Shown here in pieces: positions 1-64,000 of a stretch of DNA of 64,000 nt. Source of the stretch: Anseongella ginsenosidimutans. Its GTDB lineage: Bacteria; Bacteroidota; Bacteroidia; Sphingobacteriales; Sphingobacteriaceae. The notes under the pieces were generated by a model. It saw only the letters and a list, made by a program, of their open reading frames with translations. It had not been told where the DNA came from and did not search any database. Made by a program: the position numbers and the translations under genes. Positions within the stretch are counted from its first letter, which is position 1, and the number at the start of each line of letters is the position of its first letter. The stretch covers positions 186,001 to 250,000 of the forward strand of contig NZ_CP042432.1 of assembly GCF_008033235.1 (NCBI RefSeq), in the 5' to 3' direction.

Positions 1-859
1 AAACCACCAGCAGCCCCCAGGGCGCCATGTGCAGCAGGCTTTCGAACGGAAAACGCAGGAAGAAAGAAATACTGTTCCAAACGCTTTTCTCCACTACCGT
101 ACGCTGAATAGACTGATCCCAGAGCGTAGCCACATAGCCGTCCAGGGAATTGGACCGGGAATATACCCAGAAATAGCCCGTAAGCAGCGCGGCCAGGAAC
201 AGGAAGCCGGTAATATGCTGTATGCTGAACAAACGCCTGAATTCCTTTTTGTACGTATAAAATACCAGGAGGGTAATGCCCTGGAAGAGAAAGGAAGGCA
301 GCCCTTTCATCATAAATCCGAGGAAAGTAATGAAATAAGTAAGGAAAAAAAGCAGCCAATATTTCTTTTTTTCATCGAAATAAATAACCGCCATAAAGCC
401 CAGCCAGGTAAGCCAGGAATAAAGCACGTCAATATGCCCGAACAGCGAATCGTAGGTAAGCAGCCTGCCGTTGGTCATCCAGAAAATGGCGGCCAGCGCG
501 GCGATCTCCCGGCCCAGGTAACGTTTACTGAACAAATAAATGCTTGCGCCAAACAAGAACAGGGGGATCATGGCCGGCAGCCTTGTCACGAATTCCGAAA
601 AATTGCCGCCAAGATGATAAGCGGCGGCCAGCACCCAATTGTAAAGCGGCGGCTTATTATAGTAATACGCTCCGCCCAGTGTGGACACAAGGTAGTCGCC
701 GGAAAAGATCATTTCCATGGACACCACCGCCCGCGTAGGCTCGTCCGAATGAAGGGGCAGCAAGCCCAGGTTAATAAAATAAGCGGGTATCAGCAGAGCC
801 ACACAGCAGGCGGCCAGCAATAAAGGGTTTTTCTGCAGATAGCCGGCCAGTTTATTCAT
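1..859 (-). CDS. GT39-type membrane glycosyltransferase, 3' end missing
   Basis: Minus-strand reading frame with no stop from an ATG at 859 down to the window edge, giving 286 visible residues. It begins with a membrane segment (about residues 11-31), then a periplasmic loop with the acidic pair D39-E40 in HSDEPTRA and the motif YNKPPLYNW (67-75). Several hydrophobic segments follow. This is the layout of GT-C glycosyltransferases of the ArnT/PMT (GT39) type, which move a sugar from a polyprenyl-phosphate carrier to lipid or protein outside the cytoplasmic membrane. The acidic pair in the first loop is the known catalytic and metal site of that superfamily. The ATG overlaps the glyQS stop codon (TAATG), so the two are probably translated together. 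The acceptor cannot be inferred and the C-terminal part is outside the window. Confidence 0.8.
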   Translation of the reverse strand, partial: MNKLAGYLQKNPLLLAACCVALLIPAYFINLGLLPLHSDEPTRAVVSMEMIFSGDYLVSTLGGAYYYNKPPLYNWVLAAAYHLGGNFSEFVTRLPAMIPLFLFGASIYLFSKRYLGREIAALAAIFWMTNGRLLTYDSLFGHIDVLYSWLTWLGFMAVIYFDEKKKYWLLFFLTYFITFLGFMMKGLPSFLFQGITLLVFYTYKKEFRRLFSIQHITGFLFLAALLTGYFWVYSRSNSLDGYVATLWDQSIQRTVVEKSVWNSISFFLRFPFESLLHMAPWGLLVV

Positions 860-2304
860 TACTGCAATAGTGTTTTCCAGCTTACCAGCCTGCCGATGAT
901 ATCATGAAGCTGCTGAACGGGTACGCGTTCCTGCTCCATGCTGTCCCGGTGCCGGATCGTTACCGTATCGTTCTCCAGCGATTCATAGTCCACCGTTATG
1001 CAGAAAGGGGTGCCAATGGCATCCTGGCGACGGTAGCGTTTCCCGATGGAATCTTTTTCATCGTACTGCATATTGAAATCCAGCTTAAGGCTATCCATGA
1101 TGGCACGTGCCTTGTCGGGCAGGCCGTCTTTGCGTGTTAGCGGAAGCACGGTGGCCTTGACCGGGGCCAGGGCGGGATGGAATTTCAACACTACCCTGGA
1201 ATCGTTCTCCAGCTGCTCTTCCGTATAGGCATTGCAGAATACCGATAAGAACATGCGGTCAAGGCCAATCGATGTTTCTATCACGTAAGGCACGTAGTTC
1301 TTATTCAGTTCGGGATCAAAATACTGCATTTTCTTCCCGGAGAATTCCTGGTGCTGGCTTAAATCGAAGTCGGTACGGGAATGGATCCCCTCCACTTCCT
1401 TGAACCCGAAGGGAAATTCGTATTCAATATCCACCGCGGCATTGGCATAATGGGCCAGCTTGGCATGATCGTGGTACCTGTACCGGGCCTGGTCCGGGCC
1501 GAGCGCCAGGTGCCACTTCAGGCGGGCTTCTTTCCAATGGGCATACCATTCCAGTTCGGTGCCGGGACGAACAAAAAACTGCATTTCCATTTGTTCGAAT
1601 TCCCGCATGCGCATAATGAACTGCCGGGCGATCACTTCGTTCCGGAAGGCTTTGCCTATCTGGGCGATCCCGAAAGGGATCTTCATGCGGCCCGTCTTCT
1701 GCACGTTCAGGAAATTCACGAAGATACCCTGGGCCGTTTCGGGCCGCAGGTAAACCACATCATTTTCGCCGGCCGTAGCGCCCATGCGCGTGGAGAACAT
1801 CAGGTTGAACTGCCGGACGTCCGTCCAGTTACGCGTCCCGGAGACGGGACAGGCAATCTCATGTTCCTCGATCAGCTGCTTAAGCCCGGAAAGGTTGTCG
1901 GCTTTCAGAAAGCCTTCCATCTGCTCCCGGAGCTGCGCGGCTTTTTCGGTCTTGCCTTCTTTTTCGTATTTGGCAATCCGGTCTTCCAGCAGGTTATCAG
2001 CACGGTAGCGCTTTTTAGAATCCTTGTTATCGATCATGGGGTCGTTAAACCCGTCCACATGGCCGGAAGCTTTCCAAATTTCGGGATGCATGAAAATAGC
2101 CGAATCGATACCGGTAATATTTTCATTCATCTGCACCATGGCCTTCCACCAGTAGGTTTTTATATTGTTTTTGAGTTCGGCTCCGTATTGCCCGTAATCG
2201 TATACAGCGCCTAAGCCATCATAGATCTCACTCGAAGGAAAAACAAAGCCGTATTCCTTTGAATGTGCAATTATATTCTTAAAAAGCTGTTCCTTGTTCT
2301 GCAT
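859..2304 (-). CDS. glyQS: glycine--tRNA ligase, single-chain class II type
   Basis: Charges tRNA-Gly with glycine in the cytoplasm. The 481-residue protein is the homodimeric (eukaryote/archaea-like) form, not the alpha2beta2 enzyme. Class II motifs are visible: the ATP-binding part around YLRPETAQGIF, motif 2 at FRNEVIARQF, and motif 3 near ETSIGLDR, where the arginine contacts ATP. The N-terminus (MQNKEQLFKNII) and length fit the family. A TATCTTTG box lies only four bases before the ATG. The glycosyltransferase gene overlaps the stop codon by one base. The two genes have no obvious functional link, so the overlap is probably operon packing. Confidence 0.97.
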   Translation of the reverse strand: MQNKEQLFKNIIAHSKEYGFVFPSSEIYDGLGAVYDYGQYGAELKNNIKTYWWKAMVQMNENITGIDSAIFMHPEIWKASGHVDGFNDPMIDNKDSKKRYRADNLLEDRIAKYEKEGKTEKAAQLREQMEGFLKADNLSGLKQLIEEHEIACPVSGTRNWTDVRQFNLMFSTRMGATAGENDVVYLRPETAQGIFVNFLNVQKTGRMKIPFGIAQIGKAFRNEVIARQFIMRMREFEQMEMQFFVRPGTELEWYAHWKEARLKWHLALGPDQARYRYHDHAKLAHYANAAVDIEYEFPFGFKEVEGIHSRTDFDLSQHQEFSGKKMQYFDPELNKNYVPYVIETSIGLDRMFLSVFCNAYTEEQLENDSRVVLKFHPALAPVKATVLPLTRKDGLPDKARAIMDSLKLDFNMQYDEKDSIGKRYRRQDAIGTPFCITVDYESLENDTVTIRHRDSMEQERVPVQQLHDIIGRLVSWKTLLQ

Positions 2305-2308
2305 GCTG

Positions 2309-2316
2309 CAAAGATA
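2309..2316 (-). promoter_or_regulatory. putative -7 promoter box of glyQS
   Basis: TATCTTTG on the minus strand matches the Bacteroidota -7 consensus TAnnTTTG. Only four bases separate it from the ATG, so the transcript would start at or very near the start codon. No convincing -33 TTG was found. Inferred from sequence only. Confidence 0.4.
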
Positions 2317-2382
2317 TTTTTATTTTTGGAATTGCCTTGCCCGTACGCTGTATATTGCGTCGCCGGACGGGCGTTGTAAAAC

Positions 2383-3078
2383 ATGATAGAAGTTCAGGAA
2401 CTCACAAAAAGGTACGGGAAGCAACTGGCGGTGGACCACATCAGTTTCGGGGCCTCCGGAGGCAGCGTAGTGGGCCTGCTTGGGCCTAACGGCGCCGGCA
2501 AGTCAACGACCATGCGGATGCTGGCGGGCTATATCCCTCCGAGTTCCGGGACAGCCAAAATAAACGGGTATGACGTGGTAAGACAATCCATGCTGGCCCG
2601 GAAAAGCACGGGGTACCTGCCGGAAAACAATCCCCTGTACCCGCATATGTATGTGAGGGAATACCTTGGCTTTATGGGCGCCCTCCACGGAATGAACAGG
2701 AAGAAGCAGCGTATTGAAGAGGTTATCGGCCTGACAGGCCTGGGGCCCGAAAGCCATAAAAAGCTGGGACAGTTATCCAAGGGCTACCGGCAGCGCGCCG
2801 GCCTGGCGCAAGCCCTCCTTCATGATCCGCCGGTGCTGATCCTGGACGAGCCTACTTCAGGGCTTGACCCGAACCAGCTGTCGGGCATGCGGCAGCTGAT
2901 CAGGGACCTTGGAAGGGAAAAAACGGTGATCCTTTCCACGCATATCATGCAGGAGGTGGAATTGCTCTGCAAAGACGTGCTTATTATTAATAAGGGAAAA
3001 ATAGTAGCGGATGATGAACTGAAGGCGCTGACCGCAGTGCGCAGCCTGGAAGAAGTATTCAGGGAACTGACCCGCTAG
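2383..3078 (+). CDS. gldA: GldA-type ABC transporter ATP-binding protein, short form
   Basis: ATPase subunit of the gliding-associated ABC transporter, which would energise the GldF/GldG membrane parts. Walker A GPNGAGKST is at 34-42, the signature LSKGYRQR at 131-138, Walker B VLILDEP at 151-157 and the switch histidine at 187. The region ENNPLYPHMYVREYLGF and the ending LEEVFRELT are characteristic of GldA. From memory of the family, GldA is usually about 300 residues, with 60-70 residues between the nucleotide-binding domain and that terminal motif. Here (231 residues) VADDELKAL runs almost directly into the terminal motif, so this accessory segment seems to be missing. gldF follows after 127 bases. 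The protein may serve a related export role rather than gliding; no other gld genes are in the window. Confidence 0.88.
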   Translation: MIEVQELTKRYGKQLAVDHISFGASGGSVVGLLGPNGAGKSTTMRMLAGYIPPSSGTAKINGYDVVRQSMLARKSTGYLPENNPLYPHMYVREYLGFMGALHGMNRKKQRIEEVIGLTGLGPESHKKLGQLSKGYRQRAGLAQALLHDPPVLILDEPTSGLDPNQLSGMRQLIRDLGREKTVILSTHIMQEVELLCKDVLIINKGKIVADDELKALTAVRSLEEVFRELTR

Positions 3079-3104
3079 CCGGAGAAACCCGCTAGCCTGA
3101 GAAA
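3071..3104 (+). repeat. 17-bp tandem duplication over the gldA stop codon
   Basis: Two adjacent 17-base copies, 3071-3087 and 3088-3104, differ at one base. The first copy contains the gldA TAG stop. It looks like a local slippage duplication. Confidence 0.7.
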
Positions 3105-3205
3105 TCCGTTGCGGAACGGCGTAACAGCAGCCCGGCAAAAATTGAGCGACAACAACAGGCAGGGAAAAGCCCCGGAAGCGAATCCGGAAATTTAATTTAA
3201 CTGAT

Positions 3206-3940
3206 TTGAAGGTACTGGCAATTCTGCGTAAGGAAATAAACGAGTTTTTCAGCTCGTTAACCGCCTATATTACCGTTTCTTTGTTCCTGGTTACTATGGG
3301 CCTCTTCCTTTGGGTATTCCCGGATACCAGCATCCTGGAATATGGCTATGCTTCGCTGGAAAGCCTCTTTTCGGTAGCTCCCTGGGTTTTTATTTTCCTT
3401 CTGCCCGCCATTACCATGCGCTTTTTCGCGGAAGAGAAAAGAATGGGTACGTATGAGCTACTGGCCACCGCGCCGGTAAGCCATTGGCAGGTTATCCTGG
3501 GAAAATTCCTGGCCGGGATCCTGCTGATCCTTTTCTGCCTGCTTCCTACCCTGGTCTATTATTACACAGTATACCAGCTGGGGGCCGTAAAAGGCAATCT
3601 GGATTCCGGCGCCATTGCCGGCTCCTATATTGGATTATTATTGCTGGGAACAGCCTTTTGCGCCATCGGGCTGTTTGCGTCCACCCTGAGCAGCAACCAG
3701 GTAGTCGCCTTTCTGCTGGCCGTTTTCCTTTGCTTTTTTTCCTGGTCCGGCTTTGATTCCATCAGCCGCATGACTTCCCTGGGGGCGATCGACTTTTTCC
3801 TGGTGCAGCTGGGCATGTACGAACATTACCAGTCCCTTAGCCGCGGCGTCGTGGACACGAGGGACCTGGCGTACTTCGGCAGCTTCACCTTGTTTTTCCT
3901 GCTGCTTGCAAAATTAAGGCTGGAGGGAAGAAAATGGTAA
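3206..3940 (+). CDS. gldF: GldF-type ABC transporter permease
   Basis: Integral membrane permease of the GldAFG transporter. The 244-residue protein has about six hydrophobic segments, opening with a short cytoplasmic stretch (MKVLAILRKEINEFF) typical of ABC-2 permeases. RFFAEEKRMGTYELL (about residues 73-87) is the cytoplasmic coupling motif of this family. The start used is TTG at 3206, because the family N-terminus begins exactly there and no ATG precedes it nearby. Its last seven bases overlap gldG, which supports translational coupling and assembly of the two membrane parts. Confidence 0.9.
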   Translation: MKVLAILRKEINEFFSSLTAYITVSLFLVTMGLFLWVFPDTSILEYGYASLESLFSVAPWVFIFLLPAITMRFFAEEKRMGTYELLATAPVSHWQVILGKFLAGILLILFCLLPTLVYYYTVYQLGAVKGNLDSGAIAGSYIGLLLLGTAFCAIGLFASTLSSNQVVAFLLAVFLCFFSWSGFDSISRMTSLGAIDFFLVQLGMYEHYQSLSRGVVDTRDLAYFGSFTLFFLLLAKLRLEGRKW

Positions 3941-5610
3941 AGCGTTCATTAAGGAACCTGCTGCTATGGACAATTTTGCTTATTGCGGGCAATATTATCC
4001 TTTTCCGGAATTTCACCCGGTTTGATCTTACTGCGGACAAAAGGCATACACTTTCGGAGACCACCAGGCAGCTGCTTGGAAAACTGGAAGGTCCGCTGGT
4101 TATCAGGGTATTCCTGGAAGGCGATCTCCGTACGGATATCAAAAGGCTGCAGTCCGCGGCGTCGGATCTCCTGGATGAATACGGGGCCTGGGCCGGAGGG
4201 AACCTGCATGTGGAATTCATTGATCCGCTGGAAACCGCGGACGGTGGGGAAGGAAACGCTGCTTATGAGGAGTTAGCAGAGGCAGGGCTGGAACCGACAA
4301 GCCTGAATATCCGCCGGGAAGAGGGAACGCTGCAAAAGATCATTTTTCCGGGCGCTTTACTGTATTACCAGGGAAAACAGCTGCCTGTGAACTTCCTGGG
4401 TACGCATTTCCAGACCCGCTCTTCCGCGGAAAGCATTCATATCGCCATTCAAAACCTGGAATTCCATTTCAGCAATGCCATTGAAAAGCTGCTCAGCGGC
4501 GAAAGAGAGAAACTGGGCTTTTTAAGCGGGCATGGCGAACTGGACGGCAGGCGCATCATTGATATAACCGGCACGCTCAACCGGGCTTATGACGTAAAGC
4601 AGGTTAACCTGAAAGAAGAATCGCTTTCCGGCCTGGACACCTATGCCGCGCTGATCCTCGCCAAGCCGCTGGAGGCATTTTCCGAAAGTGAAAAATACAA
4701 ACTGGACCAATACCTTATGCACGGCGGCAACCTGCTGATCTTCATTGACCAGTTCAATGCCAGTCTTGACAGCATGCGGGCAAGGGGAAATATGCTGGCC
4801 CTGCCGCTGGACCTGAACCTGGACGACCTGTTCTTCCGATACGGCTTCAGGATCAATTACGACCTGGTCAGGGACATGAATTGCGCACCCATCCCGGTAG
4901 TGCTGCAAACAGGCGCGCAGGGGAATCAGCAGCTGATGCCCTGGGTATATTTCCCCCTGATCTTTCCCCGCTCGCCACATCCGGTGGTCCGCAATATAGA
5001 CCCCATCCGGCTGCAGTTTGCCAGTTCCATAGATACCATTGCAAGCGAAGGGGTCAGGAAAACCATCCTGCTGAAAACCTCTCCCTATACGCAGAAGGCC
5101 GCGGCGCCGGTTTATCTTTCTCTGGAAGCAATACAGGAAGCAGCCGATCCTAAGGCTTTTAACAGCGGGGAGGTACCGGTGGGAGTGTTGCTGGAAGGCA
5201 CCTTCACTTCCGCTTTTACTAACCGTGGACGGGAACTATTTGACCAAAGCCTGCCCTTCCGGGAAAAAAGCAGGGAAGCCAGGATCATTGCCATAGCCGA
5301 CGGAGACCTCCCGGCTAATGAAATAAGCGCCATAGACGATAGTTATTTCCCCCTGGGCTATGATAAATATACCCGGCAGACCTTCGGCAACAAGACCTTT
5401 GTACAGAACTGCGTGGATTACCTGAGCGGAAAAGCGGAACTCCTGCAGCTGCGCCGCAAGGAAATGGGACTGCGGATGCTGGACCGGCAGCAGGCGGCTG
5501 TGGAAAGCATGCGATGGAAACTGATCAATACCGCGCTGCCCGTCGGGCTGGTACTCCTGTTCAGTTTAACTTACAATTCCTTAAGGAAACAAAAATATGG
5601 CCGCCGCTGA
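3934..5610 (+). CDS. gldG: GldG-type ABC transporter auxiliary membrane protein
   Basis: Substrate-side component of the Gld transporter. It is anchored by an N-terminal membrane helix (about residues 9-27) and a C-terminal helix (about 533-549), with a large periplasmic region between. The opening after the first helix, RFDLTADKRHTLSETT, is the hallmark of the GldG/ABC_transp_aux family, and LGFLSGHGELD (about 192-202) starts the second conserved domain. Length (558) is normal. In Flavobacterium johnsoniae, GldF and GldG are required for gliding, but the pair also occurs in non-gliding Bacteroidota, so the role here is uncertain. It overlaps gldF and is followed by dnaN after 47 bases. Confidence 0.92.
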   Translation: MVKRSLRNLLLWTILLIAGNIILFRNFTRFDLTADKRHTLSETTRQLLGKLEGPLVIRVFLEGDLRTDIKRLQSAASDLLDEYGAWAGGNLHVEFIDPLETADGGEGNAAYEELAEAGLEPTSLNIRREEGTLQKIIFPGALLYYQGKQLPVNFLGTHFQTRSSAESIHIAIQNLEFHFSNAIEKLLSGEREKLGFLSGHGELDGRRIIDITGTLNRAYDVKQVNLKEESLSGLDTYAALILAKPLEAFSESEKYKLDQYLMHGGNLLIFIDQFNASLDSMRARGNMLALPLDLNLDDLFFRYGFRINYDLVRDMNCAPIPVVLQTGAQGNQQLMPWVYFPLIFPRSPHPVVRNIDPIRLQFASSIDTIASEGVRKTILLKTSPYTQKAAAPVYLSLEAIQEAADPKAFNSGEVPVGVLLEGTFTSAFTNRGRELFDQSLPFREKSREARIIAIADGDLPANEISAIDDSYFPLGYDKYTRQTFGNKTFVQNCVDYLSGKAELLQLRRKEMGLRMLDRQQAAVESMRWKLINTALPVGLVLLFSLTYNSLRKQKYGRR

Positions 5611-5618
5611 ATTTCTTA

Positions 5619-5626
5619 TAAATTTG
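5619..5626 (+). promoter_or_regulatory. putative -7 promoter box of dnaN
   Basis: TAAATTTG matches TAnnTTTG, 31 bases before the dnaN ATG and just after the gldG stop. It would give dnaN its own transcript. No clear -33 element was seen. Confidence 0.35.
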
Positions 5627-5657
5627 CCCTATATTTAGCCACTGAAATCCGCAACAT

Positions 5658-6779
5658 ATGAGGTTTATTGTTTCCACATCAGCTTTATTAAAACATCTGC
5701 AGGCCATTAGCGGCGCGCTGAGCAGTAATACCGTTTTACCCATTCTTGAAAACTTTTTATTCGAAATACATGATGGTTCGCTGAGGATCTCTGCTACCGA
5801 TTTGCAGACGTCCATGAGTACCAACCTGCAGGTGGAAGCCAGGGACAGCGGAAAGATCGCGATTCCCTCCCGTATCCTGATTGATACGCTTAAAACCCTC
5901 CCGGAGCAGCCGGTCACCTTTACCATTAATAATGAAACCCACGCCATCGAGATCAGCGCCGGCGAAGGCAAGTACAAACTGGCCGGTGAAGACGGGGATG
6001 ACTTTCCGAAAATTCCCGTTATTGAGAATGCTTCCTCCATCAGCCTGCCTGCCGACGTACTGACCAACGCGATCACCAAAACATTGTTCGCCGTTTCCAA
6101 TGACGAATTACGGCCGAACATGACCGGTGTTTACTGCCAGATGGCCGGCGGAGAAATCATTTTTGTAGCTACCGACGCCCATAAGCTGGTTCGTTACACA
6201 AGAAAGGATGTATCTTCAGAAGCGGCTTCTTCTTTTATTATCCCGAAAAAAGCGCTTACCCTGCTTAAAAACACGCTCCCGGATGATGATTCTACCGTGA
6301 GCATTGACTACAACGCGAGCAATGCCTTTTTCCGGTTCGGGCAGCTTCACCTGATCTGCCGGCTGATAGACGAAAAATATCCGGATTATGAAGCGGTGAT
6401 CCCCGCCAATAATCCCAACAAACTCACCCTTGACCGCAGCCAGTTCCTCAACTGCCTGAAACGGGTGGTGATCTATTCGAATAAAACCACGCACCAGGTG
6501 CGGCTTAAAATATCGGGAAGCGAACTAAGCATTTCCTCGGAAGATCCTGATTTCGCGAACGAGGCTTACGAACGGCTGACCTGCCAGTACGAAGGCGAAG
6601 ACATGGAAATAGGCTTCAACGCCAGGTTCCTGATAGATATGCTGGCTACGCTTGATTCGGATGAAGTCGTGGTGGAAATGTCCACCCCTAACCGCGCCGG
6701 CCTGATCATTCCTACTAACCAGGATGAACAGGAAGATATCCTGATGCTGGTGATGCCGGTGATGCTGAATAATTATTAG
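5658..6779 (+). CDS. dnaN: DNA polymerase III beta subunit (sliding clamp)
   Basis: Ring-forming clamp that tethers the replicative polymerase to DNA. It has 373 residues, the usual length, with three clamp-fold domains. The N-terminus MRFIVSTSALLKHLQAISGAL, the middle segment ELRPNMTGVYCQ and the C-terminal QDEQEDILMLVMPVMLNNY match the family, the last carrying the hydrophobic-cleft partner residues. It is not next to dnaA here, which is common in Bacteroidota. The 540 bases after its stop contain no gene and are full of palindromic repeats. Confidence 0.97.
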   Translation: MRFIVSTSALLKHLQAISGALSSNTVLPILENFLFEIHDGSLRISATDLQTSMSTNLQVEARDSGKIAIPSRILIDTLKTLPEQPVTFTINNETHAIEISAGEGKYKLAGEDGDDFPKIPVIENASSISLPADVLTNAITKTLFAVSNDELRPNMTGVYCQMAGGEIIFVATDAHKLVRYTRKDVSSEAASSFIIPKKALTLLKNTLPDDDSTVSIDYNASNAFFRFGQLHLICRLIDEKYPDYEAVIPANNPNKLTLDRSQFLNCLKRVVIYSNKTTHQVRLKISGSELSISSEDPDFANEAYERLTCQYEGEDMEIGFNARFLIDMLATLDSDEVVVEMSTPNRAGLIIPTNQDEQEDILMLVMPVMLNNY

Positions 6780-6817
6780 TATCCGGCTCTCCGCGACCAG
6801 GGCTTTTTAGAATATCC

Positions 6818-6938
6818 CGCGCGACGCGGATTTTGCTGCGCCCGCGCGCGACGCGGATTTTGCTGCACCCGGACTCGCTCAGGTGATTCTCCGTGCCGGA
6901 GAATCAACATCGCTCGCTCGGGCACAGCAAAATTCCGC
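6818..6938. repeat. imperfect palindromic repeat, copy A
   Basis: The inverted repeat at 6853-6938 has arms of about 41 bases around a four-base loop. The left arm reads GCGGATTTTGCTGCACCC and the right arm ends GGGCACAGCAAAATTCCGC. It is preceded by an extra tandem copy of the outer left-arm segment (CGCGACGCGGATTTTGCTGC at 6820 and again at 6847). The same element occurs in the opposite orientation at 7126-7212 and again at 55398-55507. Its place right after dnaN means it could also act as a transcription terminator or mRNA end stabiliser. Confidence 0.8.
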
Positions 6939-7125
6939 TGGCCAACGCACGACAATGTCACTCTTCACTAGGACTGATAACAGCAACACCTTGATAGTTA
7001 TACAACAATACTTGCGGGGAGTGAGGCTGAAGGTTTTGAAATGCCAGGGCGAGCGATTTTTGATTTTTAGGGCGGGCGCGTGCAGCGAGCAAATTTGATT
7101 GTTTTTTGTGCGGGAGGGGGCCGCA

Positions 7126-7264
7126 AAATTTTGCTGTGCCCGAGCGAGCGATGTTGATTCTTGCGGCCGCCCGCAAGAATCGTTTGAGCGAGTCCGGATA
7201 CAGCAAAATTTCAGAGGCCTGCGGGCAGGAATCGCCTGGCCGAGTCCGGGTACAGCAAAATTCC
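7126..7264. repeat. imperfect palindromic repeat, copy B plus a half copy
   Basis: The inverted repeat at 7126-7212 has arms starting AAATTTTGCTGT and ending ACAGCAAAATTT. The tip TTGCGG/CCGCAA surrounds a four-base loop. Both arms hold GAGCGAG in the same orientation, so the hairpin has an internal loop there. A half copy follows at 7218-7264, ending CGAGTCCGGGTACAGCAAAA. Weaker fragments of the left arm (GCGAGCGATTTTTGATTT and GCAGCGAGCAAATTTGATT) lie at 7049-7100. Nothing protein-coding is apparent between 6780 and 7318. Confidence 0.8.
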
Positions 7265-7318
7265 ACAGGCCTGCGCGCAAAGGCCTGGCAACCTTAGTAA
7301 CACCTGGTATTAAAATCG

Positions 7319-8041
7319 ATGAATACTTACGAGGAACAAGCATTACGGCAGCTGGGGAAATGGCAGGCGGATATGCAGGCGCATCCTTCGTTCACCAGCA
7401 AGGTATCGGGAAATATCCAGGGCCGTATCAACCGGGCCATTCCGGAGAAAGTCCATGAAGTGATCACTACATCTATCAGGCAGATGACCCGGGCGGTATT
7501 TTACGGGGCGGGCTTTGCCAATCCTAAACCGCTCAAAAATGCATCCCTTCGTGTGAGGGAGCATCGCGTACAAGGCAGGATCCGGTTTTACCGGAACGCG
7601 GCAACCGCCGAAGGCGCGCTGACCGGCGCGGGCGGTATCCTGCTGGGCCTGGCCGATTTTCCGCTGTGGCTCGCGCTTAAAATGAAGCTTTTGTTTGAGA
7701 TTTCGGCTTTGTATGGCTTCGATGTGAGCGACTACCGGGAAAGGTTGTACATGCTTCATATCTTCCAGCTTACCTTTTCCAACCAGCAGCAGCGCAACAA
7801 GGTATATGCTACCCTCGCCGACTGGGAGGGCTACCTGCAAAGCCTGCCGCAGGATATCAACGCCTTTGACTGGCGCAGCTTTCAGCAGGACTACCGCGAT
7901 TATATTGACATTGCCAAGCTTATCCAGCTGATCCCGGGAATAGGCGCAGTGGCCGGCGCTTATGTAAATCACCGGCTTACGGAGAAGCTGGGCGACTATG
8001 CCATGAACGCTTACCGCCTTCGGCTTATTCCGAAACAATAA
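7319..8041 (+). CDS. EcsC family protein
   Basis: 240-residue protein of the EcsC family, named after a Bacillus subtilis gene next to an ABC transporter; the biochemical role is not known. The family core is visible: a Gly/Ala-rich, partly hydrophobic helix TGAGGILLGLADFPLWLALKMKLLFEISALYGFDV (about residues 101-135) and a second one, LIQLIPGIGAVAGAYVNH (about 200-217). These are thought to associate with membranes. It starts directly after the repeat-rich region and is followed by the aromatic amino acid hydroxylase after 50 bases on the same strand. No functional link to it is evident. Confidence 0.85.
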   Translation: MNTYEEQALRQLGKWQADMQAHPSFTSKVSGNIQGRINRAIPEKVHEVITTSIRQMTRAVFYGAGFANPKPLKNASLRVREHRVQGRIRFYRNAATAEGALTGAGGILLGLADFPLWLALKMKLLFEISALYGFDVSDYRERLYMLHIFQLTFSNQQQRNKVYATLADWEGYLQSLPQDINAFDWRSFQQDYRDYIDIAKLIQLIPGIGAVAGAYVNHRLTEKLGDYAMNAYRLRLIPKQ

Positions 8042-8091
8042 TTAGAGGCATTGGCAATTTTCCCTATTTTTACATAGCCAAATAACCTTGC

Positions 8092-9966
8092 ATGAATGAT
8101 TTCAATAATCCGGTATTGAAAAAACTGCCCGCGCACCTCCGGCAATACCTCGTGGAGCAGCATTACGAAAACTATACGCCCATTGACCATGCGGTATGGC
8201 GCTATGTCATGCGGCAAAATTACAGTTACCTGAAGGATGTAGCTTACTATCCTTATATCCCGGGCCTGAAAAAAGCAGGGCTTAGCATAGAGCGGATACC
8301 CAACCTGCAAACCATGAATGACCATCTCAGGAAGCTGGGCTGGGGCGCCGCTACCGTAAAGGGTTTTATCCCGCCGGCCGCTTTCATGGAATTCCAGGCC
8401 TGCCGGGTATTGGTGATTGCAGCGGATATTCGCCAGATAGGGCATATTGAATATACGCCGGCCCCGGATATTATCCATGAATCGGCGGGCCATGCGCCCA
8501 TTATCGCCGACCCTGACTACGCGGAGTACCTCAGGTACTTTGGCGAGATAGGCGCCAGAGCTATCTTTTCAAGGAAAGATTTCCAGCTTTACGAGGCCAT
8601 CCGGCGCCTCTCCGTCCTGAAAGAGATGCCGGCTGCCGATCCGCGGGAGATCAGCAAGGCCGAAGAGGAACTTGCGGAGCGGCAGCGCAGCCTGGGCCAG
8701 CCTTCGGAAATGGCGCTGCTTAGCAGGCTTCATTGGTGGACGGTGGAATATGGGCTTATCGGGACGCTGGAAAACCCGAAGATATACGGCGCCGGCCTGC
8801 TTTCTTCTATCGGAGAAAGCGTTACTTGTATGCAGCCTTCCGTAAAAAAACTTCCCTATACCATTGAAACGGTTAATTACCCTTACGATATTACGCAACC
8901 CCAGCCTCAGCTGTTTGTAACGCCTGATTTTGAGAACCTGCTCAACGTGCTTGAACATTTTGCCGGCTCTATGGCCTTTCGCAGGGGAGGGCTTGAGGGA
9001 ATTCTTAAAGCCGTGGAATGCGGTGAAACCTGTACAGTGGTGTACAGTTCAGGACTGCAGGTCTCCGGGGTGTTCCGGGACGTGGATGTGGACGGCCTGG
9101 TGTATATTCAAACAAGCGGGCCGTCTGCCCTGGCAACTGACGGCAAACAGCTGCCCGGCCAGGGGCCTTCCGTACATCCTGGCGGCTATGGTTCGCCGGT
9201 AGGAAAACTGAAAGGGTATTCCATTGCCCTGGAAGATTTTTCACCGGGGGAATTGAAGAGCATCGGGCTGGAGCGGGGGAAATTCGCCAAGCTTGAATTC
9301 GAAAACGGGCTGTGGCTGGAAGGCTTGCCGCAAGCGACGGAATACAGGAACGGGAAGCTCATCCTGATCAGCTTTACGGATTGCACGGTGAAAGACGGGA
9401 AAACGGGCAAGCTGCTTTTTGAACCTTCCATGGGAAAATACCATATGGGTGTCGGGGAAAAGATCCTTTCTGTTTTTTACGGCCCCGCAGACCGCGAAGC
9501 TTTTGACCGGGAACTGAAAGCCGCCGGCGCAGGAAAAAAGCCGGCCGCCGGTGAAACCTTAGCCGGTGAAAACTCAGCGGCCGGGGAGATACGGGGCGCC
9601 GGGGACATGCCGGGCGCCCGGGAAGGTTCGGGCAAAGCGGGAAAGGCCGGCGGCGGCAATGTGCATCATGGCCAGGGCCGGCTCGGGGAACTTTATCAAA
9701 AGGTGAGGGATGTGCGGGAAAGGCGCCTGGACGCAACCGCGCTGCCCAAACTATGGCAGGAGTTAAAAGAACGTTTTCCCGCTGACTGGCTCTGCGCCCT
9801 TGAAATCCTGGAAATCCTCGAAAGTGACGGCATTTTCAAAGATATTGCCACAGAAATAGCCTCCTGGCTTGAACAGAAAAGCGTTCGGGAGCCGGCGCTG
9901 GCAAAACTGATCAGCGACGGGCTGGCAGTTATGCGCCAGCCTGGCATCGAAGCCTTGACCAGGTAA
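8092..9966 (+). CDS. aromatic amino acid hydroxylase (phenylalanine 4-monooxygenase type)
   Basis: Pterin- and iron-dependent hydroxylase, most likely turning phenylalanine into tyrosine. Iron ligands H129 and H134 sit in HESAGH (129-134), and the third ligand is expected in the EEYGLIG-like stretch WWTVEYGLIGTLENPKIYGAGLLSSIGES (about 220-248). The N-terminal 330 residues are the catalytic domain. The other 290 form a long C-terminal part with a beta-rich segment (about 305-475), a Gly/Ala-rich low-complexity linker (about 477-527) and a helical end. A long C-terminal extension is, as I recall, usual for the Bacteroidota form, but the linker looks expanded. The protein fits upstream of the tyrosine degradation genes at 13-16 kb. 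Tryptophan or another aromatic substrate cannot be ruled out. Confidence 0.9.
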   Translation: MNDFNNPVLKKLPAHLRQYLVEQHYENYTPIDHAVWRYVMRQNYSYLKDVAYYPYIPGLKKAGLSIERIPNLQTMNDHLRKLGWGAATVKGFIPPAAFMEFQACRVLVIAADIRQIGHIEYTPAPDIIHESAGHAPIIADPDYAEYLRYFGEIGARAIFSRKDFQLYEAIRRLSVLKEMPAADPREISKAEEELAERQRSLGQPSEMALLSRLHWWTVEYGLIGTLENPKIYGAGLLSSIGESVTCMQPSVKKLPYTIETVNYPYDITQPQPQLFVTPDFENLLNVLEHFAGSMAFRRGGLEGILKAVECGETCTVVYSSGLQVSGVFRDVDVDGLVYIQTSGPSALATDGKQLPGQGPSVHPGGYGSPVGKLKGYSIALEDFSPGELKSIGLERGKFAKLEFENGLWLEGLPQATEYRNGKLILISFTDCTVKDGKTGKLLFEPSMGKYHMGVGEKILSVFYGPADREAFDRELKAAGAGKKPAAGETLAGENSAAGEIRGAGDMPGAREGSGKAGKAGGGNVHHGQGRLGELYQKVRDVRERRLDATALPKLWQELKERFPADWLCALEILEILESDGIFKDIATEIASWLEQKSVREPALAKLISDGLAVMRQPGIEALTR

Positions 9967-9970
9967 GTTG

Positions 9971-10495
9971 TTATTTGCTGATGATCACTTCTACCCGCCG
10001 GTTCCTGGCCTGGCCCGCAGCCGTATCATTGGACGCGAGCGGCTTTGATTCCCCGTAACCTTCGGTTTGCATGCGCGCAGCCGGTATGCCAAGGCTTTCC
10101 ATGTATTTCTTGACAGATTCCGCCCGCCTTTCGGACAGCCACTTATTGTAATCGTCTGTTCCTGTATTATCCGTATGGCCGTCAATTTGGATGGCGCTGT
10201 AGGAATGTTTTTTCAGGGCTCCCGCCAGTTCCTGCAGCTTTCCGTGCGCCGCATCGGTAAGATAGGAGGAATTCAGTTCGAAGAGAATATTGGAGTCAAA
10301 AGTTACTTTCACGCCTTCCGCTACTTCTTCTACTTTGGTGCCCGGCATGTCTTCCTGCATATCAGCCACACGCGTATCGGGAGCCGTTTCCTGCTGCGGA
10401 GCCTGCTCCACAATTATTTGTTTGCTTTTACAGGAAAACAGGGAAAGGCAAAGGGCGATGCTGAAGGTCAGGAGTAGGTATTTTCTCATTATCAC
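9971..10495 (-). CDS. OmpA family lipoprotein
   Basis: Outer-membrane lipoprotein (174 residues) with a signal peptide ending at the lipobox LFSC (cysteine about residue 22). A short linker precedes a C-terminal OmpA/Pal domain (about 65-174) that binds peptidoglycan. The binding residues are visible in GHTDNTGTDDYNKWLSERRA and the closing NRRVEVIIS. A second ATG two codons downstream is an equally good start. It converges with the hydroxylase gene (four bases apart) and diverges from the SDR gene. It is probably an envelope-tethering protein. Confidence 0.9.
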   Translation of the reverse strand: MIMRKYLLLTFSIALCLSLFSCKSKQIIVEQAPQQETAPDTRVADMQEDMPGTKVEEVAEGVKVTFDSNILFELNSSYLTDAAHGKLQELAGALKKHSYSAIQIDGHTDNTGTDDYNKWLSERRAESVKKYMESLGIPAARMQTEGYGESKPLASNDTAAGQARNRRVEVIISK

Positions 10496-10540
10496 ATTAT
10501 TTATGCCCTAAAAATAGGCAAAAACAGCGATATTCGAATC

Positions 10541-11245
10541 ATGAATATCATTGTTACAGGAGCAAGCCGGGGTTTGGGGTACGAAACGGTCCTGCGGCTT
10601 TCCGGGCCCGGGGAACACCGGGTGCTGGCCCTGGCCCGTTCCGGGGAGAAACTAAGCCGGCTGCAGCAAGCTTGCCGCTCATTGAATCCGCAGGCAGCAA
10701 TTTCCGTCCTGGAATTTGATGTACTAAGTGAAGAACATCAGGGCCTTGGCGGACTCATTGAACAGGAGTTCGGCGGGACTGTCCACATCCTGGTGAACAA
10801 TGCGGGGCAAATGATCAATAAACCTTTTGAAAACCTGGATGACGCTGATTTTGAAGCTGCCTGGCGAAGTAATTTCCTGGGGCCGGTAAGGATGATACGA
10901 AGGCTTCTCTCCTACCTCCCGGAAGGCGGCCATATCCTGAACATCGGGAGCATGGGCGGATTTCAGGGCAGTGCTAAATTTCCGGGGCTCGCCGCTTACA
11001 GCGCTTCCAAAGCTGCATTGCATAATCTCACCGAGTGCCTTGCCGAAGAATTGAAATCGCGGGATATCCGGATTAATTGCCTGGCCCTGGGCTCGGCCCA
11101 GACAGAAATGCTGGCGCAGGCGTTCCCCGGTTACCAGTCCCCTGTTTCGGCTACAGAAATGGGAGCCTTCATTGCCGATTTCGCGCTGAGCGGCCACCGG
11201 TTTTTTAACGGGAAGGTTCTTCCCGTGGCAGTAACCACTCCCTGA
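10541..11245 (+). CDS. SDR family NAD(P)-dependent oxidoreductase
   Basis: Classical short-chain dehydrogenase of 234 residues. The cofactor motif TGASRGLG is at 6-13, NNAG at 86-89, and the catalytic S137, Y153 and K157 lie in the YSASK context. The C-terminal substrate loop is short. The substrate cannot be predicted from sequence. It diverges from the OmpA lipoprotein and converges with the lipoprotein gene at 11251, with no evident pathway partner. Confidence 0.9.
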   Translation: MNIIVTGASRGLGYETVLRLSGPGEHRVLALARSGEKLSRLQQACRSLNPQAAISVLEFDVLSEEHQGLGGLIEQEFGGTVHILVNNAGQMINKPFENLDDADFEAAWRSNFLGPVRMIRRLLSYLPEGGHILNIGSMGGFQGSAKFPGLAAYSASKAALHNLTECLAEELKSRDIRINCLALGSAQTEMLAQAFPGYQSPVSATEMGAFIADFALSGHRFFNGKVLPVAVTTP

Positions 11246-11250
11246 CCGGC

Positions 11251-12195
11251 CTATTTTCGCTTATGCCAGTATAACATTGCGGATATTCCAAATACTTCTT
11301 CGCTAAGGGTAAAGAAACCGCTCCCGTCTTTTTTCCAGGCAATTGCTTCTCCCTGGGGCTCGGGCGCATAAAGAAGCCTCCGGGCTTTTCCCCCAAGAGC
11401 CTTCTCCAGCTGCGTATTCCCGCTTCTTTGCCAGTAAAACAGCCGGTTATAATTCTTTAACAGGATTTCGCGGCCGTCCGGGGAAATATCGCCCCCGGTC
11501 ATGCCCGTATAAGGAAGCGTTCCGGTTCGCTGAAGCATAAGCGTATCCGTTGGGCTGGCCGGCAATCTTACCTGGTATAAGCCGGCTTTGGCTTCCCGCT
11601 TGGAAACAATGAAGGCTTTGCCGGAAATGGGATCGGTCATAAAGGTTTCCGCATCCCGCGGCCCGCCCTCATACTTCAGGAAGAAGGTGTCAATGGCCTG
11701 TTCTTCGATGGTATCGGTATAGGGCTTTCCTCTTTTTTCTGTCAGGGGTTCTTCAAACCTGTAAATTACCACGCAGGAACGCTTAGCCAGATTGTCGCCG
11801 ATGTCGGCTATGTATAGATATTTTTTACCGGGTACGGGTCCCGTGCCGGAAGCCATGTCCTCCCAATCAACGGCCTCCGCTCCCTCCAGGTAGTAAGTGG
11901 CCATATGCACTCCCTTATCCGTCAGGGCAAAGATGCGGGCATCATCTCCGCTGTCGTTGTGCGCCCAGACCAGCCCCGGATCATTGATCCCTCCGGCGAT
12001 GCCTGAAACTTCCTGAAGGCCCGGCACCTTCACGGCGCCGGCGGCAAAAGCTCCGGAAAATGATGGCCCTTTCGGTAACGCCTCCGCCGGAGTAAGGTCT
12101 TCTTTTTTACTGCAGGAATTTCCGCCGCAAAGCAGCCAGCAGGCCAGTAGCGGAATGATTCTGAGGGCGGAACGGGAAACGAGGAAGCTATTCAT
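11251..12195 (-). CDS. exported beta-propeller-like protein of unknown function
   Basis: About 314 residues from the chosen start, MNSFLVSRSALRIIPLL, followed by a hydrophobic signal segment and a cysteine near residue 29 (GGNSC) that may be lipidated. The body is rich in Gly/Asp beta-strand motifs such as VWAHNDSGDD, DWEDMASG and YLYIADIGDN. These recall SdiA-regulated or phytase/esterase-like propellers found as hypothetical proteins in Bacteroidota. An upstream in-frame start would add 37 residues that do not look like protein from this genome. The chosen ATG overlaps the flavin reductase stop by eight bases, as expected for coupled genes. Function unknown. Confidence 0.7.
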   Translation of the reverse strand: MNSFLVSRSALRIIPLLACWLLCGGNSCSKKEDLTPAEALPKGPSFSGAFAAGAVKVPGLQEVSGIAGGINDPGLVWAHNDSGDDARIFALTDKGVHMATYYLEGAEAVDWEDMASGTGPVPGKKYLYIADIGDNLAKRSCVVIYRFEEPLTEKRGKPYTDTIEEQAIDTFFLKYEGGPRDAETFMTDPISGKAFIVSKREAKAGLYQVRLPASPTDTLMLQRTGTLPYTGMTGGDISPDGREILLKNYNRLFYWQRSGNTQLEKALGGKARRLLYAPEPQGEAIAWKKDGSGFFTLSEEVFGISAMLYWHKRK

Positions 12196-13084
12196 CCAAC
12201 TGCAGTAATACTTTCCAGGCCTTGTCCACGTTTCCTTCGTCCAGCAGTTCCGCGGCCTTGCGGTGCAGCTGCCGACGGAGGGAGGGGGTATCGCCTTTGA
12301 ATGCAAGGAACATTTCCCTTATCTCTGAATCGGCAGACAATTCAGCTATTTCTTCGGGCGCGGGCAATTTCTCAATGTTTGCCAGCTGGCCCAGGTGATT
12401 GCCGGTCAATACCACGGACAGGCGAATATGCGCAGGCAATTGGTCTACTCCTATACCTGTAGGGCCAAAGGGCTTGGCAACACTGAACAAGGATGCAGGA
12501 TTTACCCGGCAGTACCATGCGGCGCCCAGGCGGGCTACCAGGTCGGTCTTTGTCTGGTCTATCAGGTTATTCTCATCCAGGACGCTTTCCTGTATATGGA
12601 TCATCAGCACCTCAGCAATCACCAGGTTGCCTGCTCCCGCCGTTTCGGCCAGTGGGATCACCTGGCGCACCCGGCATTCGAGCTGCATGGGGGATTCCCT
12701 GACCCTCGGGGGCCGCACCCGTTCCGAAGGAACTTCCGTAAACCCTGCCTTCCGGAACTCATTGACGCCCCGGGGATATTCCGTACTTGCCAGGGAAGTT
12801 TGCTGCACCATCGCATAATTCACGATGTTGATGACCACTTCGGGTACCTCCAGCACGTTATCAAGCGTATGTTTGGTGGTATTGTCGCGCAGCCGCCGCG
12901 AGGGCGAAAATACGCAGATTGGCGGCTGCGTACTGAACATGTTGAAAAAACTGAACGGGCTCAGATTTACCATCCCTTCCTTATTCACCGTACTTGCAAA
13001 ACAAATGGGCCGGGGCGCAATACCATGCTGAAGGTAATGCTGCACCTGCAAAGCGCTGAGATCCTCAATCCTGAAACTCACCAT
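12188..13084 (-). CDS. flavin reductase family protein (FMN-binding split barrel)
   Basis: 298-residue protein with the FMN-binding split-barrel domain in the first 200 residues. FASTVNKEGMVNLSPFSFF is the typical FMN phosphate-binding start, and VINIVNYAMVQQTSLAS follows. The remaining 90 residues are helical. Such proteins bind FMN and serve as reductases or partners of oxygenases. The gene lies four bases after the fumarylacetoacetate hydrolase-family gene on the same strand, a pairing that recurs in Bacteroidota tyrosine catabolic loci. This suggests an accessory role in aromatic degradation, but the exact reaction is not known. Confidence 0.85.
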   Translation of the reverse strand: MVSFRIEDLSALQVQHYLQHGIAPRPICFASTVNKEGMVNLSPFSFFNMFSTQPPICVFSPSRRLRDNTTKHTLDNVLEVPEVVINIVNYAMVQQTSLASTEYPRGVNEFRKAGFTEVPSERVRPPRVRESPMQLECRVRQVIPLAETAGAGNLVIAEVLMIHIQESVLDENNLIDQTKTDLVARLGAAWYCRVNPASLFSVAKPFGPTGIGVDQLPAHIRLSVVLTGNHLGQLANIEKLPAPEEIAELSADSEIREMFLAFKGDTPSLRRQLHRKAAELLDEGNVDKAWKVLLQLDE

Positions 13085-13088
13085 ACTG

Positions 13089-14057
13089 TTACTCCATGCT
13101 TCTTACTACTGTATTGGACAAGTGTCCCAGCCCCGTGATCTCCATCTCTATACGGTCCCCCGGCTCCAGCCATCGCTCCCGGTAATCCGGATCTTTAAGC
13201 AGACCGGTACCGTTCAGTTCCAGGAAACAACCGGTGCCTGCGGTGCCTGAGCCGATGACATCTCCGGGAAACATGTCCACGCCGTAAGAACAGCGTTCAA
13301 TAATTTCCGCAAAGGTCCAGTTCATAAAAGCGGAATTGCTCCTGGAAACAGGCATTCCGTTTACCCAGCACAGCATTTCCAGGTTATAACAGTCCCCGGT
13401 ATGGCCAACGGACGGACTTACCTTATAGGGAGCAAGTTCATCCGGCGTGACCAGCCAGGGCCCGATCACCGTAGCAAAATCCTTTCCTTTCGCCGGGCCA
13501 AGGTTCAGTTTCATTTCCGCCATTTGCAGGCGCCTGGCGCTTATATCATTCATGATCATATAGCCCGCAACGTAGCTGTCGGCCTGGTCTGCCGGGATAT
13601 TCCGCCCTTTCTTGTTCAGCACTATGGCCAGTTCCAGCTCAAAATCGAGCTTTTCGAAATGGGCCGGCATGCAAAAGATCTCTCCCGGCCCTTGAATAGC
13701 CTGGTGATTTGTAAAATAAAATACCGGGAAGGCATCATACTCGGGGATCATTTTCAACCCCCTGTTGCGGCGCGCGGCGGCTACGTGTTGGCGGAAAGCA
13801 TATCCGTCCCGGCAGGAGGAAGGATGCGGAACGGGGGCGAGGAGTTCAAAAAACGCTTCGGTCTTTGCTTCAAGGGAGCCGCTGCCGATGTTAGCGTTAA
13901 TTTCCATGGCGCGATCCATCAGTCCGGCACCGCCCTGCAGGAATTCATTCATGTTGTCGGGAATCGCTTTATTACAGGCGTGCAGGTTATAAATATGCCC
14001 GTTAATAAATACTCCCAGATGTTCTTTCTCTTCGGTCTTATAAGATACAAGCTTCAT
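13089..14057 (-). CDS. fumarylacetoacetate hydrolase family protein
   Basis: Likely the last step of tyrosine degradation, splitting fumarylacetoacetate into fumarate and acetoacetate. The FAH fold (322 residues) is supported by LDFELELAIVLNKKGRNI (acidic metal ligands), AGYMIMNDISAR, KGKDFATVIGPWLVT and the C-terminal PGDVIGSGTAGTGC. It diverges from homogentisate dioxygenase across a 252-base region, so both catabolic arms may share control. Other members of the family act as hydratases or decarboxylases, but the gene neighbourhood strongly favours fumarylacetoacetase. Confidence 0.88.
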   Translation of the reverse strand: MKLVSYKTEEKEHLGVFINGHIYNLHACNKAIPDNMNEFLQGGAGLMDRAMEINANIGSGSLEAKTEAFFELLAPVPHPSSCRDGYAFRQHVAAARRNRGLKMIPEYDAFPVFYFTNHQAIQGPGEIFCMPAHFEKLDFELELAIVLNKKGRNIPADQADSYVAGYMIMNDISARRLQMAEMKLNLGPAKGKDFATVIGPWLVTPDELAPYKVSPSVGHTGDCYNLEMLCWVNGMPVSRSNSAFMNWTFAEIIERCSYGVDMFPGDVIGSGTAGTGCFLELNGTGLLKDPDYRERWLEPGDRIEMEITGLGHLSNTVVRSME

Positions 14058-14079
14058 ATTGGGTTATGATTGGTTTGGT

Positions 14080-14087
14080 CAAAGCTA
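14080..14087 (-). promoter_or_regulatory. putative -7 promoter box of the FAH/flavin reductase operon
   Basis: TAGCTTTG on the minus strand matches TAnnTTTG, 22 bases before the FAH-family ATG. The rest of the 252-base divergent region (14058-14309) is AT-rich. I could not assign a promoter for the homogentisate dioxygenase side or a repressor site. Confidence 0.35.
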
Positions 14088-14309
14088 TGAAATTATTCAT
14101 TTTTTCCTTACCTTGGTCCTACCAATTAATAACCATGAAAAAGCAAAACACCAGGGGAATGACGGCACTCTGCCATCAGCTCATTTCCAGTATCGTATTT
14201 GCCCAGTATTAAATCCGGCCTTTCGCTTATATTCAGGCTTGCGTTCTTACCTGCCTGCCTCCCGCTTCCACGTTACTATTAATAAACCTGGTCAATAAAC
14301 CCCGGATTT

Positions 14310-15476
14310 ATGCCTGTTTATCACACTTTAGGGGAAATTCCCCCTAAAAGACATACCGTTTTCCGCCAGCCCGACGGAAGGCTTTATGCCGAAGAACTTG
14401 TTTCTACGCAAGGTTTTTCGGGAATGTATTCCCTGGTATATCATTGCCACCCACCTACTATCGTAAAGGAAACGGGTACACCGTATTCGGTGGAACCGGC
14501 CATTGCGCGAAAAAAACATCTGCGGCACACCAGCCTGAAGGGATTCCAGGTTTCCCCGCAGCCGGATTACCTGGAAAGCAGGAAACCGGTGCTGGTGAAC
14601 AGCGACCTGCAGATCTCCCTGGCAGCCCCGCAAAACTCCATGCAGGATTATTTTTACAAGAACAGCCAGGCCGACGAGATCGTCTTCATACACGAAGGCT
14701 CCGGCCTCCTGCAAACCGGCTTCGGAGAGCTTCCCTTTGAATACGGCGATTACCTGGTGATTCCGCGCGGCACCATTCACCGCTTCCGGTTCAATGATAC
14801 GGCCAACCGGCTGTTCATCGTGGAATCTTTCAGCCCGGTTCGCACACCAAAACGCTACCGGAACGATCAAGGGCAGCTGATGGAACATGCTCCGTATTGC
14901 GAACGGGATATAAAGCGGCCCCGGCACCTGGTGACTCATGACGAAAAAGGGGAATTCAGGATCCTCATAAAAAAACAGGGCCTTATCTATCCTTATATCT
15001 ACGGAACGCATCCATTCGACTATATCGGATGGGACGGCTTTCATTATCCCTGGGGATTTTCCATCCATGATTTTGAGCCTGTTACCGGCCGGCTCCATCA
15101 GCCGCCGCCTGTCCATCAGACATTCGAGGCGGATAACTTCGTCCTTTGTTCCTTCTGCCCGCGTAAATACGATTACCACCCGCAATCCATTCCGGCGCCG
15201 TATAATCACAGCAATGTGGATTCGGACGAAGTGCTGTATTATGTGGACGGCGACTTTATGAGCCGAAGGAATGTGGAACGCGGCCAGATCACCCTTCATC
15301 CCGGCGGCATTCCGCACGGACCGCACCCGGGAGCGGTTGAAAAAAGCATTGGAAAAGAAGCCACGGATGAACTGGCCGTAATGATCGACCCCTTTCACCC
15401 GCTGATGATCACCGAAGAGGCCCTGAAGATCGAAGATCCGGACTATTACAAGTCCTGGCAGGAAATGGTGGAATAA
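14310..15476 (+). CDS. hmgA: homogentisate 1,2-dioxygenase
   Basis: Cupin-fold iron dioxygenase that opens the homogentisate ring to maleylacetoacetate. The 388-residue protein has the family features RGTIHRFRF (first cupin), YIGWDGFHYPW, HQTFEADNFVLCSFCPRKYDYHP and the C-terminal HPGGIPHGPHPG, which carries metal-binding histidines. It is shorter than the human enzyme but matches the compact bacterial form. It overlaps the HPPD gene by one base (TAATG), making a two-gene plus-strand operon that feeds homogentisate directly between the two enzymes. Confidence 0.93.
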   Translation: MPVYHTLGEIPPKRHTVFRQPDGRLYAEELVSTQGFSGMYSLVYHCHPPTIVKETGTPYSVEPAIARKKHLRHTSLKGFQVSPQPDYLESRKPVLVNSDLQISLAAPQNSMQDYFYKNSQADEIVFIHEGSGLLQTGFGELPFEYGDYLVIPRGTIHRFRFNDTANRLFIVESFSPVRTPKRYRNDQGQLMEHAPYCERDIKRPRHLVTHDEKGEFRILIKKQGLIYPYIYGTHPFDYIGWDGFHYPWGFSIHDFEPVTGRLHQPPPVHQTFEADNFVLCSFCPRKYDYHPQSIPAPYNHSNVDSDEVLYYVDGDFMSRRNVERGQITLHPGGIPHGPHPGAVEKSIGKEATDELAVMIDPFHPLMITEEALKIEDPDYYKSWQEMVE

Positions 15477-16663
15477 TGAACCAATCTAAAAAATTACTAA
15501 TGGAAACTACTTTTGATAAAAATACAGAAAATGAGCAGGCCGGCGGCGGATTGTCCGGAAACGAAAAAGCGGAGCCGGATTTTCTTCCGCTGCTCGGAAC
15601 CGATCATATTGAGTTCTACGTAGGCAATGCAAAACAATCCGCCTATTATTACCAGCGAGCCTTCGGATACCGGCTAACCGCGTATGCAGGCCCCGAAACA
15701 GGATTACAGGGAAAGGCTTCCTACCTGCTGGAACAGGGAAAGATTAAACTCGTACTAAGCAGCCCCCTCTCGCCCGGCAGCGAAATAGCCGAGCATGTAC
15801 GTCTGCACGGCGACGGCGTTAAAGTGCTGGCCCTCACGGTTGAAGACGCTGTTTCGGCTTTTAATGAAACCGTCCGCCGGGGCGCCCGTCCGGTACATGA
15901 ACCCCACCGCCGGCAGGACAGCGAGGGGGAAGTCATCCTTTCATCCATTGAAACCTATGGCAGCACGATCCATACCTTTGTGGAAAGAAAGAATTACCGC
16001 GGCGCTTTCCTGCCCGGCTTCAAAGCCCTGCGCCGGCCTGCGCTTTCCGCTCCTGCGGGATTAAAATACATTGATCATTGCGTAGGCAATGTCCCGCTCG
16101 GCGAAATGAACAAATGGGTCCGCTTTTATGAAGACGTAATGGGTTTTAAGCTGATGATCACTTTTGACGACAAGGATATTTCCACGGAATACTCCTCGCT
16201 GATGTCCAAGGTGGTTTCCAACGGCAACGGCTATATAAAGTTCCCCATTAACGAACCTGCCGAAGGGAAGAAACGGTCACAGATTGAAGAATACCTTGAT
16301 TTCTACCGCGGAGCGGGTGTACAGCACCTGGCCCTGGCTACCGATGATATTATCGAAACCGTCAGCAGCCTTCGCAGGCGCGGCGTAGAGTTCCTGCAGG
16401 TGCCTCCGGGCTATTACGAAGACCTTGAGAAACGGATCGGTCTGATAGACGAGGACCTGGAAGCCCTGGGGGCGCTCAACATCCTGGTGGACCGCGACCC
16501 CGAAGGTTACCTGCTGCAGATCTTCACGAAGCCCGTGCAGGACAGGCCTACCCTATTCTACGAGATCATTCAACGAAAAGGCGCCACATCTTTCGGCAAA
16601 GGTAATTTTAAGGCTTTATTTGAAGCCATTGAACGGGAGCAGGCCTTAAGAGGGAACTTATAG
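15476..16663 (+). CDS. hppD: 4-hydroxyphenylpyruvate dioxygenase
   Basis: Converts 4-hydroxyphenylpyruvate to homogentisate. It has two glyoxalase-like domains. The iron ligands are H201 (DHCVGNV), H284 (GVQHLAL) and E363 (FYEIIQRKG), and the C-terminal helix GKGNFKALFEAIE closes the active site. Length is 395. The start overlaps the hmgA stop (TAATG); a second ATG at residue 9 is possible, because the first 35 residues are not conserved-looking. It converges with the BNR-protein gene, with five bases between stops. Confidence 0.95.
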   Translation: MNQSKKLLMETTFDKNTENEQAGGGLSGNEKAEPDFLPLLGTDHIEFYVGNAKQSAYYYQRAFGYRLTAYAGPETGLQGKASYLLEQGKIKLVLSSPLSPGSEIAEHVRLHGDGVKVLALTVEDAVSAFNETVRRGARPVHEPHRRQDSEGEVILSSIETYGSTIHTFVERKNYRGAFLPGFKALRRPALSAPAGLKYIDHCVGNVPLGEMNKWVRFYEDVMGFKLMITFDDKDISTEYSSLMSKVVSNGNGYIKFPINEPAEGKKRSQIEEYLDFYRGAGVQHLALATDDIIETVSSLRRRGVEFLQVPPGYYEDLEKRIGLIDEDLEALGALNILVDRDPEGYLLQIFTKPVQDRPTLFYEIIQRKGATSFGKGNFKALFEAIEREQALRGNL

Positions 16664-16668
16664 GATGC

Positions 16669-17805
16669 TTAAAGTTCAGCCGGATCAATGACAACATGCT
16701 TGACGGATTCCCTCCAGTAGGTATAGGTGATATGAACCATGCCGTCAGAAGCCTGGATAACCGCCGGGTAGGAATAGCCTGCTTCATGCGGCTTGTTTTC
16801 AAGGGTCATCACAGGTGTCCAGCTGATGCCATCTTCTGACAGTGCTATATTCAGCATATTCCGGTTATTGGGCTCGGGCCCCTCTTTGGTTGTGTGATTG
16901 TAGACCAGTAACTGCCGGCCGTCCTTCAGCGTAACGGCATCCGTTCCGGAATTCGGATTGGGCAGGCCGGTTGCGGTCATCTCGCTCCAGGTGAGGCCCT
17001 GATCTTCCGACCAGCTTTGGGCAATGACGTCCTGGCGGGTGCGGCATAATACCTGCAGGCGCCCGTCAGGGTAGGTGAGAATACTTGGCTGTATGGCGTC
17101 AAACGTTGTTCCATCGTTAATAGGCCCCGCGACTTCCCAGGTATTACCACCGTCCTTGCTGATCTCAAAATGCACCTTCCATTCATCGCCGGATGCCGCA
17201 TTTTCCGTTTCCGTACTGGAGGGGCAGATAATGGTGCCGTCGGCCAGTTGAACGGGTTTGTTTTTAACGGGGCCCAGGAGATGCCCTATCTTTTCGTCTT
17301 CCCCCAGTTTCCTGGGCGCGGACCAGGTTTTACCGTCATCTTCAGAACTTATCAGCATGCCCCACCAGGTGCTGGGGCTGGGGCCTACCTTATAAAACAA
17401 GAGCAGGGGGCCACCTTCGGGGCGAAACAGTACCGGGTTCCAGCAGGGATAGCGCAGCGTATCGTTCTGCACGCCATTGGCCACTTCTTCCGGATATGTC
17501 CATGCGCCGTTTTCCAGCCTGCTGACACGGATCCCGACATCGTCGTGCCGTTCATAAGTTCCTGCAAAAAAAGCGGCCACTATTCCGGAAGGTGTTTCCA
17601 CGATGGTGGATGCATGGCATTCCGGGGTAGGTTTATCGTTCAGGGGATAGATCAGCGCACCCTTTATATACGCTCCCTCCCCCGGCTGGCTCAGCGGAGG
17701 AAGATGATACTTACCGGTAATGTCGTTTGCCGGCTGCCGGTTATTGCAACCGGTAAACCCGATAAAAGGAAGCATGAAGATCAGATAAAGCTTTAACCAT
17801 TTCAT
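16669..17805 (-). CDS. BNR-repeat 'sialidase-like' lipoprotein
   Basis: Six-bladed-propeller protein of the BNR/Asp-box superfamily (COG4692-like), 378 residues from the start chosen at MKWLKLYLIF. The signal peptide ends at the lipobox FTGC, so it is probably on the cell surface. Four Asp-box-like motifs are visible: SEDDGKTWS, SKDGGNTWE, SEDQGLTWS and SEDGISW. The N-terminal Arg-Ile-Pro motif of true GH33 sialidases is not seen; the corresponding region reads PECHASTIVETPSG. The substrate is therefore uncertain: BNR-type folds also include rhamnosidases and lyases. It follows the VCBS gene by seven bases. An upstream in-frame start would add ten residues. Confidence 0.75.
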   Translation of the reverse strand: MKWLKLYLIFMLPFIGFTGCNNRQPANDITGKYHLPPLSQPGEGAYIKGALIYPLNDKPTPECHASTIVETPSGIVAAFFAGTYERHDDVGIRVSRLENGAWTYPEEVANGVQNDTLRYPCWNPVLFRPEGGPLLLFYKVGPSPSTWWGMLISSEDDGKTWSAPRKLGEDEKIGHLLGPVKNKPVQLADGTIICPSSTETENAASGDEWKVHFEISKDGGNTWEVAGPINDGTTFDAIQPSILTYPDGRLQVLCRTRQDVIAQSWSEDQGLTWSEMTATGLPNPNSGTDAVTLKDGRQLLVYNHTTKEGPEPNNRNMLNIALSEDGISWTPVMTLENKPHEAGYSYPAVIQASDGMVHITYTYWRESVKHVVIDPAEL

Positions 17806-17812
17806 ATGCGCG

Positions 17813-19813
17813 CTATTTATTACTGCCCGGATCAAGATAATAAAAATGACCGTCTTCTGCCCCGGCCAGCAATTCAGGAACTCCGTCTTTGTTCCAGTCT
17901 ACCATGGTGGGACTGGTTGTATGGCCGGCAAGTACAGGTACCCCTATCATTCCCCTTTCCGAAAAAAACCATTTTCCGTTCTTTTTACCCAGATTCTTCA
18001 TAAATGAAATATTCCCGCTATTCACCAGAATATCAATAAGGCCATCCTGGTCCCAATCTGCCAATGCAAATTTAACCCTGCCGCTCCTCCCGTATTTTTC
18101 CGTGTTTAACCGCAACGGGCCGGGAAGACTGTCTGTAACAGCATGCCGACTGTTGAATCCTGAAGCACCCGTCCCGTAAAACACGCGCTGACCCGGCGTC
18201 AATACAAGTTTGCCGTCTTTTTTAACGCGTTCAAAAAAGGCCAGGTAACCTTCGTGATCAAGCATGACCAGGTCGGCCAGCCCGTCTTTGTTCCAGTCAG
18301 TTGCGAAAGGGGTAGTCCGCCATTGGCTAACCAGGGCATCTGCGCCCGGGTCCCACCAGTTCCATTGCGGCCGGGGAACTTCTCGTCCGCCCCAGTCTAC
18401 CTTAACTGCCTCCGCCCCGGCCAGCCTCGGACGTGCTGCCGGGCCGGTATTTCTATACCACAGCACCTTTCCCCAAATAGAGTTCACCAGCAAATCTTTT
18501 AAGCCGTCCCCGTCCCAGTCAGCCACGGAAAGAGTGGTGTACCCCCATTTTGCTTCAGCAGGCCCCTGAATGGATCCGTTCGTGCCTGCCTGGATACGAA
18601 TGACGCTGCCGGCGGCCTTGAGAAGCCTGGGCTTGGCCCAGCGGGGAGGATTTCCGCCATCCAGGTTTTCTATGAAAGCGATGTAACCTGCCGAATTGCC
18701 AGCAACCAGATCCTCATCCCCGTCATTGTCCCAGTCAGTACTAAAAGGTGTTGCCAGCGCCCCAAACTTCAGGTTACCGGCTTTTTGCTGAAAATACAAA
18801 GGCGATTCCCATACGGGCATGCTGCCCTTTACCTGCCCCGTATTCCTCAGCAGGGCCACTCTCCCGTCCTCATCACCAACCACAAGATCGATATGGCCGT
18901 CCTTGTCCCAATCCACGGCGACGGGAATGATCATTTGCAGATCCATTTTTATAATTCCCGCGGAGTTACGGAGGTATTTGCCAGCCGCGTATACCGGCCG
19001 TTCAGACGAACCGGTATTTTCAAACCAGGTCAGCCTGTCCAGAAATTCCCCGCACACCAGGTCAAGATCGCCATCACCGTCAAAGTCGGCAAAATTCGGA
19101 GAGGGAGCCCCATACACATCGATAATTTTCCCCCCGGCCTCCAGGCGTCCCTGGTTCCGGTAGTTTCCGTCCTGGTTTTCAATCAGATAAACATAACCGT
19201 GAAGCGGGCCGTTCGTCCACTTCCCTTTTTCATTAAAAGCGTTGTCCCAACCATAATCGCTCCAATCGTCTACTCCCACGATGATGTCTTCATCGCCGTC
19301 CTGGCCATAATCTACGAGCTTCCATTGATTGAAACGAGGCTTCTTCTTAAAATCTGACAAAATGGAGTCCACAGGGTAAAGCATCTTCTTCTCACCCGGC
19401 CTTGCGTTGCTGAAATCCATGAACTCAGCGCCCGGCACCAGCACTCTCGGCTTCCCGTCAATGTAGGAAACCTGCACGTCCTTTAACGCGTCGCCTATAC
19501 GCCTGGGAGGCTCGAACAGAGGTACAGCTTCGCCAGACGCGTTTTCGAAATAATATAAGCCGCCGAAGGGTTTATCCGGACAAGAAACGACCAAATCCAT
19601 ATCTCCGTCATGATCGTAATCCATGGGAAGCGGCCATGCCCAAAGACCTACGCCAAGATCTGCTACTGCTCCCGGATTATTGTACTTTACAATTTCGAAA
19701 CCGGCAGCTTCTGTGCTGTCAGCCGGCGCCTGGGCGGGGAGACTCCCCGGCAACAGGGCAGCTGCCAATATAAACGCTATCGCCATAGTACCAAACATCG
19801 GAAATAAAAGCAT
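17813..19813 (-). CDS. exported VCBS/FG-GAP repeat protein
   Basis: Large secreted protein (about 666 residues from the start MLLFPMFGTMAIAFIL, with a signal peptide ending near PAQA). It is built from at least seven FG-GAP/VCBS propeller repeats carrying calcium-binding Asp motifs such as DYDHDGDMDLVV, DFDGDGDLDLVCG, DWDKDGHIDLVVG, DWDNDGDEDLVAG and DWDGDGLKDLLV. Such propellers bind ligands or glycans; no catalytic residues are evident. It is transcribed with the BNR lipoprotein and diverges from the AraC regulator across about 107 bases, which suggests direct control by that regulator. An earlier ATG 15 codons upstream is less likely because it would put polar residues before the signal peptide. 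Confidence 0.85.
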   Translation of the reverse strand: MLLFPMFGTMAIAFILAAALLPGSLPAQAPADSTEAAGFEIVKYNNPGAVADLGVGLWAWPLPMDYDHDGDMDLVVSCPDKPFGGLYYFENASGEAVPLFEPPRRIGDALKDVQVSYIDGKPRVLVPGAEFMDFSNARPGEKKMLYPVDSILSDFKKKPRFNQWKLVDYGQDGDEDIIVGVDDWSDYGWDNAFNEKGKWTNGPLHGYVYLIENQDGNYRNQGRLEAGGKIIDVYGAPSPNFADFDGDGDLDLVCGEFLDRLTWFENTGSSERPVYAAGKYLRNSAGIIKMDLQMIIPVAVDWDKDGHIDLVVGDEDGRVALLRNTGQVKGSMPVWESPLYFQQKAGNLKFGALATPFSTDWDNDGDEDLVAGNSAGYIAFIENLDGGNPPRWAKPRLLKAAGSVIRIQAGTNGSIQGPAEAKWGYTTLSVADWDGDGLKDLLVNSIWGKVLWYRNTGPAARPRLAGAEAVKVDWGGREVPRPQWNWWDPGADALVSQWRTTPFATDWNKDGLADLVMLDHEGYLAFFERVKKDGKLVLTPGQRVFYGTGASGFNSRHAVTDSLPGPLRLNTEKYGRSGRVKFALADWDQDGLIDILVNSGNISFMKNLGKKNGKWFFSERGMIGVPVLAGHTTSPTMVDWNKDGVPELLAGAEDGHFYYLDPGSNK

Positions 19814-19919
19814 GGGTTTTCTATGATTTCTTAGCAGAAAACTATAGCATATTATCATTCAGTCGGCGGAATGCCCTGCAACAATTGTTATATTCGTAGA
19901 ATAAACCCGCCAATGTTTT

Positions 19920-20804
19920 ATGAAGCCTCATTTCCATAAGGTTCCGGTAAGGTCCAGCAACTCGTTTAGTATCCGCCATGATAACCAGTCCAACCCGGGA
20001 ATCTGGCATTATCATCCCGAACTGGAGCTTCACTATGTGATCAGGGGAGAAGGCCTGCGGTTTATCGGGGACAATATCAGCAATTTTACGGCCGGCGAAC
20101 TGATCCTCCTTGGCGAAAACCTGCCGCATAAATGGACGGCTGGCGAAAAAAAACCGGGGGACGGGAAAGACGACGCTTTTGAAGTGATCGTGATCCATTT
20201 CCGCCCCGACTGCCTGGGCCGTGATCTCCTTATGCTGCCGGAATCAATCCTGATACGTAAGCTTTTTGAAAAAGCCGGTAAGGGCATGTTGTTCGGCGGC
20301 GAGTCCAGGACGCGGCTGGCAAACCTGATGTACTCCGCATTGAAGGCAGAGGGCCTCGACCGGCTGATCGTTCTGTTATCCATGCTTAAATTAATGGCCG
20401 AAAGCGCCGGCTACGAACACATTGCTTCCGCGCATGCATTTTCCCCTTCCAACGAATCAGATATCCTGCGGCTGAATAAAATACACGAGTATACGCTGGC
20501 CAACTACCGGAAAGAGATCAGCCTGGAAGAAATTGCGGCGCTCAGCCACCTGAGTGTTACTTCCTTTTGCCGTTACTTCAAACTCATGACCCGGAAAACC
20601 TACCTTGACTTCCTTACCGAGATCAGAATCAGCCATGCCTGCCGGCTGCTGATTGAAGATAAACTGGCCACCGGCGTAATCTGTTATGAGTGCGGTTTCC
20701 ATAACCTCTCTAATTTTTTCCGGCATTTTAAGAAGGTAACCGGCTTAACGCCGCTAAAGTATAAACAGCAGTATTTATTCAGCAAATCGGCACAGCTGGC
20801 TTAA
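19920..20804 (+). CDS. AraC family transcriptional regulator
   Basis: 294 residues with an N-terminal cupin-like sensor (about 15-110: IWHYHPELELHYVIRGEGLRFIGD) and a C-terminal double helix-turn-helix (about 190-285). The first recognition unit is ISLEEIAALSHLSVTSFCRYFK, the second includes TGVICYECGFHNLSNFFRHFKKVTGLTPLKYK. It probably senses a sugar and activates the flanking genes: the VCBS/BNR pair is divergent, and the aldolase/symporter pair converges with it. No palindromic operator could be singled out in the 62-107 bases before the divergent gene. Confidence 0.9.
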   Translation: MKPHFHKVPVRSSNSFSIRHDNQSNPGIWHYHPELELHYVIRGEGLRFIGDNISNFTAGELILLGENLPHKWTAGEKKPGDGKDDAFEVIVIHFRPDCLGRDLLMLPESILIRKLFEKAGKGMLFGGESRTRLANLMYSALKAEGLDRLIVLLSMLKLMAESAGYEHIASAHAFSPSNESDILRLNKIHEYTLANYRKEISLEEIAALSHLSVTSFCRYFKLMTRKTYLDFLTEIRISHACRLLIEDKLATGVICYECGFHNLSNFFRHFKKVTGLTPLKYKQQYLFSKSAQLA

Positions 20805-20816
20805 GCCTTTGCCATG

Positions 20817-21752
20817 TCATTCGCCGGAAGGGATCAGTATTCCTGTCTCCTCCGCCAGCGCCCGGTAGGTCTCAAACAGTCGGTCTATATGCGCTTTTTG
20901 CATTACGGTGAGTGCGACTGTTTTCTTCCGCGTTACCGCGTTTTTCAATATCCCTCTTTTCTGAAGAAAGTACTTGGCCGTGGCCGGGTAACCGCTGTGC
21001 ATCAGCTCCATATTCCGGGTCAGGAATTGCTGCACCTTTTCTACCTCCGGCTGCTGGGCTTTATCGTTAAAGTTATCGCAAAGCCAGGTAATCAGTTCGG
21101 GAAAATAATTGCCCTGGATGCAGGAAAGCCCGGCGGCGCCGGCCCTCAGGCTTTCCACGGCATGAACCGCGTACGCATCGTACAGGCCGAAATCCCGCCC
21201 TTCGGCGGCTTTCAGCTTCTTCTTTACCAGGCTCAGGTCCAGGCAGGTGTCTTTGTAGTAAATTACCCTTCCGGTTTCCAGGAATGGCTTTAGCTGTTCC
21301 GCCTGAAGAATGCGTTTATACGGCTCGGGGCATTCATAAAAACCCAGGGGAATACCCTCCGTACGCCGGAACAAATCAAAGATCCGGGCATCCAGGACCT
21401 GATCCGGCTCTTCGGCAGTTGCTACGACGCCGGTGATAATAATAGTCGCCGCCGCGCCCGCGTCATGCACCTGCCTTATGCATGCCGCCTGCTCTCCAGG
21501 CGAAGCGCTGAAGGTCCCGGTGGCCACTACAGGAACGCGCCCGCCAGCGGTTTGAAGCACCTGTTTCAATATTTTCCTTCTTTCCTCCTCCTCCAGGTCA
21601 TACATTTCACCTGACAGGCAATTGGCAAATAATCCCAGCGCCCCGCATTGCAGGTAGTATTCCGTCAGGCGGGCCAGGCCCGCGTAATCAATGCGCCCAT
21701 TCTCTTCGAAAGGGGTAAGCATGACCGGGATAAATCCTCTCTGTTTCGCCAT
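20817..21752 (-). CDS. dihydrodipicolinate synthase/N-acetylneuraminate lyase family aldolase
   Basis: Class I aldolase of the DapA/NanA superfamily, 311 residues. The Schiff-base lysine is K167 (VIYYKDTC) and the conserved active-site tyrosine is Y139 (LGFYECP). The start GFIPVMLTPFEENGRID fits the barrel's first strand. The usual GTTGE motif is replaced by FANCLSGEM, so the carboxylate-binding loop departs from true DapA. Next to a sodium:solute symporter and an AraC regulator it is more likely a catabolic lyase of a keto-acid sugar (sialic acid or a 2-keto-3-deoxy aldonate) than a lysine-biosynthesis enzyme. Confidence 0.85.
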   Translation of the reverse strand: MAKQRGFIPVMLTPFEENGRIDYAGLARLTEYYLQCGALGLFANCLSGEMYDLEEEERRKILKQVLQTAGGRVPVVATGTFSASPGEQAACIRQVHDAGAAATIIITGVVATAEEPDQVLDARIFDLFRRTEGIPLGFYECPEPYKRILQAEQLKPFLETGRVIYYKDTCLDLSLVKKKLKAAEGRDFGLYDAYAVHAVESLRAGAAGLSCIQGNYFPELITWLCDNFNDKAQQPEVEKVQQFLTRNMELMHSGYPATAKYFLQKRGILKNAVTRKKTVALTVMQKAHIDRLFETYRALAEETGILIPSGE

Positions 21753-21764
21753 CGTTAATTCTGA

Positions 21765-23336
21765 TTAAGATACCGGCTTCTGCGCAGCGGGCTTCCTGAG
21801 CCAGCCCAGGAAACTGCCCGAAAGGAATATAGCAAGCGTTCCCGCAACAATGATCATATTGGCATGCAGCGGGTTGCGCAGGTAGGAATATTCACTGGGA
21901 ATGAGGTACGAGAAGGTCATCCAGAGAATGATCAGCACCCCAAGGATAATAGCGGCAAGCGCTTCGCGGTTTCCGGCTTTCCGGCTGATGATCCCCAGCA
22001 GGAAAAGCCCCAGCATACCACCCGCGAAGATTCCGGACAACTCCCACCAGATATCCAGTATGCTCTTTACCCCTATCATAGCAATTCCTGCGGCCATGCC
22101 AATAATCCCAAAAATGGCGGTAGTGATAAGCAAGGCCCGCATATGCTGCTCCGAACTGGCATTCCTTTTTAGGTATCGCTTGTAAATATCTTCCGAGAAG
22201 ACCGTGGCGGAGGCATTCATTCCGGAACTGATGGTACTCATGCCCGCCGCAAGTATGGCGGAAATAATCAGGCCCGCCAGGCCTGGAGGCACTTTTTCAG
22301 CCATAAAATGCGGCATTACCTTGTCCCCATAGTCCGCGGGCCCCAAGGTAGCGGCGCGTGCGGCAACCGCTTCACCGGAGGCGCCGGGCCCTAATTGTTC
22401 AGCAGCCGCCTGTAGTTTGATCTGGCCCGTAAGCTCCGGGTTTTCCTGGTAATAAGCGTACAGGCAGGTACCTATAACAAAAAACAAAAGGGAAAGCGGA
22501 ACGTATAATTTAGCGCAGATCCAGATAGAACGGGAAGCTTCTTTTTCCGAACTGGCGGTATGGTACCGCTGCACATAATTCTGGTCCACCCCGAAATTAT
22601 TCAGATTAATAAAAAAACCATATAGCAGGATGACCCAAAAGGTAGGCTCGGTAAAGATGGGCGCAGCGCTGCCCAGGCTGAATTTATTGTCACTAATGCC
22701 GGTTTCCAGGATCTTCCCGGCGCCTCCCGGCATATCCAGCAGGATCAAAACAACTATTAACAACGCCCCTCCGCTCATCAGGATGGCCTGCACCACCTCG
22801 GTCCAGATAACCGCCTCCATTCCGCCAAGCACCGTATACGCAAGAATGCAAAGCCCGATCACGAGCATGATCGAAGTCATGGAATAGCCCGTAAGCGCCT
22901 GCAGGGCCAGCGCCATTCCAAAGAATATGGAACCTATCCGGGCCACCTGGGTTAGGAGGAAACAGATAACCGCATACGTGCGGGCCCAGGGACCGAAACG
23001 GTGTTCCAAATGGGTATACGCTGAAACTTCGCCCGCCTTCCGGTAAAAGGGAACAAAATACCGCGAAGCGACCCAGGCGGCCAGGGGAATGGAAAGACTG
23101 AAAACAAAGGCGTTCCAGTTGCTGCCGAAGGCCTTACCGGGAACCCCGATAAAGGTATTGCTGCTTAAAAAAGTGGCATAGAGGGAGATCCCTACGGCCC
23201 ATCCGGGAATTAGGCCGGAACCTTTGCTGAACTGCCCGGCGTTCTTATTTCTCCTGGAAAACCAAAATCCGGTAAATACCATCGCAGCCAGGTACAGGAC
23301 GATTACGGTCAGGTCAATCAGCGGCAATTCTTTCAT
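21765..23336 (-). CDS. sodium:solute symporter family protein
   Basis: Sodium-coupled transporter of the SSS family (523 residues, about 13 hydrophobic segments). The unwound first helix region GISLYATFLSSNTFIGVPGKAF, the motif GGMEAVIWTEVVQAILMSGG and the later helix AAGMSTISSGMNASATVFSEDIY, with its sodium-site serines, match the family. It is the first gene of a two-gene operon with the aldolase (12-base gap). It probably imports the sugar acid that the aldolase cleaves. The substrate is not determined; sialic-acid-type or other keto-sugar symporters are the closest in layout. Confidence 0.9.
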   Translation of the reverse strand: MKELPLIDLTVIVLYLAAMVFTGFWFSRRNKNAGQFSKGSGLIPGWAVGISLYATFLSSNTFIGVPGKAFGSNWNAFVFSLSIPLAAWVASRYFVPFYRKAGEVSAYTHLEHRFGPWARTYAVICFLLTQVARIGSIFFGMALALQALTGYSMTSIMLVIGLCILAYTVLGGMEAVIWTEVVQAILMSGGALLIVVLILLDMPGGAGKILETGISDNKFSLGSAAPIFTEPTFWVILLYGFFINLNNFGVDQNYVQRYHTASSEKEASRSIWICAKLYVPLSLLFFVIGTCLYAYYQENPELTGQIKLQAAAEQLGPGASGEAVAARAATLGPADYGDKVMPHFMAEKVPPGLAGLIISAILAAGMSTISSGMNASATVFSEDIYKRYLKRNASSEQHMRALLITTAIFGIIGMAAGIAMIGVKSILDIWWELSGIFAGGMLGLFLLGIISRKAGNREALAAIILGVLIILWMTFSYLIPSEYSYLRNPLHANMIIVAGTLAIFLSGSFLGWLRKPAAQKPVS

Positions 23337-23447
23337 ATCACAAATCTATCGAATCGCAACGAAGCTATTTTATACCATCTTTTCAATATACTATAGGATT
23401 TTATCGTACTTCGGGATATGGCCCATTTTTTGCTATTTTGCAAAAGT

Positions 23448-24026
23448 ATGACAAGAACTAAGCGCATTGCCATTTTTGCCTCAGGGTCCGGTTCCAACGC
23501 CCAAAAGATCATTGAACATTTTAAAGACAGCAGCGAAGCCGAAGTAACCATTATTCTCTCCAATCGCCCGGATGCATACGTGCTGGAGCGAGCCGATAAT
23601 CATGAAATCCCAACTCATGTGTTTGACCGGGAAGAATTTTATCATTCCGCCAGGGTGGTTACCTTACTCCAAAACCTGGAAATCGACCTGGTGGTGCTGG
23701 CGGGTTTTCTCTGGCTGATCCCTCAGAATATGCTGGAAGCCTTCCCCGGCAGAATCGTTAATATTCATCCTGCGCTGCTTCCTAAATACGGCGGACAGGG
23801 AATGTATGGCGACCGGGTACACAAAGCCATTATGAGCGCGGGAGAAAGAGAATCGGGTATTACTATCCACTACGTGGATGAGGTTTACGACGCCGGTGAC
23901 GTTATTTACCAGGCGCATTTTAAAATAGAACCCAACGATAACCTGGATATGATCAAATATAAGGGACAGCAGCTGGAACATTTGCATTATCCCCGTATTA
24001 TTGAAAACCTGCTGAAAAAATTATAG
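23448..24026 (+). CDS. purN: phosphoribosylglycinamide formyltransferase
   Basis: Transfers a formyl group from 10-formyl-THF to GAR in purine synthesis. Family signatures: IAIFASGSGSNAQKI (phosphate-binding loop), the catalytic Asn-His of NIHPALLP, and the HYVDEVYDAGDVI stretch with the catalytic aspartate. The start MTRTKRIAIF at 23448 is preferred; a longer in-frame start at 23418 would add ten residues ahead of the first beta strand. A TATTTTG sequence lies just upstream and may be a -7 box. purH follows on the same strand after 114 bases. Confidence 0.93.
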   Translation: MTRTKRIAIFASGSGSNAQKIIEHFKDSSEAEVTIILSNRPDAYVLERADNHEIPTHVFDREEFYHSARVVTLLQNLEIDLVVLAGFLWLIPQNMLEAFPGRIVNIHPALLPKYGGQGMYGDRVHKAIMSAGERESGITIHYVDEVYDAGDVIYQAHFKIEPNDNLDMIKYKGQQLEHLHYPRIIENLLKKL

Positions 24027-24063
24027 GCCGGGTTTCCGCGGCGCCGGTGCGGTGACGATTTAT

Positions 24064-24134
24064 TTTCAGGGATTCAGCCTGCAAAAACGAGTAATTTTTC
24101 CTAAACTTGCGCTTTGAATTCTTGATCCCTGAAA
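24064..24134 (+). promoter_or_regulatory. inverted repeat in the purN-purH gap (possible purH leader structure)
   Basis: A perfect ten-base inverted repeat: TTTCAGGGAT (24064-24073) and ATCCCTGAAA (24125-24134), with 51 bases between and only six bases from the second arm to the purH ATG. Folding would place the translation start at the base of a stem. It could be a protein operator or an RNA switch. No known purine riboswitch motif was recognised. Confidence 0.4.
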
Positions 24135-24140
24135 TAGACA

Positions 24141-25673
24141 ATGAACCATCCCGTAAAAATCAAAAGCGCCTTAATTTCAGTTTATTACAAAGACAATCTC
24201 GATCCCCTGATCCATCTTCTCAAGGACATGGGCGTGACTATTTATTCTACCGGAGGTACGGAACAATTTATTCGGGACCTTGGAGCAGAGGTGCAGCCCG
24301 TGGAAGGGCTTACCTCCTACCCTTCTATCCTGGGGGGAAGAGTTAAAACGCTTCATCCTAAAATTTTCGGGGGCATCCTGGCCCGCAGGGACCACGCAGG
24401 AGATCTTGAGCAACTAAAACAATACGATATCCCTCCCGTTGACCTGGTGATAGTGGACCTCTATCCTTTTGAGGAAACAGTCGCTTCAGGTGCCGCAGAA
24501 GAGGAAATCATAGAAAAAATAGACATCGGCGGAATTTCGCTGATCCGGGCGGCGGCAAAGAATTACCGGGACGTGGCCATTATAGCTTCCCGGAATGAAT
24601 ACAGCCATGTAGAAAAATTGCTGAGGGAACAAAACGGCGACCTTTCCCTGGAACAGCGGAGGGAGCTGGCCAAAAGAGCGTTCAATACCAGCTCTCATTA
24701 CGACACGGCTATCTTCCATTATTTCAACCGGAAAAACCCATTGCCGGTATTCAAAGAAAGCCTGCAGGCTTCCCAGACACTTCGCTATGGCGAAAACCCT
24801 CACCAGCAGGGAACTTTTTACGGGAAGCTGGACGATATGTTCCTGAAGCTGGGCGGGAAGGAATTATCCTATAATAATCTTGTGGATGTAGATGCGGCGG
24901 TGGCGCTCATGGCGGAATTCAGCAATGACGATCCTACCTTCGCTATTCTGAAACATAATAATGCCTGCGGAGCAGCTACGCGGGAAACCCTGGCCGAAGC
25001 CTGGAAAGATGCGCTGGCCTGCGATCCGGTATCCGCCTTCGGGGGAATACTTATCTGCAACCGGGCAGTGGACGCGGAAACTGCTTCCGCCATCAGCGAG
25101 TTATTTTATGAAGTGCTGATCGCCCCTTCCTATGAAGAGAACGCCCTGGAGATCCTTCGAAGTAAAAAAAACAGGATCATTCTCCGGCAGCGTGACATTG
25201 AGCTGCCCTCCAGGCAATTCCGCAGCCTGCTGAACGGAATCATTGAACAGGACAAGGATCTTTCCATTGAAGGCCCGGAGCAAATGAAAACGGTTACTCT
25301 TAAAAGTCCTTCTGCCGCGGAGCTGAACGATCTTTTTTTTGCAAATAAGCTCGTGAAACATACTAAATCCAACACGATCGTGTTAGTGAAGGGGAATTCT
25401 CTGCTGGCAAGCGGCGTGGGTCAGACATCCAGGGTGGATGCACTGAAACAGGCAATTGTCAAGGCAGGCGCCTTTGGTTTTGATCTTGAAGGCGCTGTAA
25501 TGGCTTCCGATGCCTTTTTCCCCTTTCCTGATTGCGTGGAAATTGCTCATGAAGCAGGAATCACTGCTGTATTACAGCCGGGAGGGTCTATCAGGGACCA
25601 GGATTCCATTGATTTATGCAATAAAACTGGATTAGCAATGGTGGTAACGGGGATACGTCATTTTAAGCATTAA
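24141..25673 (+). CDS. purH: bifunctional AICAR transformylase/IMP cyclohydrolase
   Basis: Last two steps of IMP synthesis. The N-terminal MGS-like cyclohydrolase domain (about 1-200) shows KSALISVYYKDNL, STGGTEQFIRDLG and GGRVKTLHPKIFGGIL. The C-terminal AICAR transformylase shows RYGENPHQQGTFY and LKHNNACGAA, which holds the catalytic Lys-His, plus the closing ASDAFFPFPDCVEIAHEAGI. Length 510 is normal. With purN it forms a purine pair. A conspicuous inverted repeat sits immediately before the start. Confidence 0.96.
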   Translation: MNHPVKIKSALISVYYKDNLDPLIHLLKDMGVTIYSTGGTEQFIRDLGAEVQPVEGLTSYPSILGGRVKTLHPKIFGGILARRDHAGDLEQLKQYDIPPVDLVIVDLYPFEETVASGAAEEEIIEKIDIGGISLIRAAAKNYRDVAIIASRNEYSHVEKLLREQNGDLSLEQRRELAKRAFNTSSHYDTAIFHYFNRKNPLPVFKESLQASQTLRYGENPHQQGTFYGKLDDMFLKLGGKELSYNNLVDVDAAVALMAEFSNDDPTFAILKHNNACGAATRETLAEAWKDALACDPVSAFGGILICNRAVDAETASAISELFYEVLIAPSYEENALEILRSKKNRIILRQRDIELPSRQFRSLLNGIIEQDKDLSIEGPEQMKTVTLKSPSAAELNDLFFANKLVKHTKSNTIVLVKGNSLLASGVGQTSRVDALKQAIVKAGAFGFDLEGAVMASDAFFPFPDCVEIAHEAGITAVLQPGGSIRDQDSIDLCNKTGLAMVVTGIRHFKH

Positions 25674-25760
25674 TTGAGCCTGTGACTAACAGCTTTTTTT
25701 GTAAATTAGCGGAAAAAATAGAAAAATTCATCAAATACCGGAAAATTATAGCAGCAATAT

Positions 25761-26783
25761 ATGGGATTGTTTAATTTCCTGACCCAAGAAATCGCCATTG
25801 ACCTTGGTACAGCCAATACCCTCATCATACATAACGACAAAGTAGTAGTGGATGAACCCTCCATTGTTGCTATAGACCGCCGAACCGGAAAGATCATTGC
25901 GCTGGGGAAGCAGGCCTTACTGATGGATGGGAAAACGCATGAAAATATTAAAACCATCCGGCCGCTGAAAGACGGCGTTATCGCAGATTTCGATGCCGCC
26001 GAGCATATGATCCGCGGTTTCATAAAGATGATCAACGGGGGAAGGGGCTGGATGTTCCCCTCCCTGCGACTGGTGATCTGTATTCCCTCCGGCATTACGG
26101 AAGTGGAGAAAAGGGCCGTGCGCGATTCCGCGGAAATGGCAGGCGCCAAGGAGGTCTATATGATCCATGAGCCTATGGCGGCGGCAATCGGCATTGGTAT
26201 TGACGTGGAAGAGCCTATGGGAAATATGATCATTGATATTGGAGGAGGCACCACGGAAATCGCCGTTATCGCACTGGGAGGCATCGTCTGCGATCAGTCC
26301 ATCCGGGTAGCGGGAGATAATTTTGATTCCGACATTGTCAATTATATGCGTCGGCAGCATAATATCCTGATCGGGGAGCGTACTGCCGAAAAGATCAAGA
26401 TCGAAGTGGGCTCAGCCCTTACCGAGCTGCAGGACCCTCCTTCGGACTTCGCCGTACAGGGACGGGATCTCATGACCGGGGTCCCCAAGCAGATCCTTGT
26501 TTCCTATACCGAAGTAGCGCATTGCCTTGACAAATCCATTTCGAAGATAGAAGAAGCCATCCTGAAGGCCCTTGAGATCACTCCGCCCGAACTTTCTGCG
26601 GATATTTACCAGACCGGCATTTATTTAACAGGTGGCGGGGCCTTGCTGCGGGGGCTGGATAAAAGGATTCAGTCCAAAACCAAGCTTCCCGTTCATATAG
26701 CGGAAGATCCTCTTCGCGCCGTGGTACGCGGAACCGGGATTGCTTTGAAGAATATTGGTAATTTCAGGTTCCTTATGCAATAA
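25761..26783 (+). CDS. mreB: rod shape-determining protein MreB
   Basis: Actin-like filament protein that organises side-wall peptidoglycan synthesis. Actin-family motifs are clear: phosphate 1 DLGTANTLI (near residue 14), phosphate 2 IDIGGGTTEIAVI (about 158-170) and the adenosine loop TGGGALLRGLD (about 291-301). Length 340 is standard. It opens the shape cluster mreB-mreC-mreD-mrdA-rodA; mreC follows after 12 bases. Confidence 0.97.
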   Translation: MGLFNFLTQEIAIDLGTANTLIIHNDKVVVDEPSIVAIDRRTGKIIALGKQALLMDGKTHENIKTIRPLKDGVIADFDAAEHMIRGFIKMINGGRGWMFPSLRLVICIPSGITEVEKRAVRDSAEMAGAKEVYMIHEPMAAAIGIGIDVEEPMGNMIIDIGGGTTEIAVIALGGIVCDQSIRVAGDNFDSDIVNYMRRQHNILIGERTAEKIKIEVGSALTELQDPPSDFAVQGRDLMTGVPKQILVSYTEVAHCLDKSISKIEEAILKALEITPPELSADIYQTGIYLTGGGALLRGLDKRIQSKTKLPVHIAEDPLRAVVRGTGIALKNIGNFRFLMQ

Positions 26784-26795
26784 TCAATCCTCTGA

Positions 26796-27620
26796 ATGCG
26801 TAATCTCTGGCTGTTCATACTTAGAAACAACGCATTTTTCCTGTTCATCATCTTTGAAAGCGCAGCTATTGTTCTTCTGGTGCAGCATAACCGCTACCAG
26901 AAAGCAAGCGTGGTAAATTCTGCCAATCAAATCACAGGGACCATTTATAGTAAAGCAGACCAGGTGAGCCGCTACCTCATGCTCGGAAAGGTGAACGACA
27001 GCCTGGCAATGGAAAATGCCCGGCTTCGCAGCAGGCTGGAAAACGCATTCTATGATACCGACACGACGCGGGTGACCATACAAGACACCGTTAACCTGCA
27101 GCAATACACCTATATTACGGCACGGGTAGTCAATAATACGATCACTTACCGGAGTAACTGGCTGACGCTGAACCGGGGCGCTGCCGACGGCGTAAAAAGC
27201 GGCATGGGCATTATGGGGCCGCATGGCATAGCGGGCATTATCAAAGACGTTTCGGAACATTTCTCTACCGCCTACTCGATCCTTCATAAAGACGTCCGCG
27301 TAAGCGTAAAACTAGACTCTTCCAATAATATCGGATCATTGGTGTGGCCCGGGGTCAACCCGATGCTGGCCGCCATGGAAGATGTCCCGACGCATGTACA
27401 GGTGAATAAGGGCGAAAGGCTGGTCACCACAGGATTCTCCCTTTTCCCGGAGGGTACGCCGGTAGGTACAGTTGTTGACGTAAAACGGGGCGGCACAAAA
27501 AGCTTCCTGGGAATTGACGTAAAGCTGGCTACGAATTTCCAGCAATTGCAGTATGTATATATTGTTGTAAATAAATTCCAGGAAGAACAGGAACAGCTGG
27601 AAGAAAAACTGGAGCAATGA
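26796..27620 (+). CDS. mreC: rod shape-determining protein MreC
   Basis: Periplasmic scaffold of the elongation machinery. It has one N-terminal membrane helix (about 11-30), a coiled-coil stretch (about 65-85) and two beta domains with the family sequence RGAADGVKSGMGIMGPHGIAGIIKDVS. The protein (274 residues) ends in a charged Glu/Gln tail. Its stop overlaps the mreD start (ATGA), a typical coupling of membrane partners. Confidence 0.94.
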   Translation: MRNLWLFILRNNAFFLFIIFESAAIVLLVQHNRYQKASVVNSANQITGTIYSKADQVSRYLMLGKVNDSLAMENARLRSRLENAFYDTDTTRVTIQDTVNLQQYTYITARVVNNTITYRSNWLTLNRGAADGVKSGMGIMGPHGIAGIIKDVSEHFSTAYSILHKDVRVSVKLDSSNNIGSLVWPGVNPMLAAMEDVPTHVQVNKGERLVTTGFSLFPEGTPVGTVVDVKRGGTKSFLGIDVKLATNFQQLQYVYIVVNKFQEEQEQLEEKLEQ

Positions 27621-28129
27621 TCAGGATCTTTGTCATAAATATCATCCGCTTCTTTCTCCTGGTATTATTCCAGGTACTGTTCCTGAAAAACTTCAGCCTG
27701 TACAACCTTGCCATTCCCTGGTTCTACGTCTTGTTCATTTTGCTGCTGCCGCTGCAGACTTCCAATTTTCTCCTGTTCCTTTTGTCTTTTCTGCTGGGTC
27801 TGTCAGTAGATATGTTCTCCAACTCCCCCGGCCTGCATGCAGCGGCCTGTACGGTTATGGCCTTTTGCCGCATCCTTCTGATCAGGGTCATTACTCCCCG
27901 TGACGGATATGAAAACACAGCAGAACCCGGCATCAGGGCTATGGGTTTGCGCTGGTTCCTGATGTACAGCTCCGTCCTGGTCATTATTCATCACCTGGTA
28001 CTTTTTAACCTGGAGATATTCCGCCTGCAGGAGTTCTTACTATCTTCGGCCAAAGCTGTTTCAAGCGCAATTTTTACATTATTTTTAATCATTTTGAGCC
28101 AATATTTATTTTCCGGTAAACGAAAATAA
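27617..28129 (+). CDS. mreD: rod shape-determining protein MreD
   Basis: Small polytopic membrane protein (170 residues, five to six hydrophobic segments) of the MreBCD complex. SFLLGLSVDMFSNSPGLHAAACTVMAF is the family's most recognisable stretch. It overlaps mreC by four bases. The next gene, mrdA, starts only after 419 bases that hold a candidate promoter and a tandem repeat. Confidence 0.9.
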   Translation: MIRIFVINIIRFFLLVLFQVLFLKNFSLYNLAIPWFYVLFILLLPLQTSNFLLFLLSFLLGLSVDMFSNSPGLHAAACTVMAFCRILLIRVITPRDGYENTAEPGIRAMGLRWFLMYSSVLVIIHHLVLFNLEIFRLQEFLLSSAKAVSSAIFTLFLIILSQYLFSGKRK

Positions 28130-28295
28130 TGTTCCAATTGCCTGCAAGTCCACATTCCAAATTCCAAAGTTTGTAGTTTTTAGTTTTTAGAGGCGGAGCG
28201 CAAGGCCTGAAGCACACCTGAGGCACGCCTGAAGCATCTGAAGCAGAACCGAGGGAAGAAATGAAAGATAACTGGAATAAAGGGAACTGGTTTAC

Positions 28296-28303
28296 TAACT
28301 TTG
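28296..28303 (+). promoter_or_regulatory. putative -7 promoter box for mrdA-rodA
   Basis: TAACTTTG matches TAnnTTTG and lies about 250 bases before the mrdA start. If used, the 28-bp tandem repeats would form part of a long untranslated leader. No good -33 TTG was found at the usual distance. Confidence 0.3.
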
Positions 28304-28363
28304 CGCTTTAAAAGCTAAGCGCGTTAAACCAGGAACTCGAAACTAAAAACCGGAAACTAAAAA

Positions 28364-28447
28364 CTGAAAACCGGAAACTAGAAACTACAAACTGAAAACC
28401 GGAAACTAGAAACTACAAACTGAAAACCGGAAACTAGAAACTACAAA
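28364..28447. repeat. 28-bp tandem repeat between mreD and mrdA
   Basis: Three perfect, contiguous copies of a 28-base unit beginning CTGAAAACCGGAAACTAG, at 28364, 28392 and 28420. Degenerate copies extend both ways (about 28336-28540). The unit is itself made of seven-base variants of the GAAACTA type, so the whole stretch is a layered low-complexity array. There are no unique spacers, so it is not a CRISPR array. Upstream (28185-28255) is a separate stretch with repeated CTGAAGCA-like words. Confidence 0.85.
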
Positions 28448-28548
28448 CTATAAACAGGAAACCGGAACTATAAACCGGACATCAGAAACCGGAAACTGAC
28501 AACCGGAAACTAGAAACTACAAACCACAAACTATAAACTGACTAAGGA

Positions 28549-30432
28549 GTGAACGCATACTTCGAAAGGAAATACATTATTCAGGGGATCATCATCGCAG
28601 CCGCCCTTATCCTGGTGGCCCGGCTGTTCTATATGCAGATCCTGGATACCCAGTACCGCCTTTCGGCCGAAGACAACGTGTTGAGAAGGAATGTAGTGTA
28701 TCCCGCAAGGGGCATTATCGTGGACAGGAACAACAATATACTGGTGCAAAATCAACCGGTATATGACCTGATGGTTATTCCCAAGGACATCCGGGCATTC
28801 GATACCCTGGCCCTTTGCCGGCTTATCAACTTGGACAAAGAAGAATTTCTTGAAAAATTGGACAAGGCCGAAAGGTACTCTTACTATAAAGCTTCCCTTT
28901 TTGAAAAACAGCTGTCCGATACCCTTTATGCATCGCTGCAGGAAGCGCTTTACCAGTTTCCGGGGTTCTTCGTTCAGAACCGGACGGTCCGGAATTACCC
29001 GCACACGGCGGCCGCGCATGTACTTGGATATGTAGATGAAGTGACCGAGGGGGACATCAAAAGATCTGATAATTTTTACCGGCAGGGTGACTATATTGGC
29101 CGCAGCGGCATCGAAAGAGCATACGAAGAGGTGATCAGGGGGCACCGGGGCGTTTATTTCCAGATGGTGGACGCCTTTAACAGGCCTAAGGGCAGTTTTC
29201 AGAACGGGCGTTTTGATACGGCGGCCGTGGCGGGTGAACCGCTGGTCTCCTCGCTTGACCTGGAACTTCAGCAGCTGGGAGAGGCCCTTATGCAGAATAA
29301 AGTGGGAAGCATTGTAGCCATCGAGCCCGAAACCGGTGAAATACTGGCCTTCGTCAGCAGTCCTTCCTATGATCCTAACCTTTTAGTAGGCAGGAAACGC
29401 GGCAATAATTATATGAAGCTGCTGCGTGACGAAAATAATCCTCTTTTTATCCGGCCCACCCAGGCCCAGTATCCGCCGGGCTCCACCTTCAAACCTTTAA
29501 TGGCCCTGATAGGGCTGCAGGAAGGAATCGTGACGCCCGAGACCCGTTTTCCCTGTTATGGCGGTTACCGGATGGGCAGGCTTACTGTTCGCTGCACGCA
29601 TAACCACCCTCCTTTAAACATTGCACAATCTATCCAGGGGTCCTGCAATGCCTGGTACTGCCATGAATTCGCCCGGCTGATCGACCATAATCCCCAGGCT
29701 GCTTCCGCATCAGATGCGTATAAGCGCTGGAGAACTTACCTGGAAAACTTCGGCCTTGGCCTTTCAAGCAAAATCGAGCTTCCGTATGAAGCCGCCGGCA
29801 TTCTAAAAAAAGCAAGTTATTACGATGATATTTACGGAACCGGCAGCTGGCGTTCTTCCAATATTATTTCTCTGGCCATTGGGCAGGGGGAACTGGGCGT
29901 AACACCGCTGCAAATGGCCAATATGATGGCGGCCATTGCCAATAAGGGATATTACTACCGGCCGCACCTGGTTAAATCCATTGGAGATGAGAAATATATA
30001 CGCCCGGAATTTACCCGGAAAATGAATACGGGTATTGATGAAAAACATTTCGAAGTGGTACACGAAGGCATGCAAAAGGTGTTTGAACCGGGGGGAACGG
30101 CCGTCTATTCCCGCGTTGAGGGAATAGATATCTGCGGCAAGACCGGCACCGCCCAGAATCCCCATGGGAAGGACCATTCGATATTTACCGCTTTTGCCCC
30201 AAGGGAAAATCCAAAGATCGCCATTGCTGTCGTAGTTGAGAATGCTGGTTACGGATCAACCTGGGCCGGCCCGATTGCCAGCCTGATGATCGAAAAGTAC
30301 CTGCGCGACACGATCAGCCGGCCCGATTATTACATAGACCGGCTCCTGGAAGCCAACCTGCTGCCTGAAAAAGAGGAAAAGAAACCTGCTCCGGAAACCG
30401 CTCAAAATAAAACGGCCGATGTATCCAGGTAG
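28549..30432 (+). CDS. mrdA: penicillin-binding protein 2 (peptidoglycan transpeptidase)
   Basis: Cross-links side-wall peptidoglycan with RodA. One N-terminal membrane helix (about 12-31), a dimerisation/pedestal domain, then the transpeptidase domain: active-site S312 in STFK (312-315), SCN at 365-367 and KTG at 531-533. It has 627 residues. The start is GTG at 28549, chosen because the family N-terminus MNAYFERKYIIQG begins there and AAGGAG touches it. Its 3' end overlaps rodA by 14 bases. Confidence 0.96.
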   Translation: MNAYFERKYIIQGIIIAAALILVARLFYMQILDTQYRLSAEDNVLRRNVVYPARGIIVDRNNNILVQNQPVYDLMVIPKDIRAFDTLALCRLINLDKEEFLEKLDKAERYSYYKASLFEKQLSDTLYASLQEALYQFPGFFVQNRTVRNYPHTAAAHVLGYVDEVTEGDIKRSDNFYRQGDYIGRSGIERAYEEVIRGHRGVYFQMVDAFNRPKGSFQNGRFDTAAVAGEPLVSSLDLELQQLGEALMQNKVGSIVAIEPETGEILAFVSSPSYDPNLLVGRKRGNNYMKLLRDENNPLFIRPTQAQYPPGSTFKPLMALIGLQEGIVTPETRFPCYGGYRMGRLTVRCTHNHPPLNIAQSIQGSCNAWYCHEFARLIDHNPQAASASDAYKRWRTYLENFGLGLSSKIELPYEAAGILKKASYYDDIYGTGSWRSSNIISLAIGQGELGVTPLQMANMMAAIANKGYYYRPHLVKSIGDEKYIRPEFTRKMNTGIDEKHFEVVHEGMQKVFEPGGTAVYSRVEGIDICGKTGTAQNPHGKDHSIFTAFAPRENPKIAIAVVVENAGYGSTWAGPIASLMIEKYLRDTISRPDYYIDRLLEANLLPEKEEKKPAPETAQNKTADVSR

Positions 30433-31699
30433 CCAGCAGCAAAAGCACCGCAGTGTTTTCCACAACGTGGACTGGCTGACGATTTTTCTTTATCTCTGCC
30501 TGATCCTGATAGGCTGGGTCAATATTTATGCAGCGGTATATGATGTAGAACACCAGAGTATCCTGGACCTTAGCAGGAATTACGGAAAGCAATTGCTTTG
30601 GATCCTCAGCTCCTTCGTTTTAATAACGATCATCCTGCTGCTGGACTCCAAGTTCTTCAGCACGTTCGCCTTTGGCTTTTACGGGCTCACCATTATGCTC
30701 CTCCTGCTGGTACTTGTTATCGGGACAACTGTGGGCGGAAACCAGGCCTGGATTGCGATCGGCGATTTTCGCTTGCAGCCTTCCGAGTTTGCAAAAGTGG
30801 CCACCGCGCTGGCCCTGGCTCGCTTTTTAAGCGGGAATAATATCCGTATGCAGGATACAAATACCAAGTTCATGAGTTTTGCGATCATCGCGATTCCCGT
30901 GATCCTGATCCTGCTGCAAAAGGACGCCGGCTCAGCGCTAACCTTTACCGCATTCATCCTTGTACTTTATCGTGAGGGCCTGCCTTCCCCGATCCTTGTC
31001 ATTGGCGCCACTCTTGTAGCGCTATTTATTCTCGCCCTGATCATAAAGCCCGTTTACCTTGCTCTTATCCTGTTGGCCGGAGGCGGCTTTCTGATCTATA
31101 AACTCCGGAAACGGCGAAAACTTATCACCGTGCTTTCAATGGGCCTGTTCATTTCTGTGGCTTTCGTTTTCACTACGAATTATTTGTTTTACCGGGTTTT
31201 GCAGCCTCACCAGCGCAGCCGCATCGAAGTTTTGTTAAAAGATGATGTTGATCTCCGGGGAGTGGGATACAACCTGAACCAGTCAAAGATCGCCATCGGT
31301 TCCGGGCGGCTTTTGGGAAAGGGCTTTTTAAAGGGGACGCAAACCAAGTATAATTTCGTACCCGAACAAAGTACCGACTTTATCTTCTGTACGATCGGCG
31401 AAGAATGGGGCTTCCTTGGAAGCACCCTGGTAATCGGACTTTACGTTGCCCTGCTGTTGCGCATCGTACATGTGGCGGAACGGCAGCGCGCCTCTTTTAC
31501 CCGCATTTACGGCTATGGAGTCGCTTCCATTATTTTCTTCCACCTGGTGATCAATATAGGAATGACCATCGGGCTTGTTCCGGTGATTGGCATTCCCCTG
31601 CCCCTCCTCAGCTACGGAGGCTCCTCCCTGTGGGGATTCACCATCTTACTGTTTATCCTTATTAAACTGGATGCAAACAGGATGGGTGCGATCAGGTAA
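30419..31699 (+). CDS. rodA: rod shape-determining protein RodA (SEDS glycosyltransferase)
   Basis: Polytopic SEDS-family peptidoglycan polymerase, partner of PBP2. The 426-residue protein has about ten hydrophobic segments. SEDS hallmarks are GGNQAWIAIGDFRLQPSEFAKV and the closing NIGMTIGLVPVIGIPLPLLSYGGSSLWG. The catalytic aspartate of the family is expected in the large periplasmic loop near STDFIFCTIGEEWGF. It begins inside the 3' end of mrdA, which supports equal production of the two partners. Confidence 0.95.
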   Translation: MYPGSQQQKHRSVFHNVDWLTIFLYLCLILIGWVNIYAAVYDVEHQSILDLSRNYGKQLLWILSSFVLITIILLLDSKFFSTFAFGFYGLTIMLLLLVLVIGTTVGGNQAWIAIGDFRLQPSEFAKVATALALARFLSGNNIRMQDTNTKFMSFAIIAIPVILILLQKDAGSALTFTAFILVLYREGLPSPILVIGATLVALFILALIIKPVYLALILLAGGGFLIYKLRKRRKLITVLSMGLFISVAFVFTTNYLFYRVLQPHQRSRIEVLLKDDVDLRGVGYNLNQSKIAIGSGRLLGKGFLKGTQTKYNFVPEQSTDFIFCTIGEEWGFLGSTLVIGLYVALLLRIVHVAERQRASFTRIYGYGVASIIFFHLVINIGMTIGLVPVIGIPLPLLSYGGSSLWGFTILLFILIKLDANRMGAIR

Positions 31700-31727
31700 G
31701 CCCGCGGGCCGGATATGAAGCATGACC

Positions 31728-31758
31728 GAAGGCTGCAACCACGAAGTTGCAAACCTTC
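31728..31758. terminator. possible bidirectional terminator hairpin
   Basis: Nested stem GAAGG-TGCAAC/GTTGCA-CCTTC with a six-base loop, in the 71 bases between the convergent rodA and the gene ending at 31771. No strong T run follows on either side, so this is tentative. Confidence 0.35.
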
Positions 31759-31770
31759 TGCTGCAAGCTT

Positions 31771-33090
31771 CTAAATGAACCGCCTTTTCAGCAGGTCATA
31801 AAATTTTCGGGCATCTTCTTCTTTGCGGCTCCAGCTATATTTACCTGCCAGCGAACGGTTCGTATATTCCAGCGCCTCCCCCAGGGAGTGACACATATCA
31901 ATTCTTGTGATCGCCTGGTCAAAAGCGACTTTATCATCGTGGAACAGGTTCTTTATAAAATAATAGCGCTCATTGATCCCAATGCTTAGTCCCAGATTCA
32001 AAATAGGCGCTCCCGCTCCCTGTTCCGGCTGTTTTGGAACGATCCGCTCATAAAGAGTAGATTTCTTTTCGCCGAAACGCTCATTCAAACTCAGTTTCCG
32101 GTTTCCTTTCTCTTCAGACGGGTTGATTGACAGGTCTTGCCGGGAAGAAGGAAACGCCGGTTCCTGTACCGGGCCGGATTGCTGTGTGGAGGCGGGCTCC
32201 TGCGACGGCCCGGATTGCTGTGAGGCGGCGGGCTCCTGGGACTGAGCAGCCGGTTCCCGCGACGGAGCAGCAGGATCGTGCGACGGAGCAGCAGGCTCCC
32301 GCAACGGAGCGGATTGCTGCTGAGCGGGGTATTGTGCGCCTGGCGTGTGAGGTTGCGGCGTGCGGGGTTGCGGAACAGTTGGTTGCTCCGGCGCTGCGGA
32401 TTCTTGCTGAAAAACTTCCGGGTCAGCTTTTTCCCGGGCAGGAGAAGCCGGCTTTTCGGAAGCGGAGGAGAACGGCTTTTCTGAAGAATGCACGGCAGGT
32501 CCTTCCGCTGAATGCGGAGCGGCCTTCCCGGGCGGCTGCCCGGCGGGTGATTCTTCGGGTTCCTGCGCTGCAGGCTCCGGATCAAGAAAAGCTTCCGCAA
32601 TTGCTTCCCGGGAAGTATCGGTAGTTGACCGCCGGGGCTGTTCCTGCCAGGTGATCGTATTGCCGGCAGCGGGAGGCTGCTGCGCATCAGGTTCGTCCGC
32701 CCTTTCTTCTGCTGCCTTTCGCAGGGTTTCAGCCAGCGGCTCCTCTTTCACATGTAGTTTTTGCTTACCTGCAGCGTTTGGCTGATGAATCTTTTTATCG
32801 TCTTCTTCGAATTGCTCATTTTCCTCAAAGCTCAGGCGGAAACCAATATCGTCGTCCTCGTCCGCGGACCCCGGGGTGTTTGCCGGGGCCGGAAGCGCCG
32901 CCATCGCCTTGCGGCTGACCGGGAACTTTTTCAAAACCTTAGCATATTCGGCCAGGTAATTGGCGCTGGCCGCGAAAAGCTCCACTTCTACTTCATTTAA
33001 TGATTCGAGGTTCTTTTCAAAGTACTCCTGCTGCTCCTGCAGGTCGGAGAGAATCGTTCCTATTTTCCCTATCACTGATAACTTGTCCAT
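31771..33090 (-). CDS. Bacteroidota conserved protein with long Pro/Ala/Gln-rich linker
   Basis: 439 residues in three parts. The N-terminal helical part (1-60, LQEQQEYFEKNLESLNEVEVELF) is probably coiled. A low-complexity linker follows (about 65-330), acidic at first and then rich in P, A, E, Q and S with repeated SREPAA/SQEPAA-type words. The C-terminal domain (about 330-439) reads LGLSIGINERYYFIKNLFHDDKVAFDQAI and ends KFYDLLKRRF. From memory, such a C-terminal domain recurs in Bacteroidota hypothetical proteins; no function is known. There is no signal peptide. It could be a scaffold joining two small folded ends. It lies convergent to rodA. Confidence 0.75.
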   Translation of the reverse strand: MDKLSVIGKIGTILSDLQEQQEYFEKNLESLNEVEVELFAASANYLAEYAKVLKKFPVSRKAMAALPAPANTPGSADEDDDIGFRLSFEENEQFEEDDKKIHQPNAAGKQKLHVKEEPLAETLRKAAEERADEPDAQQPPAAGNTITWQEQPRRSTTDTSREAIAEAFLDPEPAAQEPEESPAGQPPGKAAPHSAEGPAVHSSEKPFSSASEKPASPAREKADPEVFQQESAAPEQPTVPQPRTPQPHTPGAQYPAQQQSAPLREPAAPSHDPAAPSREPAAQSQEPAASQQSGPSQEPASTQQSGPVQEPAFPSSRQDLSINPSEEKGNRKLSLNERFGEKKSTLYERIVPKQPEQGAGAPILNLGLSIGINERYYFIKNLFHDDKVAFDQAITRIDMCHSLGEALEYTNRSLAGKYSWSRKEEDARKFYDLLKRRFI

Positions 33091-33230
33091 GTTTTTATAA
33101 CAGTTATTTTGTCCTGAAATTATTCCAAATTATCCATACCGTCAAAAATAAATGCCCGTCTTCTCTTGGTTTATCAAAAAATTGCTATATTCCTATTGAA
33201 AACTTATTACTATTTAAAAATTTTAACACA

Positions 33231-33482
33231 ATGGGAATTTTATCATGGATAGTCTTTGGACTGATAGCAGGTGCTATCGCCAAATGGATCACGCCCGGTG
33301 AAGACCCGGGCGGATGCCTGATTACCATTATCATCGGTGTGATCGGGGGCGTTCTTGGCGGCTGGATAGGCACCCAGCTGGGCTTCGGTGATATCTCCGG
33401 CTTCAATGTCAAAAGCTTCCTGCTCGCCATTGCAGGTTCCGTGATCCTCTTGCTGATCTACCGGGCTGTAAAAAGAAAATAA
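33231..33482 (+). CDS. GlsB/YeaQ/YmgE family small membrane protein
   Basis: 83 residues from the ATG at 33231, with three glycine-rich membrane helices. The openings GILSWIVFGLIAGAIAKWITPG and GGCLITIIIGVIGGVLGGWIG define the family (transglycosylase-associated by name only; linked to stress responses in other bacteria). A longer in-frame start at 33000 would add 77 residues antisense to the previous gene and is rejected. DoxX follows after 15 bases. Confidence 0.88.
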   Translation: MGILSWIVFGLIAGAIAKWITPGEDPGGCLITIIIGVIGGVLGGWIGTQLGFGDISGFNVKSFLLAIAGSVILLLIYRAVKRK

Positions 33483-33497
33483 CCAACAATATTCATT

Positions 33498-33947
33498 ATG
33501 GCACAAGGTCTTATTAAAACCACGGATAGCCTCGCCGCTTTTATCCTGAGACTGGGATTGGCGATTGTAATCTTTCCTCACGGCGCGCAAAAAGTCCTCG
33601 GATGGTTTGGAGGAGGCGGCTTCCAGGGAACGCTGGACGGTATGTCGGCTGGTTTTGGATTACCGGTTTTCATCGTGATCCTGGTCATGCTGATCGAGTT
33701 TGTGGGGCCGCTTATGCTGCTTTTCGGCCTGTACACCCGTATCGTGGCCTTTAGCATGCTTTGCCTTTTTGCGGGCATTATTTTCTTCGCTCAGCTGGCC
33801 AACGGATTCTTTATGAATTGGGGAGGCCAGAATGCCGGGGAAGGATTCGAATATCATTTACTCGTGGTAGCTATGTCGTTGGCCCTGGTCAGTTCCGGCG
33901 CCGGCCGTTGGTCAGCAGACAGGAAACTAATGAAAGGCAGGCATTGA
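33498..33947 (+). CDS. DoxX family membrane protein
   Basis: 149 residues with four membrane helices. LRLGLAIVIFPHGAQKVLGWFGGGGF at the start and FVGPLMLLFGLYTRIVAFSML in the middle are typical of DoxX/SURF4-like quinone-associated membrane proteins. The exact role is unknown; relatives have been tied to redox stress. It sits between the GlsB-like gene and the DUF4197 lipoprotein gene on the same strand and is probably co-transcribed with both. Confidence 0.88.
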   Translation: MAQGLIKTTDSLAAFILRLGLAIVIFPHGAQKVLGWFGGGGFQGTLDGMSAGFGLPVFIVILVMLIEFVGPLMLLFGLYTRIVAFSMLCLFAGIIFFAQLANGFFMNWGGQNAGEGFEYHLLVVAMSLALVSSGAGRWSADRKLMKGRH

Positions 33948-33961
33948 AAAACAATCCGTTC

Positions 33962-34702
33962 ATGCGACATTTGTTCGTAAAAGCAATCTTCTTACTTACC
34001 TTTTGCCTCGCCGGCTGCGGAACCACCGGCGAGGCCATACTGCGCGACGTTGGCGGAGCCATTTATGGTCAGGCCGATCCAAGCGAACAGGAAGTAGCCC
34101 AGGGGCTGAAACAAGCCCTGGAAGTAGGCTTAGGCAAAGGAGCCGAAGCGCTTTCCAGGGAAAACGGCTTTTTCGGCGATCAGGCCATTAAGATCCTTTT
34201 TCCCGAAGAAGCCCGGAAGGCTGAACAGACTTTGCGTTCCCTCGGCTTTAATAAACTATGCGATGACCTGGTCCTCCGCCTGAACCGGGCGGCCGAAAAA
34301 GCTTCGGCCAAAGCAAAACCTATATTCATGAGCGCGATCAGGGAAATGACCCTTCCGGACGCTATGAATATACTGTTCGGAGATGATGACGCCGCCACTG
34401 AATACCTGCGGAGAACCACTTCAAGCCAACTTGCCGGCGCCTTCAGGCCCGTTATCCTGGAAAGCCTGGAAGAAGTCAACGCCGTAAGCCTCTGGAACCA
34501 GGTATTCACTCGTTACAATCAATTACCCATGGTGAAAAAAGTGACTCCGGACCTGGATGCTTATGTCACCAACCAGGCCCTGGACGGCTTATTCCTGGCG
34601 ATTGCCAGGGAAGAAAAGAAGATCCGCGAAAATCCTCTCCAGCGCGGCACCGCCTTACTGAAGAAAGTATTCGGTTACCGGGACCGGAAAACCGCGGAAT
34701 AG
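33962..34702 (+). CDS. DUF4197 family lipoprotein
   Basis: 246 residues from ATG 33962. The signal peptide RHLFVKAIFLLTFCLAGC ends in a lipobox, followed by the helical DUF4197 domain: EQEVAQGLKQALEVGLGKGAEALS, then AMNILFGDDDAATEYLRRTTSSQL and YNQLPMVKKVTPDLDAYVTNQALDGLF. Function unknown. The start was chosen because the signal peptide begins there; the open frame extends 67 codons upstream inside the DoxX gene in another frame. A 43-base duplication containing sequence like the end of this gene follows the stop. Confidence 0.85.
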   Translation: MRHLFVKAIFLLTFCLAGCGTTGEAILRDVGGAIYGQADPSEQEVAQGLKQALEVGLGKGAEALSRENGFFGDQAIKILFPEEARKAEQTLRSLGFNKLCDDLVLRLNRAAEKASAKAKPIFMSAIREMTLPDAMNILFGDDDAATEYLRRTTSSQLAGAFRPVILESLEEVNAVSLWNQVFTRYNQLPMVKKVTPDLDAYVTNQALDGLFLAIAREEKKIRENPLQRGTALLKKVFGYRDRKTAE

Positions 34703-34704
34703 GA

Positions 34705-34790
34705 ACGCTGTTCTAAAGCTAAAGCAGCTGTGAAACGCGGAACAGGGACGCTGTTCTAAAGCTAAAGCAGCTGGAAAACCGCGGAACAGA
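34705..34790. repeat. 43-bp direct repeat after the DUF4197 gene
   Basis: ACGCTGTTCTAAAGCTAAAG and following bases are repeated at 34705-34730 and 34748-34773, a period of 43. The second unit also repeats GGAAAACCGCGGAA from the end of the DUF4197 gene (34686-34699 and 34773-34786). It looks like a tandem duplication of the gene's tail. Confidence 0.75.
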
Positions 34791-34873
34791 TCAATAAGGA
34801 GGGCTTGTATCAGATCAAATACGGCGCAGGCCGGCGCGGCAGATAAAAAAGCAACCCACTAAGGTTTTAACGC

Positions 34874-34904
34874 TTGCAGGCATTCCGGAAGTGGTTTATA
34901 TTTG
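34874..34904 (+). promoter_or_regulatory. putative promoter of the coiled-coil membrane protein gene
   Basis: TTG at 34874-34876, a 20-base spacer and TATATTTG at 34897-34904 fit the Bacteroidota -33/-7 layout. The ATG is only four bases further, implying a leaderless or nearly leaderless transcript. Confidence 0.5.
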
Positions 34905-34908
34905 CTAA

Positions 34909-35373
34909 ATGAACACCTATGAAGCTAGAACTTACAATGCACTATCCAGGCGGATAGGCCGGCGTCACGCTGAAAACCTGGTCGATTTTGTCAAAGGAGA
35001 AACGAAAAGTGAAATGCGTTCCTTTTCAAAAATATTCATGACAAAAGAGGACAAAATTGAATTGTTTGAGAAGATAAGCGCTAACCGCGGAGACCTCACC
35101 GCTAAAATCAATACCGCTCAAAGAGAGATGGACAAGAAAATAAATACGGTTGAAACCAGGCTCACCGAAAAGATCAGCGCCGTCCAGAATAACCTGAACG
35201 CGGTGGAAGCCAGGCTCAGCGAGAAGATCAATACTGTCCAGAATAACCTGAACGTTGTTCAGATGAACCTGGAATACAAGATCAATACGACCAAATCCGA
35301 ATTGATCAAGTGGATGGCGGGCTTCTGGTTCGCGGCAATAGCCCTTATTGTCAGTATTTTGAAATTCCTTTAA
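34909..35373 (+). CDS. coiled-coil protein with C-terminal membrane anchor
   Basis: 154 residues. After an N-terminal part (RRHAENLVDFVKGETKSEMRS) come about 70 residues of heptad-like repeats, with the unit RLxEKIxxVQNNLN occurring twice. A single C-terminal membrane helix follows (KWMAGFWFAAIALIVSILKFL, about 134-154). The layout resembles DUF1640/CCDC90-like and bacterial tail-anchored coiled-coil proteins often found beside toxin or restriction loci, but no partner gene is adjacent here. Function unknown. It has a good -33/-7 promoter of its own. Confidence 0.75.
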   Translation: MNTYEARTYNALSRRIGRRHAENLVDFVKGETKSEMRSFSKIFMTKEDKIELFEKISANRGDLTAKINTAQREMDKKINTVETRLTEKISAVQNNLNAVEARLSEKINTVQNNLNVVQMNLEYKINTTKSELIKWMAGFWFAAIALIVSILKFL

Positions 35374-35459
35374 AGGCAGGCGACTGCCGCCGCTGATCCG
35401 GATACTTGTTTCCGCTGCAATGCGGCTCCATCATCCCCCACCTGCGCGGCAGCCGGCCC

Positions 35460-36578
35460 TCAGAACGCCCCTACTTCCGCAAAAAAGGTGGAATTCTGAT
35501 CGCCGTGGCTGGCATTCACGGTTACCTTGAAATATTTCGCCTGAATTGGGGATGTAAGGAATACCAAATGCCGGTCATCGGTATTTTCCAGCGTGAATGT
35601 GCCGGCCGGTTCCCAGGCGACGCCGTCCGTACTAACCGCTATTTCGATATCTTTGGCATTCCCAGAGGCAGATCCCTGCCGGGGCGTAAAGATAAAACCG
35701 TTGAAAGTTACTTCCGCACCTGCATCTATGGCAAGGTAATGAGGCGGGCCCGGCTCGGCGCCCTCCCATTGGGTATGCCAGAACGTATTGATATCATCAT
35801 CAAGTGCATGAATGGCATGTCCGTTATCTTCACCTTCTCCGGACGCTTCTTCTGATGAAAATCCCGATACCGACCAGGAAGACCGGTCAAGTTCTTCAAG
35901 GACTTCGCCCGTTAGGAATTCCGTATAGAACGTATCGATGGACAACGAATCGGGCAGGTATAAGGTCCGGTACTGGAAGGGCGTTCCGGGCTTGTAGTCT
36001 GCGATTTTCGCCTGGCTCGAATCCGGATGTACCATAAAGGTAGCCTCTTGTCCCGATATGGACGTGTATTTGAGTTCGGTGCCTACCACCTCGTTGCCGG
36101 GTGCAGCAAAGTCGAGTACCGCAGTATCCTCCCGCAGCCAGGCTTCATTCACCAGCCTCGGCAGTAAAACAGCCTGATACTTGTCACCGTAGACGGTCCC
36201 GCTTTCAAAAACAGGCACGGAACTATATCCTTCATCATCATACGTGTAAATCTCAAAGTTGTAAGTCCGTTCCGTCATATTTTCCAGCAGGAGATAAATA
36301 GTATCAATTCCGGCTGTTTTCTGAACGGCTATTTCAGCTGAATCGCCTCTGTTGTTCCAGTAAACCTTGCAGCGGCTCACGTTAGGGTCGGATATCAGTA
36401 ACCAGGTGAACAGGATCCGGTTCTTTCCCGGGTAAACCATCACCGAATCTGCTCTTCCAACGTAACGGATCTCCCCTTCGGGCAAATACTGTTTATAATC
36501 GTCCATTTCTGAACAGGACGCCAATCCCGCTAATAAACCGGCCAGGCCCAGAAACATTATATATTTATTCAGTTTCAT
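35460..36578 (-). CDS. DUF4998 plus discoidin-like lipoprotein of the SusCD operon
   Basis: 372-residue lipoprotein; the signal peptide ends at LASC. The first half (about 25-210) matches the DUF4998 type (RILFTWLLISDPNVSRCKVYWNN, fibronectin-like strands). The second half (about 235-372) is an F5/8 type C/galactose-binding-like domain: HAIHALDDDINTFWHTQWEGAEPGPPHYLAIDAG, then IQAKYFKVTVNAS. Such proteins are surface glycan-binding components of polysaccharide utilisation loci. It is the last gene of the operon, 33 bases after the DUF4959 gene. No catalytic residues are seen. Confidence 0.82.
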   Translation of the reverse strand: MKLNKYIMFLGLAGLLAGLASCSEMDDYKQYLPEGEIRYVGRADSVMVYPGKNRILFTWLLISDPNVSRCKVYWNNRGDSAEIAVQKTAGIDTIYLLLENMTERTYNFEIYTYDDEGYSSVPVFESGTVYGDKYQAVLLPRLVNEAWLREDTAVLDFAAPGNEVVGTELKYTSISGQEATFMVHPDSSQAKIADYKPGTPFQYRTLYLPDSLSIDTFYTEFLTGEVLEELDRSSWSVSGFSSEEASGEGEDNGHAIHALDDDINTFWHTQWEGAEPGPPHYLAIDAGAEVTFNGFIFTPRQGSASGNAKDIEIAVSTDGVAWEPAGTFTLENTDDRHLVFLTSPIQAKYFKVTVNASHGDQNSTFFAEVGAF

Positions 36579-36611
36579 CGTTCTTCAGTTTGTGCTATAC
36601 CTGTGTACTTC

Positions 36612-37787
36612 TCATTGTTGGGGGCTTCCCCAGAATGTAATTTCCATGAAGTGAACAAAACCGCTCCCGGCCCAGTTCCTGAGCGTTTTAAAACGAATGT
36701 ACCTCACTTCGGGAGCATCGATCGGAACATTATATTCCTCGCCTCTTGCAGCTGCATCCACGTCATCCTGGGTATTGGATGCCGGCGGCAAACCAGATGG
36801 TTTTACAGACTCGCACTCCACCAGTTTTACCCAGTTGTCCCAGCTTCCGTCGGAAGGCGGATCATTGGAGCCCCATAATTCAAATTCCCGGGGATTCCCG
36901 TGCGTAAAGATCCATGTATCAGGGCGCTGCCAGATCTTAAAGCGGCTTAGCTTTGCTGTTACGCCTAAATCAAACGTAAACCATTGGGGGCTCGGCCCTC
37001 CGTTGTCGGTATGGAAACCCGTCCCGCCGTTATCTCCGTTCCAGAGATTAGGCATTACCCATCCCCAGGCGGAGGGCTCGTCGGTAGGCAGGCGCACCTC
37101 CTTGAATTCCCCCTTATCCAGTTCCGTTTCATAAAGCGGGGACAGCACTACCCGGAGGGTATCCGACAGGTTATTCCAGCGGTCGCGTACATACACTCCG
37201 AAATCCCTTTCCAGCGTATCATAGCCTCTGACGGAGAAACTGCCTTCCTTTAACTGGGTGTAAAACGTCTCGACAGGCACGTAGCCCCCTACTGTGTCAT
37301 TGGTTAAGACCACGACCGCTATGCCGGCTTCGAATTCATTTTCAAACTTGATATTTGCACCGCCGAAGTCTTCCGTAACCGTCACGCTCTTAAAGACCTC
37401 TTCCACCGGCGGAGTAAGCGGATTTATCTGGATACTGACAGGTTCCGATTCATTCTCGCTCCGGTCGACGGCATATAATTTCACATCGTAGGTTCCGGTA
37501 TCCCCGAATCCCTCCACAAGTACGGAATTAGTATATAAGGACCCCCTGCTTTCCCTCACCACCCCAGGCTTGGATTCGAACTCAGCCTTCACATACAAAA
37601 GATCCTTATCCCGGGGCAGGGAATAAGTTATCCTTGCCGCTCCATGCAGGTTTTCCACGCTTACATTGGAAACAGGCCCCGGTACGCTGCCGTCATTTTC
37701 CACAGGATTATTGATCTCTTCTTCCTTACAGCTGCCGGCGGCCATTATCACAAGCCCGGTAAAAAACATAAATATTGCTCGTTTCAT
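36612..37787 (-). CDS. DUF4959/DUF5126/DUF5000 lipoprotein of the SusCD operon
   Basis: 391 residues, with a lipobox at MAAGSC. Three domains in order: DUF4959 (about 28-125, PGPVSNVSVENLHGAARITYSLP), DUF5126 (about 125-235) and C-terminal DUF5000 (about 240-391, a discoidin-like fold: SAWGWVMPNLWNGDN, FDLGVTAKLSRFKIWQR, PEVRYIRFKTL). Proteins of this exact layout sit beside SusC/SusD pairs and are taken to be surface glycan-binding proteins. It is third in the operon, 25 bases after susD. Confidence 0.88.
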   Translation of the reverse strand: MKRAIFMFFTGLVIMAAGSCKEEEINNPVENDGSVPGPVSNVSVENLHGAARITYSLPRDKDLLYVKAEFESKPGVVRESRGSLYTNSVLVEGFGDTGTYDVKLYAVDRSENESEPVSIQINPLTPPVEEVFKSVTVTEDFGGANIKFENEFEAGIAVVVLTNDTVGGYVPVETFYTQLKEGSFSVRGYDTLERDFGVYVRDRWNNLSDTLRVVLSPLYETELDKGEFKEVRLPTDEPSAWGWVMPNLWNGDNGGTGFHTDNGGPSPQWFTFDLGVTAKLSRFKIWQRPDTWIFTHGNPREFELWGSNDPPSDGSWDNWVKLVECESVKPSGLPPASNTQDDVDAAARGEEYNVPIDAPEVRYIRFKTLRNWAGSGFVHFMEITFWGSPQQ

Positions 37788-37812
37788 AATGATTATCTGA
37801 TTGTTAAAAAAA

Positions 37813-39720
37813 CTACCACCCCAGGCTTTGCACCAGCTTCCTGTTCACTACGGTATTCTGTTCCCTGATAGGCCAGAAATAATCCCGCGGCGCCCGGAAT
37901 GTTTGCTTAAACAATACCCTGGGACGATAATAGCTTTCCGCATCGGCCTTTTCCACATCCCAGCCGAGAACAGGGCCGTTAAAGGCATCGTCCGCCTTCT
38001 TCCACCTTCTCAGGTCCCAGTAGCGATGCCCTTCAAAGGCCATTTCAATCATCCGCTCCTGGTGAATGATCTCGCGCAGGCCTTCCCTGGAAGTGTACTT
38101 GTCCGGCTGCCTGGAATAGGTGGACCAGGACTCTTCTACCGTTTTCAATCCTGCCCGTTCTCTTACCAGGTTAAGCCATTGGTATACTTCCGCTCCCGGT
38201 CCCGCTGACTCGTTCAGTGCTTCAGCATACAACAGGTACAGGTCGGCCAGGCGCATAATGGGCCAGGGGTATTCTTCGATACTCAGATCCTGTGCGTCCT
38301 GGATAATAAAATTCCAGTTTACCAGCTTTTTCGGAAAGTACCCGGTAATGGAGTAACGTCCTACGCCTTTCCGCGCCGAAGTCTGGTCCATTTTAGCCTC
38401 CACGTGCCAGGGCTGGGTATCGTCATATTTTCCCTGTCCGTACCAGATGGCCCCGTCAAAAGCCAGGTCGGCGTAAAAACGAGGCTCCCGGTCAAAATGC
38501 AGGGCGACCGTTTCATAGCCTTCCTTGAGGTTAAATCTATCTTCGGAGGAAGCGATTTTGAGGGCGTAGCGATTGGCATAATCCCAGGTCTTATCTTCAG
38601 AGATGGGGACGCCGTTCTCGCTGTAAAATAATTCGGCCATTCGCATGGTGGGCGCCAGCTGGCCGAGTGCCTGCTCATTAATCAGCCGGCTCGGGTCAAT
38701 CCGGGCCATGGCAAGGCGCTGGATATAATTCCCGGTACTGTTGCTCGATCCCCAGACCAGTTCCTCATTCCATCGTTCCCCGATGCTGTTACGGATATTC
38801 ATTTTAACCTTGGTAGTCTCGGAAATATCATACAAGGTCGAAGGGAAATAATAAAGTTCCTTACCTGCTGCGTGACAGGCTTCAATGGCTTCCCTGCAGG
38901 CTTCGGCCGCTCTTTTCCATTTTTCAGGATCACTGGAGGCGCTGAAGAGCATGGTGCCGTCGGGATTGGCGAAGTTCGCGAAATCCGCGTTTCCGTTGAA
39001 AAGCGGGCTGGCGGCAAGCATCAGCACTCTTGCCTTGATACCCAGGGCGGCAAGGCGGGTAACCCGTCCAAGTTCCGAGGTTTGATCCGGCACTACTACG
39101 GGCAGATCCGCGGCCGCTTCGTCCAATAGCCCGACAATATAATTTACCACGGAATCTACGGGCTGCCGGCTCACTTTCACCTCTTCTACTGAACTCGATA
39201 TAGGAAGATTCTCGTGAATGATCGGCACGGGGCCATACATCCGGAGCAGCCAGAAATGATAATAAGCTTTAAGGAACTTTACTTCCGCCACCCAGCGCAC
39301 CTTCATATAAGGCTCCAGGTCAATAACGTTGTCAACATTCTCAAGGAATATATTACAGTCGCGCAGAGCGGTAAACAAGGGTTGCCCTCCTTGTAATCCA
39401 TCCCAGTAATTGAGGTAGGGATCCACGATATTCTGGTTACCCCTGGCTATCTGGAGCGAATTAGAGTTGAAATTGGTGACGGGATAGAATTGCCAGAATT
39501 CGTCGCCGGCAACAAAAGCGGGGTTCCATTGAGGATCACCTTCGGCAGGCAGGTAGGAGTAACAGGTAAAGAGGTACTTCTCTGCTTCCGATCGCATCGT
39601 AAACGCGTTATCTATGGTTGCAACGTTGTCAGGTATTACATCCAGGTAATTATTGCAGGAGGCAAGGATTGCAAGCGCTCCTGTCATCATCAGTACTTTT
39701 ATATATTTCATAATTGACAA
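37813..39720 (-). CDS. RagB/SusD family nutrient-uptake outer membrane lipoprotein
   Basis: Surface lid of the SusC channel that binds the glycan. 635 residues. The signal peptide ends at ILASC, and the opening NNYLDVIPDN is typical. The TPR-rich core includes EVKFLKAYYHFWLLRMYGPVPII and WPIMRLADLYLLYAEALNE, and the end is ERMIEMAFEGHRYWDLRRW plus a short C-terminal WPIREQNTVVNRKL. It is separated from susC by two bases. The ligand is unknown; the operon has no glycoside hydrolase to reveal it. Confidence 0.95.
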   Translation of the reverse strand: MSIMKYIKVLMMTGALAILASCNNYLDVIPDNVATIDNAFTMRSEAEKYLFTCYSYLPAEGDPQWNPAFVAGDEFWQFYPVTNFNSNSLQIARGNQNIVDPYLNYWDGLQGGQPLFTALRDCNIFLENVDNVIDLEPYMKVRWVAEVKFLKAYYHFWLLRMYGPVPIIHENLPISSSVEEVKVSRQPVDSVVNYIVGLLDEAAADLPVVVPDQTSELGRVTRLAALGIKARVLMLAASPLFNGNADFANFANPDGTMLFSASSDPEKWKRAAEACREAIEACHAAGKELYYFPSTLYDISETTKVKMNIRNSIGERWNEELVWGSSNSTGNYIQRLAMARIDPSRLINEQALGQLAPTMRMAELFYSENGVPISEDKTWDYANRYALKIASSEDRFNLKEGYETVALHFDREPRFYADLAFDGAIWYGQGKYDDTQPWHVEAKMDQTSARKGVGRYSITGYFPKKLVNWNFIIQDAQDLSIEEYPWPIMRLADLYLLYAEALNESAGPGAEVYQWLNLVRERAGLKTVEESWSTYSRQPDKYTSREGLREIIHQERMIEMAFEGHRYWDLRRWKKADDAFNGPVLGWDVEKADAESYYRPRVLFKQTFRAPRDYFWPIREQNTVVNRKLVQSLGW

Positions 39721-39722
39721 GA

Positions 39723-42700
39723 TCAGAATCCAACTTGTAAGCCTATATTAAACACCTTTTGAATGGGATAGCTGAGCCCGTTGCCGGCCATCTCGGGATC
39801 CCAAAGCTTGAATTTGCTGAACGTCATAAGATTGGTGCCGCTGAGGTACACCCGGACATCGGTGATTTTCCATCTTTCAATATGCCGTTCGGGTATGCTA
39901 TAACCTAATTCTACGGATTTTAACCGCAGAAAGCTTCCGTTACGCATAAACCAGCTGCTTCGCTGAACGTTGTTATTTATCACCGTACTGCTAAGGCGGG
40001 GCCAAAGGGCGTGCAGGTTCCGGTTATCTTCCGACCAGTGATCATCGGCATAAGCCTGGAGAAGCTGGTTTTGAAGGCTGTAGCCGGGTAGTTCGTCGTT
40101 CGAATATCGGTAGGCCACAAAGGGCGCCGTTGCATACGGATCTATCCAGAAGGACGAACGTCCCGAGCCCTGGAGGAAAGCTGAAAAGTCAAAGCCTTTA
40201 TAGCCGGCGGAAAAGCCAAAGCCGTAGATGATCTCCGGATCGGTTGGAAAACCAAGCGGCACCTGGTCCAGGTCTGTTATTTGCCCGTCGCCGTTTACAT
40301 CATGGTATTTGATATCTCCGCCCATATACTCCCCATAATTCTGCCTGGGAGAATTGAGTACTTCATAATCGTCAACAAAAAGGCGCTCGGCGATCAGCCC
40401 CCAATGCTGGCTCAGCGAGTGCCCGAGATGGGATTTATATTTTTCCCGGTAATCAGGTTCTTCGTAAGCCGTAAATTCGCTCGCTGCATAAGTAAAGTTG
40501 ACCCTTCCCTGCAGCCAGAGGCCCTGGTTGAACACTTTATTATAATCCAGAGAAAAGTCTACGCCGCTGGATCTTGCCTGGCCAACGTTAGCTTTTACAT
40601 CCGCCTGCAGCCCCATGGAGGTTGGAATGGAACTCCTGGTCATCAAAATATTGCTGCGGTCGCGGCTGAAATATTCAGCGATAATCTCAAAATCGTTAAA
40701 CAGCCCTAATTCAACGCCCAGGTTAAGCTGCTTGTCTGTTTCCCAGGTAATCGCCTCGTTGGGGTACCGGCCGATGGTTACCCCCGGCCTTATGTAATTG
40801 AAATTGGTCCCGAAACGTGCCTGGTTATTCGCATCGTTCAAGTTCACGTTGGATAGATAAAAGAAACGATCTTCCGGGCCGCCGATGGCGTCATTACCTA
40901 CCAGCCCGTACGTTGCCCTTAGTTTCAGTTTATGAATACTGGAAATCATGGGTTCCCAGAACTTTTCGTTGCTGATATACCAACCCAGCCCTACGGAAGG
41001 GAAAAATCCGAAACGTTCGCTTTTATGAAAGCGTTCGGAACCGTTATACCCGAAGGTAAATTCCGCCAGGTAGCGGTCATCGTAACCATAGGTGAACCTG
41101 CCGGACAACCCTTCATTGCGGAAGGGAAGTGACCGTTGAAGGTCTCCGGCATTGGCCACCAATGAGTTGCGCCTGATATAAACGAACATCCCGCTTACGT
41201 CATGGTTTTCTGCGAACGTCCTGTTATAGTTTACCGCGGCTTCGATATAAACCGTAGCCGTAATATCCTTCGCCCCCTCATCGTAGCCCAGGTATTCGGT
41301 GGCCTGCCCCTCATTCATCAAGGCAAGGCTGTATGACCCGGTCTGCGGATCATATCCGCCCGCCTGGTAATAATAGGGGTTATAAAACCGGGATACGTCA
41401 TAATAGGAATAACGCTGCGCGTTCCCCATAGCCCTTGCTGAAAGTCCCGGGACCACCCATCCAAAGTCTTGTTTCAATTCAAACTGGGCCATCATATTGG
41501 AACGCGTCCAATCCTTGTAGCCTTTTACCATGTCGGCATAGGGATTAAGAAAGTTACCCGATCCCTGGTTAGAGTTGCCAAACAGGATATGCTTTACCCT
41601 GGTCCTGGACGCCCCTTCCGGAAAATAAGCGGGAAACAATACCGGGTTAGAGCGCATGATCTTACGGTAAAGCCCGTCTCCTCCGTCAACCGGCCCCCGG
41701 TAGTCATCAAAGCTGCCGTAAAGCCGCACAATGGTTTCGGTCGTTTTGGTGAGGTCGATATTCACGTTGGACCGGAGCAGGTAAGACTTCAGGTCAATAT
41801 TGCTGTTAAAGTTGTTCCTTTTGTCTACATCCAGGATGCCATTATCCTGGTTAAACGTACCGGCAATGTAGTACCTGGCTACCTTTCCGCCCCCGCTCAC
41901 GCTAAAGTTAGCACGCTGGTTACTGGTAGTATTTTTAAGTAACATGCTCCTCCAGTCTATTGCCGGGTAAGCATAAGGGTCCGTACCTGCGATCGTATTG
42001 TCAATTTTATTCTGGGAATAGGGAAGCAGGCCAATGGGGTCGCGTGTCAGCACGGATTCGTTGTGCAGCAGCATATAGGTGATCGGATCGGCCAGCTCGA
42101 TATTCTGCGTATTGCTCGAAATGGAGTTTTCGAGGCGGAGCGATACCCTGGCGGCCCCCTCCTTTCCTTCTTTGGTGGTGACCAGGATGACGCCGTTTGC
42201 CCCTCGCGCGCCGTACAGTGAAGTAGCGGTGGCATCCTTCATAATTGAAAAAGTGGCAATATCATCCGGCTGCAGGCGGGCCAGGTCGGTGGCGCTTAAC
42301 TCTATTCCGTCTATCAGGATCAACGGGTCCTTCTTATAGCCAAAGGTAGTTACCCCCCGGATGAAGAAGCTGGCATTATCCTGGCCTGGCTCTCCGGTTC
42401 GCTGGTAGGCGATCACGCCGGATAAACGGCCTGCAAGTGCGGTCGTGAGATTGCTGGAAGGGACTTTTAGTTCTTCAGGATTAATAGTGGTCACGGAACT
42501 GACCATACTTGACTTCTTCTGCGTCCCGAAAGCAACTACCGCTACTTCGTCCAGGGCCTCCACATTGCTGGCCAGCATAATCGTAACTGGCTGGCCTTTC
42601 CGGACAAGCATCTCCTTGTCTTTATAGCCGACAAAGGAAAAAACAAGCGTTGCCTGCTCGCCGGAAATATCCAGGATAAAGTTGCCCTCCAAGTCCGTAT

Positions 42701-42893
42701 TGGTGCCTTGCTGAGTGCCTTTTATCATTACCGAAACGCCGGGAAGGGTTTCCCCGGTTAAGCTGTCTGTTACCGTCCCGCTCAGGCCGCTGTTGTCCTG
42801 GGCCTGAAGCCAGGCGGGGCTGCTCAACAAAAAAGCGAGGAAAAAAAGCAGTCTTTTCCAGGCAGAAAAGACAATACGACATCGTTGAATCAT
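39723..42893 (-). CDS. SusC/RagA family TonB-linked outer membrane protein
   Basis: 1056-residue TonB-dependent channel. The signal peptide ends near WLQAQ. A carboxypeptidase-regulatory-like domain follows (about 37-112, GLSGTVTDSLTGETLPGVSVMI), then the plug domain (about 115-235, FFIRGVTTFGYKKDPLILIDG and LYGARGANGVILVTTK) and a 22-strand-type barrel ending VFNIGLQVGF. There is no N-terminal STN domain, so control by a FecR-type anti-sigma factor is not expected. No regulator lies next to it. It heads a four-gene minus-strand operon. Confidence 0.96.
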   Translation of the reverse strand: MIQRCRIVFSAWKRLLFFLAFLLSSPAWLQAQDNSGLSGTVTDSLTGETLPGVSVMIKGTQQGTNTDLEGNFILDISGEQATLVFSFVGYKDKEMLVRKGQPVTIMLASNVEALDEVAVVAFGTQKKSSMVSSVTTINPEELKVPSSNLTTALAGRLSGVIAYQRTGEPGQDNASFFIRGVTTFGYKKDPLILIDGIELSATDLARLQPDDIATFSIMKDATATSLYGARGANGVILVTTKEGKEGAARVSLRLENSISSNTQNIELADPITYMLLHNESVLTRDPIGLLPYSQNKIDNTIAGTDPYAYPAIDWRSMLLKNTTSNQRANFSVSGGGKVARYYIAGTFNQDNGILDVDKRNNFNSNIDLKSYLLRSNVNIDLTKTTETIVRLYGSFDDYRGPVDGGDGLYRKIMRSNPVLFPAYFPEGASRTRVKHILFGNSNQGSGNFLNPYADMVKGYKDWTRSNMMAQFELKQDFGWVVPGLSARAMGNAQRYSYYDVSRFYNPYYYQAGGYDPQTGSYSLALMNEGQATEYLGYDEGAKDITATVYIEAAVNYNRTFAENHDVSGMFVYIRRNSLVANAGDLQRSLPFRNEGLSGRFTYGYDDRYLAEFTFGYNGSERFHKSERFGFFPSVGLGWYISNEKFWEPMISSIHKLKLRATYGLVGNDAIGGPEDRFFYLSNVNLNDANNQARFGTNFNYIRPGVTIGRYPNEAITWETDKQLNLGVELGLFNDFEIIAEYFSRDRSNILMTRSSIPTSMGLQADVKANVGQARSSGVDFSLDYNKVFNQGLWLQGRVNFTYAASEFTAYEEPDYREKYKSHLGHSLSQHWGLIAERLFVDDYEVLNSPRQNYGEYMGGDIKYHDVNGDGQITDLDQVPLGFPTDPEIIYGFGFSAGYKGFDFSAFLQGSGRSSFWIDPYATAPFVAYRYSNDELPGYSLQNQLLQAYADDHWSEDNRNLHALWPRLSSTVINNNVQRSSWFMRNGSFLRLKSVELGYSIPERHIERWKITDVRVYLSGTNLMTFSKFKLWDPEMAGNGLSYPIQKVFNIGLQVGF

Positions 42894-43130
42894 AAAGAAT
42901 CTGATTTAGGTTGCTAACTATTTATGATACTGTGTAATTCAAATAAGCAGCGAGGGAAATATATTGGTTTAGAATCGCTGAATATTTGTATTATGTTAGA
43001 CGTAAATATAGATGATAATCTTTCAATATACCAAATTAAATATTTCAAATTAAATTCGAAAAAGCTTTTTCTTAAAAAGAAATGCAACCGAGTGCATATG
43101 CAATAAAAAGTAATACATAATCGAAAGCAA
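42894..43130. other. AT-rich region upstream of susC
   Basis: Together with the terminator and 134 more bases this makes a 410-base gap without a gene. The stretch is much richer in A and T than the rest of the window and must hold the susC promoter. No exact TAnnTTTG box was found on the minus strand near the gene. A 60-codon plus-strand frame here is AT-driven and not believed to be a gene. Nothing clear was seen in 43170-43303. Confidence 0.5.
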
Positions 43131-43169
43131 AGAAAAGCCCCACGTAGTTGAACCTACGCGGGGCTTTTC
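43131..43169 (-). terminator. strong hairpin terminator after the isomerase/oxidoreductase genes
   Basis: AGAAAAGCCCCACGTAG and CTACGCGGGGCTTTTCT form a 17-base stem with one mismatch and a six-base loop. The A-rich and T-rich outer ends let it work in both directions. It isolates the susC operon from transcription coming from 43304-45563. Confidence 0.85.
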
Positions 43170-43303
43170 TTTTAGTATTTCAGGATTTTCGCGCTTTAAA
43201 AAAAAGCGGTTATTATACGGTGGGGTTACCCTGTTTAAAAAGCATTGCTTTGTTTAAAGGATTACGCGGGCCTGCTGAAAAGATATTCGTTTTTCAGGAA
43301 GGA

Positions 43304-44218
43304 TTAGCCGTTCTTAAAAATGGCGTCCATTTTCTGGCTGATCGTGAGCAGCCGTTCCCGTTTGCCCCCCGGCACTTCGGCCGAAGCCCAGCCCGAATAC
43401 CCGATTTTTTCCAGGGCCTTGTTTACTTCCGGCCAATTGCAGTCCCCTTCCAGGAGTTCTACATTGAAGCCTTTCCAGATCCCTTCTTCCTGTTGTTTCT
43501 TCCGGCTATATTCTTTTATATCCAACTTAATGATGCGTTTTCCGAGGGCTTCGATCCAATGCTCCGGCCACCCGTACCGTACAATGTTCCCTACGTCAAA
43601 ATACCATCCTACCATGGGGCTGTCAAATTCGTCCACATAGCGGGCAGCTTCCAGCGGGCTGATCAGGAAGTTATTCCAAACGTTCTCAAAAGCGATCTTT
43701 ATACCGGTCTCTTTGGCCAGGGGAAGCACTTTCCGGATCTCTTCCTGGGAGCGTTTGTAGGCATCTGCATAACTTACGCCCTGGTTTACTACGCCGGGTA
43801 CCAGCAAAACCGTGGTACCGCCGTACAGTTTACAATCCCTGAGCGATTGCTCGAGCGCCTTCACGCATTTTTCCCGGACTTTCGGGTCAGGATCAGAAAG
43901 GGGGGAACTCCAATGCGCGGAGTTCACTACTCCCGGAAGTTCAAGGCCGCTTTCTTTCTTTGCTTCCAGGATCTCGTCCGGATCAAGGTTATTGGGAGAA
44001 TCCAGCTCCACGCCGTCAAATCCCAGTTCTTTGAGCAGCCGAAATTTCTCCAGGATGGTTCCTTCTTCTTCTACCATCCCGAATTTCAGGGATTTCTTTA
44101 TTTTCAGAGGCTTTGCCGACGCCGGGATGCCGCTATTTGCTGCAAGTCGGCCGGGCCATCCGAGTCCTGCCAGCGCTGCGCCGGCCGCACTGCTTCTGAT
44201 AAACGTTCTGCGTTCCAT
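43304..44218 (-). CDS. Tat-exported sugar phosphate isomerase/epimerase-like protein
   Basis: 304 residues. A twin-arginine signal (ERRTFIRSSAAGAALAGLG) is followed by an AP-endonuclease-2/xylose-isomerase-like TIM barrel: ELGFDGVELDSPNN, VLLVPGVVNQGVSYADAY, IAFENVWNNFL (metal Glu), VGWYFDVGNIVRYGWPEHW (metal Asp/His) and a final WASAEVPGG. The metal-ligand pattern is intact. Its export suggests a periplasmic sugar or polyol epimerase rather than a cytoplasmic one. It lies 61 bases after the Gfo/Idh/MocA gene and upstream of the susC operon, so the three units may serve the same substrate. Confidence 0.87.
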   Translation of the reverse strand: MERRTFIRSSAAGAALAGLGWPGRLAANSGIPASAKPLKIKKSLKFGMVEEEGTILEKFRLLKELGFDGVELDSPNNLDPDEILEAKKESGLELPGVVNSAHWSSPLSDPDPKVREKCVKALEQSLRDCKLYGGTTVLLVPGVVNQGVSYADAYKRSQEEIRKVLPLAKETGIKIAFENVWNNFLISPLEAARYVDEFDSPMVGWYFDVGNIVRYGWPEHWIEALGKRIIKLDIKEYSRKKQQEEGIWKGFNVELLEGDCNWPEVNKALEKIGYSGWASAEVPGGKRERLLTISQKMDAIFKNG

Positions 44219-44279
44219 TTTTTCTTGGTTTAGGGGATCCCGGCAGGCTTGTTCTTATAACGATCCGGCCGGGAGCCGG

Positions 44280-45563
44280 TTAAATAAATTCAGTAATGCC
44301 TGGCATGGCCACGTTTACTACCGGGGGCTCCTGTTTCCAACCTTGTACATCAGTTCCGAGTACTTCTGTGGAATTGATCGCTTCTTCCCAGGTAATCCTC
44401 CGCCCGGTATAGGCGGCCATTCTGCCCATAATCGCCAGCATGGAACTGTGAGCCATATATTCACCGTCGTTGATTGGTTTTCCCTGGCGGATGGAGGCAA
44501 ACAGTTCATCATGTTCCGTCTGGTACATATCATTCTGCTCGCCGGTAAACTTCCACTGGTTAGCTCCCTGTATTTCATGGAAATTACGGGAACAATCCAC
44601 AACTGCCCTGCCCTTATCGCCAAAGATCTCTACATCGTAGCTGTTCTGGCAGTTTTGCTGCTGACGGCTGAAATGGAAGCCCCTGGCGCCGTTCTCGTAT
44701 TCATAGGTAATGGCGAAGTGATCATAAATATGGCCAAAAACATCGTCGGTCCGTACCTGCCTTCCGCCGGTTCCCATTGCACTGACCGGCAGCTTCCCTC
44801 CCATTGCCCAGTTCATCATGTCTATGCAGTGTACCGCCTGTTCAACAATGTGGTCACCGGAGAGCCATGCGTAATAAGGCCAGTTGCGAAGCTGGTATTC
44901 CATATCTGTCCAGCCGGCTTGCCGGGGATGCGACCATAGGGCGCTGGTATTATAGGAATTATAAATAGTTGAAATATCGCCTACCGCACCGCCCAGGACT
45001 TTTTCGAAAATAGCCCGCTTGGGAGTGTGGTAGCGCCAGCAGAAACCGGAAACCAGGGAAAGGTTCTTTTCGCCGGCTTTGCGGGCGGCTTCCAGTACCT
45101 TCCGGATCCCCGGGGCATCAACTGCCACCGGCTTTTCACAGAAAATATGTTTTTCGGCTTCTACGGCAGCTGCCAGGTGCTGGGGGCGAAAGCCCGGCGG
45201 CGTGGCAAGGATAACCACGTCCACGCCTGATTCCAGCACTTTCTGGTAGGCGTCAAATCCAAGAAACTGACGCTTTTCCTTTACCTTTACTTTATCCCCG
45301 TGGATCTTTGATAAATTATCCAGGGAGGTTTTGAGTTTATCTTCAAATACATCGCCCATGGCATGCAGTACGACATCCGGATCGGCTTTCAGCGCCTGGT
45401 TGGCTGCTCCGGTACCCCGTCCGCCGCAACCGATGAGCCCTATTTTAAGCTTCTTTTCTTTCGCATTTCCGAAAGCATTGCCCGGCGTCAGAATGGCCGG
45501 TACAGCGGTGCCTGCAATGGCAAGGCCGCTGATCCTGAGAAAATCCCTGCGTCTTGTAATCAT
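44280..45563 (-). CDS. Tat-exported Gfo/Idh/MocA family oxidoreductase
   Basis: 427 residues. The N-terminal Tat signal (TRRRDFLRISGLAIAG) is followed by a Rossmann domain with the dinucleotide loop IGLIGCGGRGTGA (about 41-53) and the EKP motif FCEKPVAVD (about 145-153), whose lysine is the usual catalytic residue. The C-terminal alpha/beta domain contains HIVEQAVHCIDMMNWAMGG. It probably oxidises or reduces a sugar in the periplasm with tightly bound NAD(P). It is co-transcribed with the isomerase-like gene. Confidence 0.9.
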   Translation of the reverse strand: MITRRRDFLRISGLAIAGTAVPAILTPGNAFGNAKEKKLKIGLIGCGGRGTGAANQALKADPDVVLHAMGDVFEDKLKTSLDNLSKIHGDKVKVKEKRQFLGFDAYQKVLESGVDVVILATPPGFRPQHLAAAVEAEKHIFCEKPVAVDAPGIRKVLEAARKAGEKNLSLVSGFCWRYHTPKRAIFEKVLGGAVGDISTIYNSYNTSALWSHPRQAGWTDMEYQLRNWPYYAWLSGDHIVEQAVHCIDMMNWAMGGKLPVSAMGTGGRQVRTDDVFGHIYDHFAITYEYENGARGFHFSRQQQNCQNSYDVEIFGDKGRAVVDCSRNFHEIQGANQWKFTGEQNDMYQTEHDELFASIRQGKPINDGEYMAHSSMLAIMGRMAAYTGRRITWEEAINSTEVLGTDVQGWKQEPPVVNVAMPGITEFI

Positions 45564-45616
45564 TTCTATTGGTTTAAAAGGCCTGAAAGATAACGAGTAA
45601 TTTTCTTTGTAACAAG

Positions 45617-48571
45617 TTAGAATAAGCCCAGTTGACGGTCCTCTTTCCCGGTAATGTTTACATCGTCGGGGTTGGTGATCTCCAGCTCAACGTTCTTTTC
45701 GGGCTTCTTCGCCACTTCAGGCTTTTCAGGCGTTTCGGGCTTTACCGCCGGCGCATCCGGTTTTGCCGGGGTTGTAGATTTTTCAGCAACTGCATTGGGT
45801 TTTTCCAATGACGTACCTGGTTTTCCCGTCAGAGCTTCGGGTTTTCCCGCCGGAGCTTCGGCTTCTCCGGGACCTTCAGGTTTTTCCGATGGACCAGGCC
45901 TCCCCGCTTCAGCTTTTTCCGCCGCTTGCGTGGCACTGTCTTCATCCAGAGCCGTCCGTTCCGGCGCAGCCGGACCAGGCTGTTCCGGCATATCCTTGTT
46001 TCCGGAGGAAGTACCGGCAGGCGCTACCGGAGCCTCTTCCAGCAGCCGGACGCTTTTTATCGGCTGTGCAGAGAGACGATTACCGATTGCTTTCAACCCT
46101 TTCACATCAATAAATTCGGCCAGGCTCACCTGGAAAACCTCCGGCGTTTTACTTTTTCCCTTCAATATTTCCACTTCGGCTAACGGCGCGGCCGAAGGCG
46201 AGATCAGCACCAGCTTGGAGCCGTTTTCCTCGCTGATAAAGGAAACCTTCCTGCCCGGGCTGAGATCATCCAGGCGGAAACGCTTAACGTAGTGATGATC
46301 GGATTTTTTGTCAAAGTGTATGGCCGTATATACCTTTGACGGATCAAATTTTTCAAGCAGCGAAATTCCTTCTCCAAAATGAGTACTGAGATCGAAGCCG
46401 GTAAGTTCATAACTTCCGTTTTTATATACGACGGCTATTTTGTCTTCGCCCTCAAATTCGCCGAGATACAAGCCCCGCTCGTCGGCATTGAGCCGCTGCA
46501 CAATTTCATCGAACCATATCCGGCGTCCGGCAAGCGTAGATATACCTTTCGACTTCAGTTCTATCTTGCGGATTGGATATTTCGTAAGCGTGTTCCCCTG
46601 CGCCGAACGGCCCTTAATGGCCACTTCGGCAAAATCAGCGTCAAAGGAAAGCTTACGAAGGCGCTGCATCTTTTTATGAAAGATCGTTACTACTTCGGCC
46701 TCGCCGTTCGGGTTTTCAGTGAGGTAAAGCAGGGAAGAACCTTTTCCGCCTTTGGCAAGCTCGTATTCCTTATCCCTGGTAATGCCCCCTACGTTAAACC
46801 GCTTAATATATGATTTGCCGGAGCTGCCGTCCCGGTAAATCATATTATATACCGTGCGCTCATCGCCTTTTTTATAGATACCGGCGTGTACGATATTCTT
46901 CCCCACAAATGTTTTATCGGCTACCCTGGTAACCACGCACCTGCCGTCGGCCCGGAAGACAATAATATCGTCCAGATCAGAACAATCAAACAGGTACTCA
47001 TCCTTCCGGAGCCCGGTTCCCACGAAACCGTCACTGCGGTTCACGTATAATTTCACATTGGCCAGCGCCACCTGTGCTGCCTGGACAGCTTCGAATTCCC
47101 TGATCTGCGTCCTGCGTTCGCGGCCCTTGCCGTACTTTTCCTTTAATTTTTCAAACCAGGCAATGGCATATTCGGTAAGATGCCTCAGGTGATGCCGTAT
47201 TTCCTTCATCTCCTCTTCCAGCTGCTTCAGCTGTTCATCCGCCTTTTTCACATCAAACCTGGTGATGCTGCTCATCGGCTTTTCAATCAGCTTTTTATAA
47301 TCTTCCTGGAGGATCTCCCGGTAAAACTGTTCAAAAAATGGTTCAAAAAGCCTATTCAATACCAGCGTAACCGCATCCAGGCTGCCTGCATTTTCATAGT
47401 CAGGGTGTTTGTACATCCCCTCCCCAATGAAGATTTTAAGCAGGGAACTGAAGAATATCTTCTCCTGGAGTTCGCCGAGGCGTATCTCCAGCTCTCTTTT
47501 CAAAAGGTTTTTAGTGTACTGAGTGGACTCAACCAGGATATCGTTCACACTCATAAAGTGTGGTTTATCCTTCTTGATCACACAGGTATTAGGAGAAATA
47601 CTTACTTCACAATCGGTGAAGGCGTATAAAGCGTCGATGGTCACGTCGGGCGAAATTCCCGGCGCCAGGTGAACAACAATCTCCACGCCGCTGGCCGTAT
47701 TGTCTTCGATCTTCTTGATCTTTATCTTGCCCTTGTCATTGGCAGAGATAATGCTGTCGATCAGCCCCCCGGTAGTTACTCCGTAAGGTATTTCATTAAT
47801 TACCAGGGTCTTCTTGTCTTTTTCCTGGATCCGCGCCCGAACCCGAACCCGGCCGCCGCGCTGGCCTTCATTGTATTTTGAAAAATCCGCAATGCCGCCG
47901 GTAGGGAAGTCGGGCAGAATATCCGGCCGGTTACCTTTCAGGGATTCGATCGAAGCGTCAATCAGTTCAATGAAATTATGCGGCAGGATCTTGGTAGCCA
48001 GCCCTACGGCAATTCCGTCGGCGCCCTGGGCAAGCACCAGCGGGAATTTCACTGGAAGGGTCAGGGGTTCCTGATTTCGTCCGTCATAGGACAGCTGCCA
48101 TTCGGTTGTCTGCGGATTGAAAACCACTTCACCGGCAAATTTGGACAGCCGCCCTTCGATATACCTTGCAGCGGCCGCGGAATCCCCGGTAATGGGATCG
48201 CCCCAGTTTCCCTGGGTATCTATCAGCAGGTTCTTCTGCCCCAGTTGTACCATCGCATCCCCAATGGAAGCGTCGCCGTGAGGATGGTATTTCATCGTGT
48301 TCCCGATCACGTTAGCCACTTTGTTAAAGCGGCCGTCATCCATTTCTTTCAGCGAATGCATGATGCGGCGCTGAACCGGTTTAAGCCCATCGTGAATATG
48401 GGGCACGGCCCTGTCCAGAATCACATAAGACGCATAGTCCAGGAACCAGTTTTCATACAATCCGCTCAGGGGAGTGACGTTGTGAAGCACTTCGCTTTTC
48501 TCTGCGCCCTGACCGCTGTTATCTCCGTCCGGGCTGCCTGCCTGCGCACTGTTTTCCTTTTCTTCCGACAT
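45617..48571 (-). CDS. parC: DNA topoisomerase IV subunit A
   Basis: DNA-cleaving subunit of topoisomerase IV, which separates daughter chromosomes. The active-site tyrosine is Y137 (ARYIEGR), with YHPHGDASIGDAMV just before it. A coiled-coil tower (QLEEEMKEIRHHLRHL) and a C-terminal propeller follow. The protein has 984 residues. The last 130 are an unusual low-complexity tail (about 830-960) of Pro/Ala/Glu/Lys words such as GKPEA and EKPE, before the closing RQLGLF motif. From memory the family is near 900 residues, so the tail appears expanded. It is third in the operon after parE and the GDSL gene. Confidence 0.95.
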   Translation of the reverse strand: MSEEKENSAQAGSPDGDNSGQGAEKSEVLHNVTPLSGLYENWFLDYASYVILDRAVPHIHDGLKPVQRRIMHSLKEMDDGRFNKVANVIGNTMKYHPHGDASIGDAMVQLGQKNLLIDTQGNWGDPITGDSAAAARYIEGRLSKFAGEVVFNPQTTEWQLSYDGRNQEPLTLPVKFPLVLAQGADGIAVGLATKILPHNFIELIDASIESLKGNRPDILPDFPTGGIADFSKYNEGQRGGRVRVRARIQEKDKKTLVINEIPYGVTTGGLIDSIISANDKGKIKIKKIEDNTASGVEIVVHLAPGISPDVTIDALYAFTDCEVSISPNTCVIKKDKPHFMSVNDILVESTQYTKNLLKRELEIRLGELQEKIFFSSLLKIFIGEGMYKHPDYENAGSLDAVTLVLNRLFEPFFEQFYREILQEDYKKLIEKPMSSITRFDVKKADEQLKQLEEEMKEIRHHLRHLTEYAIAWFEKLKEKYGKGRERRTQIREFEAVQAAQVALANVKLYVNRSDGFVGTGLRKDEYLFDCSDLDDIIVFRADGRCVVTRVADKTFVGKNIVHAGIYKKGDERTVYNMIYRDGSSGKSYIKRFNVGGITRDKEYELAKGGKGSSLLYLTENPNGEAEVVTIFHKKMQRLRKLSFDADFAEVAIKGRSAQGNTLTKYPIRKIELKSKGISTLAGRRIWFDEIVQRLNADERGLYLGEFEGEDKIAVVYKNGSYELTGFDLSTHFGEGISLLEKFDPSKVYTAIHFDKKSDHHYVKRFRLDDLSPGRKVSFISEENGSKLVLISPSAAPLAEVEILKGKSKTPEVFQVSLAEFIDVKGLKAIGNRLSAQPIKSVRLLEEAPVAPAGTSSGNKDMPEQPGPAAPERTALDEDSATQAAEKAEAGRPGPSEKPEGPGEAEAPAGKPEALTGKPGTSLEKPNAVAEKSTTPAKPDAPAVKPETPEKPEVAKKPEKNVELEITNPDDVNITGKEDRQLGLF

Positions 48572-48587
48572 CGGTGCTATTTGTTAT

Positions 48588-49235
48588 TTACAGGTATTTC
48601 CTGATTAAGTTTTCCCATATATCATAGCCCTTGCTGTTCATATGCAGCCGGTCTTCTAAAAATAACTCGCGCATGGGTACGCCCTCATCATTCAGCATGG
48701 CCTGGAAGACATCTACAAATTCCCAGTTGCAGGGATGTTTTTTGATAAACTTTGCCACGCGGCCGTTAAAATCCTTATAAGCCGGCAGCAGCTTCTGGCG
48801 TCTTGGGCTGGGCTTGGCCGCGATATAATAAACCTTTGTTTCAGGCAGGCTGTCAGTGATCAGCTTGTGAAATTCCAGGAACTCCTTGTACACCTCAGCG
48901 GGAGTTTGCCCTGCCGCCAGGTCATTATCGCCTGCGTATATGAATATCTTGGAAGGCCGGTACGGAAGCAGGATGCGTCCGGCATAATGGGTAACATCGG
49001 AAAGCTGGCTTCCGCCGAAACCGCGCTCAATAATGGCATAACCTTCAAACCGTTCCTTCAGGTCCTTCCACATCCGGATGGACGAACTCCCTGTGAAAAG
49101 AATCGCTCCCTTTGGCGGGAACTCCTGCTGATCCTGCTGCTCGAAAGCTGCAATTTCTTTCTCAAAACGGCCTTCCTGGGCTGCAGCGGCCGTACCCAGG
49201 CAAATAAAAACGATAGCTATGGCTAAATATTTCAT
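48588..49235 (-). CDS. exported GDSL/SGNH hydrolase
   Basis: 215 residues with a signal peptide (MKYLAIAIVFICLGTAAAAQ). SGNH blocks are present: block I GSSSIRMW (nucleophile Ser), block II GFGGSQLSD, block III GDND and block V DRLHMNSKGYDIW (catalytic Asp and His). It is probably a periplasmic or surface esterase acting on acylated sugars or lipids. It lies between parE and parC with gaps of 12 and 16 bases, so the three are one operon even though an esterase has no known role with topoisomerase IV. Confidence 0.92.
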   Translation of the reverse strand: MKYLAIAIVFICLGTAAAAQEGRFEKEIAAFEQQDQQEFPPKGAILFTGSSSIRMWKDLKERFEGYAIIERGFGGSQLSDVTHYAGRILLPYRPSKIFIYAGDNDLAAGQTPAEVYKEFLEFHKLITDSLPETKVYYIAAKPSPRRQKLLPAYKDFNGRVAKFIKKHPCNWEFVDVFQAMLNDEGVPMRELFLEDRLHMNSKGYDIWENLIRKYL

Positions 49236-49247
49236 AATTTAAAATAG

Positions 49248-51110
49248 TTAAACTGGTACTTGTTCTTCCTCCACGATATCTTTTTCCACGCGGAGGCGTT
49301 TGATAATAAATTCCTGGCGGTCCGGTGTATTTTTTCCCATATAATAGGATAAAAGCTGCTTGATGGTCGTGTCCTTTTTCAGGATAACCGGGTCAAGGCG
49401 CATATCAGCGCCGATAAATAAGCCAAACTCATCGGGGGATATTTCTCCCAGCCCCTTGAAGCGGGTAATCTCCGGCTTTCCGCCCAGCCTGGCAACCGCT
49501 TTCCGCTTTTCGTCTTCGGAATAACAATAGATTGTTTCCTTTTTATTCCTGACCCTGAATAAGGGGGTTTGCAGGATGGACACGTGTCCCGCCTTTACCA
49601 TATCCGGGAAAAACTGCAGGAAAAAGGTCATCAGCAGGAGCCGGATGTGCATGCCGTCCACATCCGCGTCAGTAGCGATTACGACATTGTTATAGCGGAG
49701 CCCCTCCAGCCCGTCCTCGATATTGAGCGCATGCTGAAGTAAATTGAACTCCTCATTTTCGTAAACGATCTTCTTGGTAAGCCCGAAACTGTTCAGGGGC
49801 TTCCCTTTCAGGCTGAAAACGGCCTGGGTATCTACCTTACGCGCCTTTGTGATAGAGCCACTGGCCGAATCGCCCTCTGTAATAAAGAGGGTGGTTGCCA
49901 GGCGAAGGTCCTGGTCGGCCTTTTCATCACTGAGATGCAGCTTGCAGTCCCGGAGCTTTTTATTGTGAAGAGCGGCCTTTTTAGCCCGTTCATTGGCAAT
50001 CTTTCGGATCCCGGCAATCTCCTTGCGTTCGCGCTCGGATTGCATGATCCTTTTCAACATGGCCTCGGCTACGGCGGCATGCTGATGAAGGTAATTGTCC
50101 AGTTCCTTCTTCACGAAATCATTGACAAATGAACGCACGGAAGGCCCGTCCGGGCCGATATTTAAGGAACCAAGGCGCGTCTTTGTCTGGGATTCGAAAA
50201 CCGGTTCCTGCACTTTAATGCTGATCGCCGCTACAATAGAGGCGCGGATATCGGTGGCGTCAAAATCTTTTTTATAAAATTCCCTGAGTGTTTTAACCAC
50301 CGCTTCCCGCAGCGCGGCCTGGTGGGTGCCGCCCTGGGTGGTATGCTGGCCGTTGACGAAGGAATAGTATTCTTCCCCGTACTGGCTTCCATGCGTCATG
50401 GCGAGTTCTATATCATTTCCACGGAGGTGAATTACCGGGTAACGGATACTTTCCTCTTCCACATTGCGCATCAGCAGGTCATATAATCCCCTTTCGGAAT
50501 GAAATTTTTGCCCGTTGAACTGCAGGGTCAGGCCGGCATTCAGGTAAACATAGTTCCAGATCATATTTTCTATGAATTCCGGAACAAAGCGAAAATTGCG
50601 GAATACTGTGTTATCGGGCACAAAGGTGATGGAAGTACCGTTTCGCTGGCTGGTTTCCGTTTCTGCTTCCTCCTTTACCAAGACACCCTTTTCAAATTCG
50701 GCCCGCTTGGTCTGGCCATTCCGGTAAGACTGCACGCTGAATTTTTCCGAAAGCGCATTCACGGCCTTGGTACCTACTCCGTTCAGCCCTACTGACTTCT
50801 GAAAAGCGTTACTGTCGTACTTTCCGCCCGTATTGATCTTCGACACGCAATCGATCACTTTCCCCAGGGGGATGCCGCGCCCGTAGTCGCGCACGCTTAC
50901 CTTATGGTCGCTTACATTCACCTCGATGGTTTTTCCGGCGCCCATTACAAATTCATCGATGGAATTATCAATGATTTCCTTCAGTAATATATAGATGCCG
51001 TCATCATGCGCGGAACCATCGCCCAGCTTGCCGATATACATTCCCGGCCGTAAACGTATATGCTCCTTCCAGTCAAGCGAACGAATGTCTTCTTCGGTAT
51101 AATTTGCCAT
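49248..51110 (-). CDS. parE: DNA topoisomerase IV subunit B
   Basis: ATPase subunit. GHKL motifs: [21 protein letters not shown] and [14 protein letters not shown]. The transducer domain follows, then TOPRIM with TEGDSASG and the metal-binding [10 protein letters not shown]. Length 620 matches the ParE class rather than the longer GyrB. It is the first gene of the operon with the GDSL esterase and parC and has a TACATTTG promoter box 33 bases upstream. Confidence 0.95.
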
Positions 51111-51143
51111 AGTTTTCTAATAGCGCCAATTATTATAGCTCTA

Positions 51144-51151
51144 CAAATGTA
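51144..51151 (-). promoter_or_regulatory. putative -7 promoter box of parE-GDSL-parC
   Basis: TACATTTG on the minus strand, matching TAnnTTTG, ends 33 bases before the parE ATG in an AT-rich stretch. It gives a leader of ordinary length. Confidence 0.45.
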
Positions 51152-51202
51152 TTATAAATGATGTTTTGGAAAGGAATAAGATTTCAACAAACGGAAACCT
51201 TG

Positions 51203-52441
51203 TTAGTTTGCGGCGATCTTTTCCAGGAGGTCGGCAGCATTCCCCACCCCGTTTTCCTCCTTGATCTTCCCGGATATCGCAGCCGCGTTTCCATGCAGTG
51301 TTTTATCTGAAGCCAGGGTCCGGACTTGCTTTACAAAGCTCCGGGGCATGAGTTTATTCAGGGGCACGGGCTGTACGCCGCATTGCATTTTAAAAGCTTG
51401 CTTGCCCCAGAACATATGATCGCCCAGCGGATGCAGCACCGGGCAGATAAACATCGGTTTTCCCGCCCGCAGGCATTCGGCAATGGTTCCAATGCCTCCG
51501 TGATGCACAACAGCTTTTACGCGCGGCAGCAGGCTGTGATAAGGAAGATCCTCCGCAAAAAGGATCCGGCCATTGCCTTCAAATGAGCTGGATTCCCAGT
51601 TTTGCCAGCCTTTTGCTACCAGGAATCGCTCGTCGGTTTCATTCAGGGCAGCTTCAAGCAGCTTTTCAAAGGGAAGCTTTGTCTTTACGGACATACTTCC
51701 GAGCGTCACCAATATAGGCGGTTCGCCTGCGTCCAGGAAATCGGAGATCTTTTTTTCGGGAAGTTGGGATACCGGGGTGGAGAACCAGAAACCGGTCATA
51801 TAATGATTATGGGGCCAGTCGCTTGGACGCGGCAGGAATTCTTTACTGATCCCGTACAGCGCCGGCGTATCTTCTCCCATCTGGGAAGCCGGCCATCCCT
51901 GCCTGGTCCGGAAATCCTTTAATCGCTTATTGATCCAGTTATAGGTGAATTTATTGGCACGATACGTAAAGCGGTTAAATATCTTTGGTAACCATTGAAG
52001 TCCGCCCATGATCGGATTGCCAAAATCGGCAGTAGAGGCAATACCGGGAACCACCGCCGCACGGACTGCGCGTGCCGGAAGCTGGCTGGTAAAGCTATGA
52101 GCAAGGGTCTTAGGGCGGTAAATGATCATGTCGCTTTCCCGGGCGATCTCATAAAAGTCTTCCAGGACATTATTCAGAAGCGGAAAAACGATTCCGTTCA
52201 GATGCTTTTTAATTGTCAGGGGATTGGCTTTTAGCAGCTTCATACCCTCGTCGGTTTTGAGCAGGGAATGATAATCCGCCCTTACGGGCCGGAATGTTAT
52301 CCCGTGAGACTCCACCAACTCCCTGAAATATTCTCCCGTGGCGAGGATCACATCGTGTCCTCTCATTTTAAGTTCCTGGCCGAGTGCAACAAAGGGTTGC
52401 ACGTCGCCGCGGGTACCAAGCGTAAGGATGGATATGAGCAT
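51203..52441 (-). CDS. UGT/MGT-like glycosyltransferase (GT1 type)
   Basis: About 412 residues from MLISILTLGTRGD, a GT-B fold enzyme. The N-terminal LTLGTRGDVQPFVALGQELKMRGHDV is the acceptor-side start of the sterol-glucosyltransferase/MGT group. The C-terminal HHGGIGTIAECLRAGKPM (about 307-324) is the nucleotide-sugar donor motif. Related enzymes glucosylate lipids, sterols, carotenoids or macrolides; the acceptor here is unknown. An ATG four codons upstream is possible but leaves MLCS ahead of the first strand. No biosynthetic partner is adjacent. Confidence 0.88.
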   Translation of the reverse strand: MLISILTLGTRGDVQPFVALGQELKMRGHDVILATGEYFRELVESHGITFRPVRADYHSLLKTDEGMKLLKANPLTIKKHLNGIVFPLLNNVLEDFYEIARESDMIIYRPKTLAHSFTSQLPARAVRAAVVPGIASTADFGNPIMGGLQWLPKIFNRFTYRANKFTYNWINKRLKDFRTRQGWPASQMGEDTPALYGISKEFLPRPSDWPHNHYMTGFWFSTPVSQLPEKKISDFLDAGEPPILVTLGSMSVKTKLPFEKLLEAALNETDERFLVAKGWQNWESSSFEGNGRILFAEDLPYHSLLPRVKAVVHHGGIGTIAECLRAGKPMFICPVLHPLGDHMFWGKQAFKMQCGVQPVPLNKLMPRSFVKQVRTLASDKTLHGNAAAISGKIKEENGVGNAADLLEKIAAN

Positions 52442-52626
52442 TGAACACAGCACTCAAAAATTATGCCTTAAATATTGCCGCCCCCGGGCCTCCCCGCCTG
52501 AAATAATCGCCCCGGGTTCGCGTTATCTTTCGGCAGGACTTGCAACTTTTTCATTACAATGCAACCCCGATGCTAAACGTTTAGTGCTTTCCTGCGTCTT
52601 ACAGATATAACAAAAGCGGAGGAATC

Positions 52627-53991
52627 ATGAAAAAGACCTTCAACATACTGATGGCAAGCCTTATAGCAGGCTTCATTATTACACTCGCCGGCGCGGGACG
52701 ATCATTCGCGCAACCGGGTGCAAGCATTTCATTTCAAACATTTTACGATGAACTTTCTCCGTACGGAAGCTGGATTGACGATCCGGATTACGGGTACGTC
52801 TGGATACCGGACGTGGAACCGGGCTTTCAGCCTTACGCTTCCAGAGGGCATTGGATGGCAACGTCTTATGGCAATACCTGGGTTTCCGATTACGAATGGG
52901 GATGGGCGCCTTTTCATTACGGCCGCTGGAAGTACGACGATTATTACGGCTGGATGTGGATCCCGGGATACGAATGGGGGCCTGCATGGGTCAGCTGGCG
53001 TTCCGGAGGCGACTATTACGGTTGGGCGCCCCTGCAACCGGGCATAAGTATTGGCGTTGCCGTGAACCTGCCTCTTTTTCACTGGACATTCGTCCCGAGG
53101 AGGTATATTACCAGCCATACTATTTATAACTATTACCTGCCCCGCAGAAGAGTGGTAAATGTTTATCATCATACCACGATCATTAACAATTATTATGTTC
53201 GCAATAACCGGCGGTATATCTGCGGCCCGCGGTACAGGGAAATTGAACGGGTGACCGGAAGAAGGGTACATGTGTACAATGTGAGCCATTCGGCCCGCCC
53301 GGGCAGGGTGTCGGTACGGGGAAGCTCGGTACAGATGTATCGTCCTTCGGTGGTAAAGTCCGGTTCAAATTCCAGGCCGCGCCCGTCCAGCGTATATGCC
53401 GCTGATCGCAGCAACCCCCGGCCGGGAAGATCAACCGCCGCTCCCTCCAACCGTCCCCGCTCGTCCGCAAGGACGGACGCAGATATAAGGGAATCCCGGT
53501 CATCCAGGCCGCAAGCTCGTCCGCAGGCCGCTGAGTCGCGCCCGCAGGCAAGGCCTCAGACACGGGAGTCGCGCCCGCAGGTCCGTCCTCAATCAGGCAA
53601 CTCCCCTGCCAGGGAAGCACGTCCACAGGTTCGCCCTCAAACAAGGGAATCACGACCGCAGGCCAGGCCCCAGGCAAGACCTCAATCAGGCAACTCCCCT
53701 GCCAGGGAAACACGTCCACAGGTTCGCCCTCAAACAAGGGAGTCACGACCGCAGGCCAGGCCCCAGGCAAGACCGCAGTCAGGCAACTCGCCTGCCAGGG
53801 AGTCACGGCCCCAGGCCAGGCCTCAAACAAGAGAAGCCCGGCCGCAGGCAAGACCGCAAACACGCGAGTCACGGCCGCAGGCTCGTCCTCAGACAAGAGA
53901 AGCCCGGCCCCAGGCCCGGCCGCAAAAGGTTGCTGAAAGGAAAGTTTCGGCACGTGAATCTTCTTCAAGGGGAAGCCGGCCAAGGAACTAA
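52627..53991 (+). CDS. DUF6600 (YXWGXW-rich) exported protein with basic repeat tail
   Basis: 454 residues. The signal peptide (about 1-28, ending SFAQ) is followed by a Trp/Tyr/Gly-rich domain (about 30-150: DELSPYGSWI, YGYVWIPDV, YEWGWAPFHYGRW, YGWMWIPGYEWGP, YYGWAPLQPG) typical of DUF6600. A Tyr/Arg-rich linker comes next, then a long tail (about 290-450) almost entirely R, P, Q, A, S and E in words such as RPQARPQTRES. The tail is strongly basic and probably disordered, perhaps binding wall or DNA polyanions. Function unknown. A perfect terminator follows. Confidence 0.88.
   Translation: MKKTFNILMASLIAGFIITLAGAGRSFAQPGASISFQTFYDELSPYGSWIDDPDYGYVWIPDVEPGFQPYASRGHWMATSYGNTWVSDYEWGWAPFHYGRWKYDDYYGWMWIPGYEWGPAWVSWRSGGDYYGWAPLQPGISIGVAVNLPLFHWTFVPRRYITSHTIYNYYLPRRRVVNVYHHTTIINNYYVRNNRRYICGPRYREIERVTGRRVHVYNVSHSARPGRVSVRGSSVQMYRPSVVKSGSNSRPRPSSVYAADRSNPRPGRSTAAPSNRPRSSARTDADIRESRSSRPQARPQAAESRPQARPQTRESRPQVRPQSGNSPAREARPQVRPQTRESRPQARPQARPQSGNSPARETRPQVRPQTRESRPQARPQARPQSGNSPARESRPQARPQTREARPQARPQTRESRPQARPQTREARPQARPQKVAERKVSARESSSRGSRPRN
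53587..53865 (+). repeat. 93-bp in-frame tandem repeat in the DUF6600 gene
   Basis: Units start at 53587, 53680 and 53773, each 93 bases (31 codons), the third diverging after about 50 bases. Each encodes PQSGNSPARE followed by Arg-Pro-Gln words. The period is a multiple of three, so copy-number change would keep the frame and only change tail length. Confidence 0.85.
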
Positions 53992-54027
53992 GGATTATCA
54001 GGCTATTCCGGAATACCTGAAACAAAG

Positions 54028-54051
54028 CCGCCCGAAAACGGGCGGTTTTTT
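54028..54051 (+). terminator. rho-independent terminator of the DUF6600 gene
   Basis: CCGCCCG-AAAA-CGGGCGG stem-loop followed by six T residues, 36 bases after the stop codon. Confidence 0.92.
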
Positions 54052-54076
54052 CTATTTTTACCGGCTAAATTAAATC

Positions 54077-54655
54077 ATGGACAACTTTATTGACGCAATT
54101 AACCGGGTCATACGTACCCGCCGAAGCATTTTTCCCGCAAGCTATACCACGGAAGACATTCCGAAAGAAGTCATTGAGGCGATCATCGCCAATGCAAATT
54201 ATGCTCCAAGTCACAAGCTGACCCAACCCTGGCAGTTCAGCGTTTTCCGGAAAGAAGGCCTGGAAAGGCTTGCTGACGAGTTCGGACGCCTTTATAAAGA
54301 AAATGCCGCGCCCGGCAGCTTTCTTCCATCCAAACTGGATGCAATCAGAAACAAAGTATTAAGTTCATCCTGCGTAATTGCCATTATTCTGAAAACTCAT
54401 CCTGAAAAGCTGCCTGAATGGGAAGAACTGGCATCGGTCGCCTGCGCGGTACAGAATATGTGGTTAACCGCAACGGCCCTGCAGGTAGGCGCCTACTGGA
54501 GTACTCCCGGAACAATTTCCCAGCTTAGCGAATTTCTTCAGCTCAAGCCGGATGAGAAATGTATAGGGCTCTTTTACATGGGCTTCCACCAGGAGCTGCC
54601 CCGCGAGGCGCAGCGCAGCCCCATCTCAGAAAAAACAAGGTGGATCGAAGAATAA
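54077..54655 (+). CDS. nitroreductase family protein
   Basis: 192-residue FMN-dependent oxidoreductase. It starts with the family's RTRRSIFPASYTTEDIP (FMN phosphate contacts), then ANYAPSHKLTQPWQFSVF, and ACAVQNMWLTATALQVGAYWSTPG in the dimer core. The C-terminal GLFYMGFHQELPREAQRSPISEKTRWIEE fits the YdjA-like/nitroreductase group. The natural substrate is unknown. It is a single gene after a strong terminator; a TATTTTTA sequence just upstream may be a weak -7 box. Confidence 0.92.
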   Translation: MDNFIDAINRVIRTRRSIFPASYTTEDIPKEVIEAIIANANYAPSHKLTQPWQFSVFRKEGLERLADEFGRLYKENAAPGSFLPSKLDAIRNKVLSSSCVIAIILKTHPEKLPEWEELASVACAVQNMWLTATALQVGAYWSTPGTISQLSEFLQLKPDEKCIGLFYMGFHQELPREAQRSPISEKTRWIEE

Positions 54656-54670
54656 TAAACGATAAAAAGT

Positions 54671-54678
54671 TACCTTTG
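54671..54678 (+). promoter_or_regulatory. putative -7 promoter box of the lipoprotein gene at 54696
   Basis: TACCTTTG matches TAnnTTTG, 17 bases before the annotated ATG. No -33 element was seen. Confidence 0.4.
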
Positions 54679-54695
54679 TTAACAGGTGAACCCAG

Positions 54696-55364
54696 ATGAT
54701 ATTGAAGATGAAGAGATTTTTAATCCCTGCTGTTTTATCGCTTGTAATGTTTTCCGCCTGTCAGCCGGGCCCGAAGCAAAATCATTCCCAGTCCATTGAC
54801 AGTCTTCTGGACGATACGGTAACAAGCGAAGAAGGCCGGCAGATTAAAGAAGAGAAATCAGGTTCCGCAAAGGTGTCCTTCGAAAAATCCTATACGGCGC
54901 CCAATGGTATCCAATTCAATATTACTACACTGGGAGATGATTCGCTGAGGCAAATGCAGATCATTGCCGTCAGGGACGGAATCTTTCTTACAGATATCAT
55001 GGAAGAGATCGTAGGGGAACTTATTATCGTTCGCATTACCGATCTGAACGACAATGACAATCCTGAACTCCTGATATTCACCGAAACGCGGGATGATCAC
55101 GAATACTGGCATTTCTATGCCTATGAGTTCTCTGATAAGGACTGGAATAAGATATATTTTCCTGAGCTAAGCGAGGAAGCCCTCCGCGGGTACCGGGGAG
55201 AAGACGTTTACCGGTTGATAGGCCGTGACATGCTGAGAAGGACGTTTCCTGTTTTCCTGGAAAAAGACAGCACCAAATCCAGCGGCGGAAAACGGGTAAT
55301 AGAATACATGCTCAACGAAAAGGGCGAAATGTATATAGATACGATACTGGTTAATAAAAAGTAG
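54696..55364 (+). CDS. lipoprotein of unknown function
   Basis: 222 residues with a signal peptide ending at MFSAC (a second ATG four codons in is an equally good start). The mature part has a polar spacer and then a mixed alpha/beta domain: FEKSYTAPNGIQFNITTLGDDSLRQMQIIAV, then ITDLNDNDNPELLIFTETRDDHEYWHFYAYEF. The Asp/Asn-rich DLNDNDNPELLIF loop looks like an EF-hand-like calcium site. No family was recognised. It converges with sodC across a region containing a palindromic repeat. Confidence 0.8.
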   Translation: MILKMKRFLIPAVLSLVMFSACQPGPKQNHSQSIDSLLDDTVTSEEGRQIKEEKSGSAKVSFEKSYTAPNGIQFNITTLGDDSLRQMQIIAVRDGIFLTDIMEEIVGELIIVRITDLNDNDNPELLIFTETRDDHEYWHFYAYEFSDKDWNKIYFPELSEEALRGYRGEDVYRLIGRDMLRRTFPVFLEKDSTKSSGGKRVIEYMLNEKGEMYIDTILVNKK

Positions 55365-55397
55365 CAGGTATCCAGATTCGAAGGAGCGGGCCGGCCA

Positions 55398-55507
55398 GCG
55401 GAATTTTGCGTTGACCGCAGCGAGCGAATTTTGATTCTCAGGCGAATACGGAAGCATTCGGGATTCCAAAAATCAGCACAAGCGAGTCCGGATAACGCAA
55501 AATCCGC
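55398..55507. repeat. imperfect palindromic repeat, copy D
   Basis: The outer arms GCGGAATTTTGCGTT (from 55398) and AACGCAAAATCCGC (to about 55507) pair. Inside, the left arm has GCAGCGAGCGAATTTTGATTCT and the right arm has GCGAGTCCGGATA. Order and orientation are the same as in copy B at 7126-7212, almost 50 kb away. A small inner stem CGAAT/ATTCG is at the tip. It lies between the convergent lipoprotein and sodC genes and could serve as their terminator. Confidence 0.78.
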
Positions 55508-55560
55508 GCCCGTTCGGCGGGGAACACTTCTCCGTAATACTTGATACCTGCTACTGGGTA

Positions 55561-56157
55561 CTATTGCATTTCTATGACTGCGCAGCCTTTTCTTCCGCCG
55601 GCATTGCCGCTGGGCTGGCTGTGAAAGTCATCGTGCATTTCATGAACGATAATGGCGTGGCCAACAATGTTCTTGGTAGTATCGGTACAATCCAGGCACC
55701 AAAGATCGGTTGTTAATTCCAGGGTACCTTTTCCGTCTTCGCCTACTTCTATATTACCGATATCCCCTCTGTGGAAAGGCGCTTCGCCCCATTTTCCATG
55801 ATCCTCATTAGTGGGATTCCAGTGGCCTCCCGCTGAGGAACCGTCTTCCGAGCTGCAATCGCCGTTCTCATGGATGTGAATAGCGTGTGTTCCGTTGCCC
55901 GGCGAGGTAATATCCGCCACCATTTTTATTTCTCCGTTTTCTTCCGTAAAGGTTACGGTTCCGCTGATCCCGTTTTCGCCGAGGGGGCTGATATTGGCTA
56001 CAGCGGTTTTAACCGCAGATTCAGTCGCCATTGGCTCTTCGGTAGCGGAGGTATCGCCGGATTCGCTTCCCGATTGTGAAGAAGGGTTGTTGCAGGCCGA
56101 AAAGGAAACGGCAAGCATAGCAGAAAATGCAAATAAAGAGAGAGAGTTAGCTTTCAT
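55561..56157 (-). CDS. sodC: Cu/Zn superoxide dismutase, lipoprotein form
   Basis: Removes superoxide outside the cytoplasm. 198 residues. The signal peptide ends at SFSAC, then a Ser/Thr/Glu spacer (about 22-50) and the SOD beta barrel. Copper ligands are in HAIHIHENGDC, the bridging and zinc histidines in GGHWNP and EDHGKWGEAPFHRGD, the last copper histidine in GHAIIVHEM, and the disulfide partner in GGRKGCAVIE. All expected metal ligands are present. It is probably outer-membrane anchored and is a single minus-strand gene. Confidence 0.95.
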   Translation of the reverse strand: MKANSLSLFAFSAMLAVSFSACNNPSSQSGSESGDTSATEEPMATESAVKTAVANISPLGENGISGTVTFTEENGEIKMVADITSPGNGTHAIHIHENGDCSSEDGSSAGGHWNPTNEDHGKWGEAPFHRGDIGNIEVGEDGKGTLELTTDLWCLDCTDTTKNIVGHAIIVHEMHDDFHSQPSGNAGGRKGCAVIEMQ

Positions 56158-56345
56158 AACTTTAAACTTATTTTGAGGTTAAAAATTCTACGTTTTGGAG
56201 GCATATGAGATGTAAAGGTAACAAAAAACCTGCCAGTCTGCCATTCCAATTTTTTTTTGAGATTAAGGCCAGGGGGAAACAAAATATTTAATACTGAGTT
56301 TCGTTATATAGCATATAAATAAAATTTCGAAATCCTTTTACGCTT

Positions 56346-56552
56346 ATGATCAAATACTCTACTCCGAATGATTTGCTTCGTCTCTTCCGGGAAGAAGGAA
56401 CAGAAGAGAAAAGCTTTTTCAGCAAACCTGAATCCGATCAGACCGAGAGCCTGGCGCTTTTAAAGGAAATGCTGGATGGGTTATATACTGAGCCAGCCGA
56501 AAATTGTGTAAGGAAAGTCCTTGAATATTCCCGCTCGCTGAATCCACTATAA
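56346..56552 (+). CDS. small Bacteroidota protein ending in YSRSL motif
   Basis: 68 residues, acidic, no signal peptide. The C-terminal EPAENCVRKVLEYSRSLN resembles a short conserved motif that I recall from small hypothetical Bacteroidota proteins (P-S-x-x-T-V-x-x-I-L-x-Y-S-x-S-L type). It reads with good codon usage and lies 19 bases before nth on the same strand. Function unknown. Confidence 0.65.
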   Translation: MIKYSTPNDLLRLFREEGTEEKSFFSKPESDQTESLALLKEMLDGLYTEPAENCVRKVLEYSRSLNPL

Positions 56553-56560
56553 TTCCTTTC

Positions 56561-56568
56561 TATATTTG
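56561..56568 (+). promoter_or_regulatory. putative -7 promoter box of nth
   Basis: TATATTTG, an exact TAnnTTTG, lies in the gap after the small upstream gene and ends three bases before the nth ATG. It implies a leaderless or nearly leaderless nth transcript. Confidence 0.45.
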
Positions 56569-56571
56569 TAA

Positions 56572-57252
56572 ATGCTCAAAAAAGAACGTTACAAGGGATT
56601 TATAGATTTTTTCTCTACCCATCAGCCGGACGCGGAAACGGAATTACATTATACCAACCCTTTCGAATTGCTCGTGGCCGTTATTCTATCCGCCCAATGT
56701 ACCGACAAACGGGTAAATATGATCACGCCCGCGCTTTTTGAACGATTTCCTGCCGCAGCGCATCTTGCAGCGGCCGAACCCGAAGACGTTTTCCCCTATA
56801 TCAGGACCATTAGTTATCCGAACAACAAAGCAAAACACCTGGTGGGCATGGCCAGGATGCTGATGGAAACCTTTGAAGGCAAGATCCCCTCTGACATCGA
56901 TGATCTGCAAAAGCTTCCCGGCGTGGGCCGGAAAACCGCGAACGTAATTGCTTCGGTGGTCTACCAAATGCCTGCGATGGCCGTGGATACCCATGTGTTC
57001 AGGGTATCGCACCGCATTGGCCTGGTAAGCGACAAAGCCAGGACGCCTTATGCGGTGGAAAAAGAACTGCTCCGTTTTCTTCCTGAAGATAAGGTATATA
57101 TTGCCCACCACTGGCTTATCCTTCACGGCCGGTACATTTGCATTGCCCGTAATCCCAAATGCCTTGAATGCGGAATAACGGCGATTTGCAATTATTTTGC
57201 AAAAAACCGTCTGAAAGAAATCAAGCGCAGCGGCAACCCGAAAGGGGTTTAA
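56572..57252 (+). CDS. nth: endonuclease III (DNA glycosylase/AP lyase)
   Basis: Removes oxidised pyrimidines from DNA. 226 residues. The helix-hairpin-helix LPGVGRKTANVI (115-126) contains catalytic K121, and D139 (VDTHVFR) is the second catalytic residue, close to K120/D138 of E. coli. A C-terminal [4Fe-4S] site is formed by four cysteines spaced C-x6-C-x2-C-x5-C in CIARNPKCLECGITAIC. recA follows after 76 bases. Confidence 0.96.
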   Translation: MLKKERYKGFIDFFSTHQPDAETELHYTNPFELLVAVILSAQCTDKRVNMITPALFERFPAAAHLAAAEPEDVFPYIRTISYPNNKAKHLVGMARMLMETFEGKIPSDIDDLQKLPGVGRKTANVIASVVYQMPAMAVDTHVFRVSHRIGLVSDKARTPYAVEKELLRFLPEDKVYIAHHWLILHGRYICIARNPKCLECGITAICNYFAKNRLKEIKRSGNPKGV

Positions 57253-57328
57253 GAATGACACGAAATTTCTTAAAACTTGTACCTTTATTCCATGGGATAA
57301 TTCTTATCTTAGCAAAAATTTTTAGCAA

Positions 57329-58342
57329 ATGAGCGAAGTTAAAACAGAGAAGCTGAAGGCCTTACAGCTTACCCTTGATAAACTGGAAAAAGAATTTGGC
57401 AAAGGCACAATCATGCGCCTGGGCGATTCGCCCATTGTGAAAGTAGAAGCCATTCCCACCGGTTCCATTGGGCTGGACATTGCCCTGGGGATCGGCGGCT
57501 TTCCCAAGGGCCGGGTGGTAGAGATCTATGGTCCCGAATCTTCCGGTAAAACCACGCTGGCTATCCATGTAATTGCCGAAGCCCAGAAAAAAGGCGGGGT
57601 AGCGGCTTTTATTGATGCGGAACATGCATTTGACAAATATTACGCCCGTCAATTGGGTGTGGATGTGGACAACCTGCTTATTTCTCAACCGGATAACGGG
57701 GAACAGGCGCTTGAGATTGCCGATAACCTGATCCGCTCCGGGGCCATTGACGTCCTTGTAGTGGATTCGGTGGCTGCGCTTGTACCCAAAAGCGAGCTGG
57801 AGGGAGAAATGGGCGATTCCAAAATGGGCTTGCAGGCCCGGCTAATGTCACAAGCCATGCGCAAGCTCACAGCCACTATAAGTAAAACTGGCTGCTGCTG
57901 TATATTTATCAATCAGCTCAGGGAAAAGATCGGCGTGATGTTCGGGAACCCCGAAACCACCACGGGCGGGAATGCTCTCAAATTTTACTCCTCGCTCCGG
58001 TTGGATATTCGCCGTATCAGCCAGATCAAAGACGCAGATGAAGTGAGCGGAAACCGTGTCCGGGTAAAAGTGGTCAAAAATAAGGTTGCCCCTCCTTTCC
58101 GTATTGCTGAATTTGATATTATTTACGGGGAAGGGATTTCCAAAGTCGGAGAGATCATTGACCTTGGAGTTGAATTTGGAGTTGTCAAAAAATCGGGCTC
58201 CTGGTTCAGTTATGGCGAAACCAAGCTTGGACAGGGCCGGGAAGCTGTCAAGCAGCTGCTGCTCGACAATCCCGAACTTTCCGCCGAACTGGAAGCAAAG
58301 ATCAAAGAGATCGTTACCGGGGATAAGCTGGAAGAAAAATAA
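57329..58342 (+). CDS. recA: recombinase RecA
   Basis: Strand-exchange ATPase for homologous recombination and DNA-damage response. 337 residues. Walker [10 protein letters not shown] is at 68-76, then [38 protein letters not shown], loop 2 region [19 protein letters not shown] and C-terminal [19 protein letters not shown] about 20 bases before the start resembles a -7 box. No LexA-like palindrome was seen upstream. Confidence 0.98.
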
Positions 58343-58417
58343 CCTCTCCCATTCCTACCAGCGTTTTAAGAGTCGCCTTCGGCTTCCGGAAACGTTGCGC
58401 GAGAGGATGATAATTCA

Positions 58418-58445
58418 TTAAGGGCGCAAAAAATTGCGCCCTTAA
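58418..58445. terminator. hairpin terminator between recA and the gene at 58505
   Basis: A perfect 12-base stem TTAAGGGCGCAA/TTGCGCCCTTAA with an AAAA loop sits between convergent genes. T tracts are weak, so it may act with another signal or mark the mRNA end. Confidence 0.7.
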
Positions 58446-58504
58446 TGATATAAAACAGGCAAAAGAATGAATAACCAGAGTCTGCCTGTCACAGGAAGGC
58501 GGGG

Positions 58505-58975
58505 TTAATTCCGCAGCAGGTTATTCAGGTTTTCCCAGAAAAAAAGCTGCAAGCCGTCTTTGCCTTGGAGCAGGATCATCCGCGCGTCCCGGTAATCCAT
58601 TACGAATACGTCCTTTGGCTTAAAGCTTCTGATCACCTTCCCAAAAATAATGTCTTTGGAAAGCTGCCCGTATAAGTCCTTTTCTATGGGCTTGATCTTA
58701 TCCAGGTGGTTTGCCATCAGGGAGTCAAGCGCCCTGACAGAGAACGCTCCATCGCCCCTCTGACCGATATTTCCATGAAGGATATTTTCAATCATCGCTT
58801 CCTGCATATCTTCCACTTTATCCTTGAACGGATAAATAAGGGTCTCCAGCTTGCGCACATCGCGGTTCTCCGCAGCTGCCCGGAGTTCAGTAAAAAAGCC
58901 CTTAAACCCCGGCGCCTGCCAGCCCTGGAAAAAAGCCGGAAAAGCCAGCAAAAAATAGATCATGATCGTTTGCAT
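58505..58975 (-). CDS. small exported protein of unknown function
   Basis: 156 residues with a short signal peptide (MIYFLLAFPAFFQGWQA). The mature part is helical, then mixed: FFTELRAAAENRDVRKLETLIYPF, later KPKDVFVMDYRDARMILLQGKDGLQLFFW, which looks like an SH3-like or NTF2-like strand pair. No family was recognised. It is the last gene of the collagen-like lipoprotein operon (six bases after the gene before), so it may be processed or act with those proteins. Confidence 0.75.
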   Translation of the reverse strand: MQTIMIYFLLAFPAFFQGWQAPGFKGFFTELRAAAENRDVRKLETLIYPFKDKVEDMQEAMIENILHGNIGQRGDGAFSVRALDSLMANHLDKIKPIEKDLYGQLSKDIIFGKVIRSFKPKDVFVMDYRDARMILLQGKDGLQLFFWENLNNLLRN

Positions 58976-58981
58976 AGAGTT

Positions 58982-59734
58982 TTATTCACTTATTCCCAGG
59001 AATCGCTTTGCTTCCTGGTAGTCTTCTAAATGAATGCCTCTCGCAGCCAGGCCGGAAATGTCCACACCGCCGGGGATCAGTACGTATTTAAATTTAGCGT
59101 CAGCAAGCGCGTGCGGAATGGTAAGCGCATCGCCTTTCGTCAGAAGAATTGAGATGACCGATAAATCGGGAAGGGTTGCACAATAAGCGTCCGCGTTGAG
59201 AATCGTTGTCTGCCGCGGGATCAATGAAACTTCGGGCGCGCCTATTGCTATCTCAATCCGGATATAAACTAGAACTATGCCCCCATTATTGAAGAATGCA
59301 TCTGTAAACTCAGGTACGTTAATGTGATGCACCTTGCGGTCGGGCGTATTTGTCCTGTTCCAGGTGGGATCAATCCAATCCGAATACATAATATTTGCCG
59401 TGCCCGGAGGGCCTTGCGGGCCGGTTGCTCCTCTGGGCCCCTGCGGGCCGGTTGCACCACGCGGCCCCTGCGGGCCGGTTTCGCCTTGCGGACCGGTTGC
59501 ACCGCGCGGTCCCTGCGGGCCGGTCTCTCCATTTGGTCCCTGTGCGCCGGCCGCACCACGCGGGCCTTGAGATCCGGCAGGGCCGGCAGGGCCCAAATCT
59601 CCCTGGTCTCCTTTTATTCCCTGTTCGCCTTGCGGCCCCGCGGGACCGGGAGGCCCTTCTTTTTCACAGGAACTTAATATCATCAGGCCGGATAAAGCGA
59701 ACGCGCCTGCAAGAATTTTTAAAGATCTGTACAT
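58982..59734 (-). CDS. collagen-like lipoprotein 1
   Basis: 250 residues. The signal peptide ends at the lipobox LSSC (C23). About 28 perfect Gly-X-Y triplets follow (27-111), rich in GPQ, GPR and GAT, interrupted nowhere. Next is a junction [14 protein letters not shown] (110-123) and a C-terminal domain that ends [18 protein letters not shown] then YQEA. The triplets should form a collagen triple helix, so a trimeric stalk on the outer membrane is likely. The C-terminal domain is shared with the two paralogues at 61051 and 61751. Function unknown; adhesion or matrix formation is a guess. Confidence 0.88.
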
Positions 59735-59745
59735 ATTGACTCCTT

Positions 59746-61026
59746 TTATTGTTTGATAAATTCCACTCTCCTGTTCTGCGCCCTACCCTCAGGGCCATCG
59801 TTAGGCGCAACAGGATCGGATTCTCCCTTGCCCCCGGTTTCCATTCTTTCGGGAAGAATTCCAAATTCCGATGCAAGGACGGCTTTTACCGAAGTCGCCC
59901 GCTCCTGCGATAGTTTAAGGTTGAGTTCTTCCGGGCCGTCGGCATCCGTATGCCCGATGATCTGCACCCTGACATCTGCATTCTCCTGCAATACACTGGC
60001 AATCTCTTTCAGTACGCCATAGGATTCAGGCTGCACCCTGGCGGAGTTCACATCAAAATGAATTCCGGTGGTAGTCCATCTGCCTTCGGTAATAAGTTTG
60101 CTGCGGGCATCTTCACCCGTTTCAGCTATACGGAGGTTAGCAATATAAAAGGACTCCTTGGGGGCGGGAATGATCTCGCCAGCCCGGAAATGAAAGTTAT
60201 TCCGTAGTGTTGCAGGTTCAAACGCACGCGGCAGATCAAAAAGTTTTTCATGATCCAGGTACAGCCGGATGCGCTGCTTGTTCACACTGATACTTACCCT
60301 TATTGGTTTTCCTGCTGCCTTATTGGTAAAGTATTCCTTATTCGTTTCCCGGCCGGAATACAGGCTGGTACTGTAACCTACTTTGTCCAGGAAATGATCG
60401 ATGCGGAAATAAAAAAGCTTCCCGCCCTTTAACCCTTCCTTCGCTGGATTAGCGCTTTCAGAGAAGCCAAAAGTAACCGGCGGGCGAGTGCTGCCCGAGG
60501 GATAGAAAAGGTCAAATTCAACCGTGAAATTTTCCGGAAGCGTCTTGCCCGTTTCAGGAAAACTGGTGGTATTATCCGGGACTTTCAGCCATTTTCCAGA
60601 TTGCCCGCCCAGGCTAACTACTTCTCCCGAACCGCTGGTATTCCAGCGCGCGGGGAAGTCACCCGTGTTATCAGCCGAAAAGTCATCATAAAACAGCAGG
60701 CTTTCCCCGGGAAGAAAGTCGAATTTCGAGTAAACAGCGAATTCTCCCGCCGCATTTACTGCCGCCTCCTTATCCTCACCAGCATTGGCCTGTCCTGCTC
60801 CGTCAGGCTGCCCTTCGTTCACTTTGTCTTCTCCGGCCTCCTTTCCGTTTCCTTCGGCCGCTTCTTCTACCTTGTCAAGGCCTTTATCCACCGCCTCGCC
60901 GGTTTTCCGGTCGATCCGTTCTTCTACTTTGCGTTTTACCTTTTTTCCCAGCCGTTCGAGGATCTGGGCCTCGGCAATACTACCGCCTGCTATCGCGAAC
61001 AGTAGTGTAAACAGGAAATATTTCAT
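59746..61026 (-). CDS. OmpA family protein with central lectin-like domain
   Basis: 426 residues. Signal peptide (ends AEAQ), then a charged helical segment ([32 protein letters not shown], about 25-56) and an acidic low-complexity linker. A central beta domain (about 95-300, [25 protein letters not shown]) resembles concanavalin-like laminin-G folds. The C-terminal OmpA peptidoglycan-binding domain (about 315-426) carries [20 protein letters not shown] and NRRVEFIK. It could anchor the neighbouring collagen-like lipoproteins to the wall. It sits between two of them in the operon with gaps of 11 and 24 bases. Confidence 0.9.
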
Positions 61027-61050
61027 GATCTCAGTTTTAATCTTCTTCTA

Positions 61051-61734
61051 TCAATGCAGATTTTCAAGAGCCTGAACTACTTCATCGTAATTGTTCAAGT
61101 CTACGCCGCTTCTTTCCAGTGCGGAAATATCCACCCCGCCGGGGATAAGTACATATCGAAACCTGGTAACGGCCGCCCCTGCTTCGTTGCTTGTCAGGGG
61201 ACCGTCAAAAGATCGCACGTTAATATATATCCCGTTTCCGTACACGTAGGATTCGTAAATTCTGTCAACGCTTCCGTCAACTTTATAAAAAGTTTGGGGC
61301 AAAAGATAATCATAGCGGGTAGAAGAAGTCGGCTGGCGACGATAATATACCAGAACAACGCCCTTGCTTAAAAAATCAGTAGTGATCGTCGATTCTGTTA
61401 CGCGTAATTGTTTAAAATCCGGCTCGTCCGTACTCCATACAGGTGCGAACCAGTCGGAATACATGACGTTCGCCGTGCCGGGGTCCCCTTTAGGACCCGT
61501 TGCGCCGCGGGGACCTGTTGCACCCGTTGCGCCGCGGGGGCCGGCGGCCCCGGTTTCACCCCTGGGACCAGTGTCTCCAGGATCGCCCTTATCACCCTTA
61601 TCGCCTTTTGCGCCTGATGCCCCCTGTTCGCCCTGCGGCCCGCTTGGGCCGGCAGGCCCTTCCTTTTCACAGGATGTGAAGGCGAATAAAAGGGACAAGG
61701 TGAGCATTATCGTAGTTAATGTATGGTGTTTCAT
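61051..61734 (-). CDS. collagen-like lipoprotein 2
   Basis: 227 residues, paralogue of the proteins at 58982 and 61751. Lipobox at FTSC (C22), [17 protein letters not shown] start, then about 20 Gly-X-Y triplets (26-86) with GDKGDKGD and GPRGATG words. The junction [16 protein letters not shown] follows, and a C-terminal domain ending [18 protein letters not shown]. Trimerisation is expected from the triplets. The stalk is shorter than in copy 1, as if triplets expand and contract. Function unknown. Confidence 0.88.
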
Positions 61735-61750
61735 TTCTGTTGATTAATCG

Positions 61751-62482
61751 CTAATTCTTTAGATCCAGCAGCTGTGCCGCCTCTGCGTAGCTGATCCTGC
61801 TCCAGTCAATGTCCGTCGCCAGCCTGCCTGAAACCTCAACGCCCGCTGGTATCAGCACATAGCGAAACTCGTTCCCCCTGAACCCTGCATAGTCGTACTC
61901 TGTGAGGGCTGTGCCATCCGTACTGACAATCCGGATAAGAATGGAATTGATGGTACTTACCCCGAAAGAACCTCCGGACCAGGTATAGTCGACATTGGAA
62001 TAGGTATAAGGCAGCATATTATGCTGTCCGTTCCCGAAATTTTTGCCGTAAAGCACCAGCAGGCCGCCGGAAGACAGGAATCCTGCGATATGCTCCGCAT
62101 TTACAAGATCCAGTACATTGGCGGGGAATGTATACTTCATTGTCTTGTGTGTAGGCGTATTAGGTGTTGAATTAATTTCATATTCAATCCATCCCGAGGA
62201 TACTACATTCGCCGTGCCGGGGTCACCTTTATCCCCTTTAGGGCCGGTTGCCCCGCGGGGCCCGGTCGCACCTGTTGCTCCGGTGGCACCACGGGGACCG
62301 GTAGCGCCGGTCTCTCCCCTGGGGCCGGTAGCCCCCGGATCCCCTTTATCGCCTTTCGGACCGGCTGCCCCTTGTTCTCCCTGGGGGCCGCTGGGGCCGG
62401 CAGGCCCTTCCTTTTCACAGGCGGTGAATGCAACTGCCAGCAAAACAGCCAGCAGTATGCCGGTAAGTCTAATTTGTTTCAT
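61751..62482 (-). CDS. collagen-like lipoprotein 3
   Basis: 243 residues. Lipobox at FTAC (C22), the same [17 protein letters not shown] entry as copy 2, about 21 Gly-X-Y triplets (26-89), the diverged junction [13 protein letters not shown], and a C-terminal domain ending [18 protein letters not shown]. It is the most divergent of the three after the stalk: the junction lacks the YSDW of the other two and the middle of the domain is different. It lies directly upstream of copy 2 (16 bases). Confidence 0.88.
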
Positions 62483-62516
62483 ATTCGTACAACTTTATTT
62501 ATGATCTGTCAATCCG

Positions 62517-63218
62517 TTAAAATTTTTCTGTCAATACCAGGCTGCCGGACAGTTCACCGCTTTCATCATAACTTTCACCCTGGACCATACCGGTGCCTTC
62601 GGCATACCACTGTATGGTTTTCGTGCTGAAATTCATCGGCTTGTCCATTACTTTCATTTCCATATTCATTTTTCCTTCGATCTTCAGGCAACTGAAGGTG
62701 CCGGCCGGTACAGTAAGGGATTCCCGGCTAATGACCTTTTTGCCGGTAAACGTCATTTTCAGGGTGGTAAAAACCGTTCCTTCCATTTTCATGGTCATGG
62801 TAAGGCTGGCGTCGGGCAATTCATCACCTACCTGAAGGCTGGCGGGCATCACCAGGTCATCACTCTCGACTTCGGTTTCCATTCCTTCCATGGCCGAAGC
62901 TTGCGCAGGATAGTAAAGGGCTCTTGTGTCGATATACATTTTATCATCATCGCATTCCATCGTATATTCCACACTAGTGCCCTCGCCTGTCGCATTATCG
63001 CGGATATCTCGTTTCACAGTATAAATTACCCGCTCTCCGCTGCGGGTTATATCCAGCACGGTAAAGCGGATAGAACCGTTGGCTTCTCCTCCGGGATCTC
63101 TCGTTTCCAGCTGAAAGCCTTCACCAACGGCATAAGGAAACCATTGCTCACAGGCGATTTGTGCGCCGGCAACCTGGTTCAGGAAAAGGAGGGATAACAG
63201 GAAGTATTTCATGATCAA
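62517..63218 (-). CDS. TapB/DUF3108-like exported protein
   Basis: 233 residues with a signal peptide (ends VAGAQ). It consists of beta strands in the pattern of the TapB/DUF3108 group: WFPYAVGEGFQLETRD, SIRFTVLDITRSGERVIYTVKRD, ESLTVPAGTFSCLKIEGKMNMEMKV and IQWYAEGTGMVQGESYDESGEL. This strand order is typical of periplasmic lipid-binding-like or YcfL/LolA-like half barrels. Function unknown. It follows the lipoprotein at 63219 with no gap, so it is co-transcribed with the collagen-like genes. Confidence 0.75.
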   Translation of the reverse strand: MIMKYFLLSLLFLNQVAGAQIACEQWFPYAVGEGFQLETRDPGGEANGSIRFTVLDITRSGERVIYTVKRDIRDNATGEGTSVEYTMECDDDKMYIDTRALYYPAQASAMEGMETEVESDDLVMPASLQVGDELPDASLTMTMKMEGTVFTTLKMTFTGKKVISRESLTVPAGTFSCLKIEGKMNMEMKVMDKPMNFSTKTIQWYAEGTGMVQGESYDESGELSGSLVLTEKF

Positions 63219-64000
63219 TTAGCAAGAAGGGTCATCTGACTGCACGATCAGCAAGAGTTCGCCTTCCGTGCCTATGCTGGCGCTGGTGATCTCGCCGCTT
63301 ACACCAAGCGACTCCAGGTGATCGTTAAACAGCCCTTCTATAATACCCCGGTAGGAATTAAAATGGTTCACCACCTGTTCTTCAATGGCCTCTCTCATCT
63401 GGCTTTCCCTGTCTGCTGCAAAAAGATCGCAGGCAAAGGCGCAGGCATTATCTACGCAGGGCCCGGTTTCCTCATAGGTGGAACTCAGTTCGGCCGCGAT
63501 GTCCGAGATCGTTAACCTTCCTCCTGCTGCTCCCACGCTGAGCCATACCTCTATTTTCATATCATTCAGGTCGATCCTGGGATCGCCGCATATGCAGGCA
63601 ATATTATCCACGCAGTTCCCGACGATCTCAGTCCCCCCTTCTTCAAAGAAAATGGTAATAAGGCCTTTTCGGGACCGCGCATCCGGCTCAAAACTGGTGG
63701 AATTTACATCATTAATGTATATCGAATAAGGGTTCTGCCTTTGCAGCGGAATATCAAAGGCAATGTCAAGATCAAGAGCGTCCACCCTCAGGTAGCTGTC
63801 ATCCGGTTTATAGAAGGCGGAAACGTCCTCTGCGCTGAATTCATGATCATTAGGGGTATAATTATTAAGGCGAAGAGAAACACCGTCAAAGGTGGAACTC
63901 AGGGCCCCTAGCCACTCCTCCTTCTCCAGGGTCTGTGATTCAGTACGCACGCCGTTTTCGCAGCAGCCGGAAACCAGCAGGACCGATAAGCCCAGCCATA
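63219..64000 (-). CDS. lipoprotein of unknown function, 5' end missing
   Basis: The minus-strand frame runs off the window edge. The visible part begins with the end of a signal peptide, LLVSGCCENG, whose lipobox cysteine shows it is a lipoprotein; a GTG at 63950 is inside the mature protein and is not the start. About 260 residues are visible: strands such as FDGVSLRLNNYTPNDHEF and YLRVDALDLDIAFDIPLQ, and a cysteine-rich stretch (CVDNIACICGD, CVDNACAFACD) suggesting disulfides. No family was recognised. It precedes the TapB-like gene without a gap. Confidence 0.75.
   Translation of the reverse strand, partial: WLGLSVLLVSGCCENGVRTESQTLEKEEWLGALSSTFDGVSLRLNNYTPNDHEFSAEDVSAFYKPDDSYLRVDALDLDIAFDIPLQRQNPYSIYINDVNSTSFEPDARSRKGLITIFFEEGGTEIVGNCVDNIACICGDPRIDLNDMKIEVWLSVGAAGGRLTISDIAAELSSTYEETGPCVDNACAFACDLFAADRESQMREAIEEQVVNHFNSYRGIIEGLFNDHLESLGVSGEITSASIGTEGELLLIVQSDDPSC

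Follow-up and report, generated by a model that had tools for sequence, protein, structure and literature searches.

The elements in the window

The window, i.e. the whole 64,000-nt stretch of the Anseongella ginsenosidimutans genome that was analysed, carries dnaN for the DNA polymerase III beta clamp (5658..6779, plus strand; PF00712, PF02767 and PF02768) followed by an EcsC-family gene (7319..8041, plus strand; PF12787, E 4.9e-83), and the gap between them holds several related imperfect palindromes. Copy A (6855..6943; cmsearch 77.8 bits, E 3.5e-21) is a full element that sits 76 nt past the dnaN stop and faces the 3' end of this gene, with the strand bearing the proposed tandem G.A core described below (GA strand) on the minus strand. 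Copy B (7118..7211, plus strand; cmsearch 76.5 bits), upstream of the EcsC-family gene, is also a full element, with the inner stem GATTCTTGCGG/CCGCAAGAATC, and it is followed by a half copy (about 7217..7276, plus strand), a tandem duplicate of its 3' half comprising the core word and the outer arm (83% over 52 nt), which folds weakly (z -1.86). The same gap contains a remnant (7049..7081, plus strand) derived from the 5' half of a type 2 (long-type) element, matching at 97% the genome positions 1818479-1818511 within a full type-2 copy, and a 27-nt tandem duplication of the outer arm of A with its flank (6818..6871, plus strand; repeat 96%). Copies A and B have an arm of 44 nt in common, 91% complementary, and B produced BLAST matches elsewhere in its own genome down to E 2e-19.

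Copy D (55393..55505, plus strand; cmsearch 68.5 bits, E 2.8e-18) is a full type-2 element between two convergent genes: an upstream gene without Pfam match (54696..55364, plus strand) and a Cu/Zn superoxide dismutase gene (55561..56157, minus strand; PF00080), whose stop is faced by the 3' end of the GA strand of D. It is enclosed by an inverted repeat, the left arm of which (55360..55372, plus strand) takes in the stop codon of the left gene (TAG, 55362-55364) and pairs with the right arm at 55543..55555 (minus strand); the score of this repeat was 29, with all cross-locus controls lower, and a separate repeat search delimited the left arm to 55360-55375 at 94%. The single-strand folds had z = -3.5 for A, -5.3 for B (DNA fold z -5.26) and -2.2 for D. 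The initial annotation had listed A, B, the half copy and D and had taken A as inverted relative to B and D; all of them were present at the positions claimed, and the model strands (A minus, B and D plus) agreed with this orientation.

Size of the family

The genome consists of 4,322,684 bases in one contig and is 99.67% complete. Copies were collected, 26 of them were aligned, a structure was assigned and a first covariance model (R1) was built, which, at E <= 0.1, hit the genome in 48 places (best E 1.6e-27). Within the fetched stretches 46 matches had E <= 1e-7, including 45 in A. ginsenosidimutans and one in its congener, and the second model (R2) built from these 46 recovered, at E <= 0.01, 49 places in A. 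ginsenosidimutans and four in the single congener compared. The covariance-model search of the genome thus enlarged the few copies noted initially to a family of about 50, and their bias toward gene ends, described below, likewise departs from the picture of a few copies without positional preference. Chance similarity or base composition was ruled out as the source of the matches by the fold z-scores, the BLAST and model E-values and the shuffled and slid controls.

The listed hits numbered 51 after exclusion of two antisense model hits (L118 and L142). Positions and flanks were analysed for 42 of the 51, since two hits in the congener, two tandem duplicates and five partial, degenerate or fully palindromic hits (L137:4113, L130, L146, L123:4246 and L132:4116) were dropped, while 45 of 51 rows entered the flanking-repeat search, 43 of 46 the stem clustering and the collapsed mismatch count, and 44 of 53 the uncollapsed mismatch count. 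One locus (genome 1,847,650-1,848,289) harbors a tandem trio of near-identical elements with a spacing of about 272 nt, and beyond them a single copy in inverted orientation.

Architecture and covariation

The element is a hairpin of roughly 90-115 nt, consisting of an outer stem, a conserved core and an inner stem. Along the GA strand the order is a variable outer arm, CCG, CAGCGAGCGA, NNTT, the inner stem, GCCTGAGCGAG, NC, CGG and the complementary outer arm. The inner stem is either of type 1, starting with GATTC, or of type 2, starting with TGATTT and having an extra branch, and within each type the length range is narrow (in the model frame, type 1 elements measure about 89-96 nt and type 2 elements mostly 109-114 nt). 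Both stems vary among the copies yet stay paired, and the short core is fixed, with core words nearly invariant over 43 rows. All 23 of the 23 modelled pairs were altered on both sides in some copy. Standard pairs occupied 95.7% of the cells, compared to 69.8% in shuffled and at most 43.7% in slid controls, and the covariation score was 0.674 versus 0.195 after shuffling, albeit these values come from an alignment fitted to the structure and are biased in favor of pairing; when 26 copies were simply aligned with MAFFT, the corresponding values were 96.2% and 0.590 versus 74.5% and 0.177.

The outer arm initially described as shared by the copies, AATTTTGC, does exist, but it turned out to be merely one among the many outer-stem sequences of the family. 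The 43 rows fell into 21 outer-stem and six inner-stem clusters, one outer arm being found with several inner stems and vice versa (five outer clusters carry two to four inner types each), and the outer and inner distance matrices were barely correlated (Mantel r 0.075, with 95 of 2000 permutations as high). The outer and inner stems are therefore combined almost independently, for which the simplest reading is an exchange between copies at the core, by recombination or template switching. A weak match, L146:4033-4141, has CCTGAGCG words in mirror image on its two arms and comes close to a perfect palindrome, as though one of its halves were a copy of the other.

The proposed tandem G.A core

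The core words GCGAGCGA and GAGCGAG run in the same direction on both arms, from which it had been concluded that the hairpin must bulge. This is wrong if the register is right, as the words can stack as two tandem G.A/A.G steps: CGAGCGA placed antiparallel over GAGCGAG gives C-G, G.A, A.G, G-C, C-G, G.A, A.G, i.e. two tandem G.A steps with two Watson-Crick pairs between them. The closing pair (columns 30 and 110) was CG in 29 rows, UA in four, AU in three and GC in two, and unpaired in six, and a central pair of the core was changed from C-G to U-A in one copy. An element of the congener (L150) has, by eye, GTGAACG on both arms in the same direction, and this fits T-A, G.A, A.G, A-T, C-G, G.A. 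Judging from these sequences, the tandem G.A pairs probably form, albeit the folding programs used mostly left this region open. A kink-turn was considered and rejected, as its geometry, inspected by eye, does not appear to fit.

Position and orientation relative to genes

All 51 listed hits were located outside the genes predicted by a custom simple codon-usage gene finder. A stop codon was present within 110 nt of the 3' end of the GA strand in 31 of 42 copies and within the same distance of its 5' end in six of 42, the median distance to the nearest gene being 57.5 nt on the 3' side and 300.5 nt on the 5' side. In convergent gaps the nearer stop was at the 3' end of the GA strand in 21 of 22 cases (21:1, p 1e-5), while only 10 of the 17 elements in head-to-tail gaps pointed toward a stop, the rest lying mostly farther from the gene that they face, so that the orientation rule derives mostly from the convergent gaps. 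Convergent gaps also made up a larger share of the gaps with elements (16/35) than of the other gaps of at least 60 nt at the same loci (13/77). The GA strand is usually the template strand of the gene that it follows. Copy B is an exception to the gene-end facing, since its 3' end points at the start of the next gene. No replication-strand bias was observed (26/42, p 0.16), unlike what IS200/IS605-type movement might leave.

The interiors between the paired copies of inverted pairs such as A/B share no sequence across loci. By this comparison such pairs look like single elements, each beside its own gene end, and not like one unit, and the idea that two inverted hairpins and a shared interior form one composite was rejected, as the interiors were unrelated except inside one tandem array. 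The flanking genes examined (beta clamp, superoxide dismutase, glutamate synthase, tRNA isopentenyltransferase, PhoU and others) had no common function. Inspection of the printed contexts by eye revealed no regular T run after the stems, and at L136 the gene's own terminator-like hairpin precedes the element (by eye).

Flanking repeats and the matching sites of the congener

Some copies are enclosed by a further inverted repeat of 10-16 nt, located 0-21 nt outside the outer stem. The gene-side arm contains the stop codon of that gene at L133, L145, L148 and L140:6026, at copy D one arm contains the stop of the other gene, and at L119 the repeat starts 3 nt past the stop. Inverted flank repeats with a score of at least 22 were found in 5 of 42 copies versus 18 of 1700 cross-locus control pairs, and direct ones in none of the 42. 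A direct target duplication was also not seen at a score of at least 20 (0/42 versus 20/1700 controls), a search that very short duplications would escape. The flanking inverted repeats are possible insertion scars, and they could also have grown later by template switching.

In the congener, 11 of the 14 gene ends that were looked for had a match (71-83% identical), and in 10 of these cases there was a second match in synteny. None of the matched gaps contained an element, and the palindrome was also unseen there by eye; the R2 hits of the congener lie on other contigs. The dnaN-EcsC gap, which has 539 nt here, has about 57 nt in the congener (by eye). Such empty gaps suggest that most copies may have spread, or may have been lost, after the species split. 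At the 743 kb locus elements occupy the same gap in both species, and the family therefore seems to be older than this split.

In the congener, three tandem copies (G001:C1:96139-96457) immediately precede the start codon of a 141-aa gene and lie in a gap that holds elements in A. ginsenosidimutans as well. At L140:4063-6139 (genome about 3,283,560-3,285,640) two elements in inverted orientation enclose a segment of some 2 kb that the congener lacks; there, the ends of the flanking gene pair are separated by a few tens of bases. The segment contains a 459-aa frame with a lower coding score, by eye an amidohydrolase-like lipoprotein. A transposase carried between the paired copies at this 3.28 Mb site was therefore rejected, as the frame does not look like one.

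Pairing at the DNA or RNA level

In the stems read on the GA strand, 18 G.T and 19 A.C cells were present in 44 rows, and 13 G.T and 16 A.C when each outer cluster contributed a mismatch only once. If the fold were conserved in an RNA, that RNA would be expected to tolerate G.U on its own strand, and the equal frequency of G.T and A.C thus favors, with modest numbers, pairing maintained at the DNA rather than the RNA level. The GA strand was predicted to be the more stable one in 28 of 42 copies with DNA parameters and in 26 of 42 with RNA parameters, which is a weak preference. Rfam gave no match in the window at the gathering score and none in eight loci at E 0.5.

Distribution and search for a mobilising enzyme

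No convincing match beyond A. ginsenosidimutans and its congener was obtained with R1 over 399 family genomes, nor, outside the carriers, with R2 over 39 relatives or over 395 genomes of the class (among the class set the congener did not turn up); in these large model scans 9-10 candidates per genome were scored, so that diverged families could be missed. The exact two-word pattern was restricted in the 399 family genomes to the carriers plus lone hits in two others (G002 and G208), and a lone pattern hit in a Bradyrhizobiaceae MAG (L115) showed no paired stems by eye. A plasmid or phage origin was rejected, as copy B had no blastn match in either collection and the exact core was absent from viral contigs.

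The initial annotation had proposed to look for a REP-associated tyrosine transposase (RAYT). No PF01797 (Y1_Tnp) match was detected in A. ginsenosidimutans (99.67% complete) or the congener (92% complete), while 16 of the 24 other genomes of the same search possessed one and the E. coli control was positive; this Y1_Tnp search thus identified no mobilising enzyme in the carriers. The ends of the elements are paired without a shared sequence, and no autonomous partner was found among the part of the transposase families covered. A common GTAG, GTGG or CGTC tag was also absent: within 33-nt end zones of 42 copies, at most seven had any tag in one place and orientation.

Comparison with known repeat systems

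The REP/MITE-type reading proposed at first was retained for the dispersed extragenic palindromes, their fixed internal design and gene-end position, but neither the RAYT link nor the REP tag held. REPs are 20-40 bp long with a GTAG/GTGG or CGTC tag, GT pairing is cited for RNA roles, and CGTC repeats are reported from Bacteroidetes (PMC3733652, PMC2817692). The present elements resemble REPs and palindromic units in being extragenic imperfect palindromes, mostly downstream of genes, in convergent and unidirectional gaps and often in inverted pairs, and they are numerous, extragenic (51/51) and close to a stop (31/42). In contrast to REPs, they are about 90-115 nt long, lack the tag, have no conserved stem sequence (21 outer clusters in 43 rows) and no G.T excess. 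A RAYT-linked REP was rejected because of the missing Y1_Tnp in the carriers, the missing tag and a length two to three times that of a REP.

REPINs of Pseudomonas are described as a doublet of REPs arranged as inverted repeats, with a linked RAYT and thought to be moved in trans, and compensatory changes are common in their spacer hairpins (PMC3116915). By that description the likeness extends to dispersed, extragenic copies with two conserved words around a hairpin-forming spacer with compensatory changes, while here the words have the same direction and pair only via G.A mismatches, the outer arms are also compensated and a RAYT is absent. A REPIN unit of two inverted REP words with a spacer was not recovered, as the words run in the same direction and the interiors of (-)(+) pairs are unrelated between loci. 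Bacterial MITEs (ERIC, RPE, NEMIS, RUP) mostly have terminal inverted repeats with 5'-TA and target duplications (PMC2229807). MITEs so characterized, of about 100-200 bp, are similar in being mainly non-coding, intergenic long stem-loops without their own transposase, but the present elements have no direct duplication, their ends are not conserved in sequence and inverted gene-end repeats occur in a minority. By these comparisons the family lies outside REPs, REPINs and MITEs, because it differs from them in its tag, its enzyme, the conservation of its stems and the target duplication.

The attC site of integrons is a single-strand hairpin of 60-140 nt, in which structure is kept over sequence and which stands behind a stop codon in a fixed orientation. 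The elements share with it the single-strand hairpin kept by structure and the oriented position behind the stop codon, but not the conserved R boxes on the outer arms (as many as four types of Watson-Crick pair occur in the columns of the outer stem) nor a cassette array, as their copies are scattered over 4.3 Mb. No description of this hairpin design was found in the open-access literature.

Possible origin and maintenance

The best reading is a dispersed DNA hairpin family of new design, and we assign a probability of roughly 0.58 to lineage-specific, non-coding dispersed DNA hairpins that are REP/REPIN- or MITE-like in spreading in trans as a hairpin, yet stand outside the RAYT-linked REPs. 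In single-stranded DNA the GA strand would fold into a hairpin in which two stacked tandem G.A modules, and then a 4x4 loop, lie between the outer and the inner stem; a putative hairpin-recognising activity, or template switching in replication, would read the core rather than the stem sequence and place copies behind stop codons, and in some insertions an inverted copy of 10-16 nt of target sequence, at times with the stop codon in it, would remain on the opposite side. Copying is indicated by near-identical arms at distant loci and by the tandem array of three. Movement is deduced from one distant congener, as no between-strain difference could be shown, and its empty gaps may also reflect loss or drift instead of insertion here. 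A mobile hairpin recognised by shape alone, i.e. by the double tandem-G.A core with free stem sequences, inserted behind stops with the target end inverted and not direct, and following a pathway unlike that of RAYT/IS200, DDE or integron recombination, is a speculative extension and rather doubtful.

A domesticated gene-end element, kept for an action downstream of genes such as shielding of the mRNA 3' end against exonucleases or insulation of convergent genes by a cruciform or bound protein, is unlikely, although not negligible. The position behind stop codons (31/42) and the enrichment in convergent gaps (16/35 versus 13/77) suit it, the paired copies with unrelated interiors in convergent gaps each seem tied to their own gene, and core and pairing are conserved despite stem divergence; persistence in the same gap of both species at 743 kb fits retention for function too. 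However, the flanking genes examined lack a common function, the matching genes of the congener lack the element, and a neutral mobile element avoiding genes and promoters explains the position as well.

Two further explanations appear improbable. Tandem G.A pairs are common in RNA, and RNA motifs typically combine strong covariation with an internal loop that is conserved, so that a structured RNA motif in 3' untranslated regions that can be read from either strand, e.g. an RNA-binding-protein site or a ribozyme-like element, was considered; being behind genes, the copies are probably transcribed. There is, however, no G.U excess on either strand and no Rfam match in the searches described above, and the tandem-G.A core strand is usually antisense to the neighboring gene. 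Quasi-palindrome correction, i.e. hairpin template switching in replication, creates compensatory pairs in one step and strand-neutral mismatches, and could keep the pairing instead of selection, leaving the family as a passive relic. The mismatches are strand-neutral as observed, L146 is nearly perfect as if arm had been copied onto arm, and the tandem half copies and inverted gene-end copies are expected leftovers of slippage or template switching; but the core should then have turned symmetrical too, yet its words are nearly invariant (43 rows), and dispersal and position stay unexplained.

Small extragenic palindromes are usually accounted for by RAYT transposases and a shared stem sequence. 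Here, in contrast, the structure is conserved and the stem sequence is not, and RAYT, the usual enzyme, is absent from both carrier genomes. The copy number, the compensatory record and the modular mixing of stems make it testable whether the shape of a DNA hairpin is the unit of selection, and should the inverted repeats at gene ends be insertion scars, they would imply a different chemistry of insertion.

Other intergenic repeats near the elements

An intergenic minisatellite based on TTGCCTTCGCTTCGCTCGGCAGTTGAGGAGTTGAA is located between two elements in a convergent gap at L126:4205-4880 (genome about 1,817,700-1,818,380). T-rich repeats of the AGTTTAAAGTTT type recur in intergenic gaps near elements (L130, the right flank of L126, L127 and the flanks of L145) and perhaps represent a second repeat family.

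Follow-up and report, generated by a model that had tools for sequence, protein, structure and literature searches.

Collagen-like lipoproteins with related C-terminal domains in a seven-gene operon of Anseongella ginsenosidimutans

Organization of the operon

The window, a 64,000-nucleotide stretch corresponding to C1:186001-250000 of the complete 4.32-Mb genome of A. ginsenosidimutans, ends in a run of seven minus-strand genes separated by gaps of 6, 34, 16, 24, 11 and 6 bp, which bears out the initial annotation's description of seven such genes with gaps of 34 bp or less. The first of these extends 43 bp beyond the window end, its part within the window being 63219..64000. The further claim that all of the products are exported fits the N-termini as read by eye: seven of seven are of an export type, with a lipobox in the first-gene product and in each of the three collagen-like proteins, and a signal-peptide-I-like sequence in the other three. 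The genes and their features are as follows.

63219..64043, minus strand: first gene, 274-aa lipoprotein of no family (lipobox LLVSGC; L009 5220-6044)
62517..63212, minus strand: DUF3108_like secreted protein, 231 aa (PF21347, E=2e-38)
61751..62482, minus strand: collagen-like lipoprotein 1 (P0001), 243 aa (lipobox TAC; PF01391, E=3e-10)
62210..62407, minus strand: P0001 Gly-X-Y stalk, 22 triplets including GTA
61754..62206, minus strand: P0001 C-terminal domain (CTD; profile A6, E=1e-18)
61051..61734, minus strand: collagen-like lipoprotein 2 (P0002), 227 aa (lipobox TSC; PF01391, E=6e-10)
61471..61659, minus strand: P0002 Gly-X-Y stalk, 21 triplets including GTA
61054..61467, minus strand: P0002 CTD (profile E=1e-28; AlphaFold2 pLDDT 90.8, pTM 0.86)
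59746..61026, minus strand: P0004, 426 aa, with a signal peptide, a charged helical spacer, a putative ConA-like middle domain and a peptidoglycan-binding OmpA domain
60088..60732, minus strand: P0004 putative lectin-like (ConA-type) middle domain (weak profile matches)
59770..60057, minus strand: P0004 OmpA domain with HTD...ERA motif (PF00691, E=5e-22)
58982..59734, minus strand: collagen-like lipoprotein 3 (P0003), 250 aa (lipobox SSC; PF01391, E=1e-15)
59396..59656, minus strand: P0003 Gly-X-Y stalk, 29 triplets including GTA
58985..59392, minus strand: P0003 CTD (profile A6, E=2e-27)
58505..58975, minus strand: last gene (P0006), exported 156-aa protein of no family
58415..58448, no strand: 15-bp perfect hairpin, probable bidirectional terminator (fold -24.6/-25.5 kcal/mol)

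The hairpin stands between the operon end and the convergent recA. At the upstream end of the operon are two divergent AraC-type regulator genes, the one scanned comprising HTH_18 and DUF6597, and a 129-aa gene lies on the same strand 105 bp upstream of the first gene (L009 6150-6539). The first gene is present only in two Anseongella genomes among the 251 searched. No SusC or SusD gene occurs among the window operon genes, no Rfam match was obtained within the window, and the Bacteroidota promoter pattern has no match in L009.

Collagen-like stalks and N-terminal signals

The stalks of P0001, P0002 and P0003 are uninterrupted and comprise 22, 21 and 29 Gly-X-Y triplets when the final GTA is counted and 21, 20 and 28 when it is not, the latter figures agreeing with the three lipoproteins with stalks of about 28, 20 and 21 triplets reported earlier. 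In 2000 composition shuffles of each protein no run came up to the observed ones, the maximum being 7-10, and the cut-off of the collagen family PF01391 is exceeded (39-57 bits versus 27.2). In each protein the lipobox Cys follows a hydrophobic stretch, as judged by eye, and the shared entry CEKEGP (CEKEGPP in the third) and junction PGTAN noticed previously are indeed present in all three. The DNA encoding the P0003 stalk contains tandem repeats of 27 and 72 bp (59411-59550). Two decayed collagen paralogs lie elsewhere in the same genome (C1:83.1-84.2 kb), and one broken copy occurs in Parapedobacter soli.

The surface-export signal of Bacteroidota lipoproteins is of the C-X-K-(D/E)2 or S-D-D type (PMC5080379). 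The window lipoproteins read C-E-K-E-G, with Lys at +3, Glu at +4 and Gly at +5, and hence a single acidic residue after the Lys; among homologs, Lys occupies +3 in 47/89 and Asp or Glu occupies +4 in 38/89. This +3 Lys, +4 Asp/Glu pattern appears to resemble the C-X-K-(D/E)2 signal, albeit incompletely.

A widespread C-terminal domain family

The CTDs of P0001 and P0003 share 29% and 34% identity with that of P0002, and a single profile matches all three with E-values of 1e-18 to 1e-28, which show consistency with the family, the profile itself containing the three window CTDs. Judged by these matches the domains are homologous members of one family rather than unrelated. At the C-terminal ending, P0001 has [12 protein letters not shown] in place of PGGVDIS.

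The domain is common across Bacteroidota and not confined to the Anseongella operon, having been found in 140 of 251 sampled family genomes and in 93 of 297 phylum genomes (42 of 141 genera). GTDB genomes yielded 148 confirmed CTD stretches, the best 80 of which constitute the named CTD loci and belong to Sphingobacteriaceae, Chitinophagaceae, Cytophagales, Flavobacteriaceae, Balneolaceae and one Gemmatimonas MAG. The usual architecture is a lipobox followed by a collagen stalk and CTD, mostly encoded by a single gene and sometimes in tandem; more than one CTD ORF occurs in 17 of the best 80 loci, and one Sphingobacteriaceae genome bears five consecutive CTD genes. In most of about 90 homologs an unbroken Gly-X-Y repeat starts near the lipobox Cys and continues up to the junction, which is of the (P)GTAN-(I/V/M)YSDW type. 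The CTD is conserved across the family and the stalk is variable in length, ranging from 2 to 54 triplets with a median of 11. Some members are stalkless, including one in the A. ginsenosidimutans genome itself (C1:428532), and the CTD therefore does not serve solely in collagen trimerisation.

None of 57 diverse CTD members matches any Pfam family at E<=0.01, the family profile has no match among PDB sequences, and NCBIfam and PHROGs returned one chance-level match each. The AlphaFold2 model of the domain, built on a 57-sequence alignment (pLDDT 90.8, pTM 0.86), is confidently predicted to be a compact β-sandwich of eight strands and three helices. Foldseek found no PDB structure matching this model at E<=0.001; the best E-value was 0.03, and TM-scores to the query were <=0.39 among the matches listed. 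Given these Pfam, PDB-sequence and PDB-fold results, the head counts as undescribed within the scope of those libraries. A viral origin was considered and set aside: an IMG/VR pattern scan gave no confirmed relative, and a BFVD fold search gave one borderline match (TM-score 0.44).

Genomic neighbourhood

The second Anseongella genome (G001:C51) carries, in order, the 129-aa gene, a collagen gene, two AraC genes (inverted), a collagen gene, the first-gene ortholog, a collagen gene, the OmpA gene and the last-gene ortholog; the DUF3108 gene is absent. A related genome thus does keep the three collagen, first, OmpA and last genes together. Orthologs between the two genomes are only about 50-76% identical (64% for P0001 and G001:C51:4879), so the shared arrangement reflects more than recent identity; P0002 and G001:C51:9140 are 54% identical.

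Beyond this pair, a count based on the CTD matches listed, which are incomplete, and on a subset of genomes showed that, of the 48 family genomes with the OmpA-type gene, five (G000, G001, G100, G182 and G192) have a CTD gene within 3 kb of it. About 0.13 such loci would be expected by chance if 1.5 CTD genes per 4.7 Mb are presumed, giving a Poisson P of 3e-7 for five loci and of 4e-4 for three or more when the window genome and its sister are excluded, values to be read with the relatedness of the genomes in mind. A sixth locus, in G239 (apparently Sphingobacterium olei), was found on reading the locus, and OmpA-type and collagen genes adjoin in genera g4 (Parapedobacter), g13 and g16 (Sphingobacterium). 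The OmpA-CTD grouping in the tree is weak (93/35) and is not taken to prove joint inheritance. No listed CTD gene lies within 3 kb in the other 43 of the 48 genomes, one of which has one on reading, and among the best 80 CTD loci the OmpA protein, first, last and DUF3108 genes are not nearby, a single remote OmpA-domain match excepted. With adjacency recurring above chance, yet missing from these 80 loci, the link between OmpA and CTD genes is real but occasional.

In two other genera the last gene stands directly next to the upstream 129-aa gene (G004:C94 and G269:C12), in G269:C12 together with a related AraC gene, and neither pair has a collagen or P0004-type OmpA gene beside it. In Anseongella the collagen/OmpA cassette is placed between the two, and the simplest reading would be that it was inserted into an older pair. 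The last gene belongs to a module other than the cassette. The "dedicated array with a wall anchor" of the initial annotation was in these respects overstated: the adjacency of OmpA and collagen genes recurs, but most OmpA-bearing genomes and the best 80 CTD loci lack it, and one of the seven genes is of separate affiliation.

CTD genes have other contexts. In nine loci, all from Chitinophagaceae-type genomes (Niastella, Pinibacter, Terrimonas, Chitinophaga and related MAGs), the collagen gene adjoins or closes a SusC-SusD-Peptidase_Mx1-DUF4302 operon, mostly as its last gene. Pfam matches in examples confirm Peptidase_Mx1, DUF4302 and SusD, and the SusC assignment is by position, size and look. 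No same-strand neighbour lies within 60 bp of 71 of 94 CTD genes.

The OmpA-type protein P0004

The OmpA domain of P0004 scores well above its cut-off (78.5 bits versus 27.2) and bears an HTD...ERA motif, which we take to provide the peptidoglycan contacts. The protein carries a type-I-like signal and a charged helical spacer and lacks a barrel; because of this signal and the missing barrel it is probably a periplasmic peptidoglycan binder, a location more likely for it than the wall-anchor role earlier proposed for it with respect to the stalks. Profile matches of the middle domain are weak and mostly insignificant (E-values of 0.0007-0.02 for one or two members and of about 1 for galectins), the best being to the ConA-like folds of galectin, laminin G, thrombospondin-1 and 3-keto-disaccharide hydrolase, and a single-sequence structure model reached a pLDDT of 38. 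P0004 may reinforce the envelope beneath the stalks, or may contact them only if they face inward.

Comparison with known collagen-stalk proteins

The collagen stalk with a globular C-terminal head is an established surface-binder design elsewhere, for example in Lcl of Legionella, which is likewise exported and bears a non-collagen head C-terminal to a collagen-like stalk; the Lcl C-terminal domain is trimeric and binds sulphated glycans, and its homologs extend into Bacteroidota (PMC11162425). No CTD member matches the Lcl head (DUF1566; PF07603) or any PDB sequence, and the window proteins differ from Lcl, a peripheral membrane protein, in their N-terminal lipobox. The literature on Bacteroidota collagen-like lipoproteins yielded only the Lcl homologs.

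The streptococcal surface proteins Scl1 and Scl2 (NF038330 and NF038329) also bear a Gly-X-Y stalk, but these models match only the stalks of the window proteins, which score 37-67 bits against full-length NCBIfam cut-offs of 325-400. Their topology is the opposite one, with an N-terminal head and an LPXTG anchor. In Bacillus BclA and the vertebrate C1q/TNF-type proteins, a collagen stalk is joined to a trimeric C-terminal β-sandwich head, to which the CTD has no significant fold match (PDB, E<=0.001) or Pfam match. P0004 shares its C-terminal OmpA domain with YiaD/PA1041-type peptidoglycan anchors but falls below their full-length cut-offs and has the charged helix and ConA-like middle domain in addition. 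The window proteins are thus of the same general kind as Lcl, Scl and the BclA/C1q type, and what is new is the lipid anchor combined with an undescribed head.

Proposed function and alternatives

Drawing on the export and lipobox motifs, the Gly-X-Y periodicity, the homologous CTDs, the operon layout and the recurrent OmpA neighbourhood, all read from the sequences, we infer with a probability of about 0.6 that the collagen-like proteins are trimeric, stalked outer-membrane lipoproteins, likely surface-exposed, in which the CTD acts in trimerisation and as a ligand-binding head. After export, each chain would be acylated at the lipobox Cys and anchored in the outer membrane; the C-terminal β-sandwich domains would associate as a trimer, nucleating the collagen triple helix. 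This helix, roughly 17-25 nm at full extension, would hold three heads off the membrane, and these, most probably displayed at the cell surface, could bind an extracellular ligand, be it a polymer, a nutrient carrier or a neighbouring surface. The proteins would then serve as accessory capture or adhesion lipoproteins, co-produced with a periplasmic, peptidoglycan-binding and probably ConA-like OmpA protein. Surface exposure is favoured because of the variable stalk length, the partial export signal and the SusCD context, the products of SusCD-linked copies being expected at the cell surface. Against this reading stand the incomplete export signal (Gly at +5), the existence of stalkless CTD proteins, an OmpA partner that faces the periplasm by its signal, and the lack of any PDB structure close enough to the CTD to suggest a ligand.

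Inward-facing lipoproteins whose stalks reach the peptidoglycan, meeting it through the CTD or the ConA-like domain of P0004 and setting envelope spacing, appear unlikely. Such a role would suit the peptidoglycan-binding OmpA gene in the same operon and beside CTD genes in other genera, the type-I-like signal, helical spacer and missing barrel of P0004, the shortfall from the canonical export signal, and window stalks of 20-28 triplets (~17-24 nm), near the width of the periplasm. Stalks that vary across the family from none to 54 triplets are unsuited to a ruler, however, most CTD genes have no OmpA neighbour, and the SusCD-linked copies point to the surface.

Those nine loci raise a further alternative, that the CTD is a substrate-binding head for TonB-dependent nutrient uptake and that the window operon lost or never had its transporter; a DUF4302 gene of B. 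thetaiotaomicron responds to iron supply (PMC10434189). This is quite unlikely, the SusCD linkage being confined to Chitinophagaceae-type genomes and absent from the Anseongella cluster, and most CTD genes having no close same-strand neighbour. Very improbable is a chance set of exported-protein genes sharing a promoter, in which the collagen genes undergo neutral duplication and decay: the decayed paralogs, the broken Parapedobacter copy, the placement of the cassette between genes adjacent elsewhere and the missing DUF3108 gene would fit it, but the cluster is retained in two Anseongella species despite the divergence of their proteins, and OmpA-CTD adjacency in further genera is far above chance.

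More broadly, and with the odds somewhat against it, the CTD may represent a fold family not described before, with members in about a third of Bacteroidota genomes, that nucleates lipid-anchored collagen trimers on the outer membrane and has been recruited repeatedly as a head group, for SusCD-type uptake operons as well as for a peptidoglycan-linked OmpA/ConA module. Work on bacterial collagen-stalk proteins has mostly concerned pathogens and spores. If confirmed, a lipid-anchored form whose head is common, unannotated and confidently modelled would offer a testable architecture for many "collagen-like" hypothetical proteins and a new natural trimerisation module for collagen from a major environmental and gut phylum, with the recurrent operon contexts supplying concrete partner candidates. 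What merits study here is the CTD head; the system as a whole is not of an entirely new type.

As a minor observation, the collagen gene in seven other loci precedes a gene for a secreted protein that is PhoD-like by look.

Duplicated collagen-CTD genes

Elsewhere in the Anseongella genome, at C1:83.1-84.2 kb (L010 5118-6202), lies an adjoining pair of collagen-lipoprotein paralogs that are both decayed, one by a frameshift within the C-terminal domain (CTD) and the other by disruption of the lipobox frame together with truncation of the CTD. Decay of duplicate collagen-CTD copies recurs in Parapedobacter soli, where a frame change breaks the second copy (L057 7746-9320 / L065) and the adjoining copy is intact. 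The Sphingobacteriaceae genome G123 bears a direct tandem of five collagen-CTD lipoprotein genes (L175 5188-8565), each with a stalk of 16 triplets and two with altered C-termini.

Variant stalks and a conserved neighbour

At loci L059, L061, L063 and L107 the stalk is not continuous: its collagen runs are separated by repeat units, each some 45 residues long, with the pattern ILSGT..P....G..GDFY.N.....YGPKT..GWG.P..LKG. A 940-aa lipoprotein at genome C1:158 kb (L011 901-3723) carries a short collagen-like run and displays no sign of the CTD. Near the collagen-CTD gene, seven Chitinophagaceae-type genomes (loci L114, L118, L119, L121, L122, L127 and L133) encode a conserved 460-aa secreted protein that resembles PhoD-type phosphatases.

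Other repeats in the window

28326-28539, degenerate array of about 30 copies of the 7-bp unit AAACTAG
52627-53991, exported protein of 454 aa whose long tail is made up of RPQARPQ/ESRPQARPQ repeats

The DNA encoding the latter tail is composed of tandem repeats of 33, 66 and 93 bp.
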